Assembly (NCBI GenBank): GCA_945900755.1
Contig: CAMDKS010000014.1
Location: 1 to 64,000, forward strand
Direction: 5' to 3'
DNA from: Bdellovibrio sp. ZAP7
GTDB lineage: Bacteria; Bdellovibrionota_B; Oligoflexia; Oligoflexales; RGVZ01
Length of the DNA stretch: 64,000 nt
Position numbers and translations under genes: made by a program. The notes below the pieces were generated by a model, which worked only from the letters and a program-made list of their open reading frames with translations, searched no databases and was not told where the DNA came from. Shown here piece by piece: positions 1-64,000 of the stretch (the first letter of the stretch is position 1; each line of letters opens with the position of its first letter).

Positions 1-96
1 CCGCAACCGCAACCGCAACCGCAACCGCAACCGCAACCGCAACCGCAACCGCAACCGCAACCGCAACCGCAACCGCAACCGCAACCGCAACCGCAA
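1..96 (+). repeat. Hexanucleotide microsatellite (CCGCAA)16
   Basis: Sixteen perfect CCGCAA units begin at the window edge, so the true length is unknown. The reading frame of the gene that follows stays open through the whole tract and turns it into a Pro-Gln dipeptide repeat. The unit is a multiple of three, so gain or loss of units changes protein length without frameshift. Confidence 0.95.
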
Positions 97-504
97 CCGC
101 CGCGGTCTTTTACGGAAATGGACATCGGATCTGGCCTCTGGAATAAGATGGCTACCATTCATCAAACCAACCGTGATTTCAATTTCGACGCCAGTGATCT
201 GCGAGCCATCGCACAAAGATCTGGCTCTTCACAATTTGATTCGGCCATCTCCTTTTTGCAGGAGTGCCTCAACAGTCACGTTCAGCAATGGAATGAGTTT
301 CAATCGGCAGGCAGCCGCGGGCTGGCCACAAATTATAATACGTGGATCCTATATAATGGCTATTTAGGCCTTAAAAACGGCCAGGCTCACCTGTTGCGTG
401 CGATCGCCACGCTTCCACTGGATGTTCAGCAATCAACACAATTATCCATGTCAAGAATGGAAGAACACATGCGGAGTTTTGAGCAAACAGCTTTCAGAAG
501 ATAG
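1..504 (+). CDS. Protein with Pro-Gln repeat, 5' end outside the window
   Basis: The frame is open from base 1 to the TAG ending at 504. The visible part starts with a (Pro-Gln)16 tract and a short Pro-Pro-Arg linker, followed by about 130 residues with no repeat. An ATG at 118 exists but has no ribosome site and lies just after the repeat, so I read the repeat as part of the protein and the true start as upstream. The C-terminal part (SFTEMDIGSGLWNKMA onward) is polar, probably helical, has no membrane segment, and I do not recognise it. A Pro-Gln stretch often forms a rigid periplasm-spanning or linker segment, as in TonB-like proteins, but nothing else here shows such a role. Confidence 0.7.
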   Translation, partial: PQPQPQPQPQPQPQPQPQPQPQPQPQPQPQPQPPRSFTEMDIGSGLWNKMATIHQTNRDFNFDASDLRAIAQRSGSSQFDSAISFLQECLNSHVQQWNEFQSAGSRGLATNYNTWILYNGYLGLKNGQAHLLRAIATLPLDVQQSTQLSMSRMEEHMRSFEQTAFRR

Positions 505-629
505 ACCAATACTTCTGGCCATTTTGTCGCACAACTTTTCGAACCTGCTACCAATCCAATTGCGCCCCCAATTAACTGGGAGTATTTTCTGTCGTGCATG
601 GTCACAACTTATTAAAAGGAAAAATAAAT

Positions 630-1169
630 ATGAAAATTTCTAAAATGATTTTCGCCTCAATGATGGCAGCAGCCGCACTAACTACGACCCAGATTTTTGC
701 TGACGGTGATTCGAGCGCCATGGACTCAAGTACCATGACCTCTGCCGTCGAAAATTCCGGCGGCGTAATGATTCGCGTTCCTGTCGACGCAGAGGGCCAC
801 GAACTCTCTTCAGCAGCAGAAATGCGCGTTACCAGCAGCGTTGATGCCGCGACACTAGCGGCTCTTCCTACAGCATGGAACAGCGGCCTTGACATGACGA
901 CGGCTCCACTTTTGGATAGCAGCACTGATTCCGATAGCTCAACAAGCCATTACGGTTGGAACCAATGGAATAATAGCTATTCTGGATGGAACAACAATAA
1001 CTACAACCAAAATTCTTGCTACAACAACTACCGCCCTATTTACAGTAACTATGGACATCAGTATTCTTACGGCACCCCTCGCTATTACAATACCTACCAG
1101 CCATTCAACTATGGAAACTATTCTTGCCACGGTTACAGCTACTACTACTACCCGCGCCGCGGCTGGTAG
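630..1169 (+). CDS. Secreted Asn/Tyr/Gly-rich protein
   Basis: A 179-residue protein. The ATG at 630 follows an AAAAGGA ribosome site by about ten bases; an in-frame ATG at 594 has none. The first 23 residues (MKISKMIFASMMAAAALTTTQIFA) form a clear signal peptide with an A-x-A-type cleavage site. The middle is Ser/Asp-rich. The last 75 residues are built from Tyr, Asn, Gly, Ser and Trp in short irregular repeats and end in an aromatic stretch. Such low-complexity aromatic tails occur in secreted or surface-attached structural proteins, but I cannot name a family. A strong terminator follows at 1207. Confidence 0.75.
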   Translation: MKISKMIFASMMAAAALTTTQIFADGDSSAMDSSTMTSAVENSGGVMIRVPVDAEGHELSSAAEMRVTSSVDAATLAALPTAWNSGLDMTTAPLLDSSTDSDSSTSHYGWNQWNNSYSGWNNNNYNQNSCYNNYRPIYSNYGHQYSYGTPRYYNTYQPFNYGNYSCHGYSYYYYPRRGW

Positions 1170-1206
1170 TCTTAGCAGTAGACGAGGCCAAATGATCGAC
1201 CATGCA

Positions 1207-1238
1207 AAGAGCCCCCATGATGGGGGCTCTTTTTTTTC
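1207..1238. terminator. Bidirectional-type intrinsic terminator
   Basis: A perfect ten-base stem (AGAGCCCCCA / TGGGGGCTCT) with a three-base loop is followed by eight T on the + strand. It ends the gene at 630 and sits between two convergent genes. Confidence 0.92.
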
Positions 1239-1270
1239 AATAAGTCATTTGACGACTTTTGACCTTGCGA

Positions 1271-2527
1271 TTATGGATGTTCTGCAGGATCAGTCATGCC
1301 TTCTGGCTTATTGGTTGGCTCTTTGTCGGGAACGTCGTGATGTTCCCCGCGACCAAATCCTGGGCCGTCACAATCTGAAAACGAAACGGAATGATCAGTC
1401 TCACAGGCCTGGTGTGCTGCGCCAGTAGACGGATCTAGTTTCAATGTCTCCGTTGTCACACAATCCCATCCAGTTGGTGCCGCTGGCGCGAAATCGTCGC
1501 CAAGCTCAGCAGGCAAGTTGGCCGGATCAACAGTTACGTCAGCAGTCGCAAGTGAGTCGGCAACTGTGTTACCGTCGGCTCCGTAGGTCGAAACGGTCGA
1601 AAAATCAGAGGCCTTGAAGACAACCTGACCTAATGTTCCGTTAAAAATCAGCATGGAACGATCTCCGTGTGATTGTCCCATAAATGTTCCATTTTTGGAC
1701 ATTTTGATGGTACTAACACCGGTATCTAATAATGAGATGTCAGAGTAATTACTGAACGAGCCCGATACCGCTCCCGTCATCGTGAACTTCATGCTGGCTT
1801 TTACTAGTTTCGTGCCAGGTGTCGTAAGATCGAAATCTAGATTCACCCCACCTGATGTGCCCCCCATATCAAAAGCGGCCGTCATCGATCCCTTTGTCTT
1901 ACCAGAAGCGGAAGCTGTGGCCACTTTAATATGTTGTTGAAGCTTTCCTTCATTGCACATGTACACATGCAAGTAGTCGGAAGCACTATTGTCGATCCAA
2001 AGCTGCATGTTTTGATCGGCAGTCGTCAAAGGCGCACCGCCTGGGGGTGGAGGCGCTCCCTCACCGCCGCCACCGCCACCGCCACCGCCACCGCCACCGC
2101 CACCGCCACCGCCACCGCCACCGCCACCGCCCGACATGACAATGGTATACTTCGTTCCAAATTTCAAATTGGCTGACTCGGCTTCGAAGTGACAAAACAT
2201 TGAACTAATCATAGACAATTGATCTAAAACCCGGTCCGTCTCTTCCATTGTGTGACAGGCTTCACGAGATTTCTCACCAGTCAAAGAAAGACTAGACAAA
2301 GCCAAGGCCGTCGAGCCCCCCGAAGACGTCACCATCGCTGGTGGTAGCGTAATTGAAAGCGCAGAAGCCAGCGCTAAGTCCGACACTGTCGCTGGAGTAG
2401 TAGATGTCGCCGTCGTTTTGGTTTCTTCTTTTCCAAAGATTCCACCAATTCCCTTACCTTTACTACAAGACGACGATACCGCCATCAGGGCAGCTGTTGC
2501 CGCAAGACTTCTCTTCGAAAATTTCAT
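1271..2527 (-). CDS. Probable lipoprotein with a long poly-Gly tract
   Basis: A 418-residue protein. I take the ATG at 2527, seven bases after a perfect GGAGG; a TTG two codons upstream would lie between them. The N-terminus is a signal peptide ending in AVSSSC, with Cys21 as a weak lipobox cysteine, so attachment to a membrane is likely but not sure. About 25 consecutive Gly (roughly residues 132-155) followed by a Pro-rich segment divide the protein into two parts. The C-terminal part has regular short strands and several Cys. I recognise no enzyme motif. The glycine tract is encoded by a hexanucleotide microsatellite, so its length could vary between strains. Confidence 0.75.
   Translation of the reverse strand: MKFSKRSLAATAALMAVSSSCSKGKGIGGIFGKEETKTTATSTTPATVSDLALASALSITLPPAMVTSSGGSTALALSSLSLTGEKSREACHTMEETDRVLDQLSMISSMFCHFEAESANLKFGTKYTIVMSGGGGGGGGGGGGGGGGGGGGGGGEGAPPPPGGAPLTTADQNMQLWIDNSASDYLHVYMCNEGKLQQHIKVATASASGKTKGSMTAAFDMGGTSGGVNLDFDLTTPGTKLVKASMKFTMTGAVSGSFSNYSDISLLDTGVSTIKMSKNGTFMGQSHGDRSMLIFNGTLGQVVFKASDFSTVSTYGADGNTVADSLATADVTVDPANLPAELGDDFAPAAPTGWDCVTTETLKLDPSTGAAHQACETDHSVSFSDCDGPGFGRGEHHDVPDKEPTNKPEGMTDPAEHP
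2067..2126 (-). repeat. Hexanucleotide microsatellite (CCGCCA)10
   Basis: Ten perfect CCGCCA units with imperfect copies on both sides. On the minus strand they read as GGT/GGC codons and make the poly-Gly tract of the surrounding gene. Unit changes stay in frame. Confidence 0.95.
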
Positions 2528-2813
2528 GATCAATCCTCCAAATTAGTTGTGCGCACTCTCGACATGAGAGGCGTGGGGACTTCTCGGAACCCGCTCAAAA
2601 AAAATAAGGACTTTCTTCATAGAAACGTGTAACCGACTGAAAATAAAGTACAATTATTGTTTTTGAGGGTGCCCTTCAACCCAGAGAAGCGATCAGGCAC
2701 CTCCTCCTTCTCCCCCGTTAGAAACCAATTATTTTCTATTGAATTAAGCGTCACTTTCAATTAAATAAGGCTGACATTATAGTCTTCTTGCTAGAAAAAG
2801 GCCGACTCTCCCT

Positions 2814-4715
2814 ATGAGCTTACCCAGCACCAATACCCCAGTGAAACCCACGACCTCACAAGCGATGGAAGTTTTCGACGTTATTGTCATTGGCGGCGGT
2901 CATGCGGGCTGTGAAGCAGCTCTAAGTGCGGCACGTATGGGCGTTAAAACTCTGATCATCACCCAAAACATGGACCGTATCGGTGCTATGAGTTGCAATC
3001 CAGCTGTGGGAGGCACCGCCAAAGGTCACCTTGTCAAAGAGATCGACGCCCTCGGCGGCGAGATGGGCAAGGCCATCGACAAAACCGGCATTCAATACCG
3101 CGTGCTGAATCGCAAAAAAGGACCTGCTATTTGGTCCTCTCGCGCCCAGGCCGATATGGATCTTTACCGTCGTTACATGAAACACAAATTAGAGAACACC
3201 AAAGGATTAAGTCTTCGTCAGGACTCGGTCGAAGGTTTATTGATCGAGAAAACGAGTGACGGCCTAGACCGCGTGGTGGGAGTAGAGACAAAATTTTTTG
3301 GTAAATTTACCGCCGGTGCGGTTGTGATCAGTGCGGGAACATTTCTCAATGGCCTGATTCATATTGGCCAGGAACGCATCTCGGCCGGACGTGCTGGGGA
3401 TCTTCCAAGCATCGGACTCGCCGAATTTATTAAAGCCACAGGGCTGCGAGTTGGCCGTCTAAAAACAGGCACGACACCACGGTTAGATGCGCGCACTATT
3501 AATTGGGATATTTTACAGATCCAACATTCTGACGAAGATATCATTCCTTTTAGTTTTACCAACGACCGAATTACTCAGCCGTTGATTCCTTGTTATATGA
3601 CCCATACCAATTCAGAGACACACCAAGTCATTCGCGATTACTTGCACCTGTCGCCACTTTATAGTGGAACCATTCAAGGCATTGGCCCGCGTTATTGTCC
3701 AAGCATTGAAGACAAAGTGGTCAAATTTGCAGACCGCGACAGCCACCAAATATTTCTAGAGCCCCAAGGCTACGACACCGTAGAGGTCTATCCCAATGGA
3801 CTTTCCACGTCACTGCCTCTCGAAGCACAACTAAAATTCGTGCGCACCGTACGTGGCCTCGAGAACGCTGAAATTATTCGCCCAGGCTATGCCATCGAAT
3901 ACGATTACGTCGACCCAACCGAACTAAGTTCTTCACTTGAAGTAAAAAAATGCCCGGGCCTTTTTCTTGCCGGCCAAATCAACGGCACGACCGGCTACGA
4001 AGAAGCGGCAGCCCAAGGATTGATGGCAGGCATCAACGCCGCTCGAAAAATTTTGGGCCAAGAAAAATTTGTGCTCGGTCGCAGTGAAGCCTATATCGGC
4101 GTACTAATCGACGACCTCATCACGAAGGGCACTCAAGAGCCCTACCGTATGTTTACGTCTAGGGCCGAACACCGCTTGTACCTGCGAGAAGACAACGCCG
4201 ACTCCCGCCTCACCGATCTCGGACGAAGCGTGGGGCTTGTGACTGATCACGATTATTTGCTTTTTTCTGAGCGTCAGCGCCAGTTACGCGAAGTGACACA
4301 GTTCGTAAAGCTTAAAACGTTTGGAGATGTCTCCCTTCCAAAAGAATTATTTGTTGGCAACGACAATTCCGGCACAAAACTAGAAGTTCTGCTACGTCGC
4401 CCAGATTTCGACGTGGATTCGTTCATAGATTTAGTCACCGATTTGCAATCCTACCCGCGCCACATTGTGAGGCGAGTCGCCATTGAAATAAAATACGAAG
4501 GCTACATCGTAAGAGAGCAACGAGCGATCAAGGATAGTCAATTCCTCGACAAAGTGCTGATCCCCCACGATATGCTCTATAAGGGCATTCCCGGACTTTC
4601 GTTTGAAGCCTGTGAGAAGCTAACTCGTTTCAAGCCAGAAAATCTCGGCCAAGCCAGTCGTATCAGCGGCATCACGCCGGCGGCCTTGCAGGTTTTGCAG
4701 GTACACCTTCGGTAA
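2814..4715 (+). CDS. mnmG: tRNA uridine-5-carboxymethylaminomethyl(34) synthesis enzyme MnmG
   Basis: A 633-residue FAD protein that with MnmE modifies U34 of certain tRNAs in the cytoplasm. The FAD-binding loop [14 protein letters not shown] is near residue 25, the family signatures around [14 protein letters not shown] and [16 protein letters not shown] are intact, and the C-terminal helical domain ends in the usual [15 protein letters not shown]. Length is normal for the family, with about 17 extra N-terminal residues. The ATG at 2814 has no clear ribosome site; an ATG at 2865 would give the standard N-terminus and is an equally good choice. No mnmE is visible nearby; smpB follows on the same strand. 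Confidence 0.97.
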
Positions 4716-4867
4716 TTCTGCCCCAAATACCCGACATCTGCATAGCTGTGTAGCGAAAAAAGGCTCCGCTGGGGCCCCACCAGCTTCTTAGGCTATTTTG
4801 AACAGAAGCCCCTGAAAAAGACAGAATTTTTTTGCGCTCCGTGCCGGATTACGCTAAAGTTAGGACT

Positions 4868-5323
4868 ATGACTGAAGCTGAAATTAAAATTATTGCCTCA
4901 AACCGCAAGGCCTATCACGAATACACCGTAGGGGAATCGTGGGAGGCTGGCATTGCGTTAACGGGCACTGAGGTCAAAAGTCTTCGTTCGGGAAAATGTA
5001 ATTTATCGGACGGCTGGGTGGAGATTAGCGGATATATCGCCCTCCTTCGAGATGTGCACATCAGCCCGTACACCCACGGCAATATCATGAACCATTTTGA
5101 TAAGCGCCCACGGCAATTGCTTCTCCACAAAAAAGAAATCGTAAAAATTCAACGGGCCGTCGAATCTCAAGGGATGACCTGTGTGGCCACTAAAATATAT
5201 TTATGCGGCCAGCGCGTCAAAGTTGAGATTGCGTTAGCCAAGGGCAAAAAAGCTCACGACAAACGTGAAAGTAATAAAGAGCGTGACTCAAATCGCGATA
5301 TTCGACGAGCCCTGAAACGCTAA
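4868..5323 (+). CDS. smpB: SsrA-binding protein SmpB
   Basis: A 151-residue partner of tmRNA in rescue of stalled ribosomes. The start at 4868 (MTEAEIKIIASNRKAYHEY) gives the standard N-terminus, with AGG five bases upstream; an upstream ATG at 4832 would add a non-conserved dozen residues. The beta-barrel signature GIALTGTEVKSLRSGKCNLSDG is intact, as is the basic C-terminal tail (AKGKKAHDKRESNKERDSNRDIRRALKR) that enters the ribosome. The gene for tmRNA itself is not seen in this window. Confidence 0.97.
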   Translation: MTEAEIKIIASNRKAYHEYTVGESWEAGIALTGTEVKSLRSGKCNLSDGWVEISGYIALLRDVHISPYTHGNIMNHFDKRPRQLLLHKKEIVKIQRAVESQGMTCVATKIYLCGQRVKVEIALAKGKKAHDKRESNKERDSNRDIRRALKR

Positions 5324-5350
5324 TTCTTATTTTTTATAGTTATTTTTCAG

Positions 5351-6382
5351 CTATTTTTCGGCAGGCAGATCACTTTCGTCGATCACCTTTAAAATTCTGA
5401 TGAGCTCCGCCGCAGGGGCCGTATTTCCGTAGACGCCGTTTGTAGGCTGATCTGGATATTTTGGAAATAAAACAGGCCCACTAACTGATGCACAAACGTC
5501 TTGCCCGTTAAATGTTCCAAGACGCCCACCGGCTGTCGCCATTTTAAAATTGTGCCACCCCGCATCAAGGACCGGCCCCCCAGTTGGCGGATAGGCAATG
5601 ATTTCTCCCCAAGTGTAAAGGGGAGCTCGGGCCGTGGTCGATGGAGATTCCGGGTGTCCAAAGTGAGCTCCTGTGACGACGGCCAGCGCTTTTTTTACCA
5701 CACCGAAGCCAAGTGTAATTTGAGCAGGATCAAATCCATTTTGACCGAGCTCCATGGTCACGCCGATTCCGCCGTTATGGTTGAGCCACTCGTCGGAACA
5801 CTGGCCCTCTTGAGAAAATCCTCGTCCCCAATGCGTAATGAGGGACACCTCAGGCGCAACCGCACGTGCAAAATGATAGCCTTTTTTACTGTAGGGAAAA
5901 ATCCAGAAGGGACGATCGATCTGCAATCGGACTTGGTGAAAATCAATCATCAGATCAGACCTCCCAAGCAGTTTCTCTAACTCGTCTGCTCGACGATCCT
6001 CGCTTGACTCAACGGCCTCACGACCAAAAGACCTATTTAAATCACGGTCGACAAAACGCACACCTTTTTGGGTCGCAGGAAGGTTGCCCAAGGCCACTCC
6101 AAGCGGCACCTCCAACGGTATCTGACCAGCCTTCAATCCCTCTAGCAGCTCAAGAAGAACCGCTAGACCTGCCACCTCCACTCCATGGACAATCGCCATC
6201 AAGGTCAACCTAACGTCTCGCCTTTGCGCCGTCTGGGGCCTGTGAGCAGGCTTAGGCTTGATAATATGCACCCTAGGAGCGAGGGTTTCGACCAGGAACG
6301 AACTTGAAATATCCAGCATTAGCTGGTCAAATCGCAGAATTTCTCGTTCGACCTTCGCCAGTAGGTCTAATTTTTCAGACAT
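5351..6382 (-). CDS. AstE/AspA-family zinc deacylase (succinylglutamate desuccinylase/aspartoacylase-like)
   Basis: A 343-residue protein of the M14-related AstE/AspA family, which removes acyl groups from amino acids or short peptides with one zinc ion. Zinc ligands fit His66 and Glu69 in MAIVHGVEVAG (the usual HGnE motif) and a His near 147 in DLMIDFHQV. The substrate-binding VDRDLNRSF motif (about 110-118) is intact and the catalytic Glu fits VTMELGQNG (about 211). The C-terminal 90 residues resemble the lid or barrel domain of the family. There is no signal peptide, so it should be cytoplasmic. It is convergent with smpB. The true substrate cannot be read from sequence. Confidence 0.85.
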   Translation of the reverse strand: MSEKLDLLAKVEREILRFDQLMLDISSSFLVETLAPRVHIIKPKPAHRPQTAQRRDVRLTLMAIVHGVEVAGLAVLLELLEGLKAGQIPLEVPLGVALGNLPATQKGVRFVDRDLNRSFGREAVESSEDRRADELEKLLGRSDLMIDFHQVRLQIDRPFWIFPYSKKGYHFARAVAPEVSLITHWGRGFSQEGQCSDEWLNHNGGIGVTMELGQNGFDPAQITLGFGVVKKALAVVTGAHFGHPESPSTTARAPLYTWGEIIAYPPTGGPVLDAGWHNFKMATAGGRLGTFNGQDVCASVSGPVLFPKYPDQPTNGVYGNTAPAAELIRILKVIDESDLPAEK

Positions 6383-6542
6383 CGATACCGCCCACTACGT
6401 TTATGTTGCATCCGCAAGCCAATTATTTGAATATTACCATTGAATCGAATAATAATTCACTCCCGAGGTCGAAGTTTTCCTTAATCTTTGGCATACTATA
6501 CCAGCATACTAACCGCACGGCTCGCAAATAAGGAAGCTGCAA

Positions 6543-6854
6543 ATGTCACTTAAAATTTTTGTGCTCTCAGTATTTGCACTCGCAGCTTTGACAAGCTGCG
6601 ACCCTGAAGGCTATAAAGATTGTGCGTGGACGCTGGAGCCGGAACCAAAACTTATGGATACCATAACGGATCTCGGCATGATCCCTGTTTGTGCCCGCAA
6701 TCGCGAAAAAAACAAAGAAGATTGCCGCTTTGAGTCGACCCTGGAGTTTGCAAAATCTGCCTGGTCTCGTAAGTTCAAGTACGTCGACATTGTCTCCGAT
6801 AAGGCAAAATTCCCTCGAAAAATAACCAACATCACCTACTGCGATAGTAAATAA
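6543..6854 (+). CDS. Small lipoprotein of unknown function
   Basis: A 103-residue protein with AGGAAG at proper distance before the ATG. The signal peptide ends in the lipobox LAALTSC, so Cys19 should be lipidated. The mature part is short, charged and holds five further Cys, which could make disulfides in the periplasm. It lies 12 bases upstream of a second lipoprotein gene and very likely shares its transcript. Confidence 0.8.
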   Translation: MSLKIFVLSVFALAALTSCDPEGYKDCAWTLEPEPKLMDTITDLGMIPVCARNREKNKEDCRFESTLEFAKSAWSRKFKYVDIVSDKAKFPRKITNITYCDSK

Positions 6855-6866
6855 GGAAACCAAAAT

Positions 6867-7472
6867 ATGCGTTATTTAGTTCACGGATTTTCGAGCGCCC
6901 TAGTGGTCTGTTTGGGATTATTTTCTTGTGTCTCAACCAGTGGAACATCCGCACCAATGGCGAGTACTGAAAAAGCGAAAGGGAAAGCGAAAACCGTTCT
7001 CCCGGCACCTAGCAATAGCCAAGCTAAAAAAAATGCAGCTCCGCCTAAAATTCAAGAAGAGTTTCAAAACGAATTTGCTCGTCAGGTGATCGCCGCAGGA
7101 CCTAATTCGGAGGGCTGGGCTCTGTTTTCAGACAGCTCCATGGAACACAACGGTCAACGCTGGATCATCAGATCCCACAACCCCAAAAAAGACTCCATCT
7201 CCTTCTGCTTCATAAAGCAAGGCACCACAAAATGCGACACGTCAACTCCGGCCAGCACAACCATGACCATGCCTGAATTTTCAAAAATTGAGCCTGCCCT
7301 TAAGGCCGCAGACAGCCTTGAGCACATACTACCAGTAGCGTTTGATGCAACGACCTACGAGTATTTGCACTCGCACAACAGCACCCCCGAGACGATTCGG
7401 GTTGTGTTTATTACAAGCAACAAGCCATTTCCTGCAGCTTACGAGACGCTGATTTCAGCCTTTAATCACTGA
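6867..7472 (+). CDS. Lipoprotein of unknown function
   Basis: A 201-residue protein with a TAAGGAA ribosome site. The signal peptide ends in LFSC (Cys21). A Lys/Ala/Pro-rich linker (about residues 34-65) leads to a compact domain of about 130 residues with one Cys pair (FCFIKQGTTKC). It is the second gene of a two-lipoprotein operon. I do not recognise the folded domain. Confidence 0.8.
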   Translation: MRYLVHGFSSALVVCLGLFSCVSTSGTSAPMASTEKAKGKAKTVLPAPSNSQAKKNAAPPKIQEEFQNEFARQVIAAGPNSEGWALFSDSSMEHNGQRWIIRSHNPKKDSISFCFIKQGTTKCDTSTPASTTMTMPEFSKIEPALKAADSLEHILPVAFDATTYEYLHSHNSTPETIRVVFITSNKPFPAAYETLISAFNH

Positions 7473-7572
7473 TTCGCTAATGTTCGGGAAATTGGTCGGC
7501 CATCATTGGCCGCACTATGCCACCATCTAATATCTGGCTCTTTACGGAGTCGGGGTTTGTGTTTCAAGGCTA

Positions 7573-7593
7573 ATTGATTATTGCGGCACTACA
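7573..7593 (-). mobile_element. Solitary end of the insertion-sequence family (remnant A)
   Basis: These 21 bases are the exact reverse complement of 9027-9047, the left end of remnant B. Read on the minus strand they start TGTAGTGCCGC, which resembles the other IS end TGTACTACCGC. No transposase sequence adjoins, so only an end survives. It lies 64 bases upstream of the ATPase gene, so this gene is flanked by inverted IS ends. Confidence 0.7.
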
Positions 7594-7656
7594 CCGTAAA
7601 AAAAAGATATTCAGGGGGTCTGCTAGACTAAAACAACCACTTGTTATATCTTATAT

Positions 7657-9042
7657 ATGGAGAAAATAAGGGGGTGTTTTATCCTTTCAAGAGACCTAAC
7701 ATACCTAAATAATTGGAATAGTGAAAAAAAACGAAAGCCAGTGATTCTTCGCGGAGCTCGGCAGGTTGGAAAATCAACCTTAGTCAGGTTATTTGCCAAG
7801 GAGCAAGGCCTTCGTTTGGCGGAAATTAATCTTGAACGCCACCCGTTGCTAGATCAAGTTTTTGCGTCGTTAAATTTAGACACGATCGTTCCGGCCATTG
7901 AGGCTATCTGCAAACAGCATTTTGATGACAAGAATACGTTACTGTTTCTTGATGAGATCCAAGCGACCCCTAACGCGTTAGCAGCACTTCGTTACTTCTT
8001 TGAAGACCGACCAAATCTTCGTGTCATTGCCGCAGGTTCTCTGCTTGAGTTTGTGCTGTCAGATCATAAATTTTCGATGCCCGTTGGACGAGTCGCTTAC
8101 CATTGGTTGCGACCTATGAGTTTTCTTGAATTTTTGCTTGCGCGTGGAGAAGAGTTTTTAGCGGAGAAATGGTCGCGGTTTGAAGTTGGTCAAAATTGGC
8201 CTGAATCACTCCACCTGCAACTTTGGGAGCAGTACCGTTGGTATTTAATCATAGGAGGTATGCCCGAAGCCGTGGCAGCGTTCGTATCGGAGGGAGCAAA
8301 GGAAGGGCGAATACGAAAAATTCACGACAATATTATTGCATCTTATGCTGACGATTTTGCCAAATATGCACGGCAAAGTGATCTCATGCGACTTCAAAGT
8401 GTCTATCGACAATTGCCAAAATCTCTCGGAGAAAAGGTTAAATATTCCACAGTTCTTCCGGACGAGAAAACGATGTACGTCAAGCGTGCGATTGATCTGC
8501 TATCGATGGCTGGAATTATTCATCGGGTTGTTCATACAAATTGCTCTGGCATCCTGCTGCGGGCAAATATGGATGATAGAATTTACAAGCTCTACTGGCT
8601 GGATGTAGGGTTGCTCAATCGGATGCATGGTCTCAGTTGGTCTGCAGTGTCATCTCAGCAGGCCCTAATCAGCGAAGGTCTTCTTGCAGAGCAGTTTGTG
8701 GCCCAAGAACTTTTGACAAGCCAAAACACTACCGATCCACCGCCTCTATGTTATTGGCTTCGCGAAGGCAAAAGATCAAATGCAGAAGTCGATTTTGTCG
8801 TTCAGCAAGACTTGGATATCATTCCCATTGAAGTAAAATCGGGAAGTCCCGGTACATTCAAATCCTTGGCTCATCTGGTCAGTAAAATTCAGGCGAAGCG
8901 AGCCGTTCGTTTTTCTAATGTATTGCCGAGAATGCAAAAAATGAAGATCAATGTTCCGATAGGACCGACGATGGAAACCGTGGAGTACGAACTTGTGAAT
9001 CTTCCGGTTTATCTTGCTGGGAAGTATGTAGTGCCGCAATAA
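7657..9042 (+). CDS. AAA_14/DUF4143-type ATPase, 3' end formed by an IS remnant
   Basis: A 461-residue protein. Walker A is VILRGARQVGKST (about 29-41), Walker B LLFLDEIQ (about 95), and the sensor region is RVIAAGSLLEFVL. The C-terminal part has the DUF4143 signature EVDFVVQQDLDIIPIEVKSG, a PD-(D/E)xK nuclease-like core. The cellular role of this family is unknown. The ATG at 7657 has no ribosome site; AAGGGGG at 7668-7674 lies after it and would fit initiation at an in-frame ATC at 7681, so the start is uncertain. The last codons (VVPQ, stop) lie inside the end of IS remnant B, so the natural C-terminus was probably replaced. It is one of three related ATPase genes in the window. Confidence 0.85.
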   Translation: MEKIRGCFILSRDLTYLNNWNSEKKRKPVILRGARQVGKSTLVRLFAKEQGLRLAEINLERHPLLDQVFASLNLDTIVPAIEAICKQHFDDKNTLLFLDEIQATPNALAALRYFFEDRPNLRVIAAGSLLEFVLSDHKFSMPVGRVAYHWLRPMSFLEFLLARGEEFLAEKWSRFEVGQNWPESLHLQLWEQYRWYLIIGGMPEAVAAFVSEGAKEGRIRKIHDNIIASYADDFAKYARQSDLMRLQSVYRQLPKSLGEKVKYSTVLPDEKTMYVKRAIDLLSMAGIIHRVVHTNCSGILLRANMDDRIYKLYWLDVGLLNRMHGLSWSAVSSQQALISEGLLAEQFVAQELLTSQNTTDPPPLCYWLREGKRSNAEVDFVVQQDLDIIPIEVKSGSPGTFKSLAHLVSKIQAKRAVRFSNVLPRMQKMKINVPIGPTMETVEYELVNLPVYLAGKYVVPQ

Positions 9043-9245
9043 TCAATGTTTATGATTTCATTGACGATTTTATTTCTCTCTGACTACTTGAAAATGGCAT
9101 GGTCCCGCCAAAAACTCGCATGACACCGCCAACTTGGACGGCCTTCCTCAAAGCCCATATTCCTGCGATTCGATACTCCAAGACGCCTGAAGTGGACGGT
9201 CTAATCACCAGTTTTAAGTTGGCAGCATAATAAAGCGGTAGTACA
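9027..9245 (+). mobile_element. Internally deleted insertion-sequence remnant B
   Basis: Starts with TGTAGTGCCGCAATAATC and ends with AATAAAGCGGTAGTACA, imperfect inverted ends. Between them are pieces of a DDE integrase-type (rve) transposase read on the + strand: a short N-terminal piece (from 9046), then TPPTWTAFLKAH fused directly to AIRYSKTPEVDGLITSF and a stop at 9230-9232. A complete transposase would need over 1 kb, so most is deleted. The left end supplies the stop codon of the ATPase gene and the right end cuts the antitoxin-like gene on the other side. No target duplication is visible. Confidence 0.8.
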
Positions 9246-9407
9246 GGATGCAAACGGGCTCGCAAATGTCGAAATAAAAACGGGCGCAGCAAGCTTCCGA
9301 ATACAAATTTCGTTTAATGAAACATGACAGTCTTCAGCTTCATGGCTCAATTGTTTGTGCAGAGCTGGGTCCAATCTTACCAAAAATTTTCCCGAGTGAG
9401 TTCCCAT
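9201..9407 (-). pseudogene. HicB/Arc-like ribbon-helix-helix antitoxin fragment cut by IS remnant B
   Basis: The ATG at 9407 has AGGAG six bases upstream. The first 40 residues (HSGKFLVRLDPALHKQLSHE and CHVSLNEICIRKLA) match the C-terminal ribbon-helix-helix domain of HicB-like antitoxins, a DNA-binding dimer. After about residue 54 the frame runs into the IS end (9245 downward) and is non-homologous until the stop. Only the DNA-binding domain remains; the usual HicB N-terminal partner-binding domain and a hicA toxin gene are not seen. It may still be expressed as a short repressor, but I read it as a relic. Confidence 0.65.
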
Positions 9408-9479
9408 GCTCATCTCCTGATATCGAGGAATCAGATTGAATAGTATGACAATCCGTATTGATTTGGTATCTCTAATGTT

Positions 9480-10538
9480 CTAACGTCCGAGGCTAATTCC
9501 AATAGCTTCGGCAGCCATAAGAAACGGGTCATTAAGACTAAGACTTCGTGCCTCGTTGGCAAAATCTCCGTATTTGATCGAAGTGATTTCTCCGCCGCGG
9601 TAACCCACCACAGTTCCAAATTTTTTCGCAGCCACCAAATCGACGGCATGCACGCCAAACGCCGTGGCAAGAATTCGGTCTAAGGGCGCGGGCGAACCGC
9701 CACGTTGAATATGACCAAGAACCGTCACTCGTGAATCAATTCCTGCTCTTTTGTGAATCTCGCGTGCCACCTCATCGGCAATTCCACCGAGATGGACTGA
9801 GCCCGTCGAAGAAGACCTAAACTTTGGCTCGCAACCAATTTCGTGAGCGCCTTCTGCCACCACGACCACCGAGAAATTACGCCCACGCTTTCTCCGGCTT
9901 TCCATCGCTTTAATAATGGCATCGTAGCTAAAGGGAATCTCCGGCAGCAAAATGATGTTTGCTGCTGATGCGATCCCCGAATGTAAAGCAATAAACCCAG
10001 CATCCCGCCCCATGACCTCTGCCACCATCACACGACTGTGAGCCTCGGCGGTTGAGTGGAGACGAGAGATCGCCTCTGACGCCACCTCGACAGCGGTCAT
10101 AAACCCAATCGACACGTCGGTCGGCTCGTAGTCGTTGTCAATCGTCTTTGGAATTCCCACAATCGGCATTCCTGCGTCCTGAAGCTGCACGGCCATCCTT
10201 TGTGTGCCGTCCCCGCCCACAACAATAAGGCAATCCAAGCCCAAAGTGTTCCAGTTTGCCAAAGCGTTAGCGATCGCCTTGGCCCCCGATTCTGGGCTCT
10301 TAAAAGGACTGCCCGCATTCGACGTGCCAAGTATGGTGCCGCCTTTGTGCAAAATCCCAGAAACATCGGAAAGCTTCAGCTCTCTGACCGCGGGAGGATT
10401 CGTCATAATCCCATTAATGCTGCACTCAATGCCGAAAACTTTCATCCCGTGATTCAAGATCGCATGGCGAGTCACAGCACGAATAACTGCGTTTAGTCCG
10501 GGGCAATCTCCCCCGCCAGTGCAAATACCGATATTCAC
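9480..10538 (-). CDS. pfkA: 6-phosphofructokinase
   Basis: A 352-residue cytoplasmic glycolytic enzyme converting fructose 6-phosphate to the 1,6-bisphosphate. The start is GTG at 10538 with AGGAAA seven bases upstream. Motifs: CTGGGDCPGLNAVIRAV at the N-terminus, VVGGDGTQRMA (about 106-116), GIPKTIDND (about 130-138), and MGRDAGFIAL. Gly in GGDG together with Lys in PKTIDND is the pattern of ATP-using long or mixed group III enzymes; pyrophosphate-using enzymes carry Asp in place of that Gly. ATP use is therefore more likely but is inference. It is divergent from the receiver-TPR gene. Confidence 0.95.
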   Translation of the reverse strand: MNIGICTGGGDCPGLNAVIRAVTRHAILNHGMKVFGIECSINGIMTNPPAVRELKLSDVSGILHKGGTILGTSNAGSPFKSPESGAKAIANALANWNTLGLDCLIVVGGDGTQRMAVQLQDAGMPIVGIPKTIDNDYEPTDVSIGFMTAVEVASEAISRLHSTAEAHSRVMVAEVMGRDAGFIALHSGIASAANIILLPEIPFSYDAIIKAMESRRKRGRNFSVVVVAEGAHEIGCEPKFRSSSTGSVHLGGIADEVAREIHKRAGIDSRVTVLGHIQRGGSPAPLDRILATAFGVHAVDLVAAKKFGTVVGYRGGEITSIKYGDFANEARSLSLNDPFLMAAEAIGISLGR

Positions 10539-10686
10539 AGTTTGGTTTCCTTTATTTTGATGATTTCATAAACGTCTATTGTAGTCGATTTCCGCTCAAG
10601 TAATCAACTTTCTCGAACAAGCGTGTGAAATAGGAGATTTGTGGGCGGTATGGTACAATAACCATAATATTATTGGAGAAACCCAA

Positions 10687-11871
10687 GTGGCTGAAAATAG
10701 TAACCTCCCTACGAAAATACTTATCATTGATGACGACCCGTCCGTTGGTATGGCTCTTGAAAATGCACTCGCGCGCCACAAGATCGCTGTCGTTAAAGCG
10801 AGTGATCTTGAGACGGGAATGTACAAATTTAACAACGAGCGTTTTGAAGTGGTGATCGTAGAGCTTGAATTTGGCCCCTTGCCCGGTCTGGCCTTAATTC
10901 AAAAGTGGCGTGCTCACGAAGTCATGGAGAAACGAAACACAGGATTTATCGTCGCCACGAGTAGCCAACGTTCGGCTGGTCAAGATAATCTTACCAAGGA
11001 ATTGAGCGATATTGAGATCGTCGCAAAGCCCATTAAGGACATACAACTTCTGTCCATTTTAGCGAAGGCACTAAACAACAAAAAAACGTGCCAAATTTTC
11101 TCCGAAACAAAAACGCGAGTCATTGACCCCCATCTAAAACAGGGCAACATCAAAAAAGCCGCCGACAAGGCCATTTCAATGATTCCTGAGGTTGGCAATA
11201 AAGCAGAACGCCTCCTGTTAAACATTTACGAAGATGCCTCACAGTGGCAAGAATGCCTCGACACAACCGTAAAAATGCTTGCCGCCACACCAAACGATAT
11301 CAACTTAATCGGTACTGCTGGTCGAATGCATATGAAACTAGGAAAATTCAACGAAGCAAAGCCATACTTGGAAAAAGCAGATCAGCTCGCACCACAAAAC
11401 ATTGAACGCCTAAACGAACTTGCCTCGATGTACCTTAAAACCAAGGATCCCGTAAAATCCGTGGGCGTATTTAAGGAGTTAATCAAATTGAACCCAGAGT
11501 CCCCTGACTATAAGTTTGATGCCTTCAAAATGCTTTATGACGCTGGATTTGATGAGCAAGCTGTCTCCTTTGGTAAAGAAGTCGCCAAGCCCATGGAAAT
11601 TGTCAGGCACTATAATAATAAAGGCGTGATGCTTTCCAAGGACGGGAAAGTTGCCGAGGCGCTCATTGAGTATAAGCGCGCCCTAATGTTCTATCCAAAA
11701 TTTAAAGACAACTTTCGCATCTACTACAACATGGCCTTGGCCCACATGACACTCAAGACCCCTGATGACTTACTCCAAGCTAAAACTTTTTTCACGAAAG
11801 CCTTGGAGCTCGATCCTACTTTTGACAAAGCAAAAGCGGCCTTAGCAAATTTGCTGAAGCTCGCTCCTTAA
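10687..11871 (+). CDS. Pseudo-receiver domain fused to TPR repeats
   Basis: A 394-residue protein. I choose GTG at 10687 because GGAGAA lies six bases before it; the frame is open further upstream without a ribosome site. Residues 9-130 are a response-regulator receiver fold (KILIIDDDPSVGMALE; conserved Lys in IVAKPIKD). The phospho-acceptor Asp is replaced by Glu59 in VVIVELEFG, which in many receivers mimics the phosphorylated state. The remaining 260 residues are tetratricopeptide repeats (for example INLIGTAGRMHMKLGKFNEA and the last AKTFFTKALELDPTFDKAKA) for protein contacts. There is no output enzyme and no DNA-binding domain. It is probably a scaffold; the partner is unknown. Confidence 0.88.
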   Translation: MAENSNLPTKILIIDDDPSVGMALENALARHKIAVVKASDLETGMYKFNNERFEVVIVELEFGPLPGLALIQKWRAHEVMEKRNTGFIVATSSQRSAGQDNLTKELSDIEIVAKPIKDIQLLSILAKALNNKKTCQIFSETKTRVIDPHLKQGNIKKAADKAISMIPEVGNKAERLLLNIYEDASQWQECLDTTVKMLAATPNDINLIGTAGRMHMKLGKFNEAKPYLEKADQLAPQNIERLNELASMYLKTKDPVKSVGVFKELIKLNPESPDYKFDAFKMLYDAGFDEQAVSFGKEVAKPMEIVRHYNNKGVMLSKDGKVAEALIEYKRALMFYPKFKDNFRIYYNMALAHMTLKTPDDLLQAKTFFTKALELDPTFDKAKAALANLLKLAP

Positions 11872-11905
11872 TAGACGATCTATTGACTGCTTAAACTAAC
11901 CATTC

Positions 11906-11925
11906 GCTAGTGCAAAAACACTAGC
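11906..11925. repeat. Short inverted repeat between convergent genes
   Basis: A perfect seven-base stem GCTAGTG/CACTAGC around six bases, in the gap between the TPR gene and the small basic gene. It has no T run on either strand, so a terminator role is only possible. Confidence 0.4.
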
Positions 11926-11931
11926 AAAGAA

Positions 11932-12075
11932 TTACTTCTTGTAACCACGACGGAAAGTAAGACCAGCACGTTGGCCAGGAATACTTTTCACTTGCTTACG
12001 ACGACGTGCGATTTTCTTTTTCGCGCGGTATTTTGCAGTTTTTTTACGGTTGCGGGCAGGACGATTCTTACGCAT
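11932..12075 (-). CDS. Very basic 47-residue protein
   Basis: MRKNRPARNRKKTAKYRAKK and so on to FRRGYKK: about half of the 47 residues are Lys or Arg. The ATG at 12075 has AAGGAA eight bases upstream, so it is probably translated. The composition fits binding to nucleic acid, as in small ribosomal or nucleoid proteins, but the sequence does not match a ribosomal protein I know (it is not bL34, bL36 or bTHX). It stands alone between convergent and co-directional genes. A second small basic gene of similar style is at 15052. Confidence 0.75.
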   Translation of the reverse strand: MRKNRPARNRKKTAKYRAKKKIARRRKQVKSIPGQRAGLTFRRGYKK

Positions 12076-12178
12076 TTGGAAATTCCTTTTCTAAAACTCG
12101 AAAAATATTGGATGTCTATATAAATCATTCAAATAATAAAATCATCAAAAATAACAGTCACAAGGAAGAAACCTAGCC

Positions 12179-12883
12179 TTAAAGCTTCATGCCCAAGCCC
12201 AGACGAGCATTCATCAATTTTGCCGTGGAATCGACAAAAATAGCCGTTTCAGTACTTTCCTGGCTGGAAGACGTAACCGCAGTGCCTGCCTGGACAAATG
12301 TTTCGGTCTTCGTAACCGCGAAAAATGGACTTTCAAATATCGGCAAATCCAATTCCACAAAGAAGTTTCCACCCAGACCTGCGCGAATTCCAGCACTGGC
12401 TCCGTACAATATTGCGGTCTTAGACGTTTGAACGTATCCAGAGGACGTCCAAATTGAGGCTTTATCCGAAACAATCGTTGCCATTCCCGACACATACGGG
12501 ACGACCCCAGCTGTAAATGCCTTGAAATAATTTCTAGCACCACCGCCAACGCTGAGACCTACGCCGTTGTCTGGAGTGACCCGCCCAGCGGCGGCAGTAT
12601 AGCTGCGCATCTTAACATTAGCCTCTCCGAGCCAAGCCACGCTCTCAGTCAGATCGTCCGAAAAACGGCCTCCTAGGCTAATCGTGCTGGTCGAACCCAC
12701 CGATTGACTGTCAATTTTATTGCTCTCTTTTTGATAAAATCCCGAAACGAGAGTGACATCGGCAGCAAACAAATTAGAGCCTGACATGGCAGCGAATAGT
12801 AGCAGGCTAGAGGCTTGGACCCCTCTTTCATTAAAAGTAATTCCAGAAAGTCTCTTTAAATTCTTTGAAAATAGATTCAACAT
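12179..12883 (-). CDS. Probable outer-membrane beta-barrel protein
   Basis: A 234-residue protein with a strong AAGGAG site before the ATG at 12883. The signal peptide is long, with a basic start and the hydrophobic run SSLLLFAAMSGSNLFAAD (cleavage near residue 41). The mature part alternates polar and hydrophobic residues with Gly-rich turns (SVGGGARNYFKAFTAGVVPYVSG, then YGASAGIRAGLGGNFFVELDLP), typical of small porin-like barrels of about eight strands. It ends in GLGMKL rather than in the usual Phe. No ligand or family can be named. Confidence 0.7.
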   Translation of the reverse strand: MLNLFSKNLKRLSGITFNERGVQASSLLLFAAMSGSNLFAADVTLVSGFYQKESNKIDSQSVGSTSTISLGGRFSDDLTESVAWLGEANVKMRSYTAAAGRVTPDNGVGLSVGGGARNYFKAFTAGVVPYVSGMATIVSDKASIWTSSGYVQTSKTAILYGASAGIRAGLGGNFFVELDLPIFESPFFAVTKTETFVQAGTAVTSSSQESTETAIFVDSTAKLMNARLGLGMKL

Positions 12884-13153
12884 ACCGAACTCCTTAAAGT
12901 AAATGTCAGATCAACCTCGAAATCCTACCCTTCACAGCCTTTTGAGCAAGTGTTAATTGGTAAAGTTCCAGATCAAATGCCCATTTCAGCATAGACGGGA
13001 CGGGCGACCACCTTGGCTCGCCACCTAACTGCCTGATTATTAAGTAATTACTTAATTAAATTATAAAAATCCTAAAGGATTCCTCAGCCCGCCCGAAGAC
13101 CTCCTAGTGCCGCCCATATTCATTATGAATTTTGGACGCATCAAGGGGGTTTT

Positions 13154-14128
13154 ATGAATGATGGCAGTAAACAATTTTCGGCGTGGTTTGTCGCAATCGG
13201 TTTAAGCGGCACTATTTTTGGCGGCGGCTCTTACTGGATTAAAAATAATATAAAGCCCAGTCATGCATCAAATGAACATGGAGATGAACACGCGGCCGCT
13301 CCTGCTGCACACGGTGATGAACATGCCGCCGCTCCTGCTGCACACGGTGATGAACATGATGCCGCCGCTCCTGAACACAGTGATGCACACGCAGCCGCTC
13401 CTGCTGCCCATGCTGCCCCTCACTGGACCTACGGCAAAGGTGATGCCAGCGGCCCATCCAATTGGGGATCTCTTGCCAGCAGCTTCTACCAATGCGAAAA
13501 AGGAATGGAGCAGTCTCCAATCGATATTTCTGGAGGCCAATATTCAACTAAAGCGCCGAAGATTGTTTGGCACTATGATCAGGCCAAACTAGACGTCGAA
13601 AATAATGGCCACACCATTCAGTCCAGCGATGCGTCGAAAGAAAATTTCGTTACCATTGACGGAGAAAAATATACTCTCGCGCAATTCGACTTTCACAATC
13701 CCAGCGAACACCGAATCAAAGGCATTCCGTCAGACATAGAAATGCAATTTGTCCATAAAAACGCGGAAGGAAAACTTGCCGTCATCGGGGTCATGATCAA
13801 CGAAAGTTCAGGCAAAGAGAACAAGGCCTTCAAAGCCATTTGGGATATTCTCCCGCGCTCAAAAAACACCAAGGCTCCAACCCAAGCCATCGCTAAACTT
13901 GGAGATCTATTGCCCAAAGATCGCGATTACTATCACTATAAAGGCAGCCTCACGACGCCTCCTTGCTCGGAAGGGGTTCGGTGGTTTGTCCTCCAACAAC
14001 CCATAAGTATTTCGGCAGGACAGGTGGAAATGTATTCGTCCATCTTCGAAGGCAGCACCAACCGCCCTGTTCAGCCGATACAAGGCCGCGATATTCTAAC
14101 CAACAAGACGCCAGTCGTGGCCCACTGA
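13154..14128 (+). CDS. Membrane-anchored alpha-carbonic-anhydrase-like protein with altered zinc site
   Basis: A 324-residue protein, AAGGGGG four bases before the ATG. Residues 8-30 form an N-terminal membrane anchor. Residues 35-85 hold four near-repeats of HGDEHAAAPAA, rich in His, Asp and Glu, a likely metal-binding linker. Residues 93-320 are a complete alpha-carbonic anhydrase fold (HWTYGKG, EQSPIDIS, YKGSLTTPPCSEGVRW, NRPVQP). Family members bind zinc by the His pair of QFHFH and the His of E-x-H-x-V-H. Here these read QFDFH (Asp179, His181) and EMQFVH (Gln198), so two of three ligands are changed. Carbonic anhydrase activity is doubtful; a binding role or another metal is possible. 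It should face the periplasm. Confidence 0.9.
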   Translation: MNDGSKQFSAWFVAIGLSGTIFGGGSYWIKNNIKPSHASNEHGDEHAAAPAAHGDEHAAAPAAHGDEHDAAAPEHSDAHAAAPAAHAAPHWTYGKGDASGPSNWGSLASSFYQCEKGMEQSPIDISGGQYSTKAPKIVWHYDQAKLDVENNGHTIQSSDASKENFVTIDGEKYTLAQFDFHNPSEHRIKGIPSDIEMQFVHKNAEGKLAVIGVMINESSGKENKAFKAIWDILPRSKNTKAPTQAIAKLGDLLPKDRDYYHYKGSLTTPPCSEGVRWFVLQQPISISAGQVEMYSSIFEGSTNRPVQPIQGRDILTNKTPVVAH

Positions 14129-14324
14129 TTCATATCTGTATAATTTTATAGCTTATTTAGGTGCCCCGTCGATTTTCCCTAGCGACTGGCACCCATCTCA
14201 GCTATATTGTGATCTTGTAGATTTACTAATAATTCTAGAAACCTTGGGTTGCGTCCTTTTACCCCTCTGATTTATATCAGCACCTCGCGCCCTTCGTTTA
14301 ATTTAAACAGGACTTACGACATCC

Positions 14325-14897
14325 GTGACGCCGAATAATCCAAACCAAAATATTGGTGTAAATACCTCCCCCGTTGGCGTCATGATGGCCGAAGATTTAG
14401 TGATCGATGCCATGACCACAAATGACCTCCCGTCTGTTTGCGAGATGGTTCGCCGCGGAATCGGCTCCTATGAAGAGGCTGGCAACGTCCTAGCGAGCAC
14501 GTTTCGACGTCTAGATAAATTTGGACCGATTTACGAAAGCGAAGGGTCCATTTACTTCGTTGCGCGCGACAGAAGAAATCCTAACCTTATATTGGGTGGC
14601 GCAGGAATCGGCCCCCTCCATGGCCTTTCCCCCCTTGAATGCCTCGGAGAAATAAGAGACCTGGTCGTAAATCCAGACTCGCGAGGAAACGGAATCGGCG
14701 CTCGGTTATTAAAACGATGCCTCGACGAGGCCAAAATGCTCGGTTATCAACGAATCTACCTCGAAACCACATCCCAAATGGAACAAGCCCGGAAGCTCTT
14801 TATCCGAAACGGCTTTCGCGCCGTTACCACGGGAGCGTCGAAATCCGGTCCAAGTGATTCAATGCCTTGCTATTACCTTCTAGAATCTCTCTCCTAA
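14325..14897 (+). CDS. GNAT-family N-acetyltransferase
   Basis: A 190-residue protein. The acetyl-CoA loop is RDLVVNPDSRGNGIGARLLKR (about 116-136), the classic Q/RxxGxG/A motif, followed by the helix-strand pattern LGYQRIYLETTSQMEQARKLFIRNGF. The start is taken as GTG at 14325 with AGGA about 12 bases upstream; ATG codons at 14382 and 14385 are possible and would remove a disordered stretch. The substrate is unknown. It stands alone. Confidence 0.88.
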   Translation: MTPNNPNQNIGVNTSPVGVMMAEDLVIDAMTTNDLPSVCEMVRRGIGSYEEAGNVLASTFRRLDKFGPIYESEGSIYFVARDRRNPNLILGGAGIGPLHGLSPLECLGEIRDLVVNPDSRGNGIGARLLKRCLDEAKMLGYQRIYLETTSQMEQARKLFIRNGFRAVTTGASKSGPSDSMPCYYLLESLS

Positions 14898-15051
14898 CCA
14901 GTGATCTGGGCCATTTGCGACCAAATCCAACTAGACTTTTGCCATCTGATGGGGATTAGGAAAAAAACGACGTCTCCCTCAAGTTTACGCTTGAAATTGC
15001 GGTCGTATTCTATTACTTTCCCCTGCTCTGAATAAGAAAGGGTCCAACATC

Positions 15052-15222
15052 ATGGCATCGAATACACGCAAAGTTACCAACGTCCGCGAGAGCAAAGCTG
15101 CTAAAGCTGGAGCATCTCGTAAAAACACCATTCGTCGCAAAGGTACTACCGCGCCGAATCTAGTTTTGAACAAGCCAAACGCGAGCGAAAAAGCTCAAAT
15201 TGCAGCTCGGTCAAAAAAATAA
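15052..15222 (+). CDS. Small basic 56-residue protein
   Basis: Begins MASNTRKVTNVRESKAAKAG and ends AARSKK; about a quarter of the residues are Lys or Arg, with many Ala, Ser and Asn and no hydrophobic core. GAAAGGG lies about ten bases before the ATG. It is probably unfolded alone and may bind nucleic acid, like histone-H1-like bacterial proteins, but this rests on composition only. It lies 51 bases upstream of coaBC on the same strand. Confidence 0.7.
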   Translation: MASNTRKVTNVRESKAAKAGASRKNTIRRKGTTAPNLVLNKPNASEKAQIAARSKK

Positions 15223-15273
15223 TTCTCGGCGACAAAATCAAATTCATTCTCTCTCCTTTGTAGAGGGAATAGA

Positions 15274-16479
15274 ATGGAACAGCCCATGAATGATCTTGAC
15301 GTAATCCCCACTTCCGATGCCCTTGCTGGGCGTCGCATTGATGTGATTGTGTCTGGATCAATCGCTGCTGTAGAATCCGTAAAATTTATACGCGCACTAC
15401 GCCGCCTTGGTGCCGAGGTTACTCCTTGGCTATCCCACGGCGGCGCAACTTTTATTACACCGTTGGCGGTCACTTGGGCTGCAGGCAGGGATGCCGTCAC
15501 AGGATTTTCTGGCAACGCAAGTCATATTGCTATGAGTGACGCCGTGATCGTTGCACCTGCGTCGTCGAGCGTCCTGGCAAAAATGGCCCGCGGCATGACC
15601 GACTCTCATTGCACGGCCTTACTCGCTTCGGCCCTCGGCCAATCTAAACCGGTTCTAATTTTACCATCCATGCACGACAGCTTACTAGCGGCACCTGCCA
15701 TGTGCGAACACCTGGCCAAAATATCCTCGTGGAAAAATGTCTCGATCCTAAATGCCCGCACTGAAGAGGGTAAACAAAAATTTCCAGACCCCGCTCAGTT
15801 AGCTGACGACGTGTCCCATATCATGAATCGTCCATCACGTCCCAAAGCCGGAGTTTTAGTGACGATGGGAACAACCCGTGGCTACATCGATGATGTTCGC
15901 TATATTTCTAATTACTCGTCAGGAACCTTAGGCTCCCTCATTAGCGAGGAACTCTACCGCCAAGGCTTCGCAACCTACGTCGTCTCTGGCCCGTGTGAAC
16001 GCAAACCGACTTCGGCAACGACCCTGAAAAATGTCCTAACAACAGGAGATATGCTGGCCGCCTGCACAGAAGCTGAAACCCAAGGATTGGTGGGCGGCAT
16101 CTTCTGCGCATCTGTACTGGATTATGAGCCTAGCGAGAGGTCCACTGGAAAAATTAAATCGGGACGCCCGCACCTTTCGATTTCGTTTAAACCTACGCCA
16201 AAAATTATCGATCTTATCTCCTTGGCTGGACTTACAAAAATTGGCTTTAAACTTGAAGTTGGGCTTTCCGAATCTCAGGCAGAAGAGATTGCGAATGAAT
16301 ATATCAAAAAATACAATCTCACGATGCTGATCGCCAACGAGCTTTCAGCCATCAGTGCCAGCAAACATCATGCCTATGCTTTTTCAAAAAACACTCCCAA
16401 TACAACCCTGAACAGTAAAGCTGAAATAGCTCAACACATCTGTCACCACTTAGCTCAGCAGACGACCCTTCACGCCTAA
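15274..16479 (+). CDS. coaBC: Divergent CoaBC (phosphopantothenoylcysteine synthetase/decarboxylase)
   Basis: A 401-residue bifunctional enzyme of coenzyme A synthesis: CoaB joins phosphopantothenate and cysteine, CoaC decarboxylates the product with FMN. GAGGGA precedes the ATG at 15274. The CoaC half (about 20-185) keeps VSGSIAAVESVKFIRALRR, GNASHIAMSDAVIVAPASSS (with the catalytic His) and AKMARGMTD. The usual P-A-M-N motif reads P-S-M-H, so the substrate-binding Asn is lost. The CoaB half (about 190-390) is closer to type: VLVTMGTTRGYIDDVRYISN-YSSG, DYEPSERSTGKIKSG, GFKLEV and LIAN. It is either the true CoaBC in drifted form or a paralogue; no other copy is visible here. Confidence 0.82.
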   Translation: MEQPMNDLDVIPTSDALAGRRIDVIVSGSIAAVESVKFIRALRRLGAEVTPWLSHGGATFITPLAVTWAAGRDAVTGFSGNASHIAMSDAVIVAPASSSVLAKMARGMTDSHCTALLASALGQSKPVLILPSMHDSLLAAPAMCEHLAKISSWKNVSILNARTEEGKQKFPDPAQLADDVSHIMNRPSRPKAGVLVTMGTTRGYIDDVRYISNYSSGTLGSLISEELYRQGFATYVVSGPCERKPTSATTLKNVLTTGDMLAACTEAETQGLVGGIFCASVLDYEPSERSTGKIKSGRPHLSISFKPTPKIIDLISLAGLTKIGFKLEVGLSESQAEEIANEYIKKYNLTMLIANELSAISASKHHAYAFSKNTPNTTLNSKAEIAQHICHHLAQQTTLHA

Positions 16480-16602
16480 ATCAAATTCGTCCTGTTTTTC
16501 TTGTAATTTAGGCAACTTGTACAACGGCAGGATTCACGCCTTTGCGAACTGCCGGCAGACTGTGCTACAATTAAACATAAGATCATCTAACGCAAGGCCA
16601 CT

Positions 16603-17115
16603 ATGAGAACTCTTGTTCTAAATGCCGCCTACGAGCCGATACATTTAGTCACATGGGAAAAGGCCATGTGCCTCGTCGTCACCGCCAAAGCCGAGATTGT
16701 CGCCGAATATGATGAAGTCGTAAGATCGGTCTCCAGAATCTATAAACTACCATCCGTGGTCAGACTCAAATCCTATGTCCGAACCTTTCGAAGAACCATG
16801 AATTCACGATGCACGCGTCGCAATATTTTGCTTCGTGACCAACTGACTTGTCAGTATTGCTCCCAACGAATGAATCAGCACAACATCACCATTGACCACG
16901 TCAAGCCTCGCTGTCACGGTGGCGGCACTGTTTGGAATAACGTGGTCGCGGCATGCCATCCCTGTAATCGCAAAAAGGCCGACTTGACACCTGAGCAAGC
17001 TGGCCTAAGACTTATTAGGACACCAAGAAGTCCCACTTGGATTGATCTCCTCGAAGAAGCCCACCGGGAGTTAATTAATTCTTGGCTGCCTTTCATTACC
17101 AACAAAACAGGATAG
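16603..17115 (+). CDS. HNH endonuclease family protein
   Basis: A 170-residue protein. Residues 80-135 form an HNH domain with a structural zinc ribbon: TCQYC, ITIDHVKPRCHGG (catalytic His), WNNVV and CHPCNRKKAD. The N-terminal 75 residues (VLNAAYEPIHLVTWEKAMCLVV...) match the conserved stand-alone bacterial HNH proteins that are not linked to phage or introns. Their role is unknown; DNA nicking is likely from the fold. It lies 12 bases upstream of serB and probably shares its transcript. Confidence 0.9.
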   Translation: MRTLVLNAAYEPIHLVTWEKAMCLVVTAKAEIVAEYDEVVRSVSRIYKLPSVVRLKSYVRTFRRTMNSRCTRRNILLRDQLTCQYCSQRMNQHNITIDHVKPRCHGGGTVWNNVVAACHPCNRKKADLTPEQAGLRLIRTPRSPTWIDLLEEAHRELINSWLPFITNKTG

Positions 17116-17127
17116 CAGGCGACCAAA

Positions 17128-17940
17128 ATGCGTGTGGTCCTAGATGCAAAAAAAATTTCCGTGCCGCCCCCCTCTGGCACCACAATCTACCGCACGTTTG
17201 AGGTAGCTGGCACCCTATTTGCGATCTTAGATAATGCTCCGCCAGAACTTGTTGACGTGGCTCGCCAGGAAATCCTCAGGGGATTCACCGCTGCGGTCAT
17301 TGATTCAAAATTGCTACGACCCGAGGGCATTTTTTTTGACATGGACGCGACTGTTATTGCTGAGGAGTCCCTCGTCGAAATTTCAAAGCTAGCTGGCAAA
17401 CAAAAAGAAGTGCAAGACCTAACCAAAAGGGCCATGGCTGGTGGCATGGACTTTAAAGAATCCCTAAACCAACGACTGGCCATCATCCGAGGCCTCCACC
17501 GCGATCAAATCTTGTCCCTCCAGCCCACCATCAATCCTGGCATGAAGACACTTGCGGAGTGGTGCCATGGTCAAAAAATTCCAATTTTTTTAGTGAGTGG
17601 AGGCTTTGTCGACTTGGCAGAACCTTTGTCAACGGCACTCGGCTTCCGTGACTTTAAGGCCAATCACTTTAAGTGGAAAGACGACTGCCTCGCAGGCCTA
17701 GATGACGCTTTTATTGTGGACGCCAACGGAAAGTGCGAGGCCATCACTCAGTGGTGCGGCATTCATAATTTAAATCCGAATCAATGCCTTGCCGTTGGTG
17801 ATGGTGCCAACGATCTAAAAATGATGACGCTATGCGGACTGGCTGTTGGGTTCTCACCAAAAGAGATTCTTTGGCCGCATCTAGATGTATCCAATCATAC
17901 TGGCGACCACCGGTTTTTACTTTCCTGTTTGGCGCTATGA
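17128..17940 (+). CDS. serB: Phosphoserine phosphatase
   Basis: A 270-residue HAD-family enzyme for the last step of serine synthesis. Motif I is FFDMDATVIAEES (about 70-82; nucleophile Asp71), motif II LVSGGFVD, and motif III plus IV are around HFKWKDD and AVGDGANDLKMM (about 222-233). The cap region MAGGMDFKESLNQRL is that of SerB. The first 65 residues are not an ACT domain I can identify. It is co-transcribed with the HNH gene and convergent with the metalloprotease. Confidence 0.92.
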   Translation: MRVVLDAKKISVPPPSGTTIYRTFEVAGTLFAILDNAPPELVDVARQEILRGFTAAVIDSKLLRPEGIFFDMDATVIAEESLVEISKLAGKQKEVQDLTKRAMAGGMDFKESLNQRLAIIRGLHRDQILSLQPTINPGMKTLAEWCHGQKIPIFLVSGGFVDLAEPLSTALGFRDFKANHFKWKDDCLAGLDDAFIVDANGKCEAITQWCGIHNLNPNQCLAVGDGANDLKMMTLCGLAVGFSPKEILWPHLDVSNHTGDHRFLLSCLAL

Positions 17941-18016
17941 AAGAATCATCTCGCTGATTTAAATCGTCAGGTTCATATGTAATGATTGTACCCGAAGTCA
18001 GGCCTAAACCAGTCAT

Positions 18017-18931
18017 TCAATTCTTCGGTGATAAATTGAAAACTAATTTTTCGTTACCGGTCGTGGCAGTAAACGCATTGGGCGAGGTCGTCGAAAGGCT
18101 TGTAAGTGGGCTAACGGTGACATAAATATCGCGGAGGCCCTCGGTTCGAGAAAGCTGAACAGGAATAGTGTCCGTGCCTGCCTGTAATGTTACAACCTGC
18201 CCTTTGAGCGCACTAATTTCGAGTGTTATGCTATCAACAGTACTTGAACTTGCGATGCTTGCAAATAAGGATCCATTGTCAGGCCCTGTGCCAGGAGTAA
18301 CCGTCGGCGATGTTTTAAGAAAATCGATCCAAGTCTTGGTCGAATCAATTTCAGGGTCTGCGGCTACACTTTTAACGCCTTCAATATCACCAGGTCCTAG
18401 CTCCAATTTCTCTCGGGATGTTGATCCCATAATTTCACTGTCTTGCTGTTGCTGACTTCTGTTAGCGGAGCAGCTTGCCGAAGCAGCATCCTTATACTGA
18501 TCGCAGAGTCCGAAGCTGTGGCCGACTTCGTGTAGCAAAATTGCATTCAGAAAGTCTCCGCTCGCACCAGTATTTACATAGATTTGGCCCGGCTTTGCGT
18601 TCCACCAATTTAGTCCTATATCCCCGAATTTTTCGATATTTATTGTAACAGTAGAATTGCTATTACATTTATTCATTTTAAAGTGACCCCACCTGCCGAT
18701 GGCGGTCGCCCATCTTTCAGTGGCGCGTTCAGCCCCGGCCACATCATCTGGATCACTAGAACAAAATTCCAGAGAATCACCTGGCAACAGCCCAATAATA
18801 TTTGCGGTGCCACCACCCTCTAGCATGCCCCACTTTATCTGCGAATTCTTGCCCTGGCCGTTAGGAGGTGTGCATGAACCAACAACGAGAGCGATAACTA
18901 AGAAGTAGGTGATCTGTAATAAACGTTGCAT
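18017..18931 (-). CDS. Metzincin-type zinc metalloprotease lipoprotein
   Basis: A 304-residue protein. ATG at 18931 has GGAGG four to five bases upstream; an upstream in-frame ATG would add 13 residues before the signal peptide. The signal peptide ends in the lipobox VVGSC (Cys19). Residues about 165-176 read LHEVGHSFGLCDQ, the HExxHxxGxxD zinc site with Asp as third ligand, and a Met-turn is visible in SEIMGS. It therefore belongs near the matrixin and snapalysin group. About 100 C-terminal residues form a Ser/Thr-rich beta domain that may bind substrate or envelope. It should act on extracellular or periplasmic protein. Confidence 0.85.
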   Translation of the reverse strand: MQRLLQITYFLVIALVVGSCTPPNGQGKNSQIKWGMLEGGGTANIIGLLPGDSLEFCSSDPDDVAGAERATERWATAIGRWGHFKMNKCNSNSTVTINIEKFGDIGLNWWNAKPGQIYVNTGASGDFLNAILLHEVGHSFGLCDQYKDAASASCSANRSQQQQDSEIMGSTSREKLELGPGDIEGVKSVAADPEIDSTKTWIDFLKTSPTVTPGTGPDNGSLFASIASSSTVDSITLEISALKGQVVTLQAGTDTIPVQLSRTEGLRDIYVTVSPLTSLSTTSPNAFTATTGNEKLVFNLSPKN

Positions 18932-19183
18932 GAGGCCTCCAGCAAATGTTGATTTACCCATATCGGCCATTTATGCCGAGACCTTAAGGCATAAATAATT
19001 CTCCTGTAAAATCAGCTAGTTGATTGTTTTATTTAAAATTCGCTCTTTGAAAGTTAATAATCCTCGGGCTCGTCTCCCCGTAACATTACGTTGATTATGA
19101 TTTTATTGAATAGATTGCATTATACCTCAAGGTAGTTTATAATAAATTCTAGATCTCCATTAATACTTTAATTACAGGCAGTT

Positions 19184-20473
19184 ATGAAGAGAGACGCAGA
19201 AAAATACGTGAGCCTGTTTTTGGCAGATAGCCAACCCATTAGCAACGTTTTGTTGGTTCAAGGAGCGAGGCAAGTAGGTAAGACATTTTTGATTCACTCA
19301 AGCCTCAAAGATAAGGAGAACCTTGTCACCATCAATTTTGAGAAAGATCCGCATATCAAAATGATGGTTGATGCGACCAAGTCTTTTGAAGATTTTACCG
19401 AATTGTTAACACGTCGCTTCAATTTCAAAACAAATGGCGGTTGCACGCTTTTTATAGATGAAGCTCAAGAAAGCGAAAAAATTGGGTCTTATGTTCGATT
19501 TATGAAAGAGGATTGGCTCAATACAAAAGTCATCCTAACTGGATCGAGTATGAAACGTCTGTTTCGCAACAGTACTAGAGTGCCGGTCGGTCGAATTGAC
19601 TACTTAAGCATTCAAGGTTTCTCGTTTCGAGAGTATTTGCGAATGAATGATTGCGAATCACTGCTCGATGAAGCTCGGCATAAAATGTCGTCTATTTCTG
19701 ACGATCTTCATCAATTGCTTTTAAGCAGGTACGATGACTTTTTAATGATTGGAGGTTTACCCAGTGCTGTGATTGCGCGGAAGGAAGGAAAAGACTCGGA
19801 GACAGTATTGAATTTCATTTTGGCGTCTCAGGCAGAGGATTTTTTACGGATTGAGGATGTAAAAAGCTATCTGTTTTTAGACGCATTAAAAGGGGTTGCA
19901 AATCACATCGGCAGTCCATCGATGTATACTCATATTGCACATAATAATTATGATGCCAAGAAAATAGTTCAAAAGCTCTTGGAGTGGTCCATTGTACATG
20001 AGATCGATCAACGCGGTGCGACACCGACACAAAAATTTGCTCCAAAACGTTATCTTTACGATTTAGGCGTTTTGCGACTGGTCAGAGAAACCGTACTTCC
20101 CAAACTCTCTGTCATACACACTCTCGATGAGCGTCTTAGAACTCCTATTGGCGGACTTATAGAAAATGCGGTGCTTTTGCAGCTTCTAGCTGGCTCAGGC
20201 GGATTAAGCCTTCTATCTGGATGGAAGAAAAATCACAAGGAACCAATTGAAGTTGATTTTGTCATCAAGAGAGAGGGAGTTCCAACGCCTGTAGAGGTGA
20301 AGGCCACCCTCAAGGCCAACAATAGGCACTGTAAGAATATAGTTCACTATTGTAATTTGCTTGGCTTGAAACACGGAGTATTGTTGTCATTGGATCGTTG
20401 CCAAACATTTAAAATAGACAATGTCACAATTAATTCGTATCCCGCTTATTTGACAGAAGTTTTGAATTCTTAG
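19184..20473 (+). CDS. AAA_14/DUF4143-type ATPase (second copy)
   Basis: A 429-residue protein of the same family as the ATPase at 7657 but strongly diverged. Walker A VLLVQGARQVGKTFLI (about 23-38), Walker B CTLFIDEAQ, sensor VILTGSSMKRLF, and the DUF4143 part with PIEVDFVIKREGVPTPVEVKA at the C-terminus. It is complete, with no IS end. The ATG has only a weak ribosome site (AGGCAG). It is convergent with a response regulator gene and has a 250-base AT-rich leader. Cellular role unknown. Confidence 0.88.
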   Translation: MKRDAEKYVSLFLADSQPISNVLLVQGARQVGKTFLIHSSLKDKENLVTINFEKDPHIKMMVDATKSFEDFTELLTRRFNFKTNGGCTLFIDEAQESEKIGSYVRFMKEDWLNTKVILTGSSMKRLFRNSTRVPVGRIDYLSIQGFSFREYLRMNDCESLLDEARHKMSSISDDLHQLLLSRYDDFLMIGGLPSAVIARKEGKDSETVLNFILASQAEDFLRIEDVKSYLFLDALKGVANHIGSPSMYTHIAHNNYDAKKIVQKLLEWSIVHEIDQRGATPTQKFAPKRYLYDLGVLRLVRETVLPKLSVIHTLDERLRTPIGGLIENAVLLQLLAGSGGLSLLSGWKKNHKEPIEVDFVIKREGVPTPVEVKATLKANNRHCKNIVHYCNLLGLKHGVLLSLDRCQTFKIDNVTINSYPAYLTEVLNS

Positions 20474-20482
20474 AAACTAGGG

Positions 20483-20502
20483 AGTCGCAGGCGCCAGCGA
20501 CT
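20483..20502. terminator. Hairpin between convergent genes
   Basis: Six-base stem AGTCGC/GCGACT around AGGCGCCA, overlapping the stop codon of the response regulator gene on the minus strand. A related, longer hairpin is at 41539. There is no T run, so it may act as a transcript end or as a REP-like element. Confidence 0.45.
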
Positions 20503-21154
20503 AGCTATTGTTTGCTGTGACGCGAAAATTTGAATGCTCATTTTCAAATAGTGTTTTGGCGCGAGTCACTTGACTAAGTAGGGCTCCGATGGTCGGGAGT
20601 TTTAATTTATTTAATATATTCGCGCGGTGATGGTCGGCAGTGAACCGGCTAATATTCAGTTTTTCGCCGATTTCTCGGCTGGCCATACCCGCTAGTATTA
20701 GGCCTAAGACTTCTAGTTCCCGATTGGTTAGACTTTGCATGGCGGTCCATACGGTGACGGATTCCAGATTTTTAAGGCGAATACTTTTCGACCAAGCCAG
20801 GGCATTCCCCACTAATTCAAGCAGTTCAGGGCCTAAAAATGGTTTTTGGAGTAAATCAAATGCGCCACTTTTCATGGCGTTTCGGGTTATCTGCACGTCA
20901 GCGTGACCTGTCAACAACACGGCAGGAAATAGGGGTAGCCACCCTCCAATTTTCTCAAGTACCTGTAGGCCAGAAAGTTCAGGCATTTCAAAATCGACCA
21001 GCAGGCAGCCTTCAGCGCTGCCATCGAATTCTGCAAGCATTTTTCTGGGGTCTGTATATTTTTGAAATTTAACGTCAAGGCTACTTAGAATGATGGCAGA
21101 AAGATCTACCATGTCCGTATTGTCGTCAAGAATGTAGACCACTGGTTTTGCCAT
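20501..21154 (-). CDS. FixJ/NarL-type response regulator
   Basis: A 217-residue two-domain regulator. ATG at 21154 has AAGGA at good distance, and starts MAKPVVYILDD; longer starts are not supported. Residues 3-118 are a receiver with acidic pocket DD, acceptor Asp in GCLLVDFEMPELSG, Thr in LLTGHAD and Lys in LLQKPF. Residues 150-205 are a LuxR-type helix-turn-helix (LTNRELEVLGLILAGMASREIGEKLNISRFTADHHRANIL). A close paralogue is at 36401. No kinase lies next to this copy, so its partner is likely elsewhere. Confidence 0.93.
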   Translation of the reverse strand: MAKPVVYILDDNTDMVDLSAIILSSLDVKFQKYTDPRKMLAEFDGSAEGCLLVDFEMPELSGLQVLEKIGGWLPLFPAVLLTGHADVQITRNAMKSGAFDLLQKPFLGPELLELVGNALAWSKSIRLKNLESVTVWTAMQSLTNRELEVLGLILAGMASREIGEKLNISRFTADHHRANILNKLKLPTIGALLSQVTRAKTLFENEHSNFRVTANNS

Positions 21155-21612
21155 CAAATTATTCCTTGTAACAGTAAATGTGAGAATACGACTTAGGTAG
21201 TACTTCATTTTTCTGCATTTCTCTCATTTTTTATCGTATTGGGTTCGTGTTTTTTCATTTGCTGTGTGACATGGAGATTGCTCAATGGCGATGTCTCGCT
21301 ATATCAGCAATAGGTCCGATACCATTTTACCAGATCCATCGGCAGCGGTTCCAGATCAGTCTTTGGTGCTTTCGCACCAGTGACTCATTAGAGTGAATTT
21401 TTGGGACAACAAGTGTCGTATCACACTCGCTAACGTTAAACCTACAGGCACGGAAAAGTCTCCAAAAGTGCCTAGATACCTGTATCTTATTCACAAATTG
21501 TAAATTGGCCTTCCAAAAAAATATGGCATGGTATTTGCTTTGTGGTGGTTTCAGGCTGTGGCATCCGTGAGGGTTCCGAAGAAGTGAACAAAACGTCATA
21601 GGGAGGGCAGTC
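21155..21612. other. Gene-free spacer
   Basis: 458 bases between divergent genes. I see no credible gene, no RNA fold and no sigma-54 site. It should hold the promoters of both flanking units. Confidence 0.5.
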
Positions 21613-21735
21613 ATGTCAAACGAAGTATTCACGCTCGGATCAAATTTATGGATCGCGTTGTTCGCAGCGGCGTTTTTTGCCCGAGATCGCCGGCCAGGGT
21701 CTGCAAGGAAAAGAATGAACTGGGTGAAGCTTTGA
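21613..21735 (+). CDS. Small 40-residue membrane protein coupled to the transporter
   Basis: MSNEVFTLGSNLWIALFAAA followed by FFARDRRPGSARKRMNWVKL. GGGAGGG stands five to eight bases before the ATG, the best ribosome site of the region. It has one hydrophobic segment (about 11-22) and a basic tail, so it probably sits in the inner membrane with the tail in the cytoplasm. Its TGA (21733-21735) overlaps the TTG at 21732 that I take as the start of the transporter, so the two should be translationally coupled. I do not know its function; it could be a leader or a small partner of the transporter. Confidence 0.65.
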   Translation: MSNEVFTLGSNLWIALFAAAFFARDRRPGSARKRMNWVKL

Positions 21736-22853
21736 GCGCGCCGACGCCGTTTGATAGCGGCGCTTTAGCGCGCAATCTTCCGTTCATCATACTCGTCACG
21801 CTTGGGCTAGCGATCGGTGTATTTTTCTTTCAGGTTGTGAAGCCTTTGCTGATGCCACTTTTTCTCGCGGCCGTTGTCGCGCTGCTCGTGCAGCCGTGGC
21901 ACCGTAGGTTGCTGCGTCATATGCCGCCTTGGACGAGTGCGACAATCATTACTGCTACGATCCTCCTCGCAGTTGTCGCGCCGATTTCGGCGGGGATCGT
22001 CATCGCTGTTAAGGATCTAGGTGCGTTCGTGGCCGAAGTGCGCCAATCTTCAACTCCAGAAGCTATGCGGGGTTTTGCTGATCCTGCGCGTTATCCTTGG
22101 CTTGCCGATCTATTGGCATTTATCACACGCTACGTTCCAGTCGACGCCTCACAGCTGAGTGGCGTGACGCTGGATGTATTGAGTGGCGCAGGCGAAAGCC
22201 TATATCTTAGCACCATGCGAGTGATCGGCAATTTGCCGTGGGTGGCGCTGAGTGTTTTTACCTTCTGTGTCTCGACATGGTTCTTCCTTGTCGATGGCAC
22301 CAAGTTTCTCGCAATCTGGCGGGGGTTTTCACCACTACGCGCCACCGATGATGCCTTGATCCGCTCGGAGTTCGCCGCTGTGTGTCGAGGCGTTGTTTTG
22401 GGGACTCTACTTGCAGCCATCGCCCAGGCACTGCTGATGATGCTGGTCCTGGCGGGAATAGCGGCCGCAAGTTCTGCCGTTGGCATCGGTGATTGGATTA
22501 TTCTCCTGGGATTACTTACGTTAATTTTTGCCATGATTCCTTTCGTCGGCGCAGCCGCAGTATGGGGTCCAACAGCGATTTGGATGTTGCTGCAAGGGCA
22601 TGTAGTTCCCGCTATCTCTTTGATTGTGCTGGGTGCTCTTGTCATTTCAACCGCAGATAACCTGATCAAGATTTGGGCGATTAAAGATGCAGCCAAATTG
22701 CACCCTCTTTTTGTGTTCATTTGTGTATTTGGAGGTTTAAGGCTGCTGGGTATACCGGGGGTTTTTGTTGGGCCAATTGTCGGGGCCGTGCTGTTTGCAA
22801 TCGTTAAGGTTCTGCGGAACGAATCATCTGTTTTGATGGGGCATACGAGTTAG
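21732..22853 (+). CDS. AI-2E family transporter (PerM/YdiK type)
   Basis: A 373-residue inner-membrane protein with about seven to eight hydrophobic segments (LPFIILVTLGLAIGVFFFQV, LLMPLFLAAVVALLVQPW, SATIITATILLAVVAPIS and others) in the pattern of this family, whose members move AI-2, sodium or other solutes. The start is taken as TTG at 21732, overlapping the stop of the small gene; the frame is open back to an ATG at 21648 that lies inside that gene. The G+C and codon choice are higher than in the neighbours and the sequence resembles beta/gammaproteobacterial members, which suggests transfer. Confidence 0.85.
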   Translation: MSAPTPFDSGALARNLPFIILVTLGLAIGVFFFQVVKPLLMPLFLAAVVALLVQPWHRRLLRHMPPWTSATIITATILLAVVAPISAGIVIAVKDLGAFVAEVRQSSTPEAMRGFADPARYPWLADLLAFITRYVPVDASQLSGVTLDVLSGAGESLYLSTMRVIGNLPWVALSVFTFCVSTWFFLVDGTKFLAIWRGFSPLRATDDALIRSEFAAVCRGVVLGTLLAAIAQALLMMLVLAGIAAASSAVGIGDWIILLGLLTLIFAMIPFVGAAAVWGPTAIWMLLQGHVVPAISLIVLGALVISTADNLIKIWAIKDAAKLHPLFVFICVFGGLRLLGIPGVFVGPIVGAVLFAIVKVLRNESSVLMGHTS

Positions 22854-22862
22854 GAATATCGC

Positions 22863-24125
22863 TCAAAAGACCATCTGGGCTTGAATATTTCCCCCGCCCC
22901 AAGGCCTAAAAGGTGCTTGCTTATAAGGAAAATCTCGAGTGATCTGATCAATGTCCCAAGTGGCGTTCAATCCAAAACCGGCTTCAGGAGTGAAATTCCA
23001 ATTCACGGCCGTGACGTATTTTACTTCGAGATTTCGCCAGCGCCGAGCACCTTCAAGAATCGTAACATTGTTTGCGACGACGCCTTGACTGAACTTGCTT
23101 CTAGGTGACAAAAGGGATTCAGAACGTACATCAATTCCAGACTCTTTGCGGTCGCTGCTCGATGGTGGAACGGCCAGTGATCGTTTTTTGATTGTCTTTT
23201 CATCTTCTGGATAGGCCCACGTCGACAGCCTGTTTACTCCAAAAACGGACATTCGGAAGGCCTGGTCCACACTGTAAGGTTTCCAGCTTTTACCTAGCTC
23301 GACAAAGGTTGCACGACGTTTGAATCGCATTTGATTTAGGCCCTCGAGGCTGGACCACGACTCGAATTTCTCATCATTTTCGACCGTCAAAAAATAGAAC
23401 TGATCAGCAGTAGATCCAAGATTCAATGTCCCTGAGACCTTGTTCCGCCAGTAACTATAGATGCCACTTTCAGGCCGCAGCCAAGAAAAAGGCTGGTCGG
23501 ATTCTATTTTTACAGAACCGCTGACCGAGTCTGAAAAAATCTTTCGCCAACCGCGAAGTTCATAGGTGCGAGCAGGCTGCAAATACGTCGCCCTGGGCTC
23601 GTGAGTCTTGTCGTTGTAGTAGTGATCGACACTCCAATAGATGAAATCTAAATGTTGATCCTTCGTCTCAAACATCCTTGCACCTACGCCGATGTCACCA
23701 TACTCCTTGTTCACGCTGCCGTCACCCAAAACGAGAACACGTAACTGGTCAATGAACCGAATGCCAAGCCGCAATTCACGGGCTTCTTCGATTTCTGTGG
23801 GATCCTCTACCCGACTTTGCTCAAAAGCAATTGAAAGGTCATTGGTCGAAATGGGATCAATCTTTATGTCCTCTACAAAATAGAATCTGGTCATCGTAAG
23901 GCTCCCTGCAGACACTCTAAAGCCAGAGCGAGCCGAATCCCAGTTCGCATCCCACGAAATGGGGCGACGATAGCTCAACCGGTCGTTGTAGGATTCCGTG
24001 TTGAGTTCAAAATCTTGATCAATCATATCAGCATCAAAATGATGAAATCTGGCGAAGGCATAACTCGAGGGAAAGGCCAGATTTGAAAATATATAGATCC
24101 ATAAATTTTGCCAAAATACTTTCAA
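22863..24125 (-). CDS. Probable outer-membrane beta-barrel protein
   Basis: A 420-residue protein. The start is TTG at 24125 with GGGTGG upstream; this is the only start that gives a signal peptide (hydrophobic run WIYIFSNLAFPSSYAFA). The mature part is full of alternating strands with aromatic girdle residues and charged loops, and ends in QAQMVF, the terminal Phe typical of proteins inserted by the Bam complex. I count enough strands for about 16. Ligand and family are unknown. It is convergent with the transporter gene. Confidence 0.7.
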   Translation of the reverse strand: MKVFWQNLWIYIFSNLAFPSSYAFARFHHFDADMIDQDFELNTESYNDRLSYRRPISWDANWDSARSGFRVSAGSLTMTRFYFVEDIKIDPISTNDLSIAFEQSRVEDPTEIEEARELRLGIRFIDQLRVLVLGDGSVNKEYGDIGVGARMFETKDQHLDFIYWSVDHYYNDKTHEPRATYLQPARTYELRGWRKIFSDSVSGSVKIESDQPFSWLRPESGIYSYWRNKVSGTLNLGSTADQFYFLTVENDEKFESWSSLEGLNQMRFKRRATFVELGKSWKPYSVDQAFRMSVFGVNRLSTWAYPEDEKTIKKRSLAVPPSSSDRKESGIDVRSESLLSPRSKFSQGVVANNVTILEGARRWRNLEVKYVTAVNWNFTPEAGFGLNATWDIDQITRDFPYKQAPFRPWGGGNIQAQMVF

Positions 24126-24334
24126 TGGCCACCCAAAACAAAAGGGGAAGGAAATACGCTGTAACGTAACATTTTTCTAAAGTGAATTCCACCTCTTTGG
24201 GGTACATATTTGGCGCAATATGCGGCTTAACACACAGTCTCAAATACGGTGCAGATGTAAAATGTAATTGATCTAAACGCTTTAAAATGTGCCAATTTTT
24301 TCTATTACGCGACCATTCGTCTCCAATTATAACT

Positions 24335-24351
24335 TTGGCACAAAATATGCA
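24335..24351 (+). promoter_or_regulatory. Sigma-54 promoter (-24/-12) for the DUF4360-like pair
   Basis: TTGGCACAAAATATGCA: GG and GC ten bases apart, near-complete match to TTGGCAC-N5-TTGCA. The expected transcript start is about 24362, 77 bases before the ATG at 24439. Confidence 0.75.
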
Positions 24352-24438
24352 GGCCGCAGAAGACAGAAGACCGGTGACAACTCACCGGCAAAAAATTAAT
24401 TGGGCTGCAAAAAAATCACAATGGATAGGAGACGAAAA

Positions 24439-25113
24439 ATGAAGATATTGCATAAAACTTTAATCATTAAAAGTGCACTTGCCGCCGTTAGGCTGGGGTT
24501 TGGGGGATTAATGCTTTCAACGATGGCATTCGGTGCCCAGTCGGTCGAATGGGATGTGTACCGTACAATCATGGGTGGATCTGGCTGCTTGAAAGATGTT
24601 GACGCATTTGTCTCGGCAAACGGCAATGATTTGGCCATTGTTTTCACAAGATTGGGAGTTGACCTGCCTGGTGGTGGATCGGCAGTTCTTGCAGGACGTT
24701 CCGCGTGTTCGGTTAGGGTTCCAGCAAGAATTGCCCCCGGAGTCTATATTGGGGAATTGGATCAAAGAGTAAGTTACGGCGTCGTTAAAACACCGTATAC
24801 GCGCGGAAGTGTCGCTACGCGTAGTACATTTTTCGGATTTTCAGTAAGTCCGTATACTGTCGATTTGCCCTACGGAATTTCGATGAATAGCCCACTGTTT
24901 GTTCAATCAAGACACGACTTCTTCTCAGTTAGAACAACTCCAAGCTGGTACTACGGTTGGTGTTCTCGCAATCGTGCGCCTCAGGGCCTATATCAAGCAA
25001 ACATCGCCGTGTCTGGTCAGAAATATAACCGCTACGAAGATTTGATTATGTTTGTTGACGGACTTGACCTGAAGTACGAAGTTGTTGCCGGGCCGGTGCA
25101 GTGCCAATTGTAG
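24439..25113 (+). CDS. Secreted DUF4360-like protein
   Basis: A 224-residue protein with AGGAGA before the ATG. The signal peptide runs to about residue 34 (ALAAVRLGFGGLMLSTMAFGAQ). The mature part shows GGSGCLKDVDAFVSANGND, a Cys-rich spacing SACSVRVPARIAPGVYIGELD and RSTFFGF, in the order seen in DUF4360 secreted proteins of bacteria and fungi. This assignment is from pattern only. Function of the family is unknown. The next gene is a distant relative in the same operon, and a sigma-54 promoter precedes both. Confidence 0.7.
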   Translation: MKILHKTLIIKSALAAVRLGFGGLMLSTMAFGAQSVEWDVYRTIMGGSGCLKDVDAFVSANGNDLAIVFTRLGVDLPGGGSAVLAGRSACSVRVPARIAPGVYIGELDQRVSYGVVKTPYTRGSVATRSTFFGFSVSPYTVDLPYGISMNSPLFVQSRHDFFSVRTTPSWYYGWCSRNRAPQGLYQANIAVSGQKYNRYEDLIMFVDGLDLKYEVVAGPVQCQL

Positions 25114-25208
25114 AATTTGATCTTGGCATTGCGGACGATCCATCGTGCATTTTATGGATCTGTTCGCGGCCACACCACAGAGAAATAATACAAGAAAAAG
25201 GAAAAATT

Positions 25209-25889
25209 ATGCATGCTATGCGCCAAATCGGTCCAATATATGTGGCATTACTCTCATTGATTTATATTTTGCCGACAAATGTGCATGCCAAACCCGTATT
25301 GAATGACTGGTTTGCGCTCGGTTCTGGATGTCGAGCAAAATCAAATGTCCCGGGAAACGTTTCCCGAAGGAACCTAAGCAACGACTTGGAACTGCCAGAT
25401 GTCTACCGAGTTGAATTCACGTTTAAAGACTTGAGCCTAAAACAGGATACGGCAGCTAGAGACGTTTTGCAATTTGCTCGAGAATGTGCGATCAGACTAA
25501 ACATAAATCCTCCAAAAAATAGAAGGCTTGTTTCGCTTCGTGCTCGCACTGAAGTCGTGACGAATAAAAATACGGGCGTTATGCTCGACGCACAATCCGA
25601 ACTTATCATTGGGGCAGTCAGCCTTGCATCTGAAAGAAGAACGGAAAACGATCAAGCGCAAATTCTGAACAAAGTCGATAAAATCGAATTGGAATCCGAC
25701 GGTTCAAGTGGTAGTCCCATGCCTTTGTTCGGTTGCGGTGAGGCAAAAATTGTTGGCTTCAACTTTTCCTGGATAGCTACCCGGAAAAGTTCGGACATTG
25801 CCGAATTATCAGTAAATCTCGGTAAGAAAAAAAATCTGGTCATTGAAGCAACATTGGCCGCTTGTGATTCACCTGAAGTGCCGCAATAA
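25209..25889 (+). CDS. Secreted DUF4360-like protein, 3' end in an IS remnant
   Basis: A 226-residue protein with AAGGA before the ATG at 25209. Signal peptide to about residue 26 (IYVALLSLIYILPTNVHA). The mature part has GSGCRAKSNV, a Cys in ARECAIRLNINPP and a later GCGEAKI, spaced as in the upstream gene, with which it shares a transcript. The last codons (EVPQ and stop) lie in the end of IS remnant C, as happens in the ATPase at 7657, so the original C-terminus may be lost by a few residues or more. Confidence 0.7.
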   Translation: MHAMRQIGPIYVALLSLIYILPTNVHAKPVLNDWFALGSGCRAKSNVPGNVSRRNLSNDLELPDVYRVEFTFKDLSLKQDTAARDVLQFARECAIRLNINPPKNRRLVSLRARTEVVTNKNTGVMLDAQSELIIGAVSLASERRTENDQAQILNKVDKIELESDGSSGSPMPLFGCGEAKIVGFNFSWIATRKSSDIAELSVNLGKKKNLVIEATLAACDSPEVPQ

Positions 25890-25973
25890 TCAATGTTCAC
25901 GATACTCCAAGACGCCTGAAGTGGACGGTCTATCACCAGTTTTAAGCGGGCAGCATAATAAAGCGGTAGTACA
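25874..25973 (+). mobile_element. Insertion-sequence remnant C
   Basis: About 100 bases with both ends of the family (TGAAGTGCCGCAATAATC at the left, AATAAAGCGGTAGTACA at the right) and only the last codons of the transposase between them. 21 bases (25877-25897) are identical to 9030-9050. A one-base deletion relative to copy B (GGTCTATC for GGTCTAATC) breaks the reading frame. It is too short to move by itself. Confidence 0.8.
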
Positions 25974-26056
25974 GCGGGGATAAGAGACTGAAATGACTTG
26001 ATTAAAATTAGAAATCAAAATATAATCGCTTAAGCTTCAATATTGGGGGGTCTTTT

Positions 26057-27418
26057 GTGGCTTATAGCATCCAAAGCCTGATTCAGGAGATAATATCTCA
26101 AAACTATTGGAGAATTGATCTGTCGGCGTCAATGGACCCAGACGTTCAAAAAATTGGGTCTAGCCATCTCAAATATACGCCCAAGCCTATTGCACCGGCA
26201 GATTGTTTGGCGCCAGGAATTATAACCCTTCGAGGACCTCGTCGTTCCGGTAAAAGCATAGCCGTTAAACAACTGATATTGACATTAATTCAAGAGGAAA
26301 ATTGGGATCCAAATTCTATTCTGTGGTTTACCGCAGAAACGACGAGAACGATGGCTAATTTGGAAAGAATTATTATTGGTTTGGTAAAGGAGTGCAAACC
26401 TCGCATGCTTTGTATTGACGAGGTGTCGGGGGTTCGTGGATGGCAAAATGTGATTAAAAAGTTGGTGGACACCGGCACTCTGTCTGCATGTGTTGTCATA
26501 TTAACCGGAAGCTCTGCGTATGACATTAAAACAGGTTCTGAACGTATGGCTGGGCGTCGCGGAATGGTCGCAAATCCTGATCGTATTTTGTTACCAATGG
26601 ATTTCACCGATTTTTGTATCCAAGTGCGCCGTCATTTGCCAGATATGAATGACAAGGACCTCTGCCAACACTACTTGGTCTGTGGTGGCTTTCCTTTTCG
26701 TGTGAATCATCTAATCGACGACTTAAAGTCAGGGCGTGCTTTTGATCCGTTCAGCCAAATGCAGGTGCTGGATGATGTGTTTTTTTATGAAATTCAAAGA
26801 CGAAAACTTGATCGTTCTATAGCGCTTGAGGTTATGTCGCGTTTAGCTGCGAATGGATGTGGAGCTTTGAGTTATGAAGGATTTGCGAAATCCCTATCGA
26901 TTTCACGGGACTCTGTACGCCGATATCTTGATGCGTTGGGTGATGCTTTTCTTGTGGCGACCATTTCCAGCTATGATACTGGTGGCGGTAGAGTGGCTCC
27001 AAAAAAAGACCGAAAGTTTATTTGGATTGATCCAGCTTTAACGTACATGTCAAAAAGTCAGGGGCAAGGGCCAGAATGGGATGAAGCAAGTCGCGCGGAG
27101 CTATTGGTATTTGCATCAATGTTGCGACACTTTGAAAAACGCATTTGGGAGGGACTGTCTGCGCCACGAAATGTTTTTACCTGGAAAAGTTCGAGTGGAA
27201 ATGAAATTGATGTTCTTGTTGTTGATCGCTCCCAAAAGCTGTTATTTCCGGTAGAGGTCAAATGGCAGAATGTGATCAACGATTGGGACTTTCAGGTCAT
27301 GGAAAGGGCGTTTGGTAGGGGGGTTCTTGTCACTAAATCCTTTGAGAAGTCTAGGATAAAATCTCAAGCAGTGCCGTTGACTGAATTTTTGTTTCGTGGC
27401 GTTGGTCTGATCTGTTAG
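26057..27418 (+). CDS. Divergent AAA-type ATPase with DUF4143-like C-terminus (third copy)
   Basis: A 453-residue protein. Start GTG at 26057 after GGGGGG at six to eight bases. Walker A is IITLRGPRRSGKSIAV (about 55-70), Walker B PRMLCIDEVSG, sensor VVILTGSSAYD. A winged-helix-like stretch (LSYEGFAKSLSISRDSVRRYLDAL) precedes the nuclease-like end GNEIDVLVVDRSQKLLFPVEVKW. The order of parts is that of the other two ATPases (7657, 19184) though identity is low. IS remnant C lies just upstream and no IS end is found downstream. Role unknown. Confidence 0.85.
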   Translation: MAYSIQSLIQEIISQNYWRIDLSASMDPDVQKIGSSHLKYTPKPIAPADCLAPGIITLRGPRRSGKSIAVKQLILTLIQEENWDPNSILWFTAETTRTMANLERIIIGLVKECKPRMLCIDEVSGVRGWQNVIKKLVDTGTLSACVVILTGSSAYDIKTGSERMAGRRGMVANPDRILLPMDFTDFCIQVRRHLPDMNDKDLCQHYLVCGGFPFRVNHLIDDLKSGRAFDPFSQMQVLDDVFFYEIQRRKLDRSIALEVMSRLAANGCGALSYEGFAKSLSISRDSVRRYLDALGDAFLVATISSYDTGGGRVAPKKDRKFIWIDPALTYMSKSQGQGPEWDEASRAELLVFASMLRHFEKRIWEGLSAPRNVFTWKSSSGNEIDVLVVDRSQKLLFPVEVKWQNVINDWDFQVMERAFGRGVLVTKSFEKSRIKSQAVPLTEFLFRGVGLIC

Positions 27419-27431
27419 AACATGTGTATGT

Positions 27432-28001
27432 TCAAATTGCGTAACCCGTTTGATTTTTTTTCGTCACACCAAATATTAACGTGTTGCGAAATCGCCCATG
27501 AATATATCTATTTTCAATCAAATGGCCCTCGAGTCTGAGACCACATCGGGAGGCAACCGAAATCGACCGCAAATTATCTGGCTCACATCGAATTTCAACG
27601 CGGTGAAATCCTAGTTCAAAACATTTGTCGCGAAGATACTTCACCGCCTCAGTCACATAGCCACCCCCCTCAAATTCATGTCCTACCCAAAACAAAAGTT
27701 CGCAACAGCGGTGAGTCCAATTCACAGTATGAACGGCAATAGCCCCCAGGTAAACGCCATCTATGATCCGATAAATACCGTACTCGAAGGCCTTGTGACG
27801 TCGCCAGCTTGAGATCTCGCATCGAATATATTTCTTTTGATCATCAAGATTTTTCGCAGAAGCAACCGACGGCAAAAACCGTTGGAGGCGGCGACGCCCA
27901 CCATAAATCGCAGCAAACATCAGTGGTGCTGCACTGAGTGAAAGTCGTTTAAGCTTCAGTCGTTTACAGATGATCTGAGATGGCATTGACGCAGGCTTCA
28001 T
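27432..28001 (-). CDS. RimJ/RimL-type GNAT acetyltransferase
   Basis: A 189-residue protein with the order of motifs seen in protein-N-terminal or antibiotic acetyltransferases of the RimJ/RimL group: ICKRLKLKRLSLSAAPLMFAA, YGIYRIIDGVYLGAIAVH, LLFWVGHEFEGGGYVTEAVKY (motif A) and VEIRCEPDNLRSISVASRCGLRLEGHL (motif B). The substrate is not known. It is convergent with the third ATPase gene with a gap of 13 bases. Confidence 0.88.
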   Translation of the reverse strand: MKPASMPSQIICKRLKLKRLSLSAAPLMFAAIYGGRRRLQRFLPSVASAKNLDDQKKYIRCEISSWRRHKAFEYGIYRIIDGVYLGAIAVHTVNWTHRCCELLFWVGHEFEGGGYVTEAVKYLRDKCFELGFHRVEIRCEPDNLRSISVASRCGLRLEGHLIENRYIHGRFRNTLIFGVTKKNQTGYAI

Positions 28002-28135
28002 GGACTAAATTTCGCCTCCGAGTCCGCGAATACTAAAAGGTCTATTTCAAACTGTGAAAATCGATGTGTTCGGCGCAGATCGAGTGAATCATTGTTATGC
28101 CTGATGAGACCGACCAACCTAAATCCCATTTAACT

Positions 28136-28174
28136 TTTTAGAGCCAATACGCCTAATACGCATTGGCTCTAAAA
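28136..28174. repeat. Perfect 13-base inverted repeat
   Basis: Arms TTTTAGAGCCAAT and ATTGGCTCTAAAA with a 13-base loop. It lies between two genes transcribed leftward. The T run is before, not after, the stem on either strand, so it is not a normal intrinsic terminator. Confidence 0.7.
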
Positions 28175-28222
28175 CCAAATCGGGATCGCAGTTGTTGTAT
28201 TCATCCATTACGATGCGTCACT

Positions 28223-28900
28223 TCAAAATGCGTAGCCAATACCGACGTCAGCTCTAGGTATCACTGAAGCCGACGCATAGTCCTTCACCTTGTTTTCAGC
28301 TTCGGCCGTTACTGCCGTCGCTTCGCCGACTGGTGATGTGCTGTTTTTTTGCGTCACGTTGCTGTCCATGCCAACACCTAAACGAAGCAGCACGTTGCTG
28401 TCCCAGATCCACCGATATCCCGCTTCCAACCCAGGTGTAACACACCGAATGTCGTGATTTATCTTCTCGTCACGGTAGCTCCATTGACCACCAGCATGAG
28501 AATAGCCAATTTTTCCACCTGCATACCAGCTACCAGCTTCTTCAGGCGCCTCGTTGTACCTAACGCCTATATCCGCAGAATACCCACGAATACCTTCAAT
28601 CGCAGGTTCATCATCTTTTTGCGTTGCACCAAGCATCCCATTTGGCAAATTACTATCAAGTACATAGGCGTCAACAAACGTGGACACACTCCCCCTCGAT
28701 GACAGCTCAGTTCCAAGACCCACACTATTAAGTCCAGGCACGTTTGACAATGCGATTGGGTAAGGCTTTAGCTCCACGGACACCTCACTTGGCTTAAATA
28801 TGCCACGCTTAATAGATGAAACCTGAGAAAATGCCTCGCATGAAAAGAAAGCAAGTCCCACACAGCACAATTTATTCGCCGTTGTCATGTTTATCTTCAT
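28223..28900 (-). CDS. Probable outer-membrane beta-barrel protein
   Basis: A 225-residue protein. ATG at 28900 follows AAGGAGTGGGAA. Signal peptide ends near residue 23 (CCVGLAFFSCEAFSQ). The mature part has amphipathic strands with Gly/Tyr turns (YSADIGVRYNEAPEEAGSWYAGGKIGYSHAGGQWSY is the clearest stretch, in two strands) and ends in GIGYAF, with a terminal Phe for Bam insertion. A sigma-54 promoter lies 83 bases upstream. Function unknown. Confidence 0.72.
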   Translation of the reverse strand: MKINMTTANKLCCVGLAFFSCEAFSQVSSIKRGIFKPSEVSVELKPYPIALSNVPGLNSVGLGTELSSRGSVSTFVDAYVLDSNLPNGMLGATQKDDEPAIEGIRGYSADIGVRYNEAPEEAGSWYAGGKIGYSHAGGQWSYRDEKINHDIRCVTPGLEAGYRWIWDSNVLLRLGVGMDSNVTQKNSTSPVGEATAVTAEAENKVKDYASASVIPRADVGIGYAF

Positions 28901-28982
28901 TTCCCACTCCTTAAAAATGTAAATTTTTAAAATGATTCTCGAACCGCAATAGGACCACAATCCTAAAAAACATTTCCGTTCT

Positions 28983-28999
28983 TGCACGAACAGTGCCAA
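28983..28999 (-). promoter_or_regulatory. Sigma-54 promoter for the outer-membrane protein gene
   Basis: On the minus strand TTGGCACTGTTCGTGCA, with GG-N10-GC spacing. Expected start about 28972, leader of about 72 bases to the ATG at 28900. Confidence 0.7.
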
Positions 29000-29187
29000 C
29001 AACGTCACCATAAGCTAATTGGGATTCCATGCAATAGATGCACTATCATTTTAATGCTTAGAGCCAAATTCATAAGATATTTGCACCAATGGATCCTCGA
29101 CCCTTGAATTCAACCGATGAAGCAGGGGACACTTTCTGAAGGATTTTGCGCAACAAGCATTTTTTTGTACAGCCCAAAAATAAAGTT

Positions 29188-30366
29188 TCAATTCGCCATG
29201 AAATTTCCAATTTCACCAGATCGGACCATTGCGTCCTTATACCCAAGTTCTACTAACCGCCTAGAATAAGCTGGCTCAAAAAGCAAATAACTGAGAAGGT
29301 CGGCGCCCTCATGCTTGGGGCCAAGACCTCGCAAGAGAAATCTAATTGTTTTAGGCAAGGCTTGATCTTCCTCCTCCGCGATCGTAGCCAAATCCACAGA
29401 AGGATTGAGATACAAAAAAGGAATTTGACGCAACCCACTCTCATTTAGCGCGGTGGGCGAAAGAAGCGACACTGTGTGGTTGATTCGTTTTAGACGCTCT
29501 AAATCAGCTGCCGTAGCATCCATCATGACGCCATTTATGATAACCGAAAGAATTCTCGCAACACTTGGCGTAGATCTAAGTCCCCTACCCTTCGCCCAAA
29601 GACTCGATCGCCTACCATTTGCCCGAATATCGCTTTGCACACCGACAGCTATAATGCGCCCAGAACCTAAGTGAAGAGCAGGACTTATGGGTGCCAAATT
29701 GCGTAGGGAACCATCACCATAGTAGCCATCGTATAGCTTTACCGGAGGAAAAAAAAGTGGAATGGCCGATGACGCCATTACATGATCTGCTGCTAGAACA
29801 ACCTCATGACTAAGTCGCTCGCTTCTAGTCCACGGCACGACTCCGCCGCGCGTTTGAAAAAAAGTATTCACTTCCGACGTCGCATAATTTAATGCCGAAA
29901 CCGCAACTGAATCAATGATCCCGTTACGCATATTCTCTGCAATGCCAGAAAATTTAATTTTTGAATTCAAAAGATCACTAAGTGGATCAGTCACAAGAAG
30001 CGACTGAGGCACATCTCGATTTTGCGCATGCCCAGTGGCAATGTCATGGATCCATCCCCACCCAATTGTACTGAGACTTGCTAAGTCAGTCCTATAGACG
30101 TCCTCACTGCGAATATTGGACCACATGTTGGCGAGGTCTCGAGCAGCTGCCTGGGGGTCATTCGCGTTGGCTGCCAAAAAGCTAATATTTATTGCGCCGG
30201 AGCTGACTCCTGTGAGAATTTTAAAGGGCTGGTTAACACCGAAATTTTTAGCAATTTCGTAAAGACCCATGACGACTCCAGCTTGGTAAGCGCCGCGAGC
30301 CCCGCCTCCCGACAACACAAGGCCCAATGTGGACTTATCTTCCATCGAAGATAATGGCTTTTTCAT
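29188..30366 (-). CDS. Patatin-like phospholipase
   Basis: A 392-residue serine lipase of the patatin type. The oxyanion loop is LVLSGGGARGAYQAGV (about 16-31), the nucleophile elbow GVSSGAIN (Ser about 53-56), and the Asp of the dyad is in DGYYGDGSLRNLAPI (about 215-230). No signal peptide, so it is cytoplasmic or moved by a route that cannot be read from sequence. A C-terminal half of about 150 residues resembles the DUF3336-free bacterial patatins. Its ATG overlaps the stop of an upstream small gene (ATGA), so translation may be coupled. Confidence 0.92.
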   Translation of the reverse strand: MKKPLSSMEDKSTLGLVLSGGGARGAYQAGVVMGLYEIAKNFGVNQPFKILTGVSSGAINISFLAANANDPQAAARDLANMWSNIRSEDVYRTDLASLSTIGWGWIHDIATGHAQNRDVPQSLLVTDPLSDLLNSKIKFSGIAENMRNGIIDSVAVSALNYATSEVNTFFQTRGGVVPWTRSERLSHEVVLAADHVMASSAIPLFFPPVKLYDGYYGDGSLRNLAPISPALHLGSGRIIAVGVQSDIRANGRRSSLWAKGRGLRSTPSVARILSVIINGVMMDATAADLERLKRINHTVSLLSPTALNESGLRQIPFLYLNPSVDLATIAEEEDQALPKTIRFLLRGLGPKHEGADLLSYLLFEPAYSRRLVELGYKDAMVRSGEIGNFMAN

Positions 30367-30623
30367 TCACGCTCCATCCCCCAATCCCACACAATGGTAT
30401 CTATCATAATGGGGCTAGCAAAATACGTGCCGCATTCAGGAACACAACCGCAATGGTATTCGAGTGAATTGTCCATGTTGGCTGCGGCAATCGACACAAT
30501 AGGCGCAAAAAAACACAATCTGAGCTGATGGATTCCGCGAATGCGCTCATTGGTAGACGGTAGATTGAGTACGGCGATGGCATGACAATTGCATCCGACA
30601 AAAACGGGAACGTGTCGTTTCAA
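30363..30623 (-). CDS. Possible small protein upstream of patatin
   Basis: 86 residues from a TTG at 30623, or a few more from ATT at 30629 which lies six bases after AGGAG. Its TGA overlaps the patatin ATG. It has six Cys, two as GCNCH and two as CGCVPECG, which could bind metal. I do not recognise it. The overlap and the ribosome site favour a real gene, the rare start codons argue against. Confidence 0.4.
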   Translation of the reverse strand: MKRHVPVFVGCNCHAIAVLNLPSTNERIRGIHQLRLCFFAPIVSIAAANMDNSLEYHCGCVPECGTYFASPIMIDTIVWDWGMERE

Positions 30624-30691
30624 ATCAATCGAAAACTCCTAAAATTGGGTACACATTAAAGGTGACATAGCTCGCCAAAGGGAAGGATTTC

Positions 30692-32083
30692 ATGGATAAG
30701 GTTTACAGTGAAACTCAGAAATTACAGGCGATCATCGACACCTCAAGCGAGTTAAAAGAGTATGATGAAGACTATGGCGATGTCCTCGACTTTGTCGGTG
30801 ATGCGTCCGTTGTCCTGCTGGGCGAAAGTACCCGCGGAAGTCTGGAATTCTATCGGACGCGAGCCAATATAACCAAAATGTTGATCCAAAAGAAGGGATT
30901 CAAAGCGGTCGCTGCGACGTATGATTTTTCCACAAGTGAGCGGTTAAATAATTTCGCTCAAATGGACTCTTCCATGGTCTCTCATAAGAACTCCAAAACA
31001 ATAGGTCATAAAAATTACGCAGACTTATTTTCAGCGCAGACTACGCCGTTTCCGAGTTGGATTTTCGAAAACAATGAGATGGCTAAATTCTTTTCCTGGC
31101 TTCGGACTCACAACGAGGGTTTCCATGCCCAATCACATAAAATTGGTTTTTATGGCCTTGACCTCTACAACTTCTACGACTCCGCAAGCCAGGTTATTAA
31201 GTACTTTGATCATCTTATCCCTTCAGCAGCTGCCGCAGCGCGAAATGTGTTTGCGAGTTACGAGATTTTTGGGACAAAATCGAGTAGGTCTAAACGTGAT
31301 AGCCTCCTAAATCTTGGATCTTCACTTGAATCCGCAAGTGTATCAAGGCTAGTAGAACGCCTCAAAAATCAACCCGCTTATCTGCAAATTGAGGACGGCC
31401 CCGCTGTCGAGGGTGAGTTTTTGAATCGAACGCAAAAGCTAAGAGTTATAGCAGGGGCCGAGAAATTTTACAGGTGCATGCTTCGTAACAAGATCTCATT
31501 TTGGGAGCTTCGTGATTCCCATATGGCAGAAGCACTTCAGAAAGTCCGACAAAATCTTGAACATCGCGGCGAATCGCCTAAGGTCGTCGTCTGGGCTCAC
31601 AATTTCGACTCTGGAGATGCCCAAGCGACAGAGCTGTCGCGGCTGCGTGAGGTTAACTTCGGGCAACTTGTAAAGCATTCCTACGGCCACGAGTCCGTTT
31701 CCATTGGACTCACGACGTACGTCGGAACCGTTACGGCATCCTCATCGTGGAATGGCGCAGCAGAAACTAAGGTGATTCCGCCTGCTCCATCAACATCCTA
31801 CGAGTACTTGTTTCACAAGACAGGAATTCCACGATTTTTCTTGGAAATGAAGCACGACTCCGAGGCAACGCATGCATTGCGTGACCCTCAAAATGAGATG
31901 GTGATAGGTGCGCTGCTTGCACCAAGGGCCATGCGTGCCAACCAATTCTTCAGTGCATCCATTCCATTTCAATTTGACGCCATCGTTCATATCGATCGCA
32001 CTCGAGGACTAGAAAACTTAGAGGGTGCGGCAGCAGAAAATTTATTTCCAGCATCGCCCATACATGACGAGGCTCGTACATAG
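30692..32083 (+). CDS. Erythromycin-esterase-family protein with changed active-site residues
   Basis: A 463-residue protein with GGAAGG before the ATG. The family pattern is clear: VVLLGESTRGSLEFYRTRANITKMLI (about 40-65), FYGLDLYNFYDS, FWELRDSHMAEAL and VVVWAHNFDSGDAQ. However, the His of the G-E-A-T-H-G signature, regarded as the general base in Ere enzymes, is Arg48 here, and the Glu of the A-V-E-A-D-W motif is Thr76. The downstream His of WAHN is kept. Hydrolysis of macrolides is therefore unlikely; many family members have unknown substrates. No signal peptide. Transcribed alone. Confidence 0.82.
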   Translation: MDKVYSETQKLQAIIDTSSELKEYDEDYGDVLDFVGDASVVLLGESTRGSLEFYRTRANITKMLIQKKGFKAVAATYDFSTSERLNNFAQMDSSMVSHKNSKTIGHKNYADLFSAQTTPFPSWIFENNEMAKFFSWLRTHNEGFHAQSHKIGFYGLDLYNFYDSASQVIKYFDHLIPSAAAAARNVFASYEIFGTKSSRSKRDSLLNLGSSLESASVSRLVERLKNQPAYLQIEDGPAVEGEFLNRTQKLRVIAGAEKFYRCMLRNKISFWELRDSHMAEALQKVRQNLEHRGESPKVVVWAHNFDSGDAQATELSRLREVNFGQLVKHSYGHESVSIGLTTYVGTVTASSSWNGAAETKVIPPAPSTSYEYLFHKTGIPRFFLEMKHDSEATHALRDPQNEMVIGALLAPRAMRANQFFSASIPFQFDAIVHIDRTRGLENLEGAAAENLFPASPIHDEART

Positions 32084-32213
32084 TGCATCTGCGGCCGGAA
32101 TCTCTAAATACAGGCACTCACTCCACAGATTTTCATTTGTCCTCTTAACGACTCTGATTGTCTACAGCATTCTCAATTTTTCAATTGATTGACTAAATTA
32201 AAAGGGGCCTAAC

Positions 32214-32798
32214 ATGATCCATGCATACAACTTAGAAAATACAAATAGTTCTTGGAATGACGCGATAGAAGCCATCTCGAGTCATCGCGGATGGTTCACG
32301 GCCGCAGGCCTCCTAATGATGGCGGCCGGCCTTGCTGGCGCATACTATGCCACAGCAACAACGGTAATTTCGATGACATTTCTCGGATTTTTTTTGATTG
32401 TAGGTGCATTCCTACATTTTGCTCAGGGAATCGCTAGTCGGCATTGGAGTATATTTCTAATTCAAACTCTGGTGGCAGTTCTTTCCTTTATCACTGGCGT
32501 AATTACCCTACAACAACCTTTAGCCGTTGCAGGAACCATCACGCTTTTGATGGCCATTTTCTTTTTGACCACTGGAATCATTAAAATTGTGACCGCGTTA
32601 GTGGTACAAATGCCGAAATGGGGGTCGTGGGTACTCAACGGGATTGTCACAATGGTTCTTGGATTTATGGTCCTAAATCAATGGCCTGTTTCAGGGATCT
32701 GGGTCATCGGCACATTTCTTGGAATAGACATTTTACTGCATGGGGCATCCCTCGTATTTCTCGGATCAACAATCGGGCGTCAAGCTAACGCCCTTTGA
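32214..32798 (+). CDS. HdeD/DUF308-family membrane protein
   Basis: A 194-residue inner-membrane protein with AAGGGG before the ATG. Six hydrophobic segments (GWFTAAGLLMMAAGLAGAYY, TVISMTFLGFFLIVGAFLHF, IFLIQTLVAVLSFITGVITL and three more) arranged as three hairpins, as in HdeD, which protects enteric bacteria from acid. The exact role is unknown and stress protection is only by analogy. Confidence 0.88.
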   Translation: MIHAYNLENTNSSWNDAIEAISSHRGWFTAAGLLMMAAGLAGAYYATATTVISMTFLGFFLIVGAFLHFAQGIASRHWSIFLIQTLVAVLSFITGVITLQQPLAVAGTITLLMAIFFLTTGIIKIVTALVVQMPKWGSWVLNGIVTMVLGFMVLNQWPVSGIWVIGTFLGIDILLHGASLVFLGSTIGRQANAL

Positions 32799-33096
32799 TT
32801 GTAGTCTCATCCATTCGAGCTATTTACTTCATGGTGCATGCAGGACTGATGCAGATTTCATCTTTGCCTTCTATCATTATTAAAAAATCTATTTCTGCAT
32901 TACTTGCTGGGCAGCTTGATTGGGAAGTCTATTCAATAAAAGGATATTTTGCTTCAGTCCATATTTTGAAAAATCAGATTTATATGTTGAGAACAAATTT
33001 TGATGGATGGCACGGGAACCACATGCAAAAATTCTATTCGCCCGACAGGCATAGAAAATGAATGCTCCGAAATGACGAATTCTAATTACATTCAGC
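32799..33096. other. Non-coding stretch before IS remnant D
   Basis: About 300 bases with no supported gene. An open frame overlapping the stop of the DUF308 gene has no ribosome site. Nothing else is seen. Confidence 0.4.
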
Positions 33097-33381
33097 TGTA
33101 CTACCGCTTTATTATGCTGTCCGCTTAAAACTGGTGATTAGACCGTCCACTTCAAGCGTCTTGGAGTATCGAATCGCGAGAATTGGAGTCCGTCGACTTT
33201 CTAAGTGGATGACTTGAGTCGGTGTTTTACCGTTGATTCCTTGGTGCGGGCGGCGTCCGTTAAAATATTCCTTATAGCAAATAGACAATCGTCGAATACA
33301 AGTGTCTTTGAGACACCCATATTTTGCTAAATTTCTCGCCCATACACGCACAAAGTGCGAAAAGCCACGATCGCAATTCAA
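33097..33381 (-). mobile_element. Insertion-sequence remnant D (right end)
   Basis: The right end (TGTACTACCGCTTTATTATG) and the last third of the transposase gene are present on the minus strand; the left end and N-terminal part are missing. More than 60 bases of the end match remnants B and C. The left limit at about 33381-33411 is not sharp. Confidence 0.8.
33112..33381 (-). pseudogene. C-terminal fragment of a DDE integrase-type transposase
   Basis: About 89 codons. YKEYFNGRRPHQGINGKTP is the typical end of the integrase core (Y-x-x-x-R-P-H-Q-G-I pattern), followed by AIRYSKTLEVDGLITSFKRTA and the stop. The catalytic DDE residues would lie in the missing part, so it is dead. Confidence 0.85.
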
Positions 33382-33543
33382 TTTACCAAGTGTTCAATAA
33401 ATGAGTGACCAAAATTTTGAAACCCCTCGACGTCCAGAGCAAATGGAGGAACCTAGTGATTTATGGTGCTTAAGCCCGAGATCCATGTGGAATAAGACCT
33501 TTCAGGCATATCGCTAGCGTTTTCGTTCCTGCGACTAACGATA

Positions 33544-33560
33544 TTGGCACAGGATATGCA
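33544..33560 (+). promoter_or_regulatory. Sigma-54 promoter for the Ala-Glu-repeat histidine kinase
   Basis: TTGGCACAGGATATGCA with GG-N10-GC. Expected start about 33571, 24 bases before the GTG at 33595 and just before its GGAGG. This excludes a longer reading of the gene that would begin inside the promoter. Confidence 0.75.
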
Positions 33561-33594
33561 CCGGACTAGGTGCAAGAATCTGCGGAGGCTTCTA

Positions 33595-35511
33595 GTGGAA
33601 AACATCTCCTCTGAAAATACAATGCCAATCAAGAATGGCGGCATTCTGGTTAACGCCTCAAATGCTGACATCGAGGCACTGCCCTATCAAAACCCACTTC
33701 CAGAAAAAGATTCGGCTGAGGCTGAGGCTGAGGCTGAGGCTGAGGCTGAGGCTGAGGCTGAGGCTGAGGCTGAGGCTGAGGCTGAGGCTGAGGCTGAGGC
33801 TGAGGCTGAGGCTGAGGCTGAGGCTGAGGCTAAGACGGCCGCGGCCGCTGAAGCGGTTGAAGCCATTAGGAAAGCAGCAAACGTCGCGCAAGACGTTTTA
33901 GCTTTAGCCGCAGCGAACGCAGTTGAGGTCGTGAAATTAGCTCACAAAAAAAATATCGAAGAGTTGCTCGATATTTTTGAAAAGGCGACCTCAGCCGCAG
34001 CTAGCGCATGGGAAAATAAAGGACTTTCTGATTTTCTAGAGGTGCTTGCAAAGACCTCAGACGCCTATATAGTAGCAACCACTGCAGCGGCGAATACGGC
34101 AGCAAAGGGAATGATCGCCAAGTCCATACTTAATGAACAAGCTATAAAATTTGCTAGTTTGCTTGCGGCTGCACAGTTGGCCGTCGAGTCGCATAACCGA
34201 CAGGCCAATCGCGCCATTCTCGCTCAGAAAGTTGCGATGGCTTCCAAAGTAGCCGCCGCTGCGAGGGCCCTAGCGATCGAAACGTCTGCAAGAAAAAGCC
34301 AACAAGAATTTATTGCCCACGTGAGCCACGAAATCAGAACTCCGTTAACATCGATTATCGGACACGCAAAAATTATGGCACAAATTGATCCTAAAACTCC
34401 ATTCTCCGCTGAACACAGGGAGTGGGTGCATTCCATTCTCCGCGGCACAGAACATCTGCAACAGATCATAAATGACATTTTAGATTTATCAAAAATCGAA
34501 GCCGGAAGAATCGAAATAGACTCTCGACCTGCTGACCTTCGCCAATTAATGAATGACGTCAAAAGTATGCTGTACGACACTGCTGCAAAGAAAGGACTCG
34601 ACTTTTCTATTGATGTCGATAAGTCTGTACCAAGCCTCCTCACGACTGATAGCTTGCGTCTAAAGCAAATTCTCATCAACATTATCGGCATTGCAATAAA
34701 ATTCACAAACCAAGGCGGCATTGATATTCATGTTGGATTTCAAAAAGGCAACGGTGACGCCTCCGAATCGATACTGGCGATTGCGGTTAGCGACACTGGG
34801 GTGGGGATGACCCCTCAACAGATATCGAAAATTTTTACACCATTTGCTCAGGGAGACAAGTCAATCAATAGGACATTTGGTGGCACAGGTCTTGGACTTG
34901 CAATATCAAAAAAATTGGCCAATTTGTTAGGGGGAAACCTGGTCGTTTCTGACAGCACAATTGGTAAAGGCAGCACATTCACCCTTACGGTGCCTACCAG
35001 CTCTGTCGCGGCCTCCGATCCCACGGCCTTGGCTAGAGAAATGGCTCAGAGACCGGAGAACATTCAATACATTAAACCGCCAGTAGACAGCCTTAAAGGA
35101 ATGAAAATTCTAATTGCCGAAGACAGCGAAGACATTGTGGCTTTGGTGCTGCTCCTCCTTCGTTCACAGGGAGCGCTCGTTGACTCTGCGGAAAATGGTG
35201 AAAAGGCCATTCAATCCTGCCACAACAATCAATATGATCTCGTTCTCATGGACATTCAAATGCCTGTTTTAGACGGCATTCAGGCCATGAAAAACCTTCG
35301 TCAGGAAGGATACCTCGCCCCGATCGTCGCCATGACCGCCCAGGCTTTGAACGGTAACCGACAACAATTTCTCGATCAAGGTTTTACCGATTACATTTCA
35401 AAACCGATCGACTTCCAACAGCTGCTGAGTCTTGCCCAGCGGTACAAACGACCAGCTCAAACATCAGCAACCTCGACCGTTGATCTCCTAACATCACCCG
35501 TGACCACGTGA
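33595..35511 (+). CDS. Hybrid histidine kinase with Ala-Glu repeat and defective N box
   Basis: A 638-residue cytoplasmic protein. Start GTG at 33595, six bases after GGAGG. Residues 41-80 are Ala-Glu repeats; 80-238 are an Ala-rich helical region with no membrane segment and no known sensor fold. HisKA with [15 protein letters not shown] is at about 240-305, HATPase about 345-465 (SDTGVGMT and [14 protein letters not shown] intact), receiver about 503-620 ([11 protein letters not shown], acceptor in [13 protein letters not shown], Lys in YISKPID). In the N box the sequence is [12 protein letters not shown]: the second Asn, which contacts Mg-ATP, is Ile366. The other two hybrid kinases here keep it. 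Kinase activity is therefore doubtful. It is convergent with a CBS protein. Confidence 0.9.
33715..33828 (+). repeat. Hexanucleotide microsatellite (GCTGAG)19
   Basis: Nineteen perfect GCTGAG units plus one altered (GCTAAG). They encode Ala-Glu dipeptides near the N-terminus of the kinase, a likely single long acidic helix. Length changes stay in frame. Confidence 0.97.
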
Positions 35512-35517
35512 GCTAGA

Positions 35518-35985
35518 CTAAACATACCCAGGAGCGTCGGATCCGAACATCCGTACAGCGTAACTCCAAGGGACCCCTCGTGAAACTTCTAAAAGATCTC
35601 GCTCACGCAGCAAATCAAGTAAATCTGTGGACGTCACCAACCCCAATAAACCAGACACATTGACATCCGTTACCGGAACACAATCAATTTTGTTATCAAT
35701 CATCAGACCTGCAATATGCGACACACTGTCTGACGGCGAGCACGTGATCGGATTCTTCGTCATCACGTCCTCGACCGTTCGCTCACTCACCTGATGACTA
35801 CCGGCACCTTCCGCCTGTGTATGCAACAGCACATCTCGATCCGATAGAATCCCTACTAATTTTTTGTCACGCATCACAGGAAGGTGCCTGATCTCCCACT
35901 CTTTCATAATGTCTCGCGCTGACTCCAATGAATCTTCCTCGTTTACACAAACCACGTTTCTAGTCATTGCATGCAAAACCTTCAT
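35518..35985 (-). CDS. Two-CBS-domain protein
   Basis: A 155-residue protein made of two CBS repeats (VLHAMTRNVVCVNEEDSLESA with HLPVMRDKKLVGILSDRD, and VEDVMTKNPITCSPSDSV with CVPVTDVNVSGLLGLVTSTDLL). CBS pairs bind adenine nucleotides and sense energy state. There is no attached enzyme or channel, so it should act on a partner. It carries its own sigma-54 promoter 62 bases upstream. Confidence 0.93.
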   Translation of the reverse strand: MKVLHAMTRNVVCVNEEDSLESARDIMKEWEIRHLPVMRDKKLVGILSDRDVLLHTQAEGAGSHQVSERTVEDVMTKNPITCSPSDSVSHIAGLMIDNKIDCVPVTDVNVSGLLGLVTSTDLLDLLRERDLLEVSRGVPWSYAVRMFGSDAPGYV

Positions 35986-36400
35986 TACATTCCCCGATCC
36001 AAATATAGGTTAACCACCGACCAAATTCCGTCATTAGGAAAACCAGAGCAAAACACATGCCAAATCCGCTCAAAATGATATTCCATATTTAAACCAATAA
36101 ATTAAGGCTTGTGCGCACACACGCAAACATAACCACACGATAAAAAACACTCGCCTCGAGTGCCAAACCACGCACATAGTCAGCAAATTTCAGCACACTC
36201 TACCGATATATCTTAACGATAGATCTTAACCAAAAATTAACCGTGCATAGCGATCTCTCGCTACTTTGGCGTATGCATATATTTATCTATACAAATAAAA
36301 ATACACACATCACCAATTCAATGCTATCATACATCTGTAAACGCAATAGCTTATGAATTTGTATGTGTTTTAGTAATTGCTTTTTTTGAAAGTTAAATTC
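35986..36400. other. AT-rich divergent spacer
   Basis: 415 bases between the CBS gene and the response regulator. Contains the sigma-54 promoter at 36047 and, beyond it at about 36109, the palindrome TGTGCGCACA, a position suitable for an activator site. No gene or RNA is seen. Confidence 0.5.
36047..36063 (-). promoter_or_regulatory. Sigma-54 promoter for the CBS gene
   Basis: On the minus strand TTGGCATGTGTTTTGCT, GG-N10-GC. Expected start about 36036, about 51 bases before the ATG at 35985. Confidence 0.72.
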
Positions 36401-37048
36401 TTGACAAAGCCAACTATTTACATTTTAGACGACGACTTAGATTTGGTGAGCCTTACCATCAAAATGCTTGATCCTTTTGATGTGACCATTCAAAAATATA
36501 CTGACCCCCAAAAATTACTAGAAAATTTCGATGGCAGCCTGGAAGGGTGTTTGCTCCTCGATTTTTACATGCCCTCCATGAATGGCGCACAGGTCCTAGA
36601 GAAAATTAAGGGATGGTTACCAATCTTCCCTGTGGTGATCATCTCCGCCGGTGCCGACATGCCGATGACGCTGGCGGCGATGAAATCTGGAGTGTTTCAC
36701 TTGCTTCAAAAACCACTGTCAGAGCATGACCTGATAGAGCAAGTTGGGAACGCATTGTCTTGGTCGAAAAATATTCGCCTAAAAAATACTGAGTCCTTAA
36801 CGATCTGGTCAGCCATGCAGAAACTCAGCCCACGAGAAAAACAAGTCTTAGACCTGATTCTTGAAGGCTTGGCCAGCCGTGAGATCGGAGTAAAACTATC
36901 CATTAGCCGGTTTACGGCTGATCATCACCGCGCAAACATCTTGTCTAAGTTGGGCCTCCCGACAATCGGAGCGTTGCTAACTCAGGTGACGCGGGCAAAA
37001 ACCGTCTTTGAACGGGATCGCTTGGCACCTCACATTGCCCCCCAATAG
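36401..37048 (+). CDS. FixJ/NarL-type response regulator (paralogue of the one at 20501)
   Basis: A 215-residue regulator. I take the TTG at 36401, since it gives MTKPTIYILDD, aligned with MAKPVVYILDD of the paralogue, with GAAAG at eight bases; no ATG fits. Receiver: acceptor Asp in GCLLLDFYMPSMNG, Lys in LLQKPLSE. LuxR-type helix-turn-helix: LSPREKQVLDLILEGLASREIGVKLSISRFTADHH. The two regulators are similar over their full length. A hybrid kinase gene follows 160 bases downstream and is the likely partner. Confidence 0.92.
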   Translation: MTKPTIYILDDDLDLVSLTIKMLDPFDVTIQKYTDPQKLLENFDGSLEGCLLLDFYMPSMNGAQVLEKIKGWLPIFPVVIISAGADMPMTLAAMKSGVFHLLQKPLSEHDLIEQVGNALSWSKNIRLKNTESLTIWSAMQKLSPREKQVLDLILEGLASREIGVKLSISRFTADHHRANILSKLGLPTIGALLTQVTRAKTVFERDRLAPHIAPQ

Positions 37049-37207
37049 TAGCTAATTTGCAGTCCTACATGGGCGAGACCTCGCCATAGCATTAGCAAAT
37101 CGCGCATGGGACAATATATTTAATCCACTAGTTTTTAACGCACTAATCGAAATGCGTCAAAAAGTCTGCCTCAACCAAGATCTTGTGAATTAAATTTGAG
37201 AACAAAA

Positions 37208-40117
37208 ATGTCTTTCCTAACATCCCGACATAACGACGCACTTACAGACTGTTCGCAGATCTCTGCACAATCTCTCATGAAGCACCTAAAAAAAGGATTT
37301 GCTTTAGCCGTTGTCGCTGCTGCTTGGAGCCCGACTCTCGACGCCGCACCCATTATCATTTCCGACAGTACCCGAGAAATTGAACTTACGGAAGGCATCA
37401 GCTATTTGAGTGATGATGGTGGAACACGTAGCTATCCAGATGTCCTCCAGTCAAATGACTTCACAAACACACTCAGTCATTCTGGGCCCCGTCCTCTCAC
37501 CCTTCAAAAATATGCGACCACCTGGATTCGCTTCGAGCTCAAAAACATTGGACCTAAAGACGGTTTCTTCTATTTATCTTATGACGATAAAATAGCTAGC
37601 TTGATAGAGGTGTATACTACAGAGAGCCCTTCAATAGTCCCGACACCCCAGACTGGGGGACGGCTCGCATGGGATAGAACCTCGCTTCCAACCTATGTCC
37701 CCACTTTCTTTCTTGACATCCCTGTTGGTGAATCTCGCACGATATTAACCAAAGTATCATCAGTAACGACATCGCCTCTGGTTCCGAAGATCATGAATCC
37801 ATACGGCTTTGCATTCCGAAATAATCTGACTCAGATCTTTTGGGGCCTACGGCTCGGCGCAGCGTTCACATTACTCATAGGACTTACACTTTTTTATAGA
37901 AGAAGACGAAAACAACGAATGGGCTCCTTTCTCCTCTATGTCATCGCCATGGTCGTTTTTTTGATCGCCAAAGAAACCACAACCCACCAATACATGAATC
38001 GCATTTTTGCCATCTGGCTAAAAGAAAATATCGTAATTTTATTATTTTTGTTAGTTGCAGCCCGATCTTACTTGGGATCTAAATTTCTCCTGCTGAAGAG
38101 CACGAGTATACAAGGGTACAAACTATCACAAATGATGACAATCATCGCAGCATCGTCTGCCATTTTTTCATTCCTGAACCCGACTGTGAATCTTTGGGCC
38201 TTCGCCGCATGTCTCGTGTTTGCGAGCTTTGCAATTTCAATCACACTTAGCTACCAAATCTACCGCCAAGGGCTAACCATTGCCCTCTATTTCCTCCTTG
38301 GGTCCATATTTTTTGGATCGTTTGCCGCCGTTGCAGGCGCCGCTGAGATTGGCCTTTTCAGCACCATCAAATTTTTCGACATTACACTTTTCTTTGGCGC
38401 CACACTTGAAATGATCTGCATGGGGATAGGACGATCCAAAGAAGACCTTGAGCATGACGATGCCATAGCCCTAGAGCTTAAAGACACCCTTGACGTCCAA
38501 ACTCAATTGAAAATAAATCACGCAAAAATCCTAGAACGAGAAAAATCGGCGGAGTTCAATGATTCAATTATCTCCAATCTCCCTGTGCCATTGCTCCTGC
38601 TCGGTCAAGATTTACGTGTCATTCGAGGCAATCAACGATTTCACTACGCATTCCCCATAAATATCGAGGAAATTTCTGCAATGTTGTCAGATGTTGACCC
38701 AAAATCAATTGAAAGACATGATTGGAACCTGGTTGAAGTTCGGAATTTTCTTTTGTCAGTGCTAGAAAATCGAAATGACGTAAAAACTTTTATAGCTATA
38801 GGCAGAAGGAAGAGAACGCAACTTGTTTTAAATATTAGTGCCCAACGAATTGTTTCGCCGAATGACAACCTTCCTCAACTCTTACTCACCATCGAAGACT
38901 TGTCTGAGGTGTCTCACCAAAATAGAAAACTGAGCCTAGCGGCCGAAATGGCGATCCAATCCAATACGGAAAAAACTAATTTTTTGGCTAATATGAGCCA
39001 TGAAATCAGAACACCGCTGGCCATAATTGTCGGGTATGCGGACCTACTTAAAAAAAACAGCGGCCTGTCACCCACTCAAAAATCGTACATCGACAGCATT
39101 GTGAAAAGTTCCACGCACCTTCTCGCTCTAGTGAATGATGTGCTGGACCTGTCAAAATTTGAATCTGGCATGCTTGAAGCTATTCGCATTGAAATAAATC
39201 TCCTATCGGAGTTGCAAGAAACATTTCGCCTATTATCCGGCCGAGCAAAAGCCCGAGGTTTATACTTCAATATTGAGTTCGAAGGACCAATCCCAAAAAC
39301 CATTACCACTTGCCCTTTACGTCTTAGGCAAATCGTCATCAACATCGTAGGCAATGCAATCAAATTCACGGAAACCGGTGGTCTGTATGTAAAGATTAGT
39401 TATCCCTCCCACGGTCACCTTTGCATTGAAGTCACTGATACTGGGTGTGGACTCATGTTGCTGCAGCAAGAAAGACTTTTTCAACCCTTTGTGCAAGCAG
39501 ACCGGACCACATCAAGAAAATATGGCGGCACAGGGCTTGGGTTAGCTCTGTCACGACAGCTTGCTAAGGCAATGGGCGGAACCATCGAACTCTGTTGGTC
39601 TCGGATCAACGATGGATCGTCCTTCATAATGACGATAGATCCAGAACCGACGTCGAATCTTACGACCATTGACGATGCTACATGGCTGTCGATGAATGAA
39701 ACAATAGAAAAAATCGCACCACAAATTCATAAATGGCCTGATTTGCGACTGCTTTTGGTTGAAGACTCCCCTGAACTATGCGAGCTCATCAGAATATATC
39801 TCGAAGCGACAGGTGCAAAACTTGATGTCGCCGTAAACGGTGCGGAAGGGGTAACACGTTGCTTGACCAATACCTACGACTTAGTTCTCATGGATATTCA
39901 AATGCCCATCCTAGATGGCTATCAGGCAACGTCAAAATTAATCCAACTCGGCTATAAAGTCCCAATTATTGCTCTGACAGGCCACGCCATCACTAACGAA
40001 CGAGAGCGTTGCCTGGCCATTGGATTCTCAGACTACCTTTCCAAACCCATCACATCTCAAGACTTGATTGCGATGATCCTCAAGTATACGTCAGTAGATG
40101 CAATTTTTAGAAATTGA
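37208..40117 (+). CDS. 7TMR-DISM hybrid histidine kinase
   Basis: A 969-residue inner-membrane kinase. The start is uncertain: ATG at 37208 (GAGAA upstream) or ATG at 37277, which begins directly with the signal peptide KHLKKGFALAVVAAAWSPTLDAA. The periplasmic part (about 45-195) looks like the DISMED2 carbohydrate-binding fold, followed by about seven membrane helices (205-415). A PAS-like segment is at about 455-560; HisKA with [14 protein letters not shown] at about 592; HATPase with intact N box INIVGNAIKFT, DTGCGL and [14 protein letters not shown]; receiver from 850 ([32 protein letters not shown]). It likely senses an envelope ligand and works with the regulator upstream. Confidence 0.92.
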   Translation: MSFLTSRHNDALTDCSQISAQSLMKHLKKGFALAVVAAAWSPTLDAAPIIISDSTREIELTEGISYLSDDGGTRSYPDVLQSNDFTNTLSHSGPRPLTLQKYATTWIRFELKNIGPKDGFFYLSYDDKIASLIEVYTTESPSIVPTPQTGGRLAWDRTSLPTYVPTFFLDIPVGESRTILTKVSSVTTSPLVPKIMNPYGFAFRNNLTQIFWGLRLGAAFTLLIGLTLFYRRRRKQRMGSFLLYVIAMVVFLIAKETTTHQYMNRIFAIWLKENIVILLFLLVAARSYLGSKFLLLKSTSIQGYKLSQMMTIIAASSAIFSFLNPTVNLWAFAACLVFASFAISITLSYQIYRQGLTIALYFLLGSIFFGSFAAVAGAAEIGLFSTIKFFDITLFFGATLEMICMGIGRSKEDLEHDDAIALELKDTLDVQTQLKINHAKILEREKSAEFNDSIISNLPVPLLLLGQDLRVIRGNQRFHYAFPINIEEISAMLSDVDPKSIERHDWNLVEVRNFLLSVLENRNDVKTFIAIGRRKRTQLVLNISAQRIVSPNDNLPQLLLTIEDLSEVSHQNRKLSLAAEMAIQSNTEKTNFLANMSHEIRTPLAIIVGYADLLKKNSGLSPTQKSYIDSIVKSSTHLLALVNDVLDLSKFESGMLEAIRIEINLLSELQETFRLLSGRAKARGLYFNIEFEGPIPKTITTCPLRLRQIVINIVGNAIKFTETGGLYVKISYPSHGHLCIEVTDTGCGLMLLQQERLFQPFVQADRTTSRKYGGTGLGLALSRQLAKAMGGTIELCWSRINDGSSFIMTIDPEPTSNLTTIDDATWLSMNETIEKIAPQIHKWPDLRLLLVEDSPELCELIRIYLEATGAKLDVAVNGAEGVTRCLTNTYDLVLMDIQMPILDGYQATSKLIQLGYKVPIIALTGHAITNERERCLAIGFSDYLSKPITSQDLIAMILKYTSVDAIFRN

Positions 40118-40146
40118 CGCATAACCCACTTTTAGCGTGGATTAAG

Positions 40147-40220
40147 TGCAAATTGCATTCCTAGGGGCAAGTCACTAAGCCCCTAAATCCATTGACGTGC
40201 CCCTAGGAATGCAATTTGCA
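40147..40220. repeat. Perfect 23-base inverted repeat with 28-base loop
   Basis: Arms 40147-40169 and 40198-40220 are exact reverse complements (start TGCAAATTGCATTCCTAGG). Inside the loop AGCCCCT can also pair with AGGGGC of the left arm, so two folds are possible in RNA. It is located in the leader of the gene at 40281, after the kinase gene. There is no T run. Confidence 0.9.
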
Positions 40221-40280
40221 TAGGAAGCCAATAAGGCTGGATTTGTATTCAGCCATTAACCACGACTGAAGGGAGCGCAC

Positions 40281-40745
40281 ATGCAATTACCAATAGCCGT
40301 TGGGCAAAGCTACAGTGACATTAACTGGACGGCCTCTAATATCTTGACGCAGGAGCCAGTAATGGCTTCTTTTTGGCTTACCGAACTCATCAGTGAAGCC
40401 GTCGGATACCAGCGCTCAATGACCATGATCGGAGGCCAATACAGTTGCAGGGACGCCGATCGGTTGCGGTGCCTGCTCAAAAGTATTGATGTCGAACTAA
40501 ATACCATTCTAAATTTAGCATCAGCCGCCTCACCGCTAAGGGAGGAAGAAGTGAATATCGAAAACCGAAAAGGCCTCGAGACACACCTAACTCGTCTGGA
40601 CATCAAGGGGCGGTATCTCATTTCCCACCTTACGGATTTTTTCAACGACGAGCAATTAGAACTCCTTGGCAATGAATTCAATGGCGAACGTGCCACCCTT
40701 GCCCTACGAATGCGTTTTATGGCAGATGAGGGTCCCACCCATTGA
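40281..40745 (+). CDS. Conserved-looking hypothetical helical protein
   Basis: A 154-residue protein with GGGAG seven bases before the ATG. It is soluble and mostly helical, with no motif I recognise; the middle (RDADRLRCLLKSIDVELNTIL) could form a coiled coil. Its stop overlaps the start of the SGNH hydrolase gene, so the two are an operon. A large inverted repeat lies in its leader. Confidence 0.7.
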   Translation: MQLPIAVGQSYSDINWTASNILTQEPVMASFWLTELISEAVGYQRSMTMIGGQYSCRDADRLRCLLKSIDVELNTILNLASAASPLREEEVNIENRKGLETHLTRLDIKGRYLISHLTDFFNDEQLELLGNEFNGERATLALRMRFMADEGPTH

Positions 40746-41533
40746 ACTATAACCTGCATCTCATCATTGCAAACGGGGTTCTTGCATCCGGAATTGCGCT
40801 TGGACAGGTGGACCCCTATTCGATGGTCGCACTTGGTGACTCGGTTACGACTGCATTTGATGCGGAAGGGTTATTTGATAATCTTCAGTTTAGCTGGTCC
40901 ACTGGCACATCGACCGATCCACGCCTCGTAAGTCACTATTCACAATTGAAACAAATCATGGCGCCAATTGAGGTGCTAAGTGAAAATATGGCCACTGCAG
41001 GCTCTTTAGCGGCCGAGACCCTTGCTCAAGCCCAGCACATGCAGACGACCCTCCCCGACTACGTCACCATACTTTCAGGCGGCAATGACGTTTGCACCTG
41101 GACTCACTCTGCAGCAGAGGAACTTCCAAAATTCAAACGAGACTTAAACGCAACCCTAGACTACTTGATTAACTCGTCTCGAGACGTAAAAATACTTTTG
41201 GTACCTATTCCAAATATGGCCGATATTTATAGACTAGGCATTCAAAATAACTGCCAAGAGAAATGGTCCATTTTTCACATCTGTCAAAAATTTCTTTCCC
41301 CCACGAATTCCGACGCAGATCGCCAAATATTTTTAAGTGACCTCGAACAAATGAATCTTGCGATTTATGAAGTGGCCGAATCGCGACCCCAAAATGTAAA
41401 ATTTGCTAGGGGCGTCGATCAGGCGACTTTCGAAGCCGAACACATCTCAAAAATAGACTGTTTTCATCCATCAGTGGCTGGACAAAACTACCTGTCCAAG
41501 CTCACATGGGCTTCGGGCTGGTTTTCTTTTTAG
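40742..41533 (+). CDS. Secreted SGNH/GDSL hydrolase
   Basis: A 263-residue esterase or lipase. The start is TTG at 40742, overlapping the previous stop, with AGGG about eight bases upstream. The first 21 residues form a signal peptide (LIIANGVLASGIALGQ). The four family blocks are present: VALGDSVTTAF (nucleophile Ser), the Gly in ENMATAGS, ILSGGNDVC (block III Asn), and KIDCFHPSVAGQ (Asp and His of the triad). It should act in the periplasm or outside on esters of lipid or carbohydrate; the substrate is unknown. Confidence 0.88.
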   Translation: MNYNLHLIIANGVLASGIALGQVDPYSMVALGDSVTTAFDAEGLFDNLQFSWSTGTSTDPRLVSHYSQLKQIMAPIEVLSENMATAGSLAAETLAQAQHMQTTLPDYVTILSGGNDVCTWTHSAAEELPKFKRDLNATLDYLINSSRDVKILLVPIPNMADIYRLGIQNNCQEKWSIFHICQKFLSPTNSDADRQIFLSDLEQMNLAIYEVAESRPQNVKFARGVDQATFEAEHISKIDCFHPSVAGQNYLSKLTWASGWFSF

Positions 41534-41538
41534 ATTGG

Positions 41539-41568
41539 AAGTCGCTGGTGCCAAAGCGCCAGCGACTT
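41539..41568. terminator. Long hairpin between convergent genes
   Basis: Arms AAGTCGCTGGTGC and GCGCCAGCGACTT pair over 13 bases with one G-U and a CAAA loop. It sits six bases after the hydrolase stop. The stem is strong but no T run follows. It resembles the hairpin at 20483. Confidence 0.6.
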
Positions 41569-41606
41569 GTCCTGAGCCGAAGAATCTCGGCGAATATTGG
41601 CCGAGG

Positions 41607-42947
41607 TCAAGGCGCTAATCCCACATTCAGCCATCCATCCTCAAAACTAATTTCGGAAAACATGAGATTACGAGCAACCGCGCCGTCTGGCATCGTAAGA
41701 AACGTCAGATCCTCCAACGATCCCAAGGTCAATTGTTTATGCAAAACAACACTGAGCAAGTGCATGGCATCTGCAACCATGACTGGCGAAATCGGTAGAT
41801 CACTAGGCGACGGTTCCGCTGGGGCTCTTAAAACAACTGGACCCTCAACCAAATCGAGTTGAATCTTTCCATTTGCTAGGGATACTCGATAGGCAAATTG
41901 AACGCTTATGGCACCTAGGTCATTTCCATTTAACTCCACAGAACTTAGACGTAAACTCACAGTCGCCACGTCATCACGCAAAGAAAAGACCAGTGGATCT
42001 TGCTGGGCCAATGTTACGCGCAAGGAATTAATGTTAGCCTCGGCTAAGTAAGCCTCCGAATCAAGATGAAACCAACGGATAAGATCTTGCCCTGTGACGA
42101 CGGCGCCCCCTAAAATCTTTGCGACACCATTGAGAGCATTTTGGTGAATTTGTACACCCAGATCGGTCTCCTGTGACAACGGCCTTGCGGGCGTATCAAT
42201 GGCCAAGGGAGTGCCAAATTCGAAATCTCCCTGCATCATTAAATGCTGGTTCGTGGTTGAAAAATTCAACTCCTGCAGTAATCGTTCGCGGACTGCAACA
42301 TTGGAAATCCCTGAAAATAATGAGCGTGGATCAATTTTTTGCATTTGCTCATGAACTTGATCGTCCATGGCCGCAGAAATTTTTGTCGTGGCCATCAAAT
42401 TAGCCGCGTCCTCCATCTCCGGCTTAGACTCCTCCGCTGCACTCCACGCTCTCGATAACATCAACCAAGTAAAGGGAAAAAAAGGCCGCACCTTGACATC
42501 ATATATGTCCATCGTTGTTGCTGCGGAGGCCCGAGAGGGCCGGGTCGTAAGCCCAGTATTCTCTATGAAAAGACTCTTTTGACCGCTCACAACCGTGTTA
42601 GACGTCGTATAGATCCTCACATCATCGGCCACCGTAATAATGCTAGATGCAGAGATGCCGGCATCCACCACGAGCGACATTTGAGCTTTTTCAGCATTTG
42701 GAATGAAATCTAGACGTGGCAAATAACTTGTGACCAAATTAGACACCACACATCGATCTCCTTGAGTCTCGTTAAATGTGGACGCCAATGTCACCCGATG
42801 GCTGATAGGATTGGAAATCAGCCTCCTGCTAGCGATGATCTTAAAATTGCTCTCTGCAAGTAGGACTGACGACCATCCGACCAGTGACACAACACTAGCC
42901 ACCATCCGCACGACACCACTACGTGATACTAAATTTGTAGTCTTCAT
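41607..42947 (-). CDS. Secreted protein of unknown function
   Basis: A 446-residue protein with GGGGGAG before the ATG. Signal peptide ends near residue 32 (VASVVSLVGWSSVLLAES). The rest is a large, mostly beta protein with few Cys, made of strands such as LRVTLAQQDPLVFSLRDDVATVSLRLSSVELNG. It may be periplasmic. I see no catalytic motif. A SIMPL-domain gene lies just upstream on the same strand with 59 bases between, so they may share a transcript. Confidence 0.7.
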   Translation of the reverse strand: MKTTNLVSRSGVVRMVASVVSLVGWSSVLLAESNFKIIASRRLISNPISHRVTLASTFNETQGDRCVVSNLVTSYLPRLDFIPNAEKAQMSLVVDAGISASSIITVADDVRIYTTSNTVVSGQKSLFIENTGLTTRPSRASAATTMDIYDVKVRPFFPFTWLMLSRAWSAAEESKPEMEDAANLMATTKISAAMDDQVHEQMQKIDPRSLFSGISNVAVRERLLQELNFSTTNQHLMMQGDFEFGTPLAIDTPARPLSQETDLGVQIHQNALNGVAKILGGAVVTGQDLIRWFHLDSEAYLAEANINSLRVTLAQQDPLVFSLRDDVATVSLRLSSVELNGNDLGAISVQFAYRVSLANGKIQLDLVEGPVVLRAPAEPSPSDLPISPVMVADAMHLLSVVLHKQLTLGSLEDLTFLTMPDGAVARNLMFSEISFEDGWLNVGLAP

Positions 42948-43006
42948 TACGAATCTCCCCCATGTAATATTGACTCTGATTTATCGCTCCTCAAAAAATT
43001 GAATTC

Positions 43007-43783
43007 CTAATGTGAGCACTGAACCGAAGGCGTAAATTCCCAACGCACTTGCAGTGTCGCTTGAACCGCCATTGCATCTGGCACCACCGGGCTCACAGCT
43101 CCCGCCCGAAAAATTCCGCCTGATTCTAGCTTGTATCCCGCCACAAAACTTGGTGGCGTAATGCTAACAACGTGAGGCGCCCTAAAAGCACATTGACTCA
43201 TGAGACCGTCAAACTGTGATCTTGCATCCCGATAGGCCTCAGCCTGCGCATCGATTCGAAGCTTTTTGCTGGTTTCTGGATATAAACCAAATTCCGGTCT
43301 ACCGATTTCGCCGTAAGTTATGGGTGCACCTCTTAGCAAATCCTCGTCTGTACCAACAAGTGCTACAACCACTTGATCTTGAAGCTCGGTTAGGTTGGGC
43401 ATTTCGGCCATTTGAATCGTTAGGACATTTTCTGCGTGCCACTTCAGCTCACAAACAATTGTTGTGGTCGATTCAGCGTAAGTTGTTTCCGTCTGTCGCA
43501 CATTAGCCCCTCCTGTCGCCACTACTTTGTCACGATCAGTGATCTTAAAGGCCTGTAATGCGGCCAACACACGGTTAGACAATGCGGCATTCGCCTCCCC
43601 AGCTTCACGCGACGTTTCGTAACACATCGACGTCACATGCACCGAAAGTGACACAAAATCCGGAGCACTTTCTGCGGAACCCTGACCATCCAAGACGATT
43701 GACCCTCTCGGCGCCGCGGCCAACAAAGTAGACGTCAACCCAATCATTCCGACGAACGACAAAAATATCTTAATTCCAAGCAT
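43007..43783 (-). CDS. SIMPL-domain (DUF541) periplasmic protein
   Basis: A 258-residue protein. ATG at 43783 follows GAGGGGAAA at eight bases. Signal peptide to about residue 24 (IFLSFVGMIGLTSTLLAAA). The mature part has the SIMPL order: SIVLDGQGSAESAPDFVSLSV, a region with variable ATGGANV, LTELQDQVVVAL and a final AVQATLQVRWEF strand. Family members are periplasmic oligomers of poorly known function, some tied to oxidative stress. It follows the small-heat-shock-like gene and could be expressed from its sigma-54 promoter. Confidence 0.85.
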   Translation of the reverse strand: MLGIKIFLSFVGMIGLTSTLLAAAPRGSIVLDGQGSAESAPDFVSLSVHVTSMCYETSREAGEANAALSNRVLAALQAFKITDRDKVVATGGANVRQTETTYAESTTTIVCELKWHAENVLTIQMAEMPNLTELQDQVVVALVGTDEDLLRGAPITYGEIGRPEFGLYPETSKKLRIDAQAEAYRDARSQFDGLMSQCAFRAPHVVSITPPSFVAGYKLESGGIFRAGAVSPVVPDAMAVQATLQVRWEFTPSVQCSH

Positions 43784-43887
43784 AACATTTCCCCTCTGCA
43801 ATTTAATTGCATTCTATGTTTTAAAAAAACCGTGCCCACATCCATTGCGAACACAAAATAAATGACGCAGCCATTAACCCTCAAAAA

Positions 43888-44007
43888 CTAATGCTTGACG
43901 CGAATTCGCATCACCTCACTGCGCGCCTCGGCCGTTTTCGGCAAGACCACACGCAGCACGCCGTCTTTGAACGAAGCCTCTATGACTGGCACTACATTTC
44001 TTTCCAT
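43888..44007 (-). CDS. 39-residue stand-alone Hsp20 C-terminal fragment
   Basis: MERNVVPVIEASFKDGVLRV followed by VLPKTAEARSEVMRIRVKH. A-x-F-K-D-G-V-L-x-V-x-L-P-K is the signature of the last strands of the alpha-crystallin domain of small heat-shock proteins. The remaining two thirds of the domain are absent and not found in another frame upstream. GGGGAG lies eight bases before the ATG, and a sigma-54 promoter 85 bases upstream, so it seems set up to be expressed. It could be a relic that gained a start, or a small protein that caps or competes with full-length Hsp20. Confidence 0.7.
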   Translation of the reverse strand: MERNVVPVIEASFKDGVLRVVLPKTAEARSEVMRIRVKH

Positions 44008-44091
44008 AATATTTTCTCCCCTAAAATTGTTCGTTTAAGTTTCATTAACAACACATAGCCAACGCTAACTCACACTTTCTCATCGTCTTTA

Positions 44092-44108
44092 TGCAATTTC
44101 AATGCCAC
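44092..44108 (-). promoter_or_regulatory. Sigma-54 promoter for the Hsp20-fragment gene
   Basis: On the minus strand GTGGCATTGAAATTGCA, GG-N10-GC with a perfect TTGCA. Expected start about 44082, 75 bases before the ATG at 44007. Confidence 0.72.
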
Positions 44109-44245
44109 TCATGTGAGAGTCTGTAGAACATAGCCATCACGAATTTTTCCTTCCAACTCCAGCCTCACTCATGACCGAACACACTCTTTTTGACTCAGAT
44201 CACAAACACTGTGGCATATCACCCAATGGCCATTGACTATGAAAT

Positions 44246-45406
44246 CTAGTACCTAAAGATCGCCGCGACACCAGTAGTCGTAGGCATATTTTCTCTAGGA
44301 ACCACAACGACGCTTCCAGAATGCATGGCCGTGACACTCGCAAAATCATCTAGAAGATCATTAACATTTGGATCTTGCATATCTCCAAACTCTATACGCC
44401 CACCGTCGCTGTCCAGCTTGCCACCGACGCGCCGTCCTTGTTCAATAAGGAGTTGTTTCACTCGCCCTTGATGCAACGCACGCCCAATGGTGTGTAAACG
44501 ATCCGAAGCGACTCCAATCTCCTTGGCATCAACGTATTCACTAACTGACTTTGCGTATAAACTTTGAAAATATGGATTCATAATTTTCTTTGCCTCTTTC
44601 GCAATCTCCCCTACGGTCATGTTATCGGTGACGTGACGCATGCCCTCTTTAACCAAGTCGGTCAATTTTGTGTGGGCCCTGAAAGCACTTTGGTGTTCTG
44701 GAAGGGCGGCCAAAATTACGGGACAAACTGGCGGCCCGCCAACGAGCTTTCTTATGACGGAGTCGACAGCGCCAAAGTAGCGTTCGACATCCACCTTCCT
44801 CTTCCCGTCGACATCGTTGTAGTTATGAAAAATGACCCCAGCACGCTTCCCTGACGCCTGAAATCCTCGCCCGCCTGACACAGCTGTAACATGACGTTCG
44901 TGGTGACGCGGTTCTGAGTAATCATCTAAGCCTCCCAAAGATTCAGGTATCACAATAGGCATCAAACCATGGCGATCTCCCTTAAACAGCCTCACCTGCT
45001 TTAAACTTAAAGCCAAAACGAAGTAGCGATCTAGACCCTGAAAATCAAATATGAGTGGCTTAATATGAAATCGCTCCGAGACACTGGACCCTGCCTCGAA
45101 CGAACCATTAGCGTGAATCAACTTAAAGAAGCCTGGAGCGGAATACAATGCCACACCAGCGTCCTGACCGTTCCAAAAACTTAAATCCTGCGCTAAATGA
45201 TCGAGCGGCGCCATTACGCGCGAAGCTAAATCGTTTCCGTATCCACGCCGAAGAGATTTTTCGGCGGCTTTTCTCATGTTTTTGAATCTTATTGTACTCT
45301 CCCTACAGGACCTTTTCCCGTGGAATTTTGGCAAATAGACCGACACACAAGGGCCAGCTGTAATTGAACCCAATTCCATCAATATTGACTCTTTTGAAAA
45401 GTTCAT
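44246..45406 (-). CDS. baeRF-type release-factor-like protein
   Basis: A 386-residue protein. ATG at 45406 has GGGAG at seven bases; the frame is open further but without support. The closing DLLDDFASVTAMHSGSVVVV and NMPTTTGVAAIFRY is typical of the bacterial archaeo-eukaryotic release factor (baeRF) families, which share the middle and C-terminal folds of eRF1 and are proposed to act on ribosomes. The N-terminal part (SVYLPKF...RFKNMRKAAEKSL) also fits. It has a strong sigma-54 promoter and is divergent from the large RNA, which also has one. Confidence 0.82.
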   Translation of the reverse strand: MNFSKESILMELGSITAGPCVSVYLPKFHGKRSCRESTIRFKNMRKAAEKSLRRGYGNDLASRVMAPLDHLAQDLSFWNGQDAGVALYSAPGFFKLIHANGSFEAGSSVSERFHIKPLIFDFQGLDRYFVLALSLKQVRLFKGDRHGLMPIVIPESLGGLDDYSEPRHHERHVTAVSGGRGFQASGKRAGVIFHNYNDVDGKRKVDVERYFGAVDSVIRKLVGGPPVCPVILAALPEHQSAFRAHTKLTDLVKEGMRHVTDNMTVGEIAKEAKKIMNPYFQSLYAKSVSEYVDAKEIGVASDRLHTIGRALHQGRVKQLLIEQGRRVGGKLDSDGGRIEFGDMQDPNVNDLLDDFASVTAMHSGSVVVVPRENMPTTTGVAAIFRY

Positions 45407-45484
45407 TGAGTTGCTCCCACATAAAAATTGTTTGTGAAATTCCCGAGCATCGGAGCTATTAGACACGACGCCACAATCATGAGC

Positions 45485-45501
45485 TGCAATTATCGAGCCA
45501 A
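45485..45501 (-). promoter_or_regulatory. Sigma-54 promoter for the baeRF gene
   Basis: On the minus strand TTGGCTCGATAATTGCA, eleven of twelve conserved positions. Expected start about 45474, 68 bases before the ATG at 45406. Confidence 0.78.
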
Positions 45502-45754
45502 TGATTTTCGCCGTCAAAACTTTATTATTAGAAAAAAACCTCTTTCACGATAGTGTTTTTTAGCTATCAAAAAACGCAACCCATCTTGAATAAACAAACT
45601 CTCGCGTTAGTTGCGTTAATAGGGCCACAAAACATCAAACGGGCCAAACTGTAGAAAATGAAGCTATGAAAATTATTTTAAGTTTTTCGCAGCTTGCAAA
45701 GGGAAAGTACTGAAAACAAGAGAATAATGCCGACGAATAAACAGCTACCAACCG

Positions 45755-45771
45755 TTGGCACGCGTTATGCA
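45755..45771 (+). promoter_or_regulatory. Sigma-54 promoter for the large RNA
   Basis: TTGGCACGCGTTATGCA: full TTGGCACG block and GC at the right spacing. Expected transcript start about 45782, exactly where the first hairpin of the RNA begins. It faces away from the baeRF promoter 254 bases to the left. Confidence 0.78.
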
Positions 45772-45781
45772 TCATAGTTAA

Positions 45782-46579
45782 CGTGTTGGAAAGCAGCGAT
45801 GCTAACCAAAGACTTCAGTGGATGAAAGTTCCATCGGTAGAATTGTTCAGTTGCTACCGTAGCTAAGGCCACTGCTGGGATGGGTGACCATCTTAGTGGA
45901 TGCTGGCTGGAAAACTACTCCGAAGAAATCTGACTTAGGAGATAGGGCGAATTAGCAGGTCATAGCGAAAGCGAACCTGAAAGTGCCTAGTTCAAATCCT
46001 CAACAGAAGGGGATGCGAATGATAAGATTGCCGAGCCCAAACCAAACACGGCGAAGGCTAACACGAGTTGACAAGAACTGGAACGCAGCATCAACTTGAA
46101 TCTTTGTTGGACTTATGGATGACATGTTATGAAGGAGTCGAGGGAAAGCACGGAACCAGTTATGAATGTGTGCCTTATGTTTCTAGAGGTGACACAACCA
46201 GAGTGAGAAAAATGCGTTGGTGAAACAGCGCATGAAGCTTGAGATGGATTCATAAGTGGGGCGGTTGAGATCGGATAAGCGCAATTTTTATTGCGTGAGG
46301 ATCTCTGGGGTAAATATGATCGTCGCGAAATTCGGCGCTCATTTGTACGGCGGCATTCTTGGCTACTAGCCAGGGGGTGCTATGGGTGAAGGTAAACCAA
46401 GGACTCGCGGCGCGTATGTGAGGGAACAGCTTAAACGCCACTCATTCTTGGGAAGACATCATCAGTAGGAGTGCCGACCCTAAAGGCGTACTGGAGAAAT
46501 ACCAACGTACGCAAATGTGGAACGAGGTGGCGGTCATAAGCGGCGCTGAGAGGCGACGATGCAGACCACCACCTCTTTT
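45782..46579 (+). ncRNA. Large structured non-coding RNA, about 800 nt, unknown family
   Basis: No frame of credible length or ribosome site runs through this region. Stems visible by eye: AGCA-GCGA-TGCT (45792-45803); CGGTAG/CTACCG (45835/45854); CCACT/AGTGG enclosing GATGG-GTGA-CCATC (45869-45899); CAGGT/ACCTG enclosing GC-GAAA-GC (45956-45979); GAGATC/GATCTC enclosing CGCAAT-TTTT-ATTGCG (46267-46305); TGGCT/AGCCA (46360-46372); GCGTAC/GTACGC with TGG/CCA (46486-46512); final GAGGTGGCGGTC/GACCACCACCTC then TTTT. Three loops are GNRA, the hallmark of folded RNA. It is not RNase P, tmRNA, 6S or SRP RNA, and I find no group II domain V or group I core. Size recalls OLE, GOLLD or ROOL, but I cannot match it to them. 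Confidence 0.65.
46524..46579 (+). terminator. 3' stem and T run of the large RNA
   Basis: GAGGTGGCGGTC (46524-46535) pairs with GACCACCACCTC (46564-46575) with one mismatch, followed by TTTTCGTTTT. The 28-base loop can fold further. It looks like an intrinsic terminator with a long loop. Confidence 0.65.
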
Positions 46580-46654
46580 CGTTTTGGCGCACCAAAATTA
46601 AAAAATCACAGGGACAAAAGGGTCGCTTTGATAACTAGATTCTGATGAATAAGG

Positions 46655-46782
46655 TAAGATTCTGCTCAAAATGGTCGAAATCAAGGCGAGAGGAGCGGAA
46701 AAAGCGGAGTTTACTACTGTAAATGAGCATTTTGCCGCGACGAACAACGCAGAGTTCGGCCTTTTTCAGCAGAATCTGCTTA
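46655..46782. repeat. Imperfect palindromic element of about 125 bases
   Basis: Outer arms AGATTCTGCT (46657) and AGCAGAATCT (46768), next CAAAATG/CATTTTG, and centre TTTAC-TACT-GTAAA (46710-46723). The whole block is roughly its own reverse complement. It is like a MITE or dispersed palindromic repeat. The stop codon of the activator gene lies in its right end. Confidence 0.6.
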
Positions 46783-47868
46783 GGCAGTCCCAACAAGCAA
46801 TCCAAACTTCTCCAGACGATACCTTAGGGTGTGTCTTGTGACGTGCAGAAGTCTTGCGGCTTTTGTTTGATTGAACCGTGTCCTTTGGAGTGCTTGCACC
46901 AACATGCTTTTTTCAAACACATCGAGATCTATTCCATCTGTCGGCAATTTGAATTCGCCGTCATGGCAAAGTTCACCGCCATCGGATTGACTTGAAGGCG
47001 GAGGCAATGCGGTCTCGATCACGGGGCAGTAGTCTAAGCCAACGTGATCAGCAACGCCTAAATCAAGTATCGAGGTCGTAATAATATTCGGCTGATGAAA
47101 AATAATCGTTCTTTGCAACGTGTTTTTTAGCTCACGAACATTGCCGGGCCATTGGCCACGCATCAAAGACAAAATAGCATCGGCCGACACCGACGGCTTA
47201 GTTACACCGAGGCTATCTGATATTTTCACTAGCAGGTGCTCAACCAAAATTGGAATATCGGACTTGCGATCTCGCAACGGCGGCACAACGATCGGCACGA
47301 CATTCAGACGATAGTACAAATCGGCCCGAAAAGACCCACGGTTAATCTCCTCTTCCAAGTGACGATTTGTTGCTGCGACGATGCGTCCAGAAAACTCGAT
47401 ATCTTTGGTCCCACCCAGACGTTTGAACCTGCGGCACTCTAACACACGCAGCAATTTGGCTTGTAGTTTTGCCGGCATTTCACCGATTTCATCCAAAAAA
47501 ACAGTACCGCTTCCTGCGATTTCAAATAGACCAAGCTTTCGTTCTTTAGCATCGGTGAATGCTCCTCGCTCATAACCGAACAACTCACTTTCAAGTAGAT
47601 TTTCAGGAATACTAGCACAATTAATTTCGACAAAAGGATCTGACTCGTGCTGAGACCACTCGTGAATCGCCCTCGCCACGAGCTCCTTCCCTGCCCCACT
47701 CTCTCCGTGCACAAGGACCGTGTCGGCGCGACTTTCTGCCACTCGCAGGATGTTTTTTTTTAGCTTTAGCATTGAATCCGATTCTCCAATGATCGAAACT
47801 TTCACCCTTTTTGAAATGGATGAAATTATTGAAACGTTGTCATTCGCAATTGTTGTAGTTCGTTGCAT
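46780..47868 (-). CDS. Sigma-54-dependent activator without receiver domain
   Basis: A 362-residue NtrC-family AAA+ protein. I take the ATG at 47868, ten bases after AAGGAAC; longer starts add no domain. Walker A is [19 protein letters not shown], the sigma-54 contact loop [12 protein letters not shown], Walker [13 protein letters not shown], the arginine region [14 protein letters not shown], and a Fis-type helix-turn-helix closes the protein ([34 protein letters not shown]). The N-terminus of about 30 residues holds no sensor. It may be active whenever made, or be controlled by a partner. It is the nearest candidate activator for the sigma-54 promoters around it. Confidence 0.95.
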
Positions 47869-48273
47869 AAGTAATTGTTCCTTGTTCGTTAGCTTTTTTA
47901 GCTCAGTTAGCATTGTTCGGCTGTAGTATCTAAATCCAATCAAGATGTCCAGCACATGTCATCAAATATTTCAAAAAGTTTTTCTTCGCACTTTGTGCGC
48001 AAAAGCGCACGTCAGAATTCACATGGTTCACCGCCATAAATTATCCGCTCTGACGAATCGCCATGCGTAACATCGTCTTTTTCAAAATGTTTTTTTATTT
48101 TTCGCTCAATGGATTTCTACAAATATTTTGGACTGTTTGTTGCATGCCAAATTTAGTGAATCTGTCTTATTCAGCGCTTAAATGCACAACTTTAACGTAT
48201 TTTAACAGGAGATATATCATCCGTGTGGCAAAATCAAACAACCCAGATGACAAAGGACAAAGGAAAATGAACC
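47869..48273. other. Divergent regulatory spacer
   Basis: 405 AT-rich bases between the activator and the REC-GAF gene. Holds the sigma-54 promoter at 48128 and a palindromic stretch around 47985-48010 (CGCACTTTGTGCGC and GCGCAC). No credible gene. Confidence 0.5.
48128..48144 (+). promoter_or_regulatory. Sigma-54 promoter for the REC-GAF-like gene
   Basis: TTGGACTGTTTGTTGCA: GG-N10-GC with perfect TTGCA, weaker after the GG. Expected start about 48155, 119 bases before the ATG. Confidence 0.6.
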
Positions 48274-49224
48274 ATGAGCAAATCTAAATCAAGAATTCTA
48301 ATCGCGTCGAACTCGCAAAAAAACCGACATCACCTCCTCGGGCAGCTAGTCAAGCTCAACTACCCGACCAGCTGCATGACAGCGGCCGAGGCGATTAACC
48401 GGAAAAGCACACTGAGGGTGACGCGCCCAGACATCATATTATTTGATCTGAGTGATGAGTCTATAGGTGCTGCTACATCCATATCGAGCTCCTTCGCGTT
48501 GCACTTAGACTGCCCTGTTCTATATGTCATTAATTCTTGGGATTCGCGCGAGTATCGTAGTCTTAACAGCGGCACACCTGGAGACAAAATTTGCTACGTC
48601 TCAAAAAATGCGACACCTCACGAACTAGAGTTGTCCATTGAGAATAGAATTCTGAAATCAATTGCAGAGGGATATGCCACGGCACGGCAGCACGAGAAAT
48701 GGTCATTCGAGGCCATGGCAAGTGCGCTGGGTCAACCCTCAAACCTCGAGGAAACATTGTCTGGCGTACTCGGAATTCTCGGAGCGGCGCTTGACGCCAG
48801 CTGTGCTGTTGTGCGCCAAGATGCTCTTACCGGCGTCATGCATGAATTGGCGTCCTCAGGAACAAGAAACGAGCACCTACACCACAGGGAGAAGCGCCTA
48901 AGCCATCAAACTATGAACTGGATCGAAAAATTTCCATACCTGCATCCGCAACAAATCAAGAACACTAAAATCAACATCGACATTTTTGACGAAGAATTGT
49001 TGTGGATGCCAAGGTCCGCAATCATCACGAACATTGCACCAGTAAACGCTCAAAAAACCGCACTTTGCACCTGGTCGGAAGCCCCTCGTCAGTTTTCCGA
49101 GAGCGAGATACACGTTGCATCCATGGCAGCGATATTTTTAGCCATTGCCTGCGCCACCATCGACTGCCCTACGCACATTGCGACATTCCCAGGCCGTCTG
49201 ACTGCTCTCCGTGCAGGGGCATAA
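48274..49224 (+). CDS. Receiver-like and GAF-like signalling protein
   Basis: A 316-residue soluble protein, AAAGGAAAA before the ATG. Residues 6-125 have a receiver fold (SRILIASNSQKNRHHLLGQL, Asp in DIILFDLSDE, Lys in CYVSKNATPHEL), but the usual N-terminal acidic pair is Ala-Ser, so metal binding for phosphorylation is doubtful. Residues about 150-300 (LEETLSGVLGILGAALDASCAVV... to ASMAAIFLAIACATI) resemble a GAF domain. No output domain. It may act as a regulated scaffold. A terminator follows at 49252. Confidence 0.72.
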   Translation: MSKSKSRILIASNSQKNRHHLLGQLVKLNYPTSCMTAAEAINRKSTLRVTRPDIILFDLSDESIGAATSISSSFALHLDCPVLYVINSWDSREYRSLNSGTPGDKICYVSKNATPHELELSIENRILKSIAEGYATARQHEKWSFEAMASALGQPSNLEETLSGVLGILGAALDASCAVVRQDALTGVMHELASSGTRNEHLHHREKRLSHQTMNWIEKFPYLHPQQIKNTKINIDIFDEELLWMPRSAIITNIAPVNAQKTALCTWSEAPRQFSESEIHVASMAAIFLAIACATIDCPTHIATFPGRLTALRAGA

Positions 49225-49251
49225 TGGAGCACAATAGGAGCCTATAATGCG

Positions 49252-49284
49252 AAGAGCCAAGACCCTAAAGTAAGCTTGGCTCTT
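49252..49284. terminator. Hairpin between convergent genes
   Basis: Perfect ten-base stem AAGAGCCAAG/CTTGGCTCTT with a 13-base loop, between two convergent genes. Short T run only. Confidence 0.7.
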
Positions 49285-49292
49285 CCTGCGTT

Positions 49293-49727
49293 CTATTGCA
49301 ATTTGGATTTCAACAGGTCTTTCATCCTCTCAATTATTTTCATGCAGCCCAATCGCTTGGAGATGAATTCTTTGAAAGGACACTCCGCGGATTTTTTCAT
49401 AACCTCCCCCACCGAGTCATCACCGCTAACCAGTAATGTTGGAACAGCGCTAAAAAATGGTTTCAAACACCGACCGAGGTCTAGTCCGTCTTGTTGCCCG
49501 AGGTGATAATCGAAAATCGCTCCATCATACGACTGTATTCGGGAAAATGGCTCAACTTCAAGCACCGAATCATAGGCCTCCACGTCAATGCCTTCAGCCT
49601 GAGCCAGGCGCACCATCACCGCTCTAAACACCGGATCATCGTCGATGAGAAGGATTCTCGCCGAGCGTCTCGTCGCATCCATACTAGATCTCGCCCTCGA
49701 GCTTGACGTGTCTTCATAGCCTTCCAT
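49293..49727 (-). CDS. Stand-alone receiver domain protein
   Basis: A 144-residue protein. ATG at 49727 has GGGAGG at five bases. After a Ser/Arg-rich lead of 20 residues the receiver begins (ARILLIDDDPVFRAVMVRLAQ); acceptor Asp is in GAIFDYHLGQQDG, Ser in LLVSGDDS, Lys in FISKRLG. There is no output domain, so it is a CheY-like relay. It is the second gene of an operon with the small membrane protein just upstream. Confidence 0.88.
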   Translation of the reverse strand: MEGYEDTSSSRARSSMDATRRSARILLIDDDPVFRAVMVRLAQAEGIDVEAYDSVLEVEPFSRIQSYDGAIFDYHLGQQDGLDLGRCLKPFFSAVPTLLVSGDDSVGEVMKKSAECPFKEFISKRLGCMKIIERMKDLLKSKLQ

Positions 49728-49737
49728 ATGGCCTCCC

Positions 49738-49890
49738 TTACCGACTTCCCATTTCAACGCATGTCGCATCCACTTTCCTCTCAACTTTGCTCGTAGCACT
49801 AATTAACAATGAAAAACTCAAAACCAACCCAGCCATCAAAAAAGCGCCGACTAGCACACTGCTACCAACGAACTTTACTAACGGCCCCAT
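49738..49890 (-). CDS. Small 50-residue membrane protein
   Basis: MGPLVKFVGSSVLVGAFLMA followed by GLVLSFSLLISATSKVERKV and a ten-residue tail. GGGAGG lies five bases before the ATG at 49890. One membrane segment (about 7-31), charged tail after it. It ends ten bases before the receiver gene and is preceded by a perfect sigma-54 promoter. I do not recognise it. Confidence 0.72.
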   Translation of the reverse strand: MGPLVKFVGSSVLVGAFLMAGLVLSFSLLISATSKVERKVDATCVEMGSR

Positions 49891-50004
49891 AAACACCTCC
49901 CTCAAACAGCGTTAATGACCTCGCTCAAATCCGAGCTCTAAAGATTCGTGCCAACGACCCAGTAAGGACACTCGTCACATTTTTTTGCGTTCCAACATTC
50001 ACAT

Positions 50005-50021
50005 TGCAAGCCTCGTGCCAG
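50005..50021 (-). promoter_or_regulatory. Sigma-54 promoter for the small-membrane-protein/receiver operon
   Basis: On the minus strand CTGGCACGAGGCTTGCA, an exact match to TGGCACG-N4-TTGCA. Expected start about 49994, 104 bases before the ATG at 49890. Confidence 0.82.
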
Positions 50022-50484
50022 AGTGGTCGCAGCCGGCCAAATAGGCGTCCTGCAATGGTTTCACCTAAAACGACTGGGCTCTATTTGAATCAAAATGTAC
50101 CAATTTGATACTAAATTTGTGTTGAATTGAAACATGCTCCTCGCCGTCCCTCACCGCATGCTATTCCCTTCAACGCATCTCCCGACGGGACTTCCGGGCC
50201 CGACCACGACTCATTTACCACAATAAAATCAGCATGTTACATAGACGCGCCCCAAAGCCGATGCAGTCACACCGCTCCAAATCCAAACCCTAGGCTATTT
50301 TTTTTTCATCAAGAGTAGATCCATGTTGACTCTAATGAATAAAAAAAGTACAACGCACCCACAGGGGCATTCTGGCACACTGTATCATTTTGATTCATCG
50401 CTCGCAAGATTAGGGTAGAGCTCCAATTTCACTAGGTTTCTTGACCAAGCCGACGACGCAACAAGCTAAGGACGACCCCAAGAC
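50022..50484. other. Spacer upstream of the NtrC-type regulator
   Basis: About 460 bases. No gene with a ribosome site. It should hold activator sites for the promoter at 50005 and the promoter of the gene at 50485, neither of which I can point to. Confidence 0.45.
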
Positions 50485-51864
50485 ATGCACATTCTTCGAA
50501 ACCGAAAATTAGCATTAGTCATCGACGACACCGAAGAGGCGCGCGTGATTTACTGCGCCGCCCTAGAAACGATAGGATTTGAAACGATTCCCCTTAGTGC
50601 CATTCCTTCGCCTGATTTTTTTGACAATAGACCTGTAGACTTAATCCTCCTCGACATGCACCTTGGAGACGTGGACGCCGTGCCACGCATCAAAGACATC
50701 ACAAAATATTCTTCTGCAAAAATCGTCGTCATCACAGCTTTTGGATGCATCGAAAAGGCGGTGGAGGCCGTCAATAACGGCGCCTCTGGTTTTTTTCTTA
50801 AGTCAGATCCCATCGACTCGCTACTGCCGAAAATTCAGGTCTTGTTCAACAACTGCAAATCCCACGACGTTGTCGAAACATTTTTGGCAAAAAATGAAAT
50901 TATCGGCAACGGAAAATGCATGCTCGAACTCGGAAAATTGATTCTCCAAGTGGGACCAACAGGCAGCACCGTTTTGATCAATGGTAGTTCTGGCACAGGA
51001 AAAGAATTGATCGCCCAAGCGATCCACAATGCCTCTAAGTCTAGCGGCCCGTTTGTCGCAATAAATTGTAGTGCCATTCCAGAGCACTTGCTCGAAAGCG
51101 AATTATTCGGCGTCAAACGCGGTGCCTACACTGACGCAAAACAAGATCGCCGCGGTGTGCTCGACACAGCCTCTGGAGGTACCATTTTTCTCGATGAAAT
51201 TGGAGAACTCCAGCCTTCACTTCAAGCAAAACTTCTACGCGTCATCCAAGAATGTGAATTTACACCGCTCGGCGGCAGGCAAGCGGTAAAACTGCGCGCC
51301 AGAATCATTTGCGCGACCAATCGCGACCTCATGCAGATGATGCGCGAACAAACATTTCGCGAAGACCTCTACTACCGCATTGCAGTGATTACGCTTAGAG
51401 CCCCCACTCTCACAGAACGTGTCAATGATATTCCAATTCTCATTGAACATTTTCTTGCCATCTACAATCGCAAGAGCGGAAAGCACTTAAAGATGCCGAA
51501 TGATGCCGACATGAACATCCTGTGCAACTATGACTGGCCAGGAAATGTCCGCGAACTACAGAATGCCGTGGAGCGGGCAACCGTCTTGGGCACCTCTGAC
51601 CGCATTGACATCCAGCTGATGCTGCCTGCGGCCCCCCTAAAAAATATTGCATTGTCTTCAACAAAATTCACTGTTCGCGATCTAAATTACAAATCAAGTA
51701 TCGATCAATTTGAACGGGATTTTTTGTTAGAATTACTTGCCACCTCTCACGGTAATTTGTCAGAGGCGGCACGCCTTTCGGGAATCTATCGCGGAAATAT
51801 CTACAGAATGGCCAAAAGGCTAAATATTAACATCGGAAAGTCGGAATCACGCAATGAACATTGA
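50485..51864 (+). CDS. NtrC-type response regulator
   Basis: A 459-residue three-domain activator of sigma-54 RNA polymerase. Receiver at about 8-122 (LALVIDDTEEA, acceptor in LILLDMHLGD, Thr in VITAFG, Lys in FFLKSD). AAA+ domain at about 135-370: Walker A LINGSSGTGKELIAQAIH, sigma-54 loop GVKRGAYTDAKQ, Walker B GTIFLDEIGELQ, FREDLYYRIAVI. The loop reads G-A-Y-T-D-A in place of G-A-F-T; Tyr is known to be tolerated. Fis-type helix-turn-helix at the end (LLATSHGNLSEAARLSGIYRGNIYRMAKRL). The HPt gene overlaps its 3' end by 11 bases. Confidence 0.95.
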   Translation: MHILRNRKLALVIDDTEEARVIYCAALETIGFETIPLSAIPSPDFFDNRPVDLILLDMHLGDVDAVPRIKDITKYSSAKIVVITAFGCIEKAVEAVNNGASGFFLKSDPIDSLLPKIQVLFNNCKSHDVVETFLAKNEIIGNGKCMLELGKLILQVGPTGSTVLINGSSGTGKELIAQAIHNASKSSGPFVAINCSAIPEHLLESELFGVKRGAYTDAKQDRRGVLDTASGGTIFLDEIGELQPSLQAKLLRVIQECEFTPLGGRQAVKLRARIICATNRDLMQMMREQTFREDLYYRIAVITLRAPTLTERVNDIPILIEHFLAIYNRKSGKHLKMPNDADMNILCNYDWPGNVRELQNAVERATVLGTSDRIDIQLMLPAAPLKNIALSSTKFTVRDLNYKSSIDQFERDFLLELLATSHGNLSEAARLSGIYRGNIYRMAKRLNINIGKSESRNEH

Positions 51865-52240
51865 TCAATCAATTTACAACGGAATGAGAAATATTTTATC
51901 TTCCTCTGGGCAGCTTCAGTGTGTCTTTGAAATGTTTCGAAACAACAATTCTTCAAGGCTTCACTCACTACGAGAGCACGCTGCGAAAGGAAATATAAAC
52001 CAATCTGCGTTAATTTTGCACGCGATCAAGGGCTCTTGCCGGATGTTCGGTGAGATTGATTGTGCCGACACCTGCGAGCGAATCGAAAAAAACATACTCG
52101 CCTCGAATACCCCACCCAGACAAGCCGATCTTGAGGAGTTAAAAATAAAACTGAACGCCTTCACCGATTTCTTAGGATCAAACGCTAAAGCAGGATCATC
52201 CCCGGAATCGACATCGCTCAGAAATGCACAACAAAATTGA
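51854..52240 (+). CDS. HPt phosphotransfer protein
   Basis: A 128-residue helical protein with the HPt signature LILHAIKGSCRMFGEIDCADTCERIE (phospho-accepting His in HAIKGSC, about residue 57). It should pass phosphate between hybrid kinases and response regulators. It overlaps the NtrC-type gene and is surely translated with it, so it may supply phosphate to that regulator from one of the hybrid kinases nearby (33595, 37208, 53160). Confidence 0.88.
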   Translation: MNIDQSIYNGMRNILSSSGQLQCVFEMFRNNNSSRLHSLREHAAKGNINQSALILHAIKGSCRMFGEIDCADTCERIEKNILASNTPPRQADLEELKIKLNAFTDFLGSNAKAGSSPESTSLRNAQQN

Positions 52241-52246
52241 GTGTTT

Positions 52247-52263
52247 TTGGTGGATACACTGCA
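52247..52263 (+). promoter_or_regulatory. Possible sigma-54 promoter for hpf
   Basis: TTGGTGGATACACTGCA: GG-N10-GC and TGCA, but the CAC after GG is missing. Expected start about 52274, 108 bases before the hpf ATG. Confidence 0.45.
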
Positions 52264-52381
52264 AATGATTTCGATTCAAAAACTACATAATTTTACCGAC
52301 TGGTCAGCCGCAATCTTATATGTTAAATCAGAGGAAAGTGTGGGCATTTAGCCCACAGCAAACTTCAGAAAGGGAGTTCAT

Positions 52382-52834
52382 ATGAATCTGCAATATACGT
52401 TCAAAAAGATGGAAACCTCCGATGCATTAGCGGCACTCGCTATGGAAAAAATTGACTCCAAATTGAAAGCTTATGCAGGATCTTGTATTAACCCTCGCGT
52501 CACATTTTCGCGCGACCGCGACGTTTGGAAAATTCACTTCTCGATGAGGACTGGAGATGGGCACCTTATCGAAACAACGCACAGTGGTCCCAATGTTTTT
52601 TCAGAATTAGACATCATTGCTCAGCGCGTTGAAACTCAGCTTCTTCGCCACAAAGAAAAGCAGTCCTCAGGCAAAGGAAATTCGGGGCTGAGTGAGGCCA
52701 CTGCAAAGTGGGGCCGTCCGCAGAGATCGCTTTCCTGGTCCGAAGGCTCTGACTACGACGCGCCAGTGGACGCCGGAGATGTACTCAAATTCGAAAACGC
52801 AAGACGAGGTGCCCCATGGAAAAAACAGGGCTAA
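52382..52834 (+). CDS. hpf: Ribosome hibernation promoting factor HPF/RaiA family
   Basis: A 150-residue protein with AAGGGAG before the ATG. Residues 1-95 match the S30AE fold of short HPF/YfiA (MNLQYTFKKMETSDALAALAMEKIDSKL onward, split here by type; FSELDIIAQRVETQL at its end). HPF binds the decoding centre and shuts down ribosomes in starvation. A 50-residue polar tail follows that is not the dimerising domain of long HPF. In many bacteria this gene lies next to rpoN; here it stands in a sigma-54-rich cluster instead. Confidence 0.88.
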   Translation: MNLQYTFKKMETSDALAALAMEKIDSKLKAYAGSCINPRVTFSRDRDVWKIHFSMRTGDGHLIETTHSGPNVFSELDIIAQRVETQLLRHKEKQSSGKGNSGLSEATAKWGRPQRSLSWSEGSDYDAPVDAGDVLKFENARRGAPWKKQG

Positions 52835-53100
52835 AAGAAAATACGTCCAAGGATCAACAAACTTATTACGAGATATGCATGGATGAAAACCAACCACTGC
52901 TCGGAAGTCATAGCGGCGAGACCGCTGATTTACGAGAGGAGCTAGCGTTTTTAAAGCGCACCAGCGAGCACGGACTGCGTTTTGAAACTCGAATTCACAG
53001 GCGAGACATCGGAAAAATTTTGCGGCAATCGGAGAGCTCGCGCTCTGAGTGGATTGATTTGCGGATAAAATTGAGACTCGTCTCCGACAACAATCATTAA
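52816..53100 (+). CDS. Small charged protein overlapping hpf
   Basis: A 94-residue protein starting 19 bases inside the 3' end of hpf, with GAGG before the ATG. Highly charged and helical (ADLREELAFLKRTSEHGLRF, then RRDIGKILRQ). It has no motif I know. The overlap suggests co-expression with HPF. Confidence 0.6.
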   Translation: MEKTGLKENTSKDQQTYYEICMDENQPLLGSHSGETADLREELAFLKRTSEHGLRFETRIHRRDIGKILRQSESSRSEWIDLRIKLRLVSDNNH

Positions 53101-53159
53101 TTAATAACGACGAAGTGACTAGGGTTTCCTAGCCTTGAAACTGACAGGTAAGAATCACC

Positions 53160-55136
53160 GTGACAATGACGCAAAACGAATTGGACATCTTGGATATTTA
53201 CAACCTATCTCCTGATTTGTTGTGCGTTGCCTGCTCTCGGACGGGAAAATTCCTTCAGGTTAATGACTCATTCACAAGGTTGTTGGGTCATTCTAGGGAC
53301 ACTCTTCTAGCGACAGCGTTTATAGATTTTGTCCACCCCGACGACGTGGCGTCAACCCTTGACATTGCATTCCATATGAGTGAAGGAAATTTGGCCGCTT
53401 ATTTTTTCGAAAATAGGTACCGGACCTCCGCAGGCACTTATGTTTCGATCGCGTGGGGAGCCCGCGCAAAGAAGGGCAAGCTCTACGCAACCGCCAAAGA
53501 CGTGTCAGCCATCCGAGGAGATCCGTCGACTCTCAACGAGATCGAAAAACTAACAAAAACAGGCTCATGGACACTGCGAACGCAAGACCTCGCACTCACT
53601 TGGACTGAGGAAATGTACATGATTCATGAGCTAGAGTTAGGCACACCCGTTGATCTAGAGATGGCGGTTCATTTTTTTGTTGAGGAAGACAAAATAACCT
53701 TTCAGACCGGTGTTAACCGCTGTCTAACCGACAAAATAGCGTTCGACAGTGAGTTCCGCATCACGACCAATCTAGGGACTCCTGCCTGGGTAAGATGCGT
53801 CTGCAGGTGCATCTGCGACGCCGAACAAAATATTGTTGAAGTCCGAGGAACTGTTCAAGACATTACCTTTCTCAAGAACAAAGAATTGATTCTTCGGCAA
53901 ACGATGGAACATTTGGAGCAGCAAAAAATTCTACTGGCCGTGGAGCACGAATTAACCGCGACCTCAGAGCAATTGAACGTCCAAAAAAGTGAATTTATTG
54001 CTAACATGAGTCACGAGATGCGTACACCACTCGCTGCCATTATTGGTTTTGTCGAGCAACTTCAATCTGACCCGACCAACGCTAAAGAATATTTGTCGAT
54101 CATTTCTCGCAATGCCACCCATCTGTCGACACTGGTCGATGACGTATTGGACCTATCAAAAGTCGAGGCTGGGCAATTGAGTCTAGACATTAGAACGGTT
54201 GATTTGGAGACCGAATTGGACGAAGCCATAGCTATGCTCCAGCCTCAGGCAGTGCACAAGGGACTGGTCATTCGCAAATTCTATGATCGTTCACAACTCC
54301 ACCTTGTTCAGACGGATGCACGCCGACTGCAGCAGATTTTGATTAATATCATTGCGAACGCCATTAAATTTACGGCCTCGGGATATATCGACTTCGAGGT
54401 TAGGACTAGCCCTCAAGACTCCGAGGGCAGGCCCGAGCATTTTGTTATTGCGATTACCGACACCGGCCGAGGCATCGCCGCAAACCTCCACGAACATATT
54501 TTTGAACGCTTTCATCAGGGGGCGCCAACGACCAACCGTGCCTATGGAGGTACAGGGATTGGACTGGCATTATCTAGGAAACTGGCCACGTTACTTGGCG
54601 GCAGTATCATTTGCCAGAATAGCACGGTTGATGTGGGCTCAACATTTGAGTTGAGGCTGCCTGCTGAAAAACATGCTGCTATGGCAGAATCAGCATCCAA
54701 AAATGTCGCCAATGGTCACCCCCCATTACTCGCCGTGAAAAATCCGTTAGCGGGACTAAAAATCCTGTTAATTGACGATGCCCCTGATATTCGCTTATTG
54801 CTTAGCCTGCTTTTGATGTCCCTTGGCGCAGAAATAGAACTTGCTGAGGATGGCGCTATCGGCGTACAGAAGGCCCTAGCCTGTAACTTTGATGCGATCA
54901 TCATGGACATCAAAATGCCGGTCATGAACGGCCGGTTAGCTACCCAAAAAATCCGCGAATATGGCCTCCATACCCCGATTATTGCGCTCTCAGCAGATGC
55001 GACCAAAGAGGAAAAAAGGCTTAGCTTTGTGGCGGGCGTCAATGAATATTGCTCCAAACCAATCTCGGTGGACGACTTAAACCGCGTTGTGCTGAAATGG
55101 ACCCACAATTATTGCGGCATTACAGGCCAAATCTAA
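53160..55136 (+). CDS. Cytoplasmic PAS-PAS hybrid histidine kinase
   Basis: A 658-residue soluble kinase. Start GTG at 53160 (AGGT at ten bases) or ATG at 53166. Two PAS domains (about 12-115, DLLCVACSRTGKFLQVNDSF; about 125-235, KTGSWTLRTQDLALTWTEEM), coiled coil, HisKA FIANMSHEMRTPLAAIIGF (about 278), HATPase with intact INIIANAIKFT, TDTGRGIA, GGTGIGLALSRKLA, and receiver from about 535 (ILLIDDAPDIR, AIIMDIKMPVMNG, CSKPIS). It likely senses a cytoplasmic signal or redox state and passes phosphate to a separate regulator through HPt. Confidence 0.93.
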   Translation: MTMTQNELDILDIYNLSPDLLCVACSRTGKFLQVNDSFTRLLGHSRDTLLATAFIDFVHPDDVASTLDIAFHMSEGNLAAYFFENRYRTSAGTYVSIAWGARAKKGKLYATAKDVSAIRGDPSTLNEIEKLTKTGSWTLRTQDLALTWTEEMYMIHELELGTPVDLEMAVHFFVEEDKITFQTGVNRCLTDKIAFDSEFRITTNLGTPAWVRCVCRCICDAEQNIVEVRGTVQDITFLKNKELILRQTMEHLEQQKILLAVEHELTATSEQLNVQKSEFIANMSHEMRTPLAAIIGFVEQLQSDPTNAKEYLSIISRNATHLSTLVDDVLDLSKVEAGQLSLDIRTVDLETELDEAIAMLQPQAVHKGLVIRKFYDRSQLHLVQTDARRLQQILINIIANAIKFTASGYIDFEVRTSPQDSEGRPEHFVIAITDTGRGIAANLHEHIFERFHQGAPTTNRAYGGTGIGLALSRKLATLLGGSIICQNSTVDVGSTFELRLPAEKHAAMAESASKNVANGHPPLLAVKNPLAGLKILLIDDAPDIRLLLSLLLMSLGAEIELAEDGAIGVQKALACNFDAIIMDIKMPVMNGRLATQKIREYGLHTPIIALSADATKEEKRLSFVAGVNEYCSKPISVDDLNRVVLKWTHNYCGITGQI

Positions 55137-55160
55137 TGGTCTAAATTGACAGCCTATATT

Positions 55161-58100
55161 TTAGTAGCTAACTTCAATTTTATGGCAACCCTGATCGTCG
55201 ATTAGTCGCAATCCTTTTTCCGTTTGAGCGACGCCGTCAACTGTCAAGAGTCCTTTTTTACCGACGGTAAGCGCAGGTTGAAAAATAATTTCATACATTG
55301 TACTTCTGAAGCAATAGTTCACCTGAAACTCAGTCCAGGTATCGGGTACGCATGGCGCGAAAAATAAGGTGTCGATTTCAAGACGAATTCCAAGCAAAGA
55401 CTCCAAGATTAACCGGTACATCCAACCAGCCGACCCCGTGTACCAGGTCCACCCTCCTCGCCCAGCATGAGGTTCTACAGCATAAACATCGGCTGCGACT
55501 GCGTAGGGTTCAACTTTATATCTAGCCAGTCCTTCTGGCGTTGCCGCGTGATTTAGCGGATTGATCATGGCTAGAATTTCCCATGCTCGCTCTTTATCGC
55601 CCAACGCTGCAAAGGCCATGGCATTCCAAATGGCAGCATGCGTATACTGGCCCCCATTTTCTCTCACTCCGGGCACATAACCTTTGATGTACCCAGGATT
55701 CAAAGCCGACTTATCAAATGGTGGGTCAAAAAGCTTAACGAGCTGTCGGTTTCTATCGACAAGTCGACGATCAACAGCCATCATTCCTTGACGGGCGCGT
55801 TTCGAGTCTCCAGCTCCAGAAAGTACAGCCCAACTCTGGGGCAATGAATCAATTTGGCACTCGTCACTTTCTTTTGAGCCAAGTGGCTGTCCGCCATCAA
55901 AATAGGCGCGTCGGTACCATTCGCCATCCCAGCCATGTTTTTCAATATTTTCAGTCAATAGTTCCGCTTGAGTCAAGCAAGAAGCAGCAAACGGATTGTC
56001 GCCATATTTCTTCGCCACTTCTGAGAATTTCTGGAGTACCTCATAGAGAAAAAAAGCGAGCCAAACACTTTCCCCTTTCCCGTGTTCGCCAACCAAATTC
56101 ATGCCGTCGTTCCAATCCCCACAACCGATAAGAGGCAACCCATATTGACCAAACTGAACACGTTTAATAGCCAAGACGCAGTGTTCATAAACGGTTGCGG
56201 ACCTCTCTGAGCGGCGATGAAGATCACAATACGCCTCCTCGTCAGGTTTTAACTGCCGCCCCTCGACAAATGTCACGCTCTTGTCTAAAATTCCATAATC
56301 ACCAATACCGAGAACATAGCGACTCGTTGCCAGTGGCAACCACAAATAATCGTCAGAAAAATGTGTTCGAACACCTCGCCCAGATGGGGGGTGCCACCAG
56401 TGCTGCACATCCCCCTCTAAAAACTGATGCCCCGCACATCGAATAATGTGATCCCGCAATAGTCTGGGCCTAATATGAAGTAATGCCATTGCGTCTTGTA
56501 ATTGATCCCTAAACCCAAAAGCACCGCCAGATTGGTAAAATCCACTTCGCGCCCACATTCGCGAAGACAAAGTTTGATACGTCAGCCAACCATTGGCGAG
56601 GACATCAATGGATGGGTCGGGAGTTTTGATTTGGACGCAACCTACAATTTGATTCCAAAAGGTCTTAACCTCCTGCAGCGCAAGCTGTGCTGACGACACC
56701 GATCCAAATCGCCGAATGAGTGTTCGAGCATCGGCTTCGTCTGATCCGACCCCTAAGATGAAAACGAGTTCACGTTCTTGGTCTTCGCCGAATTCAAAAA
56801 TTGTTTGCATCGCTGCGCATGAGTCCATCGCAGCTCCCACCCGACCTGATAGATGAGCTCGACTCATTGCCGATGGCGCCGACGAGTGGCCATTTCGTCC
56901 AATAAATTCGCTACGATCGCCGGTGACGGTGCGTACTTTTTCACTCGTGTCAAAAAACGCCACGCGAGCACCAAAATCAGGATGAAATGGATTTCGCGCA
57001 AAAATAGCTGAATTTGTCGGATCAATTTCGGTAGTAACATGCAAAAGTGACTTAGACCGCAACTCGCCTAGAACCCACTCGCAATAACCTGTAACCGAAA
57101 TCCGACGAGGTCGGCCGGTCACGTTTCGTAGTTTAAGAATCACGATTTTAACCGGAGCGTCAACAGCAACAAAAGTAGTTAACTCGGATTTAATTCCGAT
57201 ATTGGTATGTCGAAACGCTGAATAGCCGAATCCATGAATGGTGGTATACGGCCCTGAGCCACGCAATGGCCATGGACACGGCGACCAAAATTCACCGCTT
57301 TCCTCGTCGCGTAAATAAAAGCATTCACCACTTCCGTCACTAATAGCATCATTCTTCCAAGGCGTCAGACGAAACTCATGAGCATTTTCGCACCATGTAT
57401 AGGCGGATCCAGCTTCTGAGACTACGGTCCCGAAATAAGGATTGGCGATGACATTGACCCAAGGTGCCGGCGTCACTGAAGAACGAGTTGTTGTGATTTG
57501 ATACTCACGACCATCCGCTGAAAATCCGCCCAACGAATTTTGGAACAACAGGTCACTTCGAAATTTCTTTGATGCAGGTGGCGCCATCATTTGTAGTGAT
57601 TTTTCGCTGGCGCTGTTTGTTGACCTATCTGTCAATAAGTCGGTCAATTTATCGATGCCACGAGTTCTCAAGGGTATAAGAGCCCGGACTTTCGCAGGAC
57701 TTCGAATCCTGCGATCAATTTGCTCTTCTAGAGTGCCGCCAGCATCTGTAAACACGGCGCGTGCTATTGTTTGGACAAGAATTCGATCCTCCTCCGACAA
57801 CTGCTCAGGCCTACGAACAAAGATTCCGCCAGCCTTGTCTACTTGCAAGGACGCATTCTCCGCAGCTACTATTGACGTGATGCGGTCATTTAAATCTTGT
57901 CGATACCCTGTGTCTTCTTCGTTCCAAATCACAAGGTCAACGATCAAATTCATTCTACGCCAAAAGCCATGAGCTTGCACCAGCTGGCGTACGATTTCAA
58001 TCCCATCTTGACTTGCAATTTTAAGTAAAAAAATCGGCAGATCACCAGAAATTCCTTGGCCCCAAAGTGCTGATTGACCGCGCCTATTTTTAGTTAAAAT

Positions 58101-61100
58101 GCTTCCGGCAGCTCGGTAAAGTGGGTTTGTGTAAATAATTGAATTGGCAAGCCGAATGTATAAAAGGGAGTCGCACTCCATTACGTTGGAAAGCTGCAAA
58201 GCCACCTGCCGATGTGTTCTGGCTATGCTAAAAACTCGGTCGGCGATGTGCCGATCATGGTATATCTCTACCAAATCTAGGGCCGCAGCCCTCGTCTGCC
58301 CAATTCCAGTAATCATATGAACACGCGCCGTTTGATCTGGTTCGATTTGGACCCGACATCTAATGGCCACAATCGGGTCTAACACGGACCCATCATGCCC
58401 TCCGAGTGAACCACTTGGGTCTGCCTTGGAACCGAAATCAGCGTCCATAACAATCGGATCAATGACACTTCTCCCGCGCCCGATAAAGTGCGACCGATCC
58501 GTTTCATAAGAGATCTCACCTGTAATTGTGCCATGAACAGCCATCAAATGAATCATTGTCGGCGTTGTTTCATGATCGGATCTAGGTCGACGCGTGCAAA
58601 GAATGGCCTGTTTTCCTGCGATAATTTCGGTTTGGACAAAAAGATTGCTAAATGCCGGATGCGCCTCATCATTCGACTGCGGCGCCAGCACAACCTCGCA
58701 GTAACTAGTGAATTCAATCGTACGTCGATGGGAGGACAGGTTCTTGAAGGTGAAACGGCGAAGTTCAATATCATCTTCGGCAGAAACGGTAATTTCTGTA
58801 TGCATCTCAATATCATGATCTTTACGCCGAAACTCAGCCTTTTCTAGCGGGAAAATGGCTTTGTAATCGTCTGCCGGCGCAAGAGTTGGTTGATGAGCGG
58901 CAGACCAAACAGCCCCGCTATCGACATCTCGAATATAACAAAACGTACCCCAATTATCGCAGGTCGGATCTTCACGCCAACGACTCACCGCAAGATCATT
59001 CCATCGACTGTAGCCGCCCCCTGAATTGGTTAACATAACCGAATAGCGCCCATTTGACAAAAGATGCACTTCCGGGCGAGGAGTATGAGGTGTGTGAAGA
59101 ACACGCAAGGCAACCTCGACTTCACCACCTAAGCGCGCGACATTCGAGACCTCCGGTGCGTGCGGATATAGCATGGCCGCCTTAGGCACCCGCTCATGAA
59201 GCAGAAGCTCCGTTGCCTGAAACTGGGGATCAGATTGAAAGCGCCTCTGCATTTTTTGACCAAGCAGCTGATAGGCCAGTGCCATAAAACTCATGCCTTG
59301 GTGATGTGCCATGTAGGAGTGAATAATGACGTGATTTTGGTCGCTACGAAGCCTTGATGGCGTGTAATCGATGGCTTCATAAAATCCATAACGACCTTCA
59401 AATCCCAAGTCAGTCATCCGCTGCATATTGTCTGATACCGCGGTTGGCGCTATCATCACTGCCATGATTGAAGCGTAGGGTGCTATAACCAAATCTTCGG
59501 CAAGACCTCGCTTGAACCCAAGGCCAGGTACACCAAATGCGCTATATTGATAATTAAGTTGCAGGTCTGTGGAATTATAACCAGATTCTGAAATTCCCCA
59601 TGGAACTCCACGTTGGGCTCCATATTCAATTTGGCGTTTAATAGATGTCTCATAGGTTTGATCAAGCAATGTATTTTTAAACGTTGGCATGACCAAAAGA
59701 GGCATTAAATATTCAAACATTGATCCGCTCCAAGACAGTAGAGTCGGCTCACCTTTCCATGCTGTAAGTAGTCGTCCTAGTGCAAACCAATGTTCCTGAG
59801 GCAGTAAGCCTTGAGCGATTGCAACGAAACTCCCAAGCCGAGCCTCCGACGCGAGTAAGTCGTAGTAACCGTCATCGCGTCGATGTTCGGTGACGTTGTA
59901 GCCAATGGCAAGTAGGCGACGAGCACTACTGTAAAGGAAGCCGTATTCGACAGTCGCGAGTTCTTCACATCGCTGTGCCAGTTCCGCCATCGTCGCCATC
60001 GCCTCGGCAGCAAAGCGACTTGCCTGCTCTGTCAAGCCTCGAAGCTCAAGTAGCCATATACGATCTGGTGTGTCGTCTCTAAGAAGGTTATCGATAAGAG
60101 GCAGAAGATTTGATTCCAGTTGGGCGACATCGCGTATCGTTGGCATCCGGTTCAAATCAAATATTTTCGAAAGACTTTGACTATTTTTTGGAGCGTTCAG
60201 TCGTGACCACGGAGCAAAAGTATCCAAAGGCCCGTCAAGGCAACTTTGACATTGTTTAAGCAGAAGATGAATCGACAATTGGGCATCTTGACTAAGGATA
60301 TCAGGTGGTTTTTGGGCTAGGTTTTTCAGGTCCGTCAAAACCAGTTTTAACTGGTTTGCGAGCGAAATCGACTCGCTTAAGGTTTCGGGAGGATTTTCAA
60401 GACTTCGAAGCACCCCCATAAACTTCGACCGAACAACAGGCGACGAAGTTTCGGAATCTAAAAATACTGCAATGGAGTCTTTCAAACCCAGAAACATCGC
60501 GGTGGGAATAACTTTAGATTCCGATAGTTCAATTAGACCTGGCCGAAGGGTCAACAAAAGTCCTGAAAGATTACCGCTATCCACGGTAGAAACATATCTT
60601 GGATGGAGCGGTTTAAGAGACTGAGTATCGTACCAATTATAGAAATGGCCCTTGAATCTTTCTAATTTTTCCATCGAACAAAATGTGTTTGAAGTCCGCT
60701 CAAGGAGATCTTCCATGGATAAATATCCAAAATCGAAAGCCGATAAATTTGCTAACAGAGAAAGCCCAATGTTCGTTGGCGATGTTCGATGAGCGATGAC
60801 GGGCGCGGGATATTCCTGAAAATTATCTGGTGGAAGCCAGTTATCATCTGGGCCAACGAATGTTTCAAAAAATTGCCAAGTTTTTCGTGCGATTCGGTGC
60901 AAGTTGCTTATTTGTGGAGGCGTCAACTTGTCCTTTTCTGGTGGAATGTTTCGACTTAAGAAATAGGCTAGGCCAGGAGACACCAACCAGAACGCCAAAA
61001 ATGGGAACGCGACGCCAAGAGCTGAAGAACCTAATAAGTTTCCGTTTATTAGGGCGCCGAGAACGACTAGAGAAATTGCCGGCGCGGCAATCATAAACCG

Positions 61101-64000
61101 ATAGAATTGAGCCAACCCCCCGTCAATTGTATTTCGTGGATCCGTTGACGAACGCCAAGCCAAAAGAGATTTGTGTGTCACGGCCATTCGAACTAAAGAT
61201 TTGCAGATCGAATTTAAATTCACAACAGCGTCAAACGGCAGAAAAACAAGAGAAAGTCCGGAAGTTGCAAAACTTTTGCCTGCAATCCACAACGAATTTT
61301 GAAGATGAGACACAATATCCAATTCTTCAGACTTTCTAAAGAACTCATTTAGTGATGCGAGGAACGCGGGAACAAATTGCAAAACCAGAATGACGCATGT
61401 CAAATACCAGTGATTAGGCTGACTAAACCACGCAAACAACAGCAGTGCAAGGGTAGCAATCGGAATAAAACTGCGACGAAGGTTATCGAAAATTTTCCAT
61501 TTTGATAGTCGAGACAAAGGATTTCGAAGGCGAGCTCCCGTAGCCGAGGGGACCGTTGGAAAAATCCAACTAATAATCTGCCAGTCGCCTCGGATCCACC
61601 GGCTGCGTCGACTGGCATCTTCCGCAAAATGACTAATATGTTCTTCGTACAATAGAACATCACTGACGAGACCACATCGGCTATAACACCCCTCTAATAG
61701 ATCATGACTTAGAATCAAATTCTCAGGCAGCGCCCCCGAAAGAGATTGCGTAAACGCGTGAACATCGTAAATTCCTTTACCAATGAAAGAACCCTCTTGA
61801 AATAAGTCTTGATACACATCAGACACTGCGCGGGTATAGGGATCTATTCCCGGATCGCCGGCATACAGGCGAACAAACCACGAGCGCTGTGACCCAGGCA
61901 AACTGACCGCAACCCGCGGCTGAAGAATACTAAATCCTTCAATGACGATACGTCCGCTTGTTCCCGGGATACTCTCGGAGAGCACTGGATGGTTAAGCGG
62001 ATGCGCCATGGTTCCAACAAGCTTGTGAGCCGCATCTCTCGGCAGCATCGTATCCGTGTCTAGGGTTATGACATATTTTACATTCGGTAACGCGGCAATA
62101 TTTCCCGCAATGACCGAAAAAAAAGTCTCTGGACGCCTTTCGGGAGGCTTGACTGACAAATAATTTCCGTTATTGCGCGCAATTAAAAGTTCATTCAAGG
62201 CCTCGAGTTTTCCGCGTTTCCGCTCATATCCCATCCACACCTTATCATGAGCGTTCCAAACTCGGGAACGGTGGAGAAGAAAAAAAATGTCGCCCCCGTT
62301 GGCATCTTTATTTCGATACCGCTCGTTCAAGGTGTCGACACCTAAGCAGACGGCCCGGCAAAGAGCTTCATCGGCAGGCATTTTCTCATTTGGCGCGTCG
62401 ACGAAGTCCGTGAGGAGTGCAAAATGCAAATTTTGTTCGCGATTAGCCAGGTATCGTATTTCAATTCCTTCCAACAGTGACGCGATATTTTCTTGGCTAA
62501 CCAGCATGCTGGGTACAGCCACAAGGGTTCTGTTTTCCGAAGGTATTCCCCGTGAAAAATCAAGTCGCGGAAGTAATTGAGGCGATTTAAATAACGTCAC
62601 AGCTCGATTTACGATCTCCATGGCCATTTGACTCGTACACAATAGAACAATAGACATCACCAATATTTCTGTTGGTAACGCTACACTTTCTAGGTATAGG
62701 ACATGACCAATAAAACCGGCTAGTGCCACAGTAATTAAAGTTAATGAGAAAAAGTAAAGCCAGCCAGTGCTCCGCATGAGTACGGTGTTGAAAAGAAATT
62801 TTAGTTGGGCATGTTGCGTCGATTTGTCTCGCAGCGTTTTTTTCAGGCGAGGTAGGCCGCGGCCAACAAGGTAATAGCCGACATGACCGAACCTACCGTT
62901 TGGCATTTTTTCGACAAACCCTTGTTCCGCTAGTTTTACAGCTTCATGGGCGATTTCCCATTCCGAATAGGTACTTTTTTTTGACAGTCGTTCAATCACA
63001 TGACGATATTGATCGCGGGTTGCAAAGTCCATAAGACTATATATATTTGCGGGATCACGCGTTAAATGCTTATCAACAAAGCCCAAGGATTCTACAAACT
63101 CCCGCCAATCCATAGCCCCCAAAAAACGTAGACCGCCTATACTATCGGAAACAGACAATTGATTCGCAGCTTGCTGTTGTACTTCCAATTGTACGCAGTG
63201 AAGGGTTGTCCGACCAGTGACAGAAAGCTGGTTCTCAAGCCACGTAATCGCAATATCAAAACTTGGGCTATGTCCATGCATCGTACGCGCTAATTCGGCA
63301 ACAAAAGAATTGGACATAGGAGGGTTTGTACGGGCCATATCCGCCACAGTAACGATCAAATTTTTTGGATCATTTTCCACTGTTTGGAACAATTGTTCCT
63401 GCCAATGGATCGCCCTATTGCGGTCACTCAATCCAACAACAACCCGCGCCGCAACGCGCCGTAAATTTCCAATCAAGGCAAGCCGCAACATAATTGGGAG
63501 GGCCCAAAATTCACCCAAAGTCAGAGGCGTCACCATTTGGTAGGCATCGACAAAGGCCGTAGTATTTTCACTGTCAACACGACCGTCACTATGCGCAATA
63601 ATTGCCAGCGCGATGTCATATATACGCGGTATTCCTGATGTATATAATCCTGAACCCACTAGATGTGGGAGCTCTCGACTATACCCTATTGGTAAATGCC
63701 GGCGCGCCGTCCTGATTTGTTCTTCAATGGCGTGAAAATTATCAAGGAGCCACTCACCGGCTGGCGAAACACCACGTCCGCCGCACACTGCCGCATTCAA
63801 CTGCTCGTAGCAATGAATTAGAATGCGTTCATTTTCTGCAAGCTTTGGTAGTAGCTGGTCTTGACCAAGGCCAGTGCCGATCTCGTGTTTGGATGCGAGT
63901 GCCTTTGCGTAGCGCGCCAACTGCTCCAAGTTAAAGAGTTCCGACAAGATTGGGTCGTCGTCGCGATCAGGGAGAATTATTTTTGGCGTCCGGCTCCGTT
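55161..64000 (-). CDS. ndvB: Cyclic beta-1,2-glucan synthase (NdvB/ChvB type), 5' end outside the window
   Basis: At least 2945 residues; the frame stays open to the right edge past a TTG at 63947, so the start is probably beyond it. Order: N-terminal helical part; membrane segments (WLYFFSLTLITVALAGFIGH region); a GT84 glycosyltransferase domain with TLDTDTMLPRDA and SRWIRGDWQ; more membrane segments; a glucoamylase-like domain (WGISESGYN, YMAHHQGMS); two GH94 supersandwich halves; and a GH94 catalytic barrel with IGCGDWNDGMNLVG near the end. These enzymes make, elongate and close cyclic beta-1,2-glucan for the periplasm, which helps osmotic adaptation and host contact. Length fits the family. 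Confidence 0.9.
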   Translation of the reverse strand, partial: RSRTPKIILPDRDDDPILSELFNLEQLARYAKALASKHEIGTGLGQDQLLPKLAENERILIHCYEQLNAAVCGGRGVSPAGEWLLDNFHAIEEQIRTARRHLPIGYSRELPHLVGSGLYTSGIPRIYDIALAIIAHSDGRVDSENTTAFVDAYQMVTPLTLGEFWALPIMLRLALIGNLRRVAARVVVGLSDRNRAIHWQEQLFQTVENDPKNLIVTVADMARTNPPMSNSFVAELARTMHGHSPSFDIAITWLENQLSVTGRTTLHCVQLEVQQQAANQLSVSDSIGGLRFLGAMDWREFVESLGFVDKHLTRDPANIYSLMDFATRDQYRHVIERLSKKSTYSEWEIAHEAVKLAEQGFVEKMPNGRFGHVGYYLVGRGLPRLKKTLRDKSTQHAQLKFLFNTVLMRSTGWLYFFSLTLITVALAGFIGHVLYLESVALPTEILVMSIVLLCTSQMAMEIVNRAVTLFKSPQLLPRLDFSRGIPSENRTLVAVPSMLVSQENIASLLEGIEIRYLANREQNLHFALLTDFVDAPNEKMPADEALCRAVCLGVDTLNERYRNKDANGGDIFFLLHRSRVWNAHDKVWMGYERKRGKLEALNELLIARNNGNYLSVKPPERRPETFFSVIAGNIAALPNVKYVITLDTDTMLPRDAAHKLVGTMAHPLNHPVLSESIPGTSGRIVIEGFSILQPRVAVSLPGSQRSWFVRLYAGDPGIDPYTRAVSDVYQDLFQEGSFIGKGIYDVHAFTQSLSGALPENLILSHDLLEGCYSRCGLVSDVLLYEEHISHFAEDASRRSRWIRGDWQIISWIFPTVPSATGARLRNPLSRLSKWKIFDNLRRSFIPIATLALLLFAWFSQPNHWYLTCVILVLQFVPAFLASLNEFFRKSEELDIVSHLQNSLWIAGKSFATSGLSLVFLPFDAVVNLNSICKSLVRMAVTHKSLLAWRSSTDPRNTIDGGLAQFYRFMIAAPAISLVVLGALINGNLLGSSALGVAFPFLAFWLVSPGLAYFLSRNIPPEKDKLTPPQISNLHRIARKTWQFFETFVGPDDNWLPPDNFQEYPAPVIAHRTSPTNIGLSLLANLSAFDFGYLSMEDLLERTSNTFCSMEKLERFKGHFYNWYDTQSLKPLHPRYVSTVDSGNLSGLLLTLRPGLIELSESKVIPTAMFLGLKDSIAVFLDSETSSPVVRSKFMGVLRSLENPPETLSESISLANQLKLVLTDLKNLAQKPPDILSQDAQLSIHLLLKQCQSCLDGPLDTFAPWSRLNAPKNSQSLSKIFDLNRMPTIRDVAQLESNLLPLIDNLLRDDTPDRIWLLELRGLTEQASRFAAEAMATMAELAQRCEELATVEYGFLYSSARRLLAIGYNVTEHRRDDGYYDLLASEARLGSFVAIAQGLLPQEHWFALGRLLTAWKGEPTLLSWSGSMFEYLMPLLVMPTFKNTLLDQTYETSIKRQIEYGAQRGVPWGISESGYNSTDLQLNYQYSAFGVPGLGFKRGLAEDLVIAPYASIMAVMIAPTAVSDNMQRMTDLGFEGRYGFYEAIDYTPSRLRSDQNHVIIHSYMAHHQGMSFMALAYQLLGQKMQRRFQSDPQFQATELLLHERVPKAAMLYPHAPEVSNVARLGGEVEVALRVLHTPHTPRPEVHLLSNGRYSVMLTNSGGGYSRWNDLAVSRWREDPTCDNWGTFCYIRDVDSGAVWSAAHQPTLAPADDYKAIFPLEKAEFRRKDHDIEMHTEITVSAEDDIELRRFTFKNLSSHRRTIEFTSYCEVVLAPQSNDEAHPAFSNLFVQTEIIAGKQAILCTRRPRSDHETTPTMIHLMAVHGTITGEISYETDRSHFIGRGRSVIDPIVMDADFGSKADPSGSLGGHDGSVLDPIVAIRCRVQIEPDQTARVHMITGIGQTRAAALDLVEIYHDRHIADRVFSIARTHRQVALQLSNVMECDSLLYIRLANSIIYTNPLYRAAGSILTKNRRGQSALWGQGISGDLPIFLLKIASQDGIEIVRQLVQAHGFWRRMNLIVDLVIWNEEDTGYRQDLNDRITSIVAAENASLQVDKAGGIFVRRPEQLSEEDRILVQTIARAVFTDAGGTLEEQIDRRIRSPAKVRALIPLRTRGIDKLTDLLTDRSTNSASEKSLQMMAPPASKKFRSDLLFQNSLGGFSADGREYQITTTRSSVTPAPWVNVIANPYFGTVVSEAGSAYTWCENAHEFRLTPWKNDAISDGSGECFYLRDEESGEFWSPCPWPLRGSGPYTTIHGFGYSAFRHTNIGIKSELTTFVAVDAPVKIVILKLRNVTGRPRRISVTGYCEWVLGELRSKSLLHVTTEIDPTNSAIFARNPFHPDFGARVAFFDTSEKVRTVTGDRSEFIGRNGHSSAPSAMSRAHLSGRVGAAMDSCAAMQTIFEFGEDQERELVFILGVGSDEADARTLIRRFGSVSSAQLALQEVKTFWNQIVGCVQIKTPDPSIDVLANGWLTYQTLSSRMWARSGFYQSGGAFGFRDQLQDAMALLHIRPRLLRDHIIRCAGHQFLEGDVQHWWHPPSGRGVRTHFSDDYLWLPLATSRYVLGIGDYGILDKSVTFVEGRQLKPDEEAYCDLHRRSERSATVYEHCVLAIKRVQFGQYGLPLIGCGDWNDGMNLVGEHGKGESVWLAFFLYEVLQKFSEVAKKYGDNPFAASCLTQAELLTENIEKHGWDGEWYRRAYFDGGQPLGSKESDECQIDSLPQSWAVLSGAGDSKRARQGMMAVDRRLVDRNRQLVKLFDPPFDKSALNPGYIKGYVPGVRENGGQYTHAAIWNAMAFAALGDKERAWEILAMINPLNHAATPEGLARYKVEPYAVAADVYAVEPHAGRGGWTWYTGSAGWMYRLILESLLGIRLEIDTLFFAPCVPDTWTEFQVNYCFRSTMYEIIFQPALTVGKKGLLTVDGVAQTEKGLRLIDDQGCHKIEVSY

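What the first reader, a model, noticed from the sequence alone, without database searches (positions are those of the whole stretch)
45782..46579. Large structured non-coding RNA of unknown family with its own sigma-54 promoter
About 800 bases without a credible gene fold into at least eight hairpins, three with GNRA loops (GCGA, GTGA, GAAA), and end in a terminator-like stem. A near-consensus sigma-54 promoter is placed so that the transcript would start at the first hairpin. RNAs of this size and complexity are rare and usually have catalytic, scaffold or particle-forming roles. I cannot match it to OLE, GOLLD, ROOL, group I or II introns, RNase P or tmRNA.
Basis: partly seen in the sequence, partly recalled or inferred. 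Interest (0 to 1): 0.92.

Follow-up and report, generated by a model that had tools for sequence, protein, structure and literature searches.

The report
Retired group II intron RNA gene
A bacterium from an uncultured freshwater lineage appears to have turned the RNA of a self-splicing mobile intron, stripped of its recognisable catalytic domain and its reverse transcriptase, into a stand-alone gene switched on by the sigma-54 system, beside a gene related to proteins that put ribosomes to sleep.

Summary
In detail: 45783-46580 is a large, structured, non-coding RNA with a near-consensus sigma-54 promoter at 45755-45771. The claim of "unknown family, not a group II intron" does not. Rfam group-II-D1D4-4 (RF02003) matches 45816-45970 at 61.5 bits (cut-off 49), and matches all four homologues found. 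The transcript would start within 0-3 nt of a group II-like 5' end (GUGUU). It is not a working intron by sequence: no domain 5 by Rfam or by a domain-5 model made from introns of this order, no reverse-transcriptase ORF, no 5' exon. Four of the five genomes that carry it show no domain 5 and no RT anywhere. It is under selection: 71% identical between two species whose four-fold codon sites are saturated (29%) and whose flanks align no better than shuffled sequence; helices taken from the Rfam family covary. Promoter and RNA occur together in two genera of one Oligoflexales family (5 of 10 genomes), at two kinds of locus: divergent from a gene related to the hibernation factor Balon, or downstream of HPF/RaiA. 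Best reading: a group II intron RNA exapted as a sigma-54-controlled stress RNA. Its molecular role is unproven.

The parts
45755..45771 (+). sigma-54 promoter TTGGCACGCGTTATGCA (-24/-12); predicted start at about 45782-45783
   Evidence: conserved in G001, G006, G007 and G009 while other upstream DNA is not; the strongest sigma-54 site in each homologous locus
45783..46580 (+). the non-coding RNA gene; begins GUGUUGG (group II-like 5' end), ends in the terminator-like stem
   Evidence: conserved block 71% identical to G001 with unalignable flanks; fold z -5.15
45786..45809 (+). 5' hairpin TTGG..GCA-GCGA-TGC..CCAA, nearly invariant in five genomes
45816..45970 (+). group II intron domain I (Rfam RF02003 group-II-D1D4-4), 61.5 bits, full-length model match
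   Evidence: homologues 52.7-80.9 bits; covariation on the Rfam structure
46031..46057 (+). motif CCGAGCC-N12-GGCGAAGG, shared with the RT-bearing intron G025:C10 and with no other kind of locus fetched by then
46267..46305 (+). helix in domain 2/3 position, GAGATC/GATCTC (GAGGCC/GGCCTC in G007), with a covarying inner hairpin
46316..46342 (+). second covarying helix (ATGA/TCAT; GTGAGG/CCTCAT in G001; GGGTCAG/CTGACCT in G007)
46486..46512 (+). domain-5-like hairpin: lower stem, AC bulge, GAAA-type loop; triad position AGG (CGG in G001) instead of AGC/CGC. Possible dead domain 5; not statistically supported
   Evidence: by eye; negative
46524..46575 (+). 3' terminator-like stem GAGGTGG/CCACCTC + GGTC/GACC, followed by TTTT
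44246..45406 (-). divergent gene related to the ribosome hibernation factor Balon (baeRF family 3); ORF open to 45517, likely start near 45406
   Evidence: Pfam PF18845 E 1.1e-25; PDB 8RD8 chain B E 2.9e-6; NCBIfam NF052287 E 2.7e-33 over full length but below its cut-off
45485..45501 (-). sigma-54-like site in front of the likely start of the Balon-related gene (inside the upstream end of the long ORF)
46780..47955 (-). convergent PspF-like sigma-54 activator (AAA + HTH_8, no receiver domain); ortholog near the RNA in G001
52382..52834 (+). HPF/RaiA-family gene in the same neighbourhood
   Evidence: Pfam PF02482

Best explanation
This is a stand-alone host RNA gene derived from a group II intron. 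A sigma-54 promoter lies so close to the intron's first nucleotide that the transcript is made as a ready-cut intron-like RNA, with no 5' exon and with a terminator-like stem where domain 6 would be. The domain-I scaffold and further helices are kept by selection. The catalytic domain 5 is absent or degenerate and the reverse transcriptase is gone, so it most likely no longer splices or moves. The most likely function is a structural or protein-binding (RNP) RNA made when sigma-54 activators fire under starvation or stress, acting in the ribosome hibernation programme with the Balon-related and HPF/RaiA genes beside it. Shown here: homology to domain I, conservation, covariation, a linked conserved promoter, absence of a recognisable domain 5 and of RT. 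Inferred: transcription, loss of catalysis, stress induction, RNP role, link to hibernation.
For: RF02003 full-length match and matches in all four homologues. GUGUU start within 0-3 nt of the predicted start. Motif shared with an RT-bearing intron of the same order. No domain 5 by RF00029 at the locus nor by a local model with filters off. G001, G006, G007 and G009 show no RT and no RF00029 in the whole genome. RNA 70.7% identical to G001, four-fold sites 22/76 and 15/52, flanks at shuffled level. Covariation on the independent Rfam structure 0.330 vs 0.199 shuffled, 0 of 500, slid controls at most 0.148. Promoter and RNA conserved as a unit at two kinds of locus. Neighbours: Balon relative in g1, HPF in g2; Balon genes are reported next to RaiA and Hsp20 genes (PMC10901736).
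Against: No transcript data. Only five genomes, two of them with a complete RNA; G006 and G007 are near-identical there. Outside the Rfam match, homology to intact introns rests on one motif and position; an HMM of that part found nothing. The RNA is patchy even within the family (5 of 10, though several genomes are incomplete), and G005 and G008 lack it at the corresponding sites. The link to hibernation is by neighbourhood only, and the activator gene is not linked to it in g2.
Confidence: 0.6

Rival explanations
1. A working ORF-less group II intron that splices or moves with help from an RT elsewhere; the sigma-54 promoter merely lies at the insertion site.
For: Domain I and a GUGUU end are kept. 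ORF-less bacterial introns exist (PMC4424553). The own genome carries pieces of a true intron on C23 and C7.
Against: No domain 5 by three searches; no 5' exon; the same promoter at two unrelated kinds of site; no RT and no domain 5 anywhere in G001, G006, G007, G009.
Confidence: 0.08
2. A derived ribozyme that still does chemistry with a variant domain 5 (46486-46512), comparable in spirit to circularly permuted group II RNAs.
For: Hairpin geometry (AC bulge, GAAA-type loop, five-pair spacing) and an A facing C in the 3' stem are kept in G000 and G001.
Against: Triad reads AGG/CGG with its invariant C and partner G changed, and the lower stem opens; the domain-5 model does not recognise it; an alternative CCAGUA/UACUGG pairing competes for the same bases.
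Confidence: 0.12
3. A dead intron fragment without function.
For: Most bacterial group II copies are truncated or inactivated (PMC4424553).
Against: 71% identity where neutral sites are saturated, covariation, conserved promoter.
Confidence: 0.03
4. An unrelated structured RNA whose domain-I resemblance is chance or convergence.
For: Only about 155 of 800 nt match Rfam; the rest has no significant homology to introns.
Against: Full-length model matches of 56.6-80.9 bits in four homologous loci and 52.7 bits in one cut by a contig end, GUGUU start, shared motif with an intact intron.
Confidence: 0.07

Closest known systems
Mobile bacterial group II introns of Rfam type D1D4-4 (for example G025:C10 in the same order)
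   Same: Domain I, GUGYG-like 5' end, shared CCGAGCC/GGCGAAGG motif
   Different: No recognisable domain 5, no RT ORF, no 5' exon; own sigma-54 promoter and terminator-like stem; kept together with its promoter in a bacterial family
Circularly permuted group II RNAs ('T-large', PMC8637638)
   Same: About 800-900 nt, ORF-less, stand-alone group II derivatives of unknown role
   Different: Those keep active domains 5-6, placed upstream of domain 1, and are catalytic; here nothing upstream is conserved but the promoter and no domain 5 was found
Degenerate organellar group II / group III introns (Euglena; PMC4424553)
   Same: Loss of domain 5 and of the encoded protein
   Different: Those are still removed from mRNAs by trans factors; this is an independent gene
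raiA, OLE, GOLLD and ROOL RNAs
   Same: Large structured bacterial ncRNAs; raiA RNA is named after a hibernation-factor gene (own knowledge)
   Different: No Rfam match to any of them

Membership tests
Group II intron | Domain I scaffold | tested here: met
   RF02003 61.5 bits over all 138 positions, all homologues above the gathering score
Group II intron | Catalytic domain 5 with AGC/CGC triad | tested here: not met
   No RF00029 match; local domain-5 model, filters off: no match to this hairpin; triad position AGG/CGG in the best by-eye candidate
Group II intron | 5' GUGYG and 3' AY ends | tested here: inconclusive
   5' GUGUU present; no clear AY end, the RNA ends in a stem and U run
Group II intron | Domain 6 with bulged branch-point A | tested here: inconclusive
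   3' stem has a conserved A facing C but reads as a terminator
Group II intron | Intron-encoded RT/maturase (not universal) | tested here: not met
   No ORF above 63 aa inside; no PF00078 in G000, G001, G006, G007, G009
Group II intron | Self-splicing between exons | not testable with these tools
   Needs in vitro transcription; the sequence gives no 5' exon
Circularly permuted group II RNA | Domains 5-6 upstream of domain 1 | tested here: not met
   No domain-5 match in 45600-46900 or near the RNA in the window scan; upstream DNA not conserved beyond the promoter
sigma-54-controlled gene | -24/-12 site at the right distance, conserved | tested here: met
   transcription itself not tested

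The most novel reading that the evidence does not exclude
A bacterial lineage has domesticated a group II ribozyme RNA as a sigma-54-induced, non-splicing structural RNA of the ribosome hibernation programme, working with Balon- and HPF-type factors. As far as I know there is no such case in bacteria, where domesticated group II parts have been reverse transcriptases.
Probability: 0.35. Interest if true: 0.9.

Novelty: new variant of a known kind. Interest (0 to 1): 0.74.

Why it matters
Group II introns are seen as selfish elements in bacteria and as ancestors of spliceosomal RNAs. A maintained, promoter-driven group II RNA that lost its catalytic domain would be a bacterial parallel to the step in which intron pieces became host RNAs, and would give a candidate RNA partner for ribosome hibernation. 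A review of group II evolution notes that bacterial surveys rely on RT ORFs and domain 5 (PMC4424553); derivatives like this would be missed by such surveys.

Tried and rejected
Local domain-5 model with filters off: the domain-5-like hairpin is not recognised, so it is reported as suggestive only. HMM of the RNA 3' of the Rfam match against intact introns: nothing significant. Searching the missing 3' halves in contig-broken relatives with a 3' model: only G000 and G001. Shared upstream activator-binding motif: none convincing. Linkage of the RNA with the PspF-like activator: close orthologs in G000, G001, G005 but G005 lacks the RNA, and g2 genomes have only about 45-47% relatives, so it is not a required partner. 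Circularly permuted group II RNA: rejected, no upstream domain 5-6. A first RNAalifold pairing on two sequences was unreliable and not used.

Full report
Setting. The window lies in contig C14 of a 2.9 Mb genome. Homologous loci come from lake metagenome-assembled genomes titled Oligoflexales or Pseudobacteriovorax (that the samples are lakes is read from the isolate codes). The finding sits between a baeRF/Balon-related gene (44246-45517, minus) and a PspF-like sigma-54 activator (46780-47955, minus).

Checking the observation. No ORF longer than 63 aa lies inside the region and none is conserved as an open frame in the closest relative. The RNA strand folds 5 standard deviations better than shuffled sequence, although with only 20 shuffles. 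The three GNRA loops are there, and in the second genus they are replaced by other GNRA loops (GUGA to GUAA, GAAA to GUGA). The sigma-54 site TTGGCACGCGTTATGCA (45755-45771) places the start at 45782-45783, where the conserved RNA begins with GUGUU. In the four other genomes the same site precedes the RNA at the same distance plus one base, and nothing else upstream aligns across all of them. Sigma-54 consensus sites are enriched in the genome (76 vs 16 for the reversed pattern) and in the window (6 vs 0.45 expected).

What it is. Rfam assigns 45816-45970 to group-II-D1D4-4, a model of group II intron domain I, at 61.5 bits against a cut-off of 49. The homologues score 80.9, 79.0, 56.6 and 52.7 bits (the last is cut by a contig end). 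Genuine RT-bearing introns of the same order hit the same model; one of them, G025:C10, also shares the motif CCGAGCC-N-GGCGAAGG further 3', which among the 147 loci fetched by then occurs only in it and in the RNA loci. Beyond this, an HMM of the 3' two-thirds found no significant match in introns. So descent from a group II intron is well supported for the 5' part and positional for the rest.

What it lacks. No domain 5 was found by Rfam or by a model built from 16 domain 5s of introns from this order, run without filters. By eye, 46486-46512 has domain-5 geometry (AC bulge, GAAA-type loop, five-pair spacing), but the triad position reads AGG (CGG in G001) instead of AGC/CGC and the base of the stem is open. 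A competing pairing CCAGUA/UACUGG uses part of the same bases. There is no RT ORF and no 5' exon. In G001 (97% complete, 8 contigs), G006, G007 and G009 neither an RT nor a domain 5 was found anywhere, so trans help from a resident intron is unlikely there. These searches used thresholds and, stricter filters, so very diverged cases could be missed.

Selection. Between G000 and G001 the flanking protein genes are saturated at four-fold sites (22/76 and 15/52 identical) and the intergenic flanks align no better than shuffled sequence, while the 801-nt RNA keeps 70.7% identity, more than either neighbouring gene at the DNA level (66.3 and 49.5%). On the Rfam-derived structure, which does not come from these sequences, five homologues give a covariation score of 0.330 against 0.199 for shuffles (0 of 500) and at most 0.148 for slid partners. 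The sequences are few and related, so this is supporting rather than decisive. In the 3' half, helices at 46267-46305 and 46316-46342 are kept with different sequences in G000/G001 and G007.

Distribution. The 5' model finds the RNA in five genomes of one family (two genera) and nowhere else among the 58 genomes of the phylum that are held, apart from one weak hit (19 bits) that is a true RT-bearing intron. A 19-base exact motif scan over 84,980 species found only four contigs, the four homologues already known. In G000 and G001 the RNA diverges from a Balon-related gene; G001 has Hsp20 next door. In G007 and G009 it follows the HPF gene and its terminator directly; in G006 one gene lies between. 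G008 has HPF without the RNA, and G005 has the activator and Hsp20 without the RNA and the Balon relative. Promoter and RNA therefore behave as one gene that has changed place.

Function. The Balon paper reports that Balon genes most often sit next to the RaiA gene, with Hsp20 another common neighbour, and that Balon can bind ribosomes together with RaiA (PMC10901736). The window gene matches the Balon structure chain 8RD8_B (E 2.9e-6; accession confirmed) and an NCBIfam hibernation-factor model over its full length, below that model's cut-off. That the RNA sits beside one hibernation factor type in one genus and beside the other in the sister genus is the best functional clue. It is an association in five genomes, not proof. 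The mechanism I commit to: sigma-54-driven synthesis under starvation or stress of an already-ended, non-splicing group II scaffold that serves as a structural or RNP RNA in ribosome hibernation. Transcription, induction, partner and target are inferred.

Comparison. The nearest published relative in kind is the circularly permuted group II RNA (PMC8637638), also ORF-less, stand-alone and of unknown role, but catalytic and with domains 5-6 placed first. Literature searches in the held library found no exapted bacterial group II RNA without domain 5; most subscription papers are not covered.

Noticed in passing
G000:C23:5-122 (L072) and G000:C7:349-402 (L073): Ends of a genuine group II intron in the same genome: 5' part with GTGCG and RF02003, and a 3' part with an intact domain 5 (AGC triad) only about 290 nt after domain-I-like sequence, which suggests an ORF-less intron; no RT was found in the assembly.
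   Followed up: partly
window 24335, 28999, 33544, 45501, 45755, 50021: Six sigma-54 consensus-like sites in 64 kb (0.45 expected), several in front of genes, together with two sigma-54 activators and HPF: this looks like a sigma-54 stress-regulon island.
   Followed up: partly
L129 (G005:C63): At the site where G001 has the phosphoribosyltransferase gene, RNA, Balon relative and Hsp20 gene, G005 has only the Hsp20-like gene next to the activator: the RNA and Balon relative seem to come and go together.
   Followed up: partly
L026 (G014:C45:230216): Group II intron with an RT reading frame that is cut short by a stop; apparently decaying.
   Followed up: no
window 55161-63998 (-): An open reading frame of about 2945 aa that runs off the window end.
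   Followed up: no
window 1-504 (+): Reading frame that begins with a long PQ dipeptide repeat.
   Followed up: no
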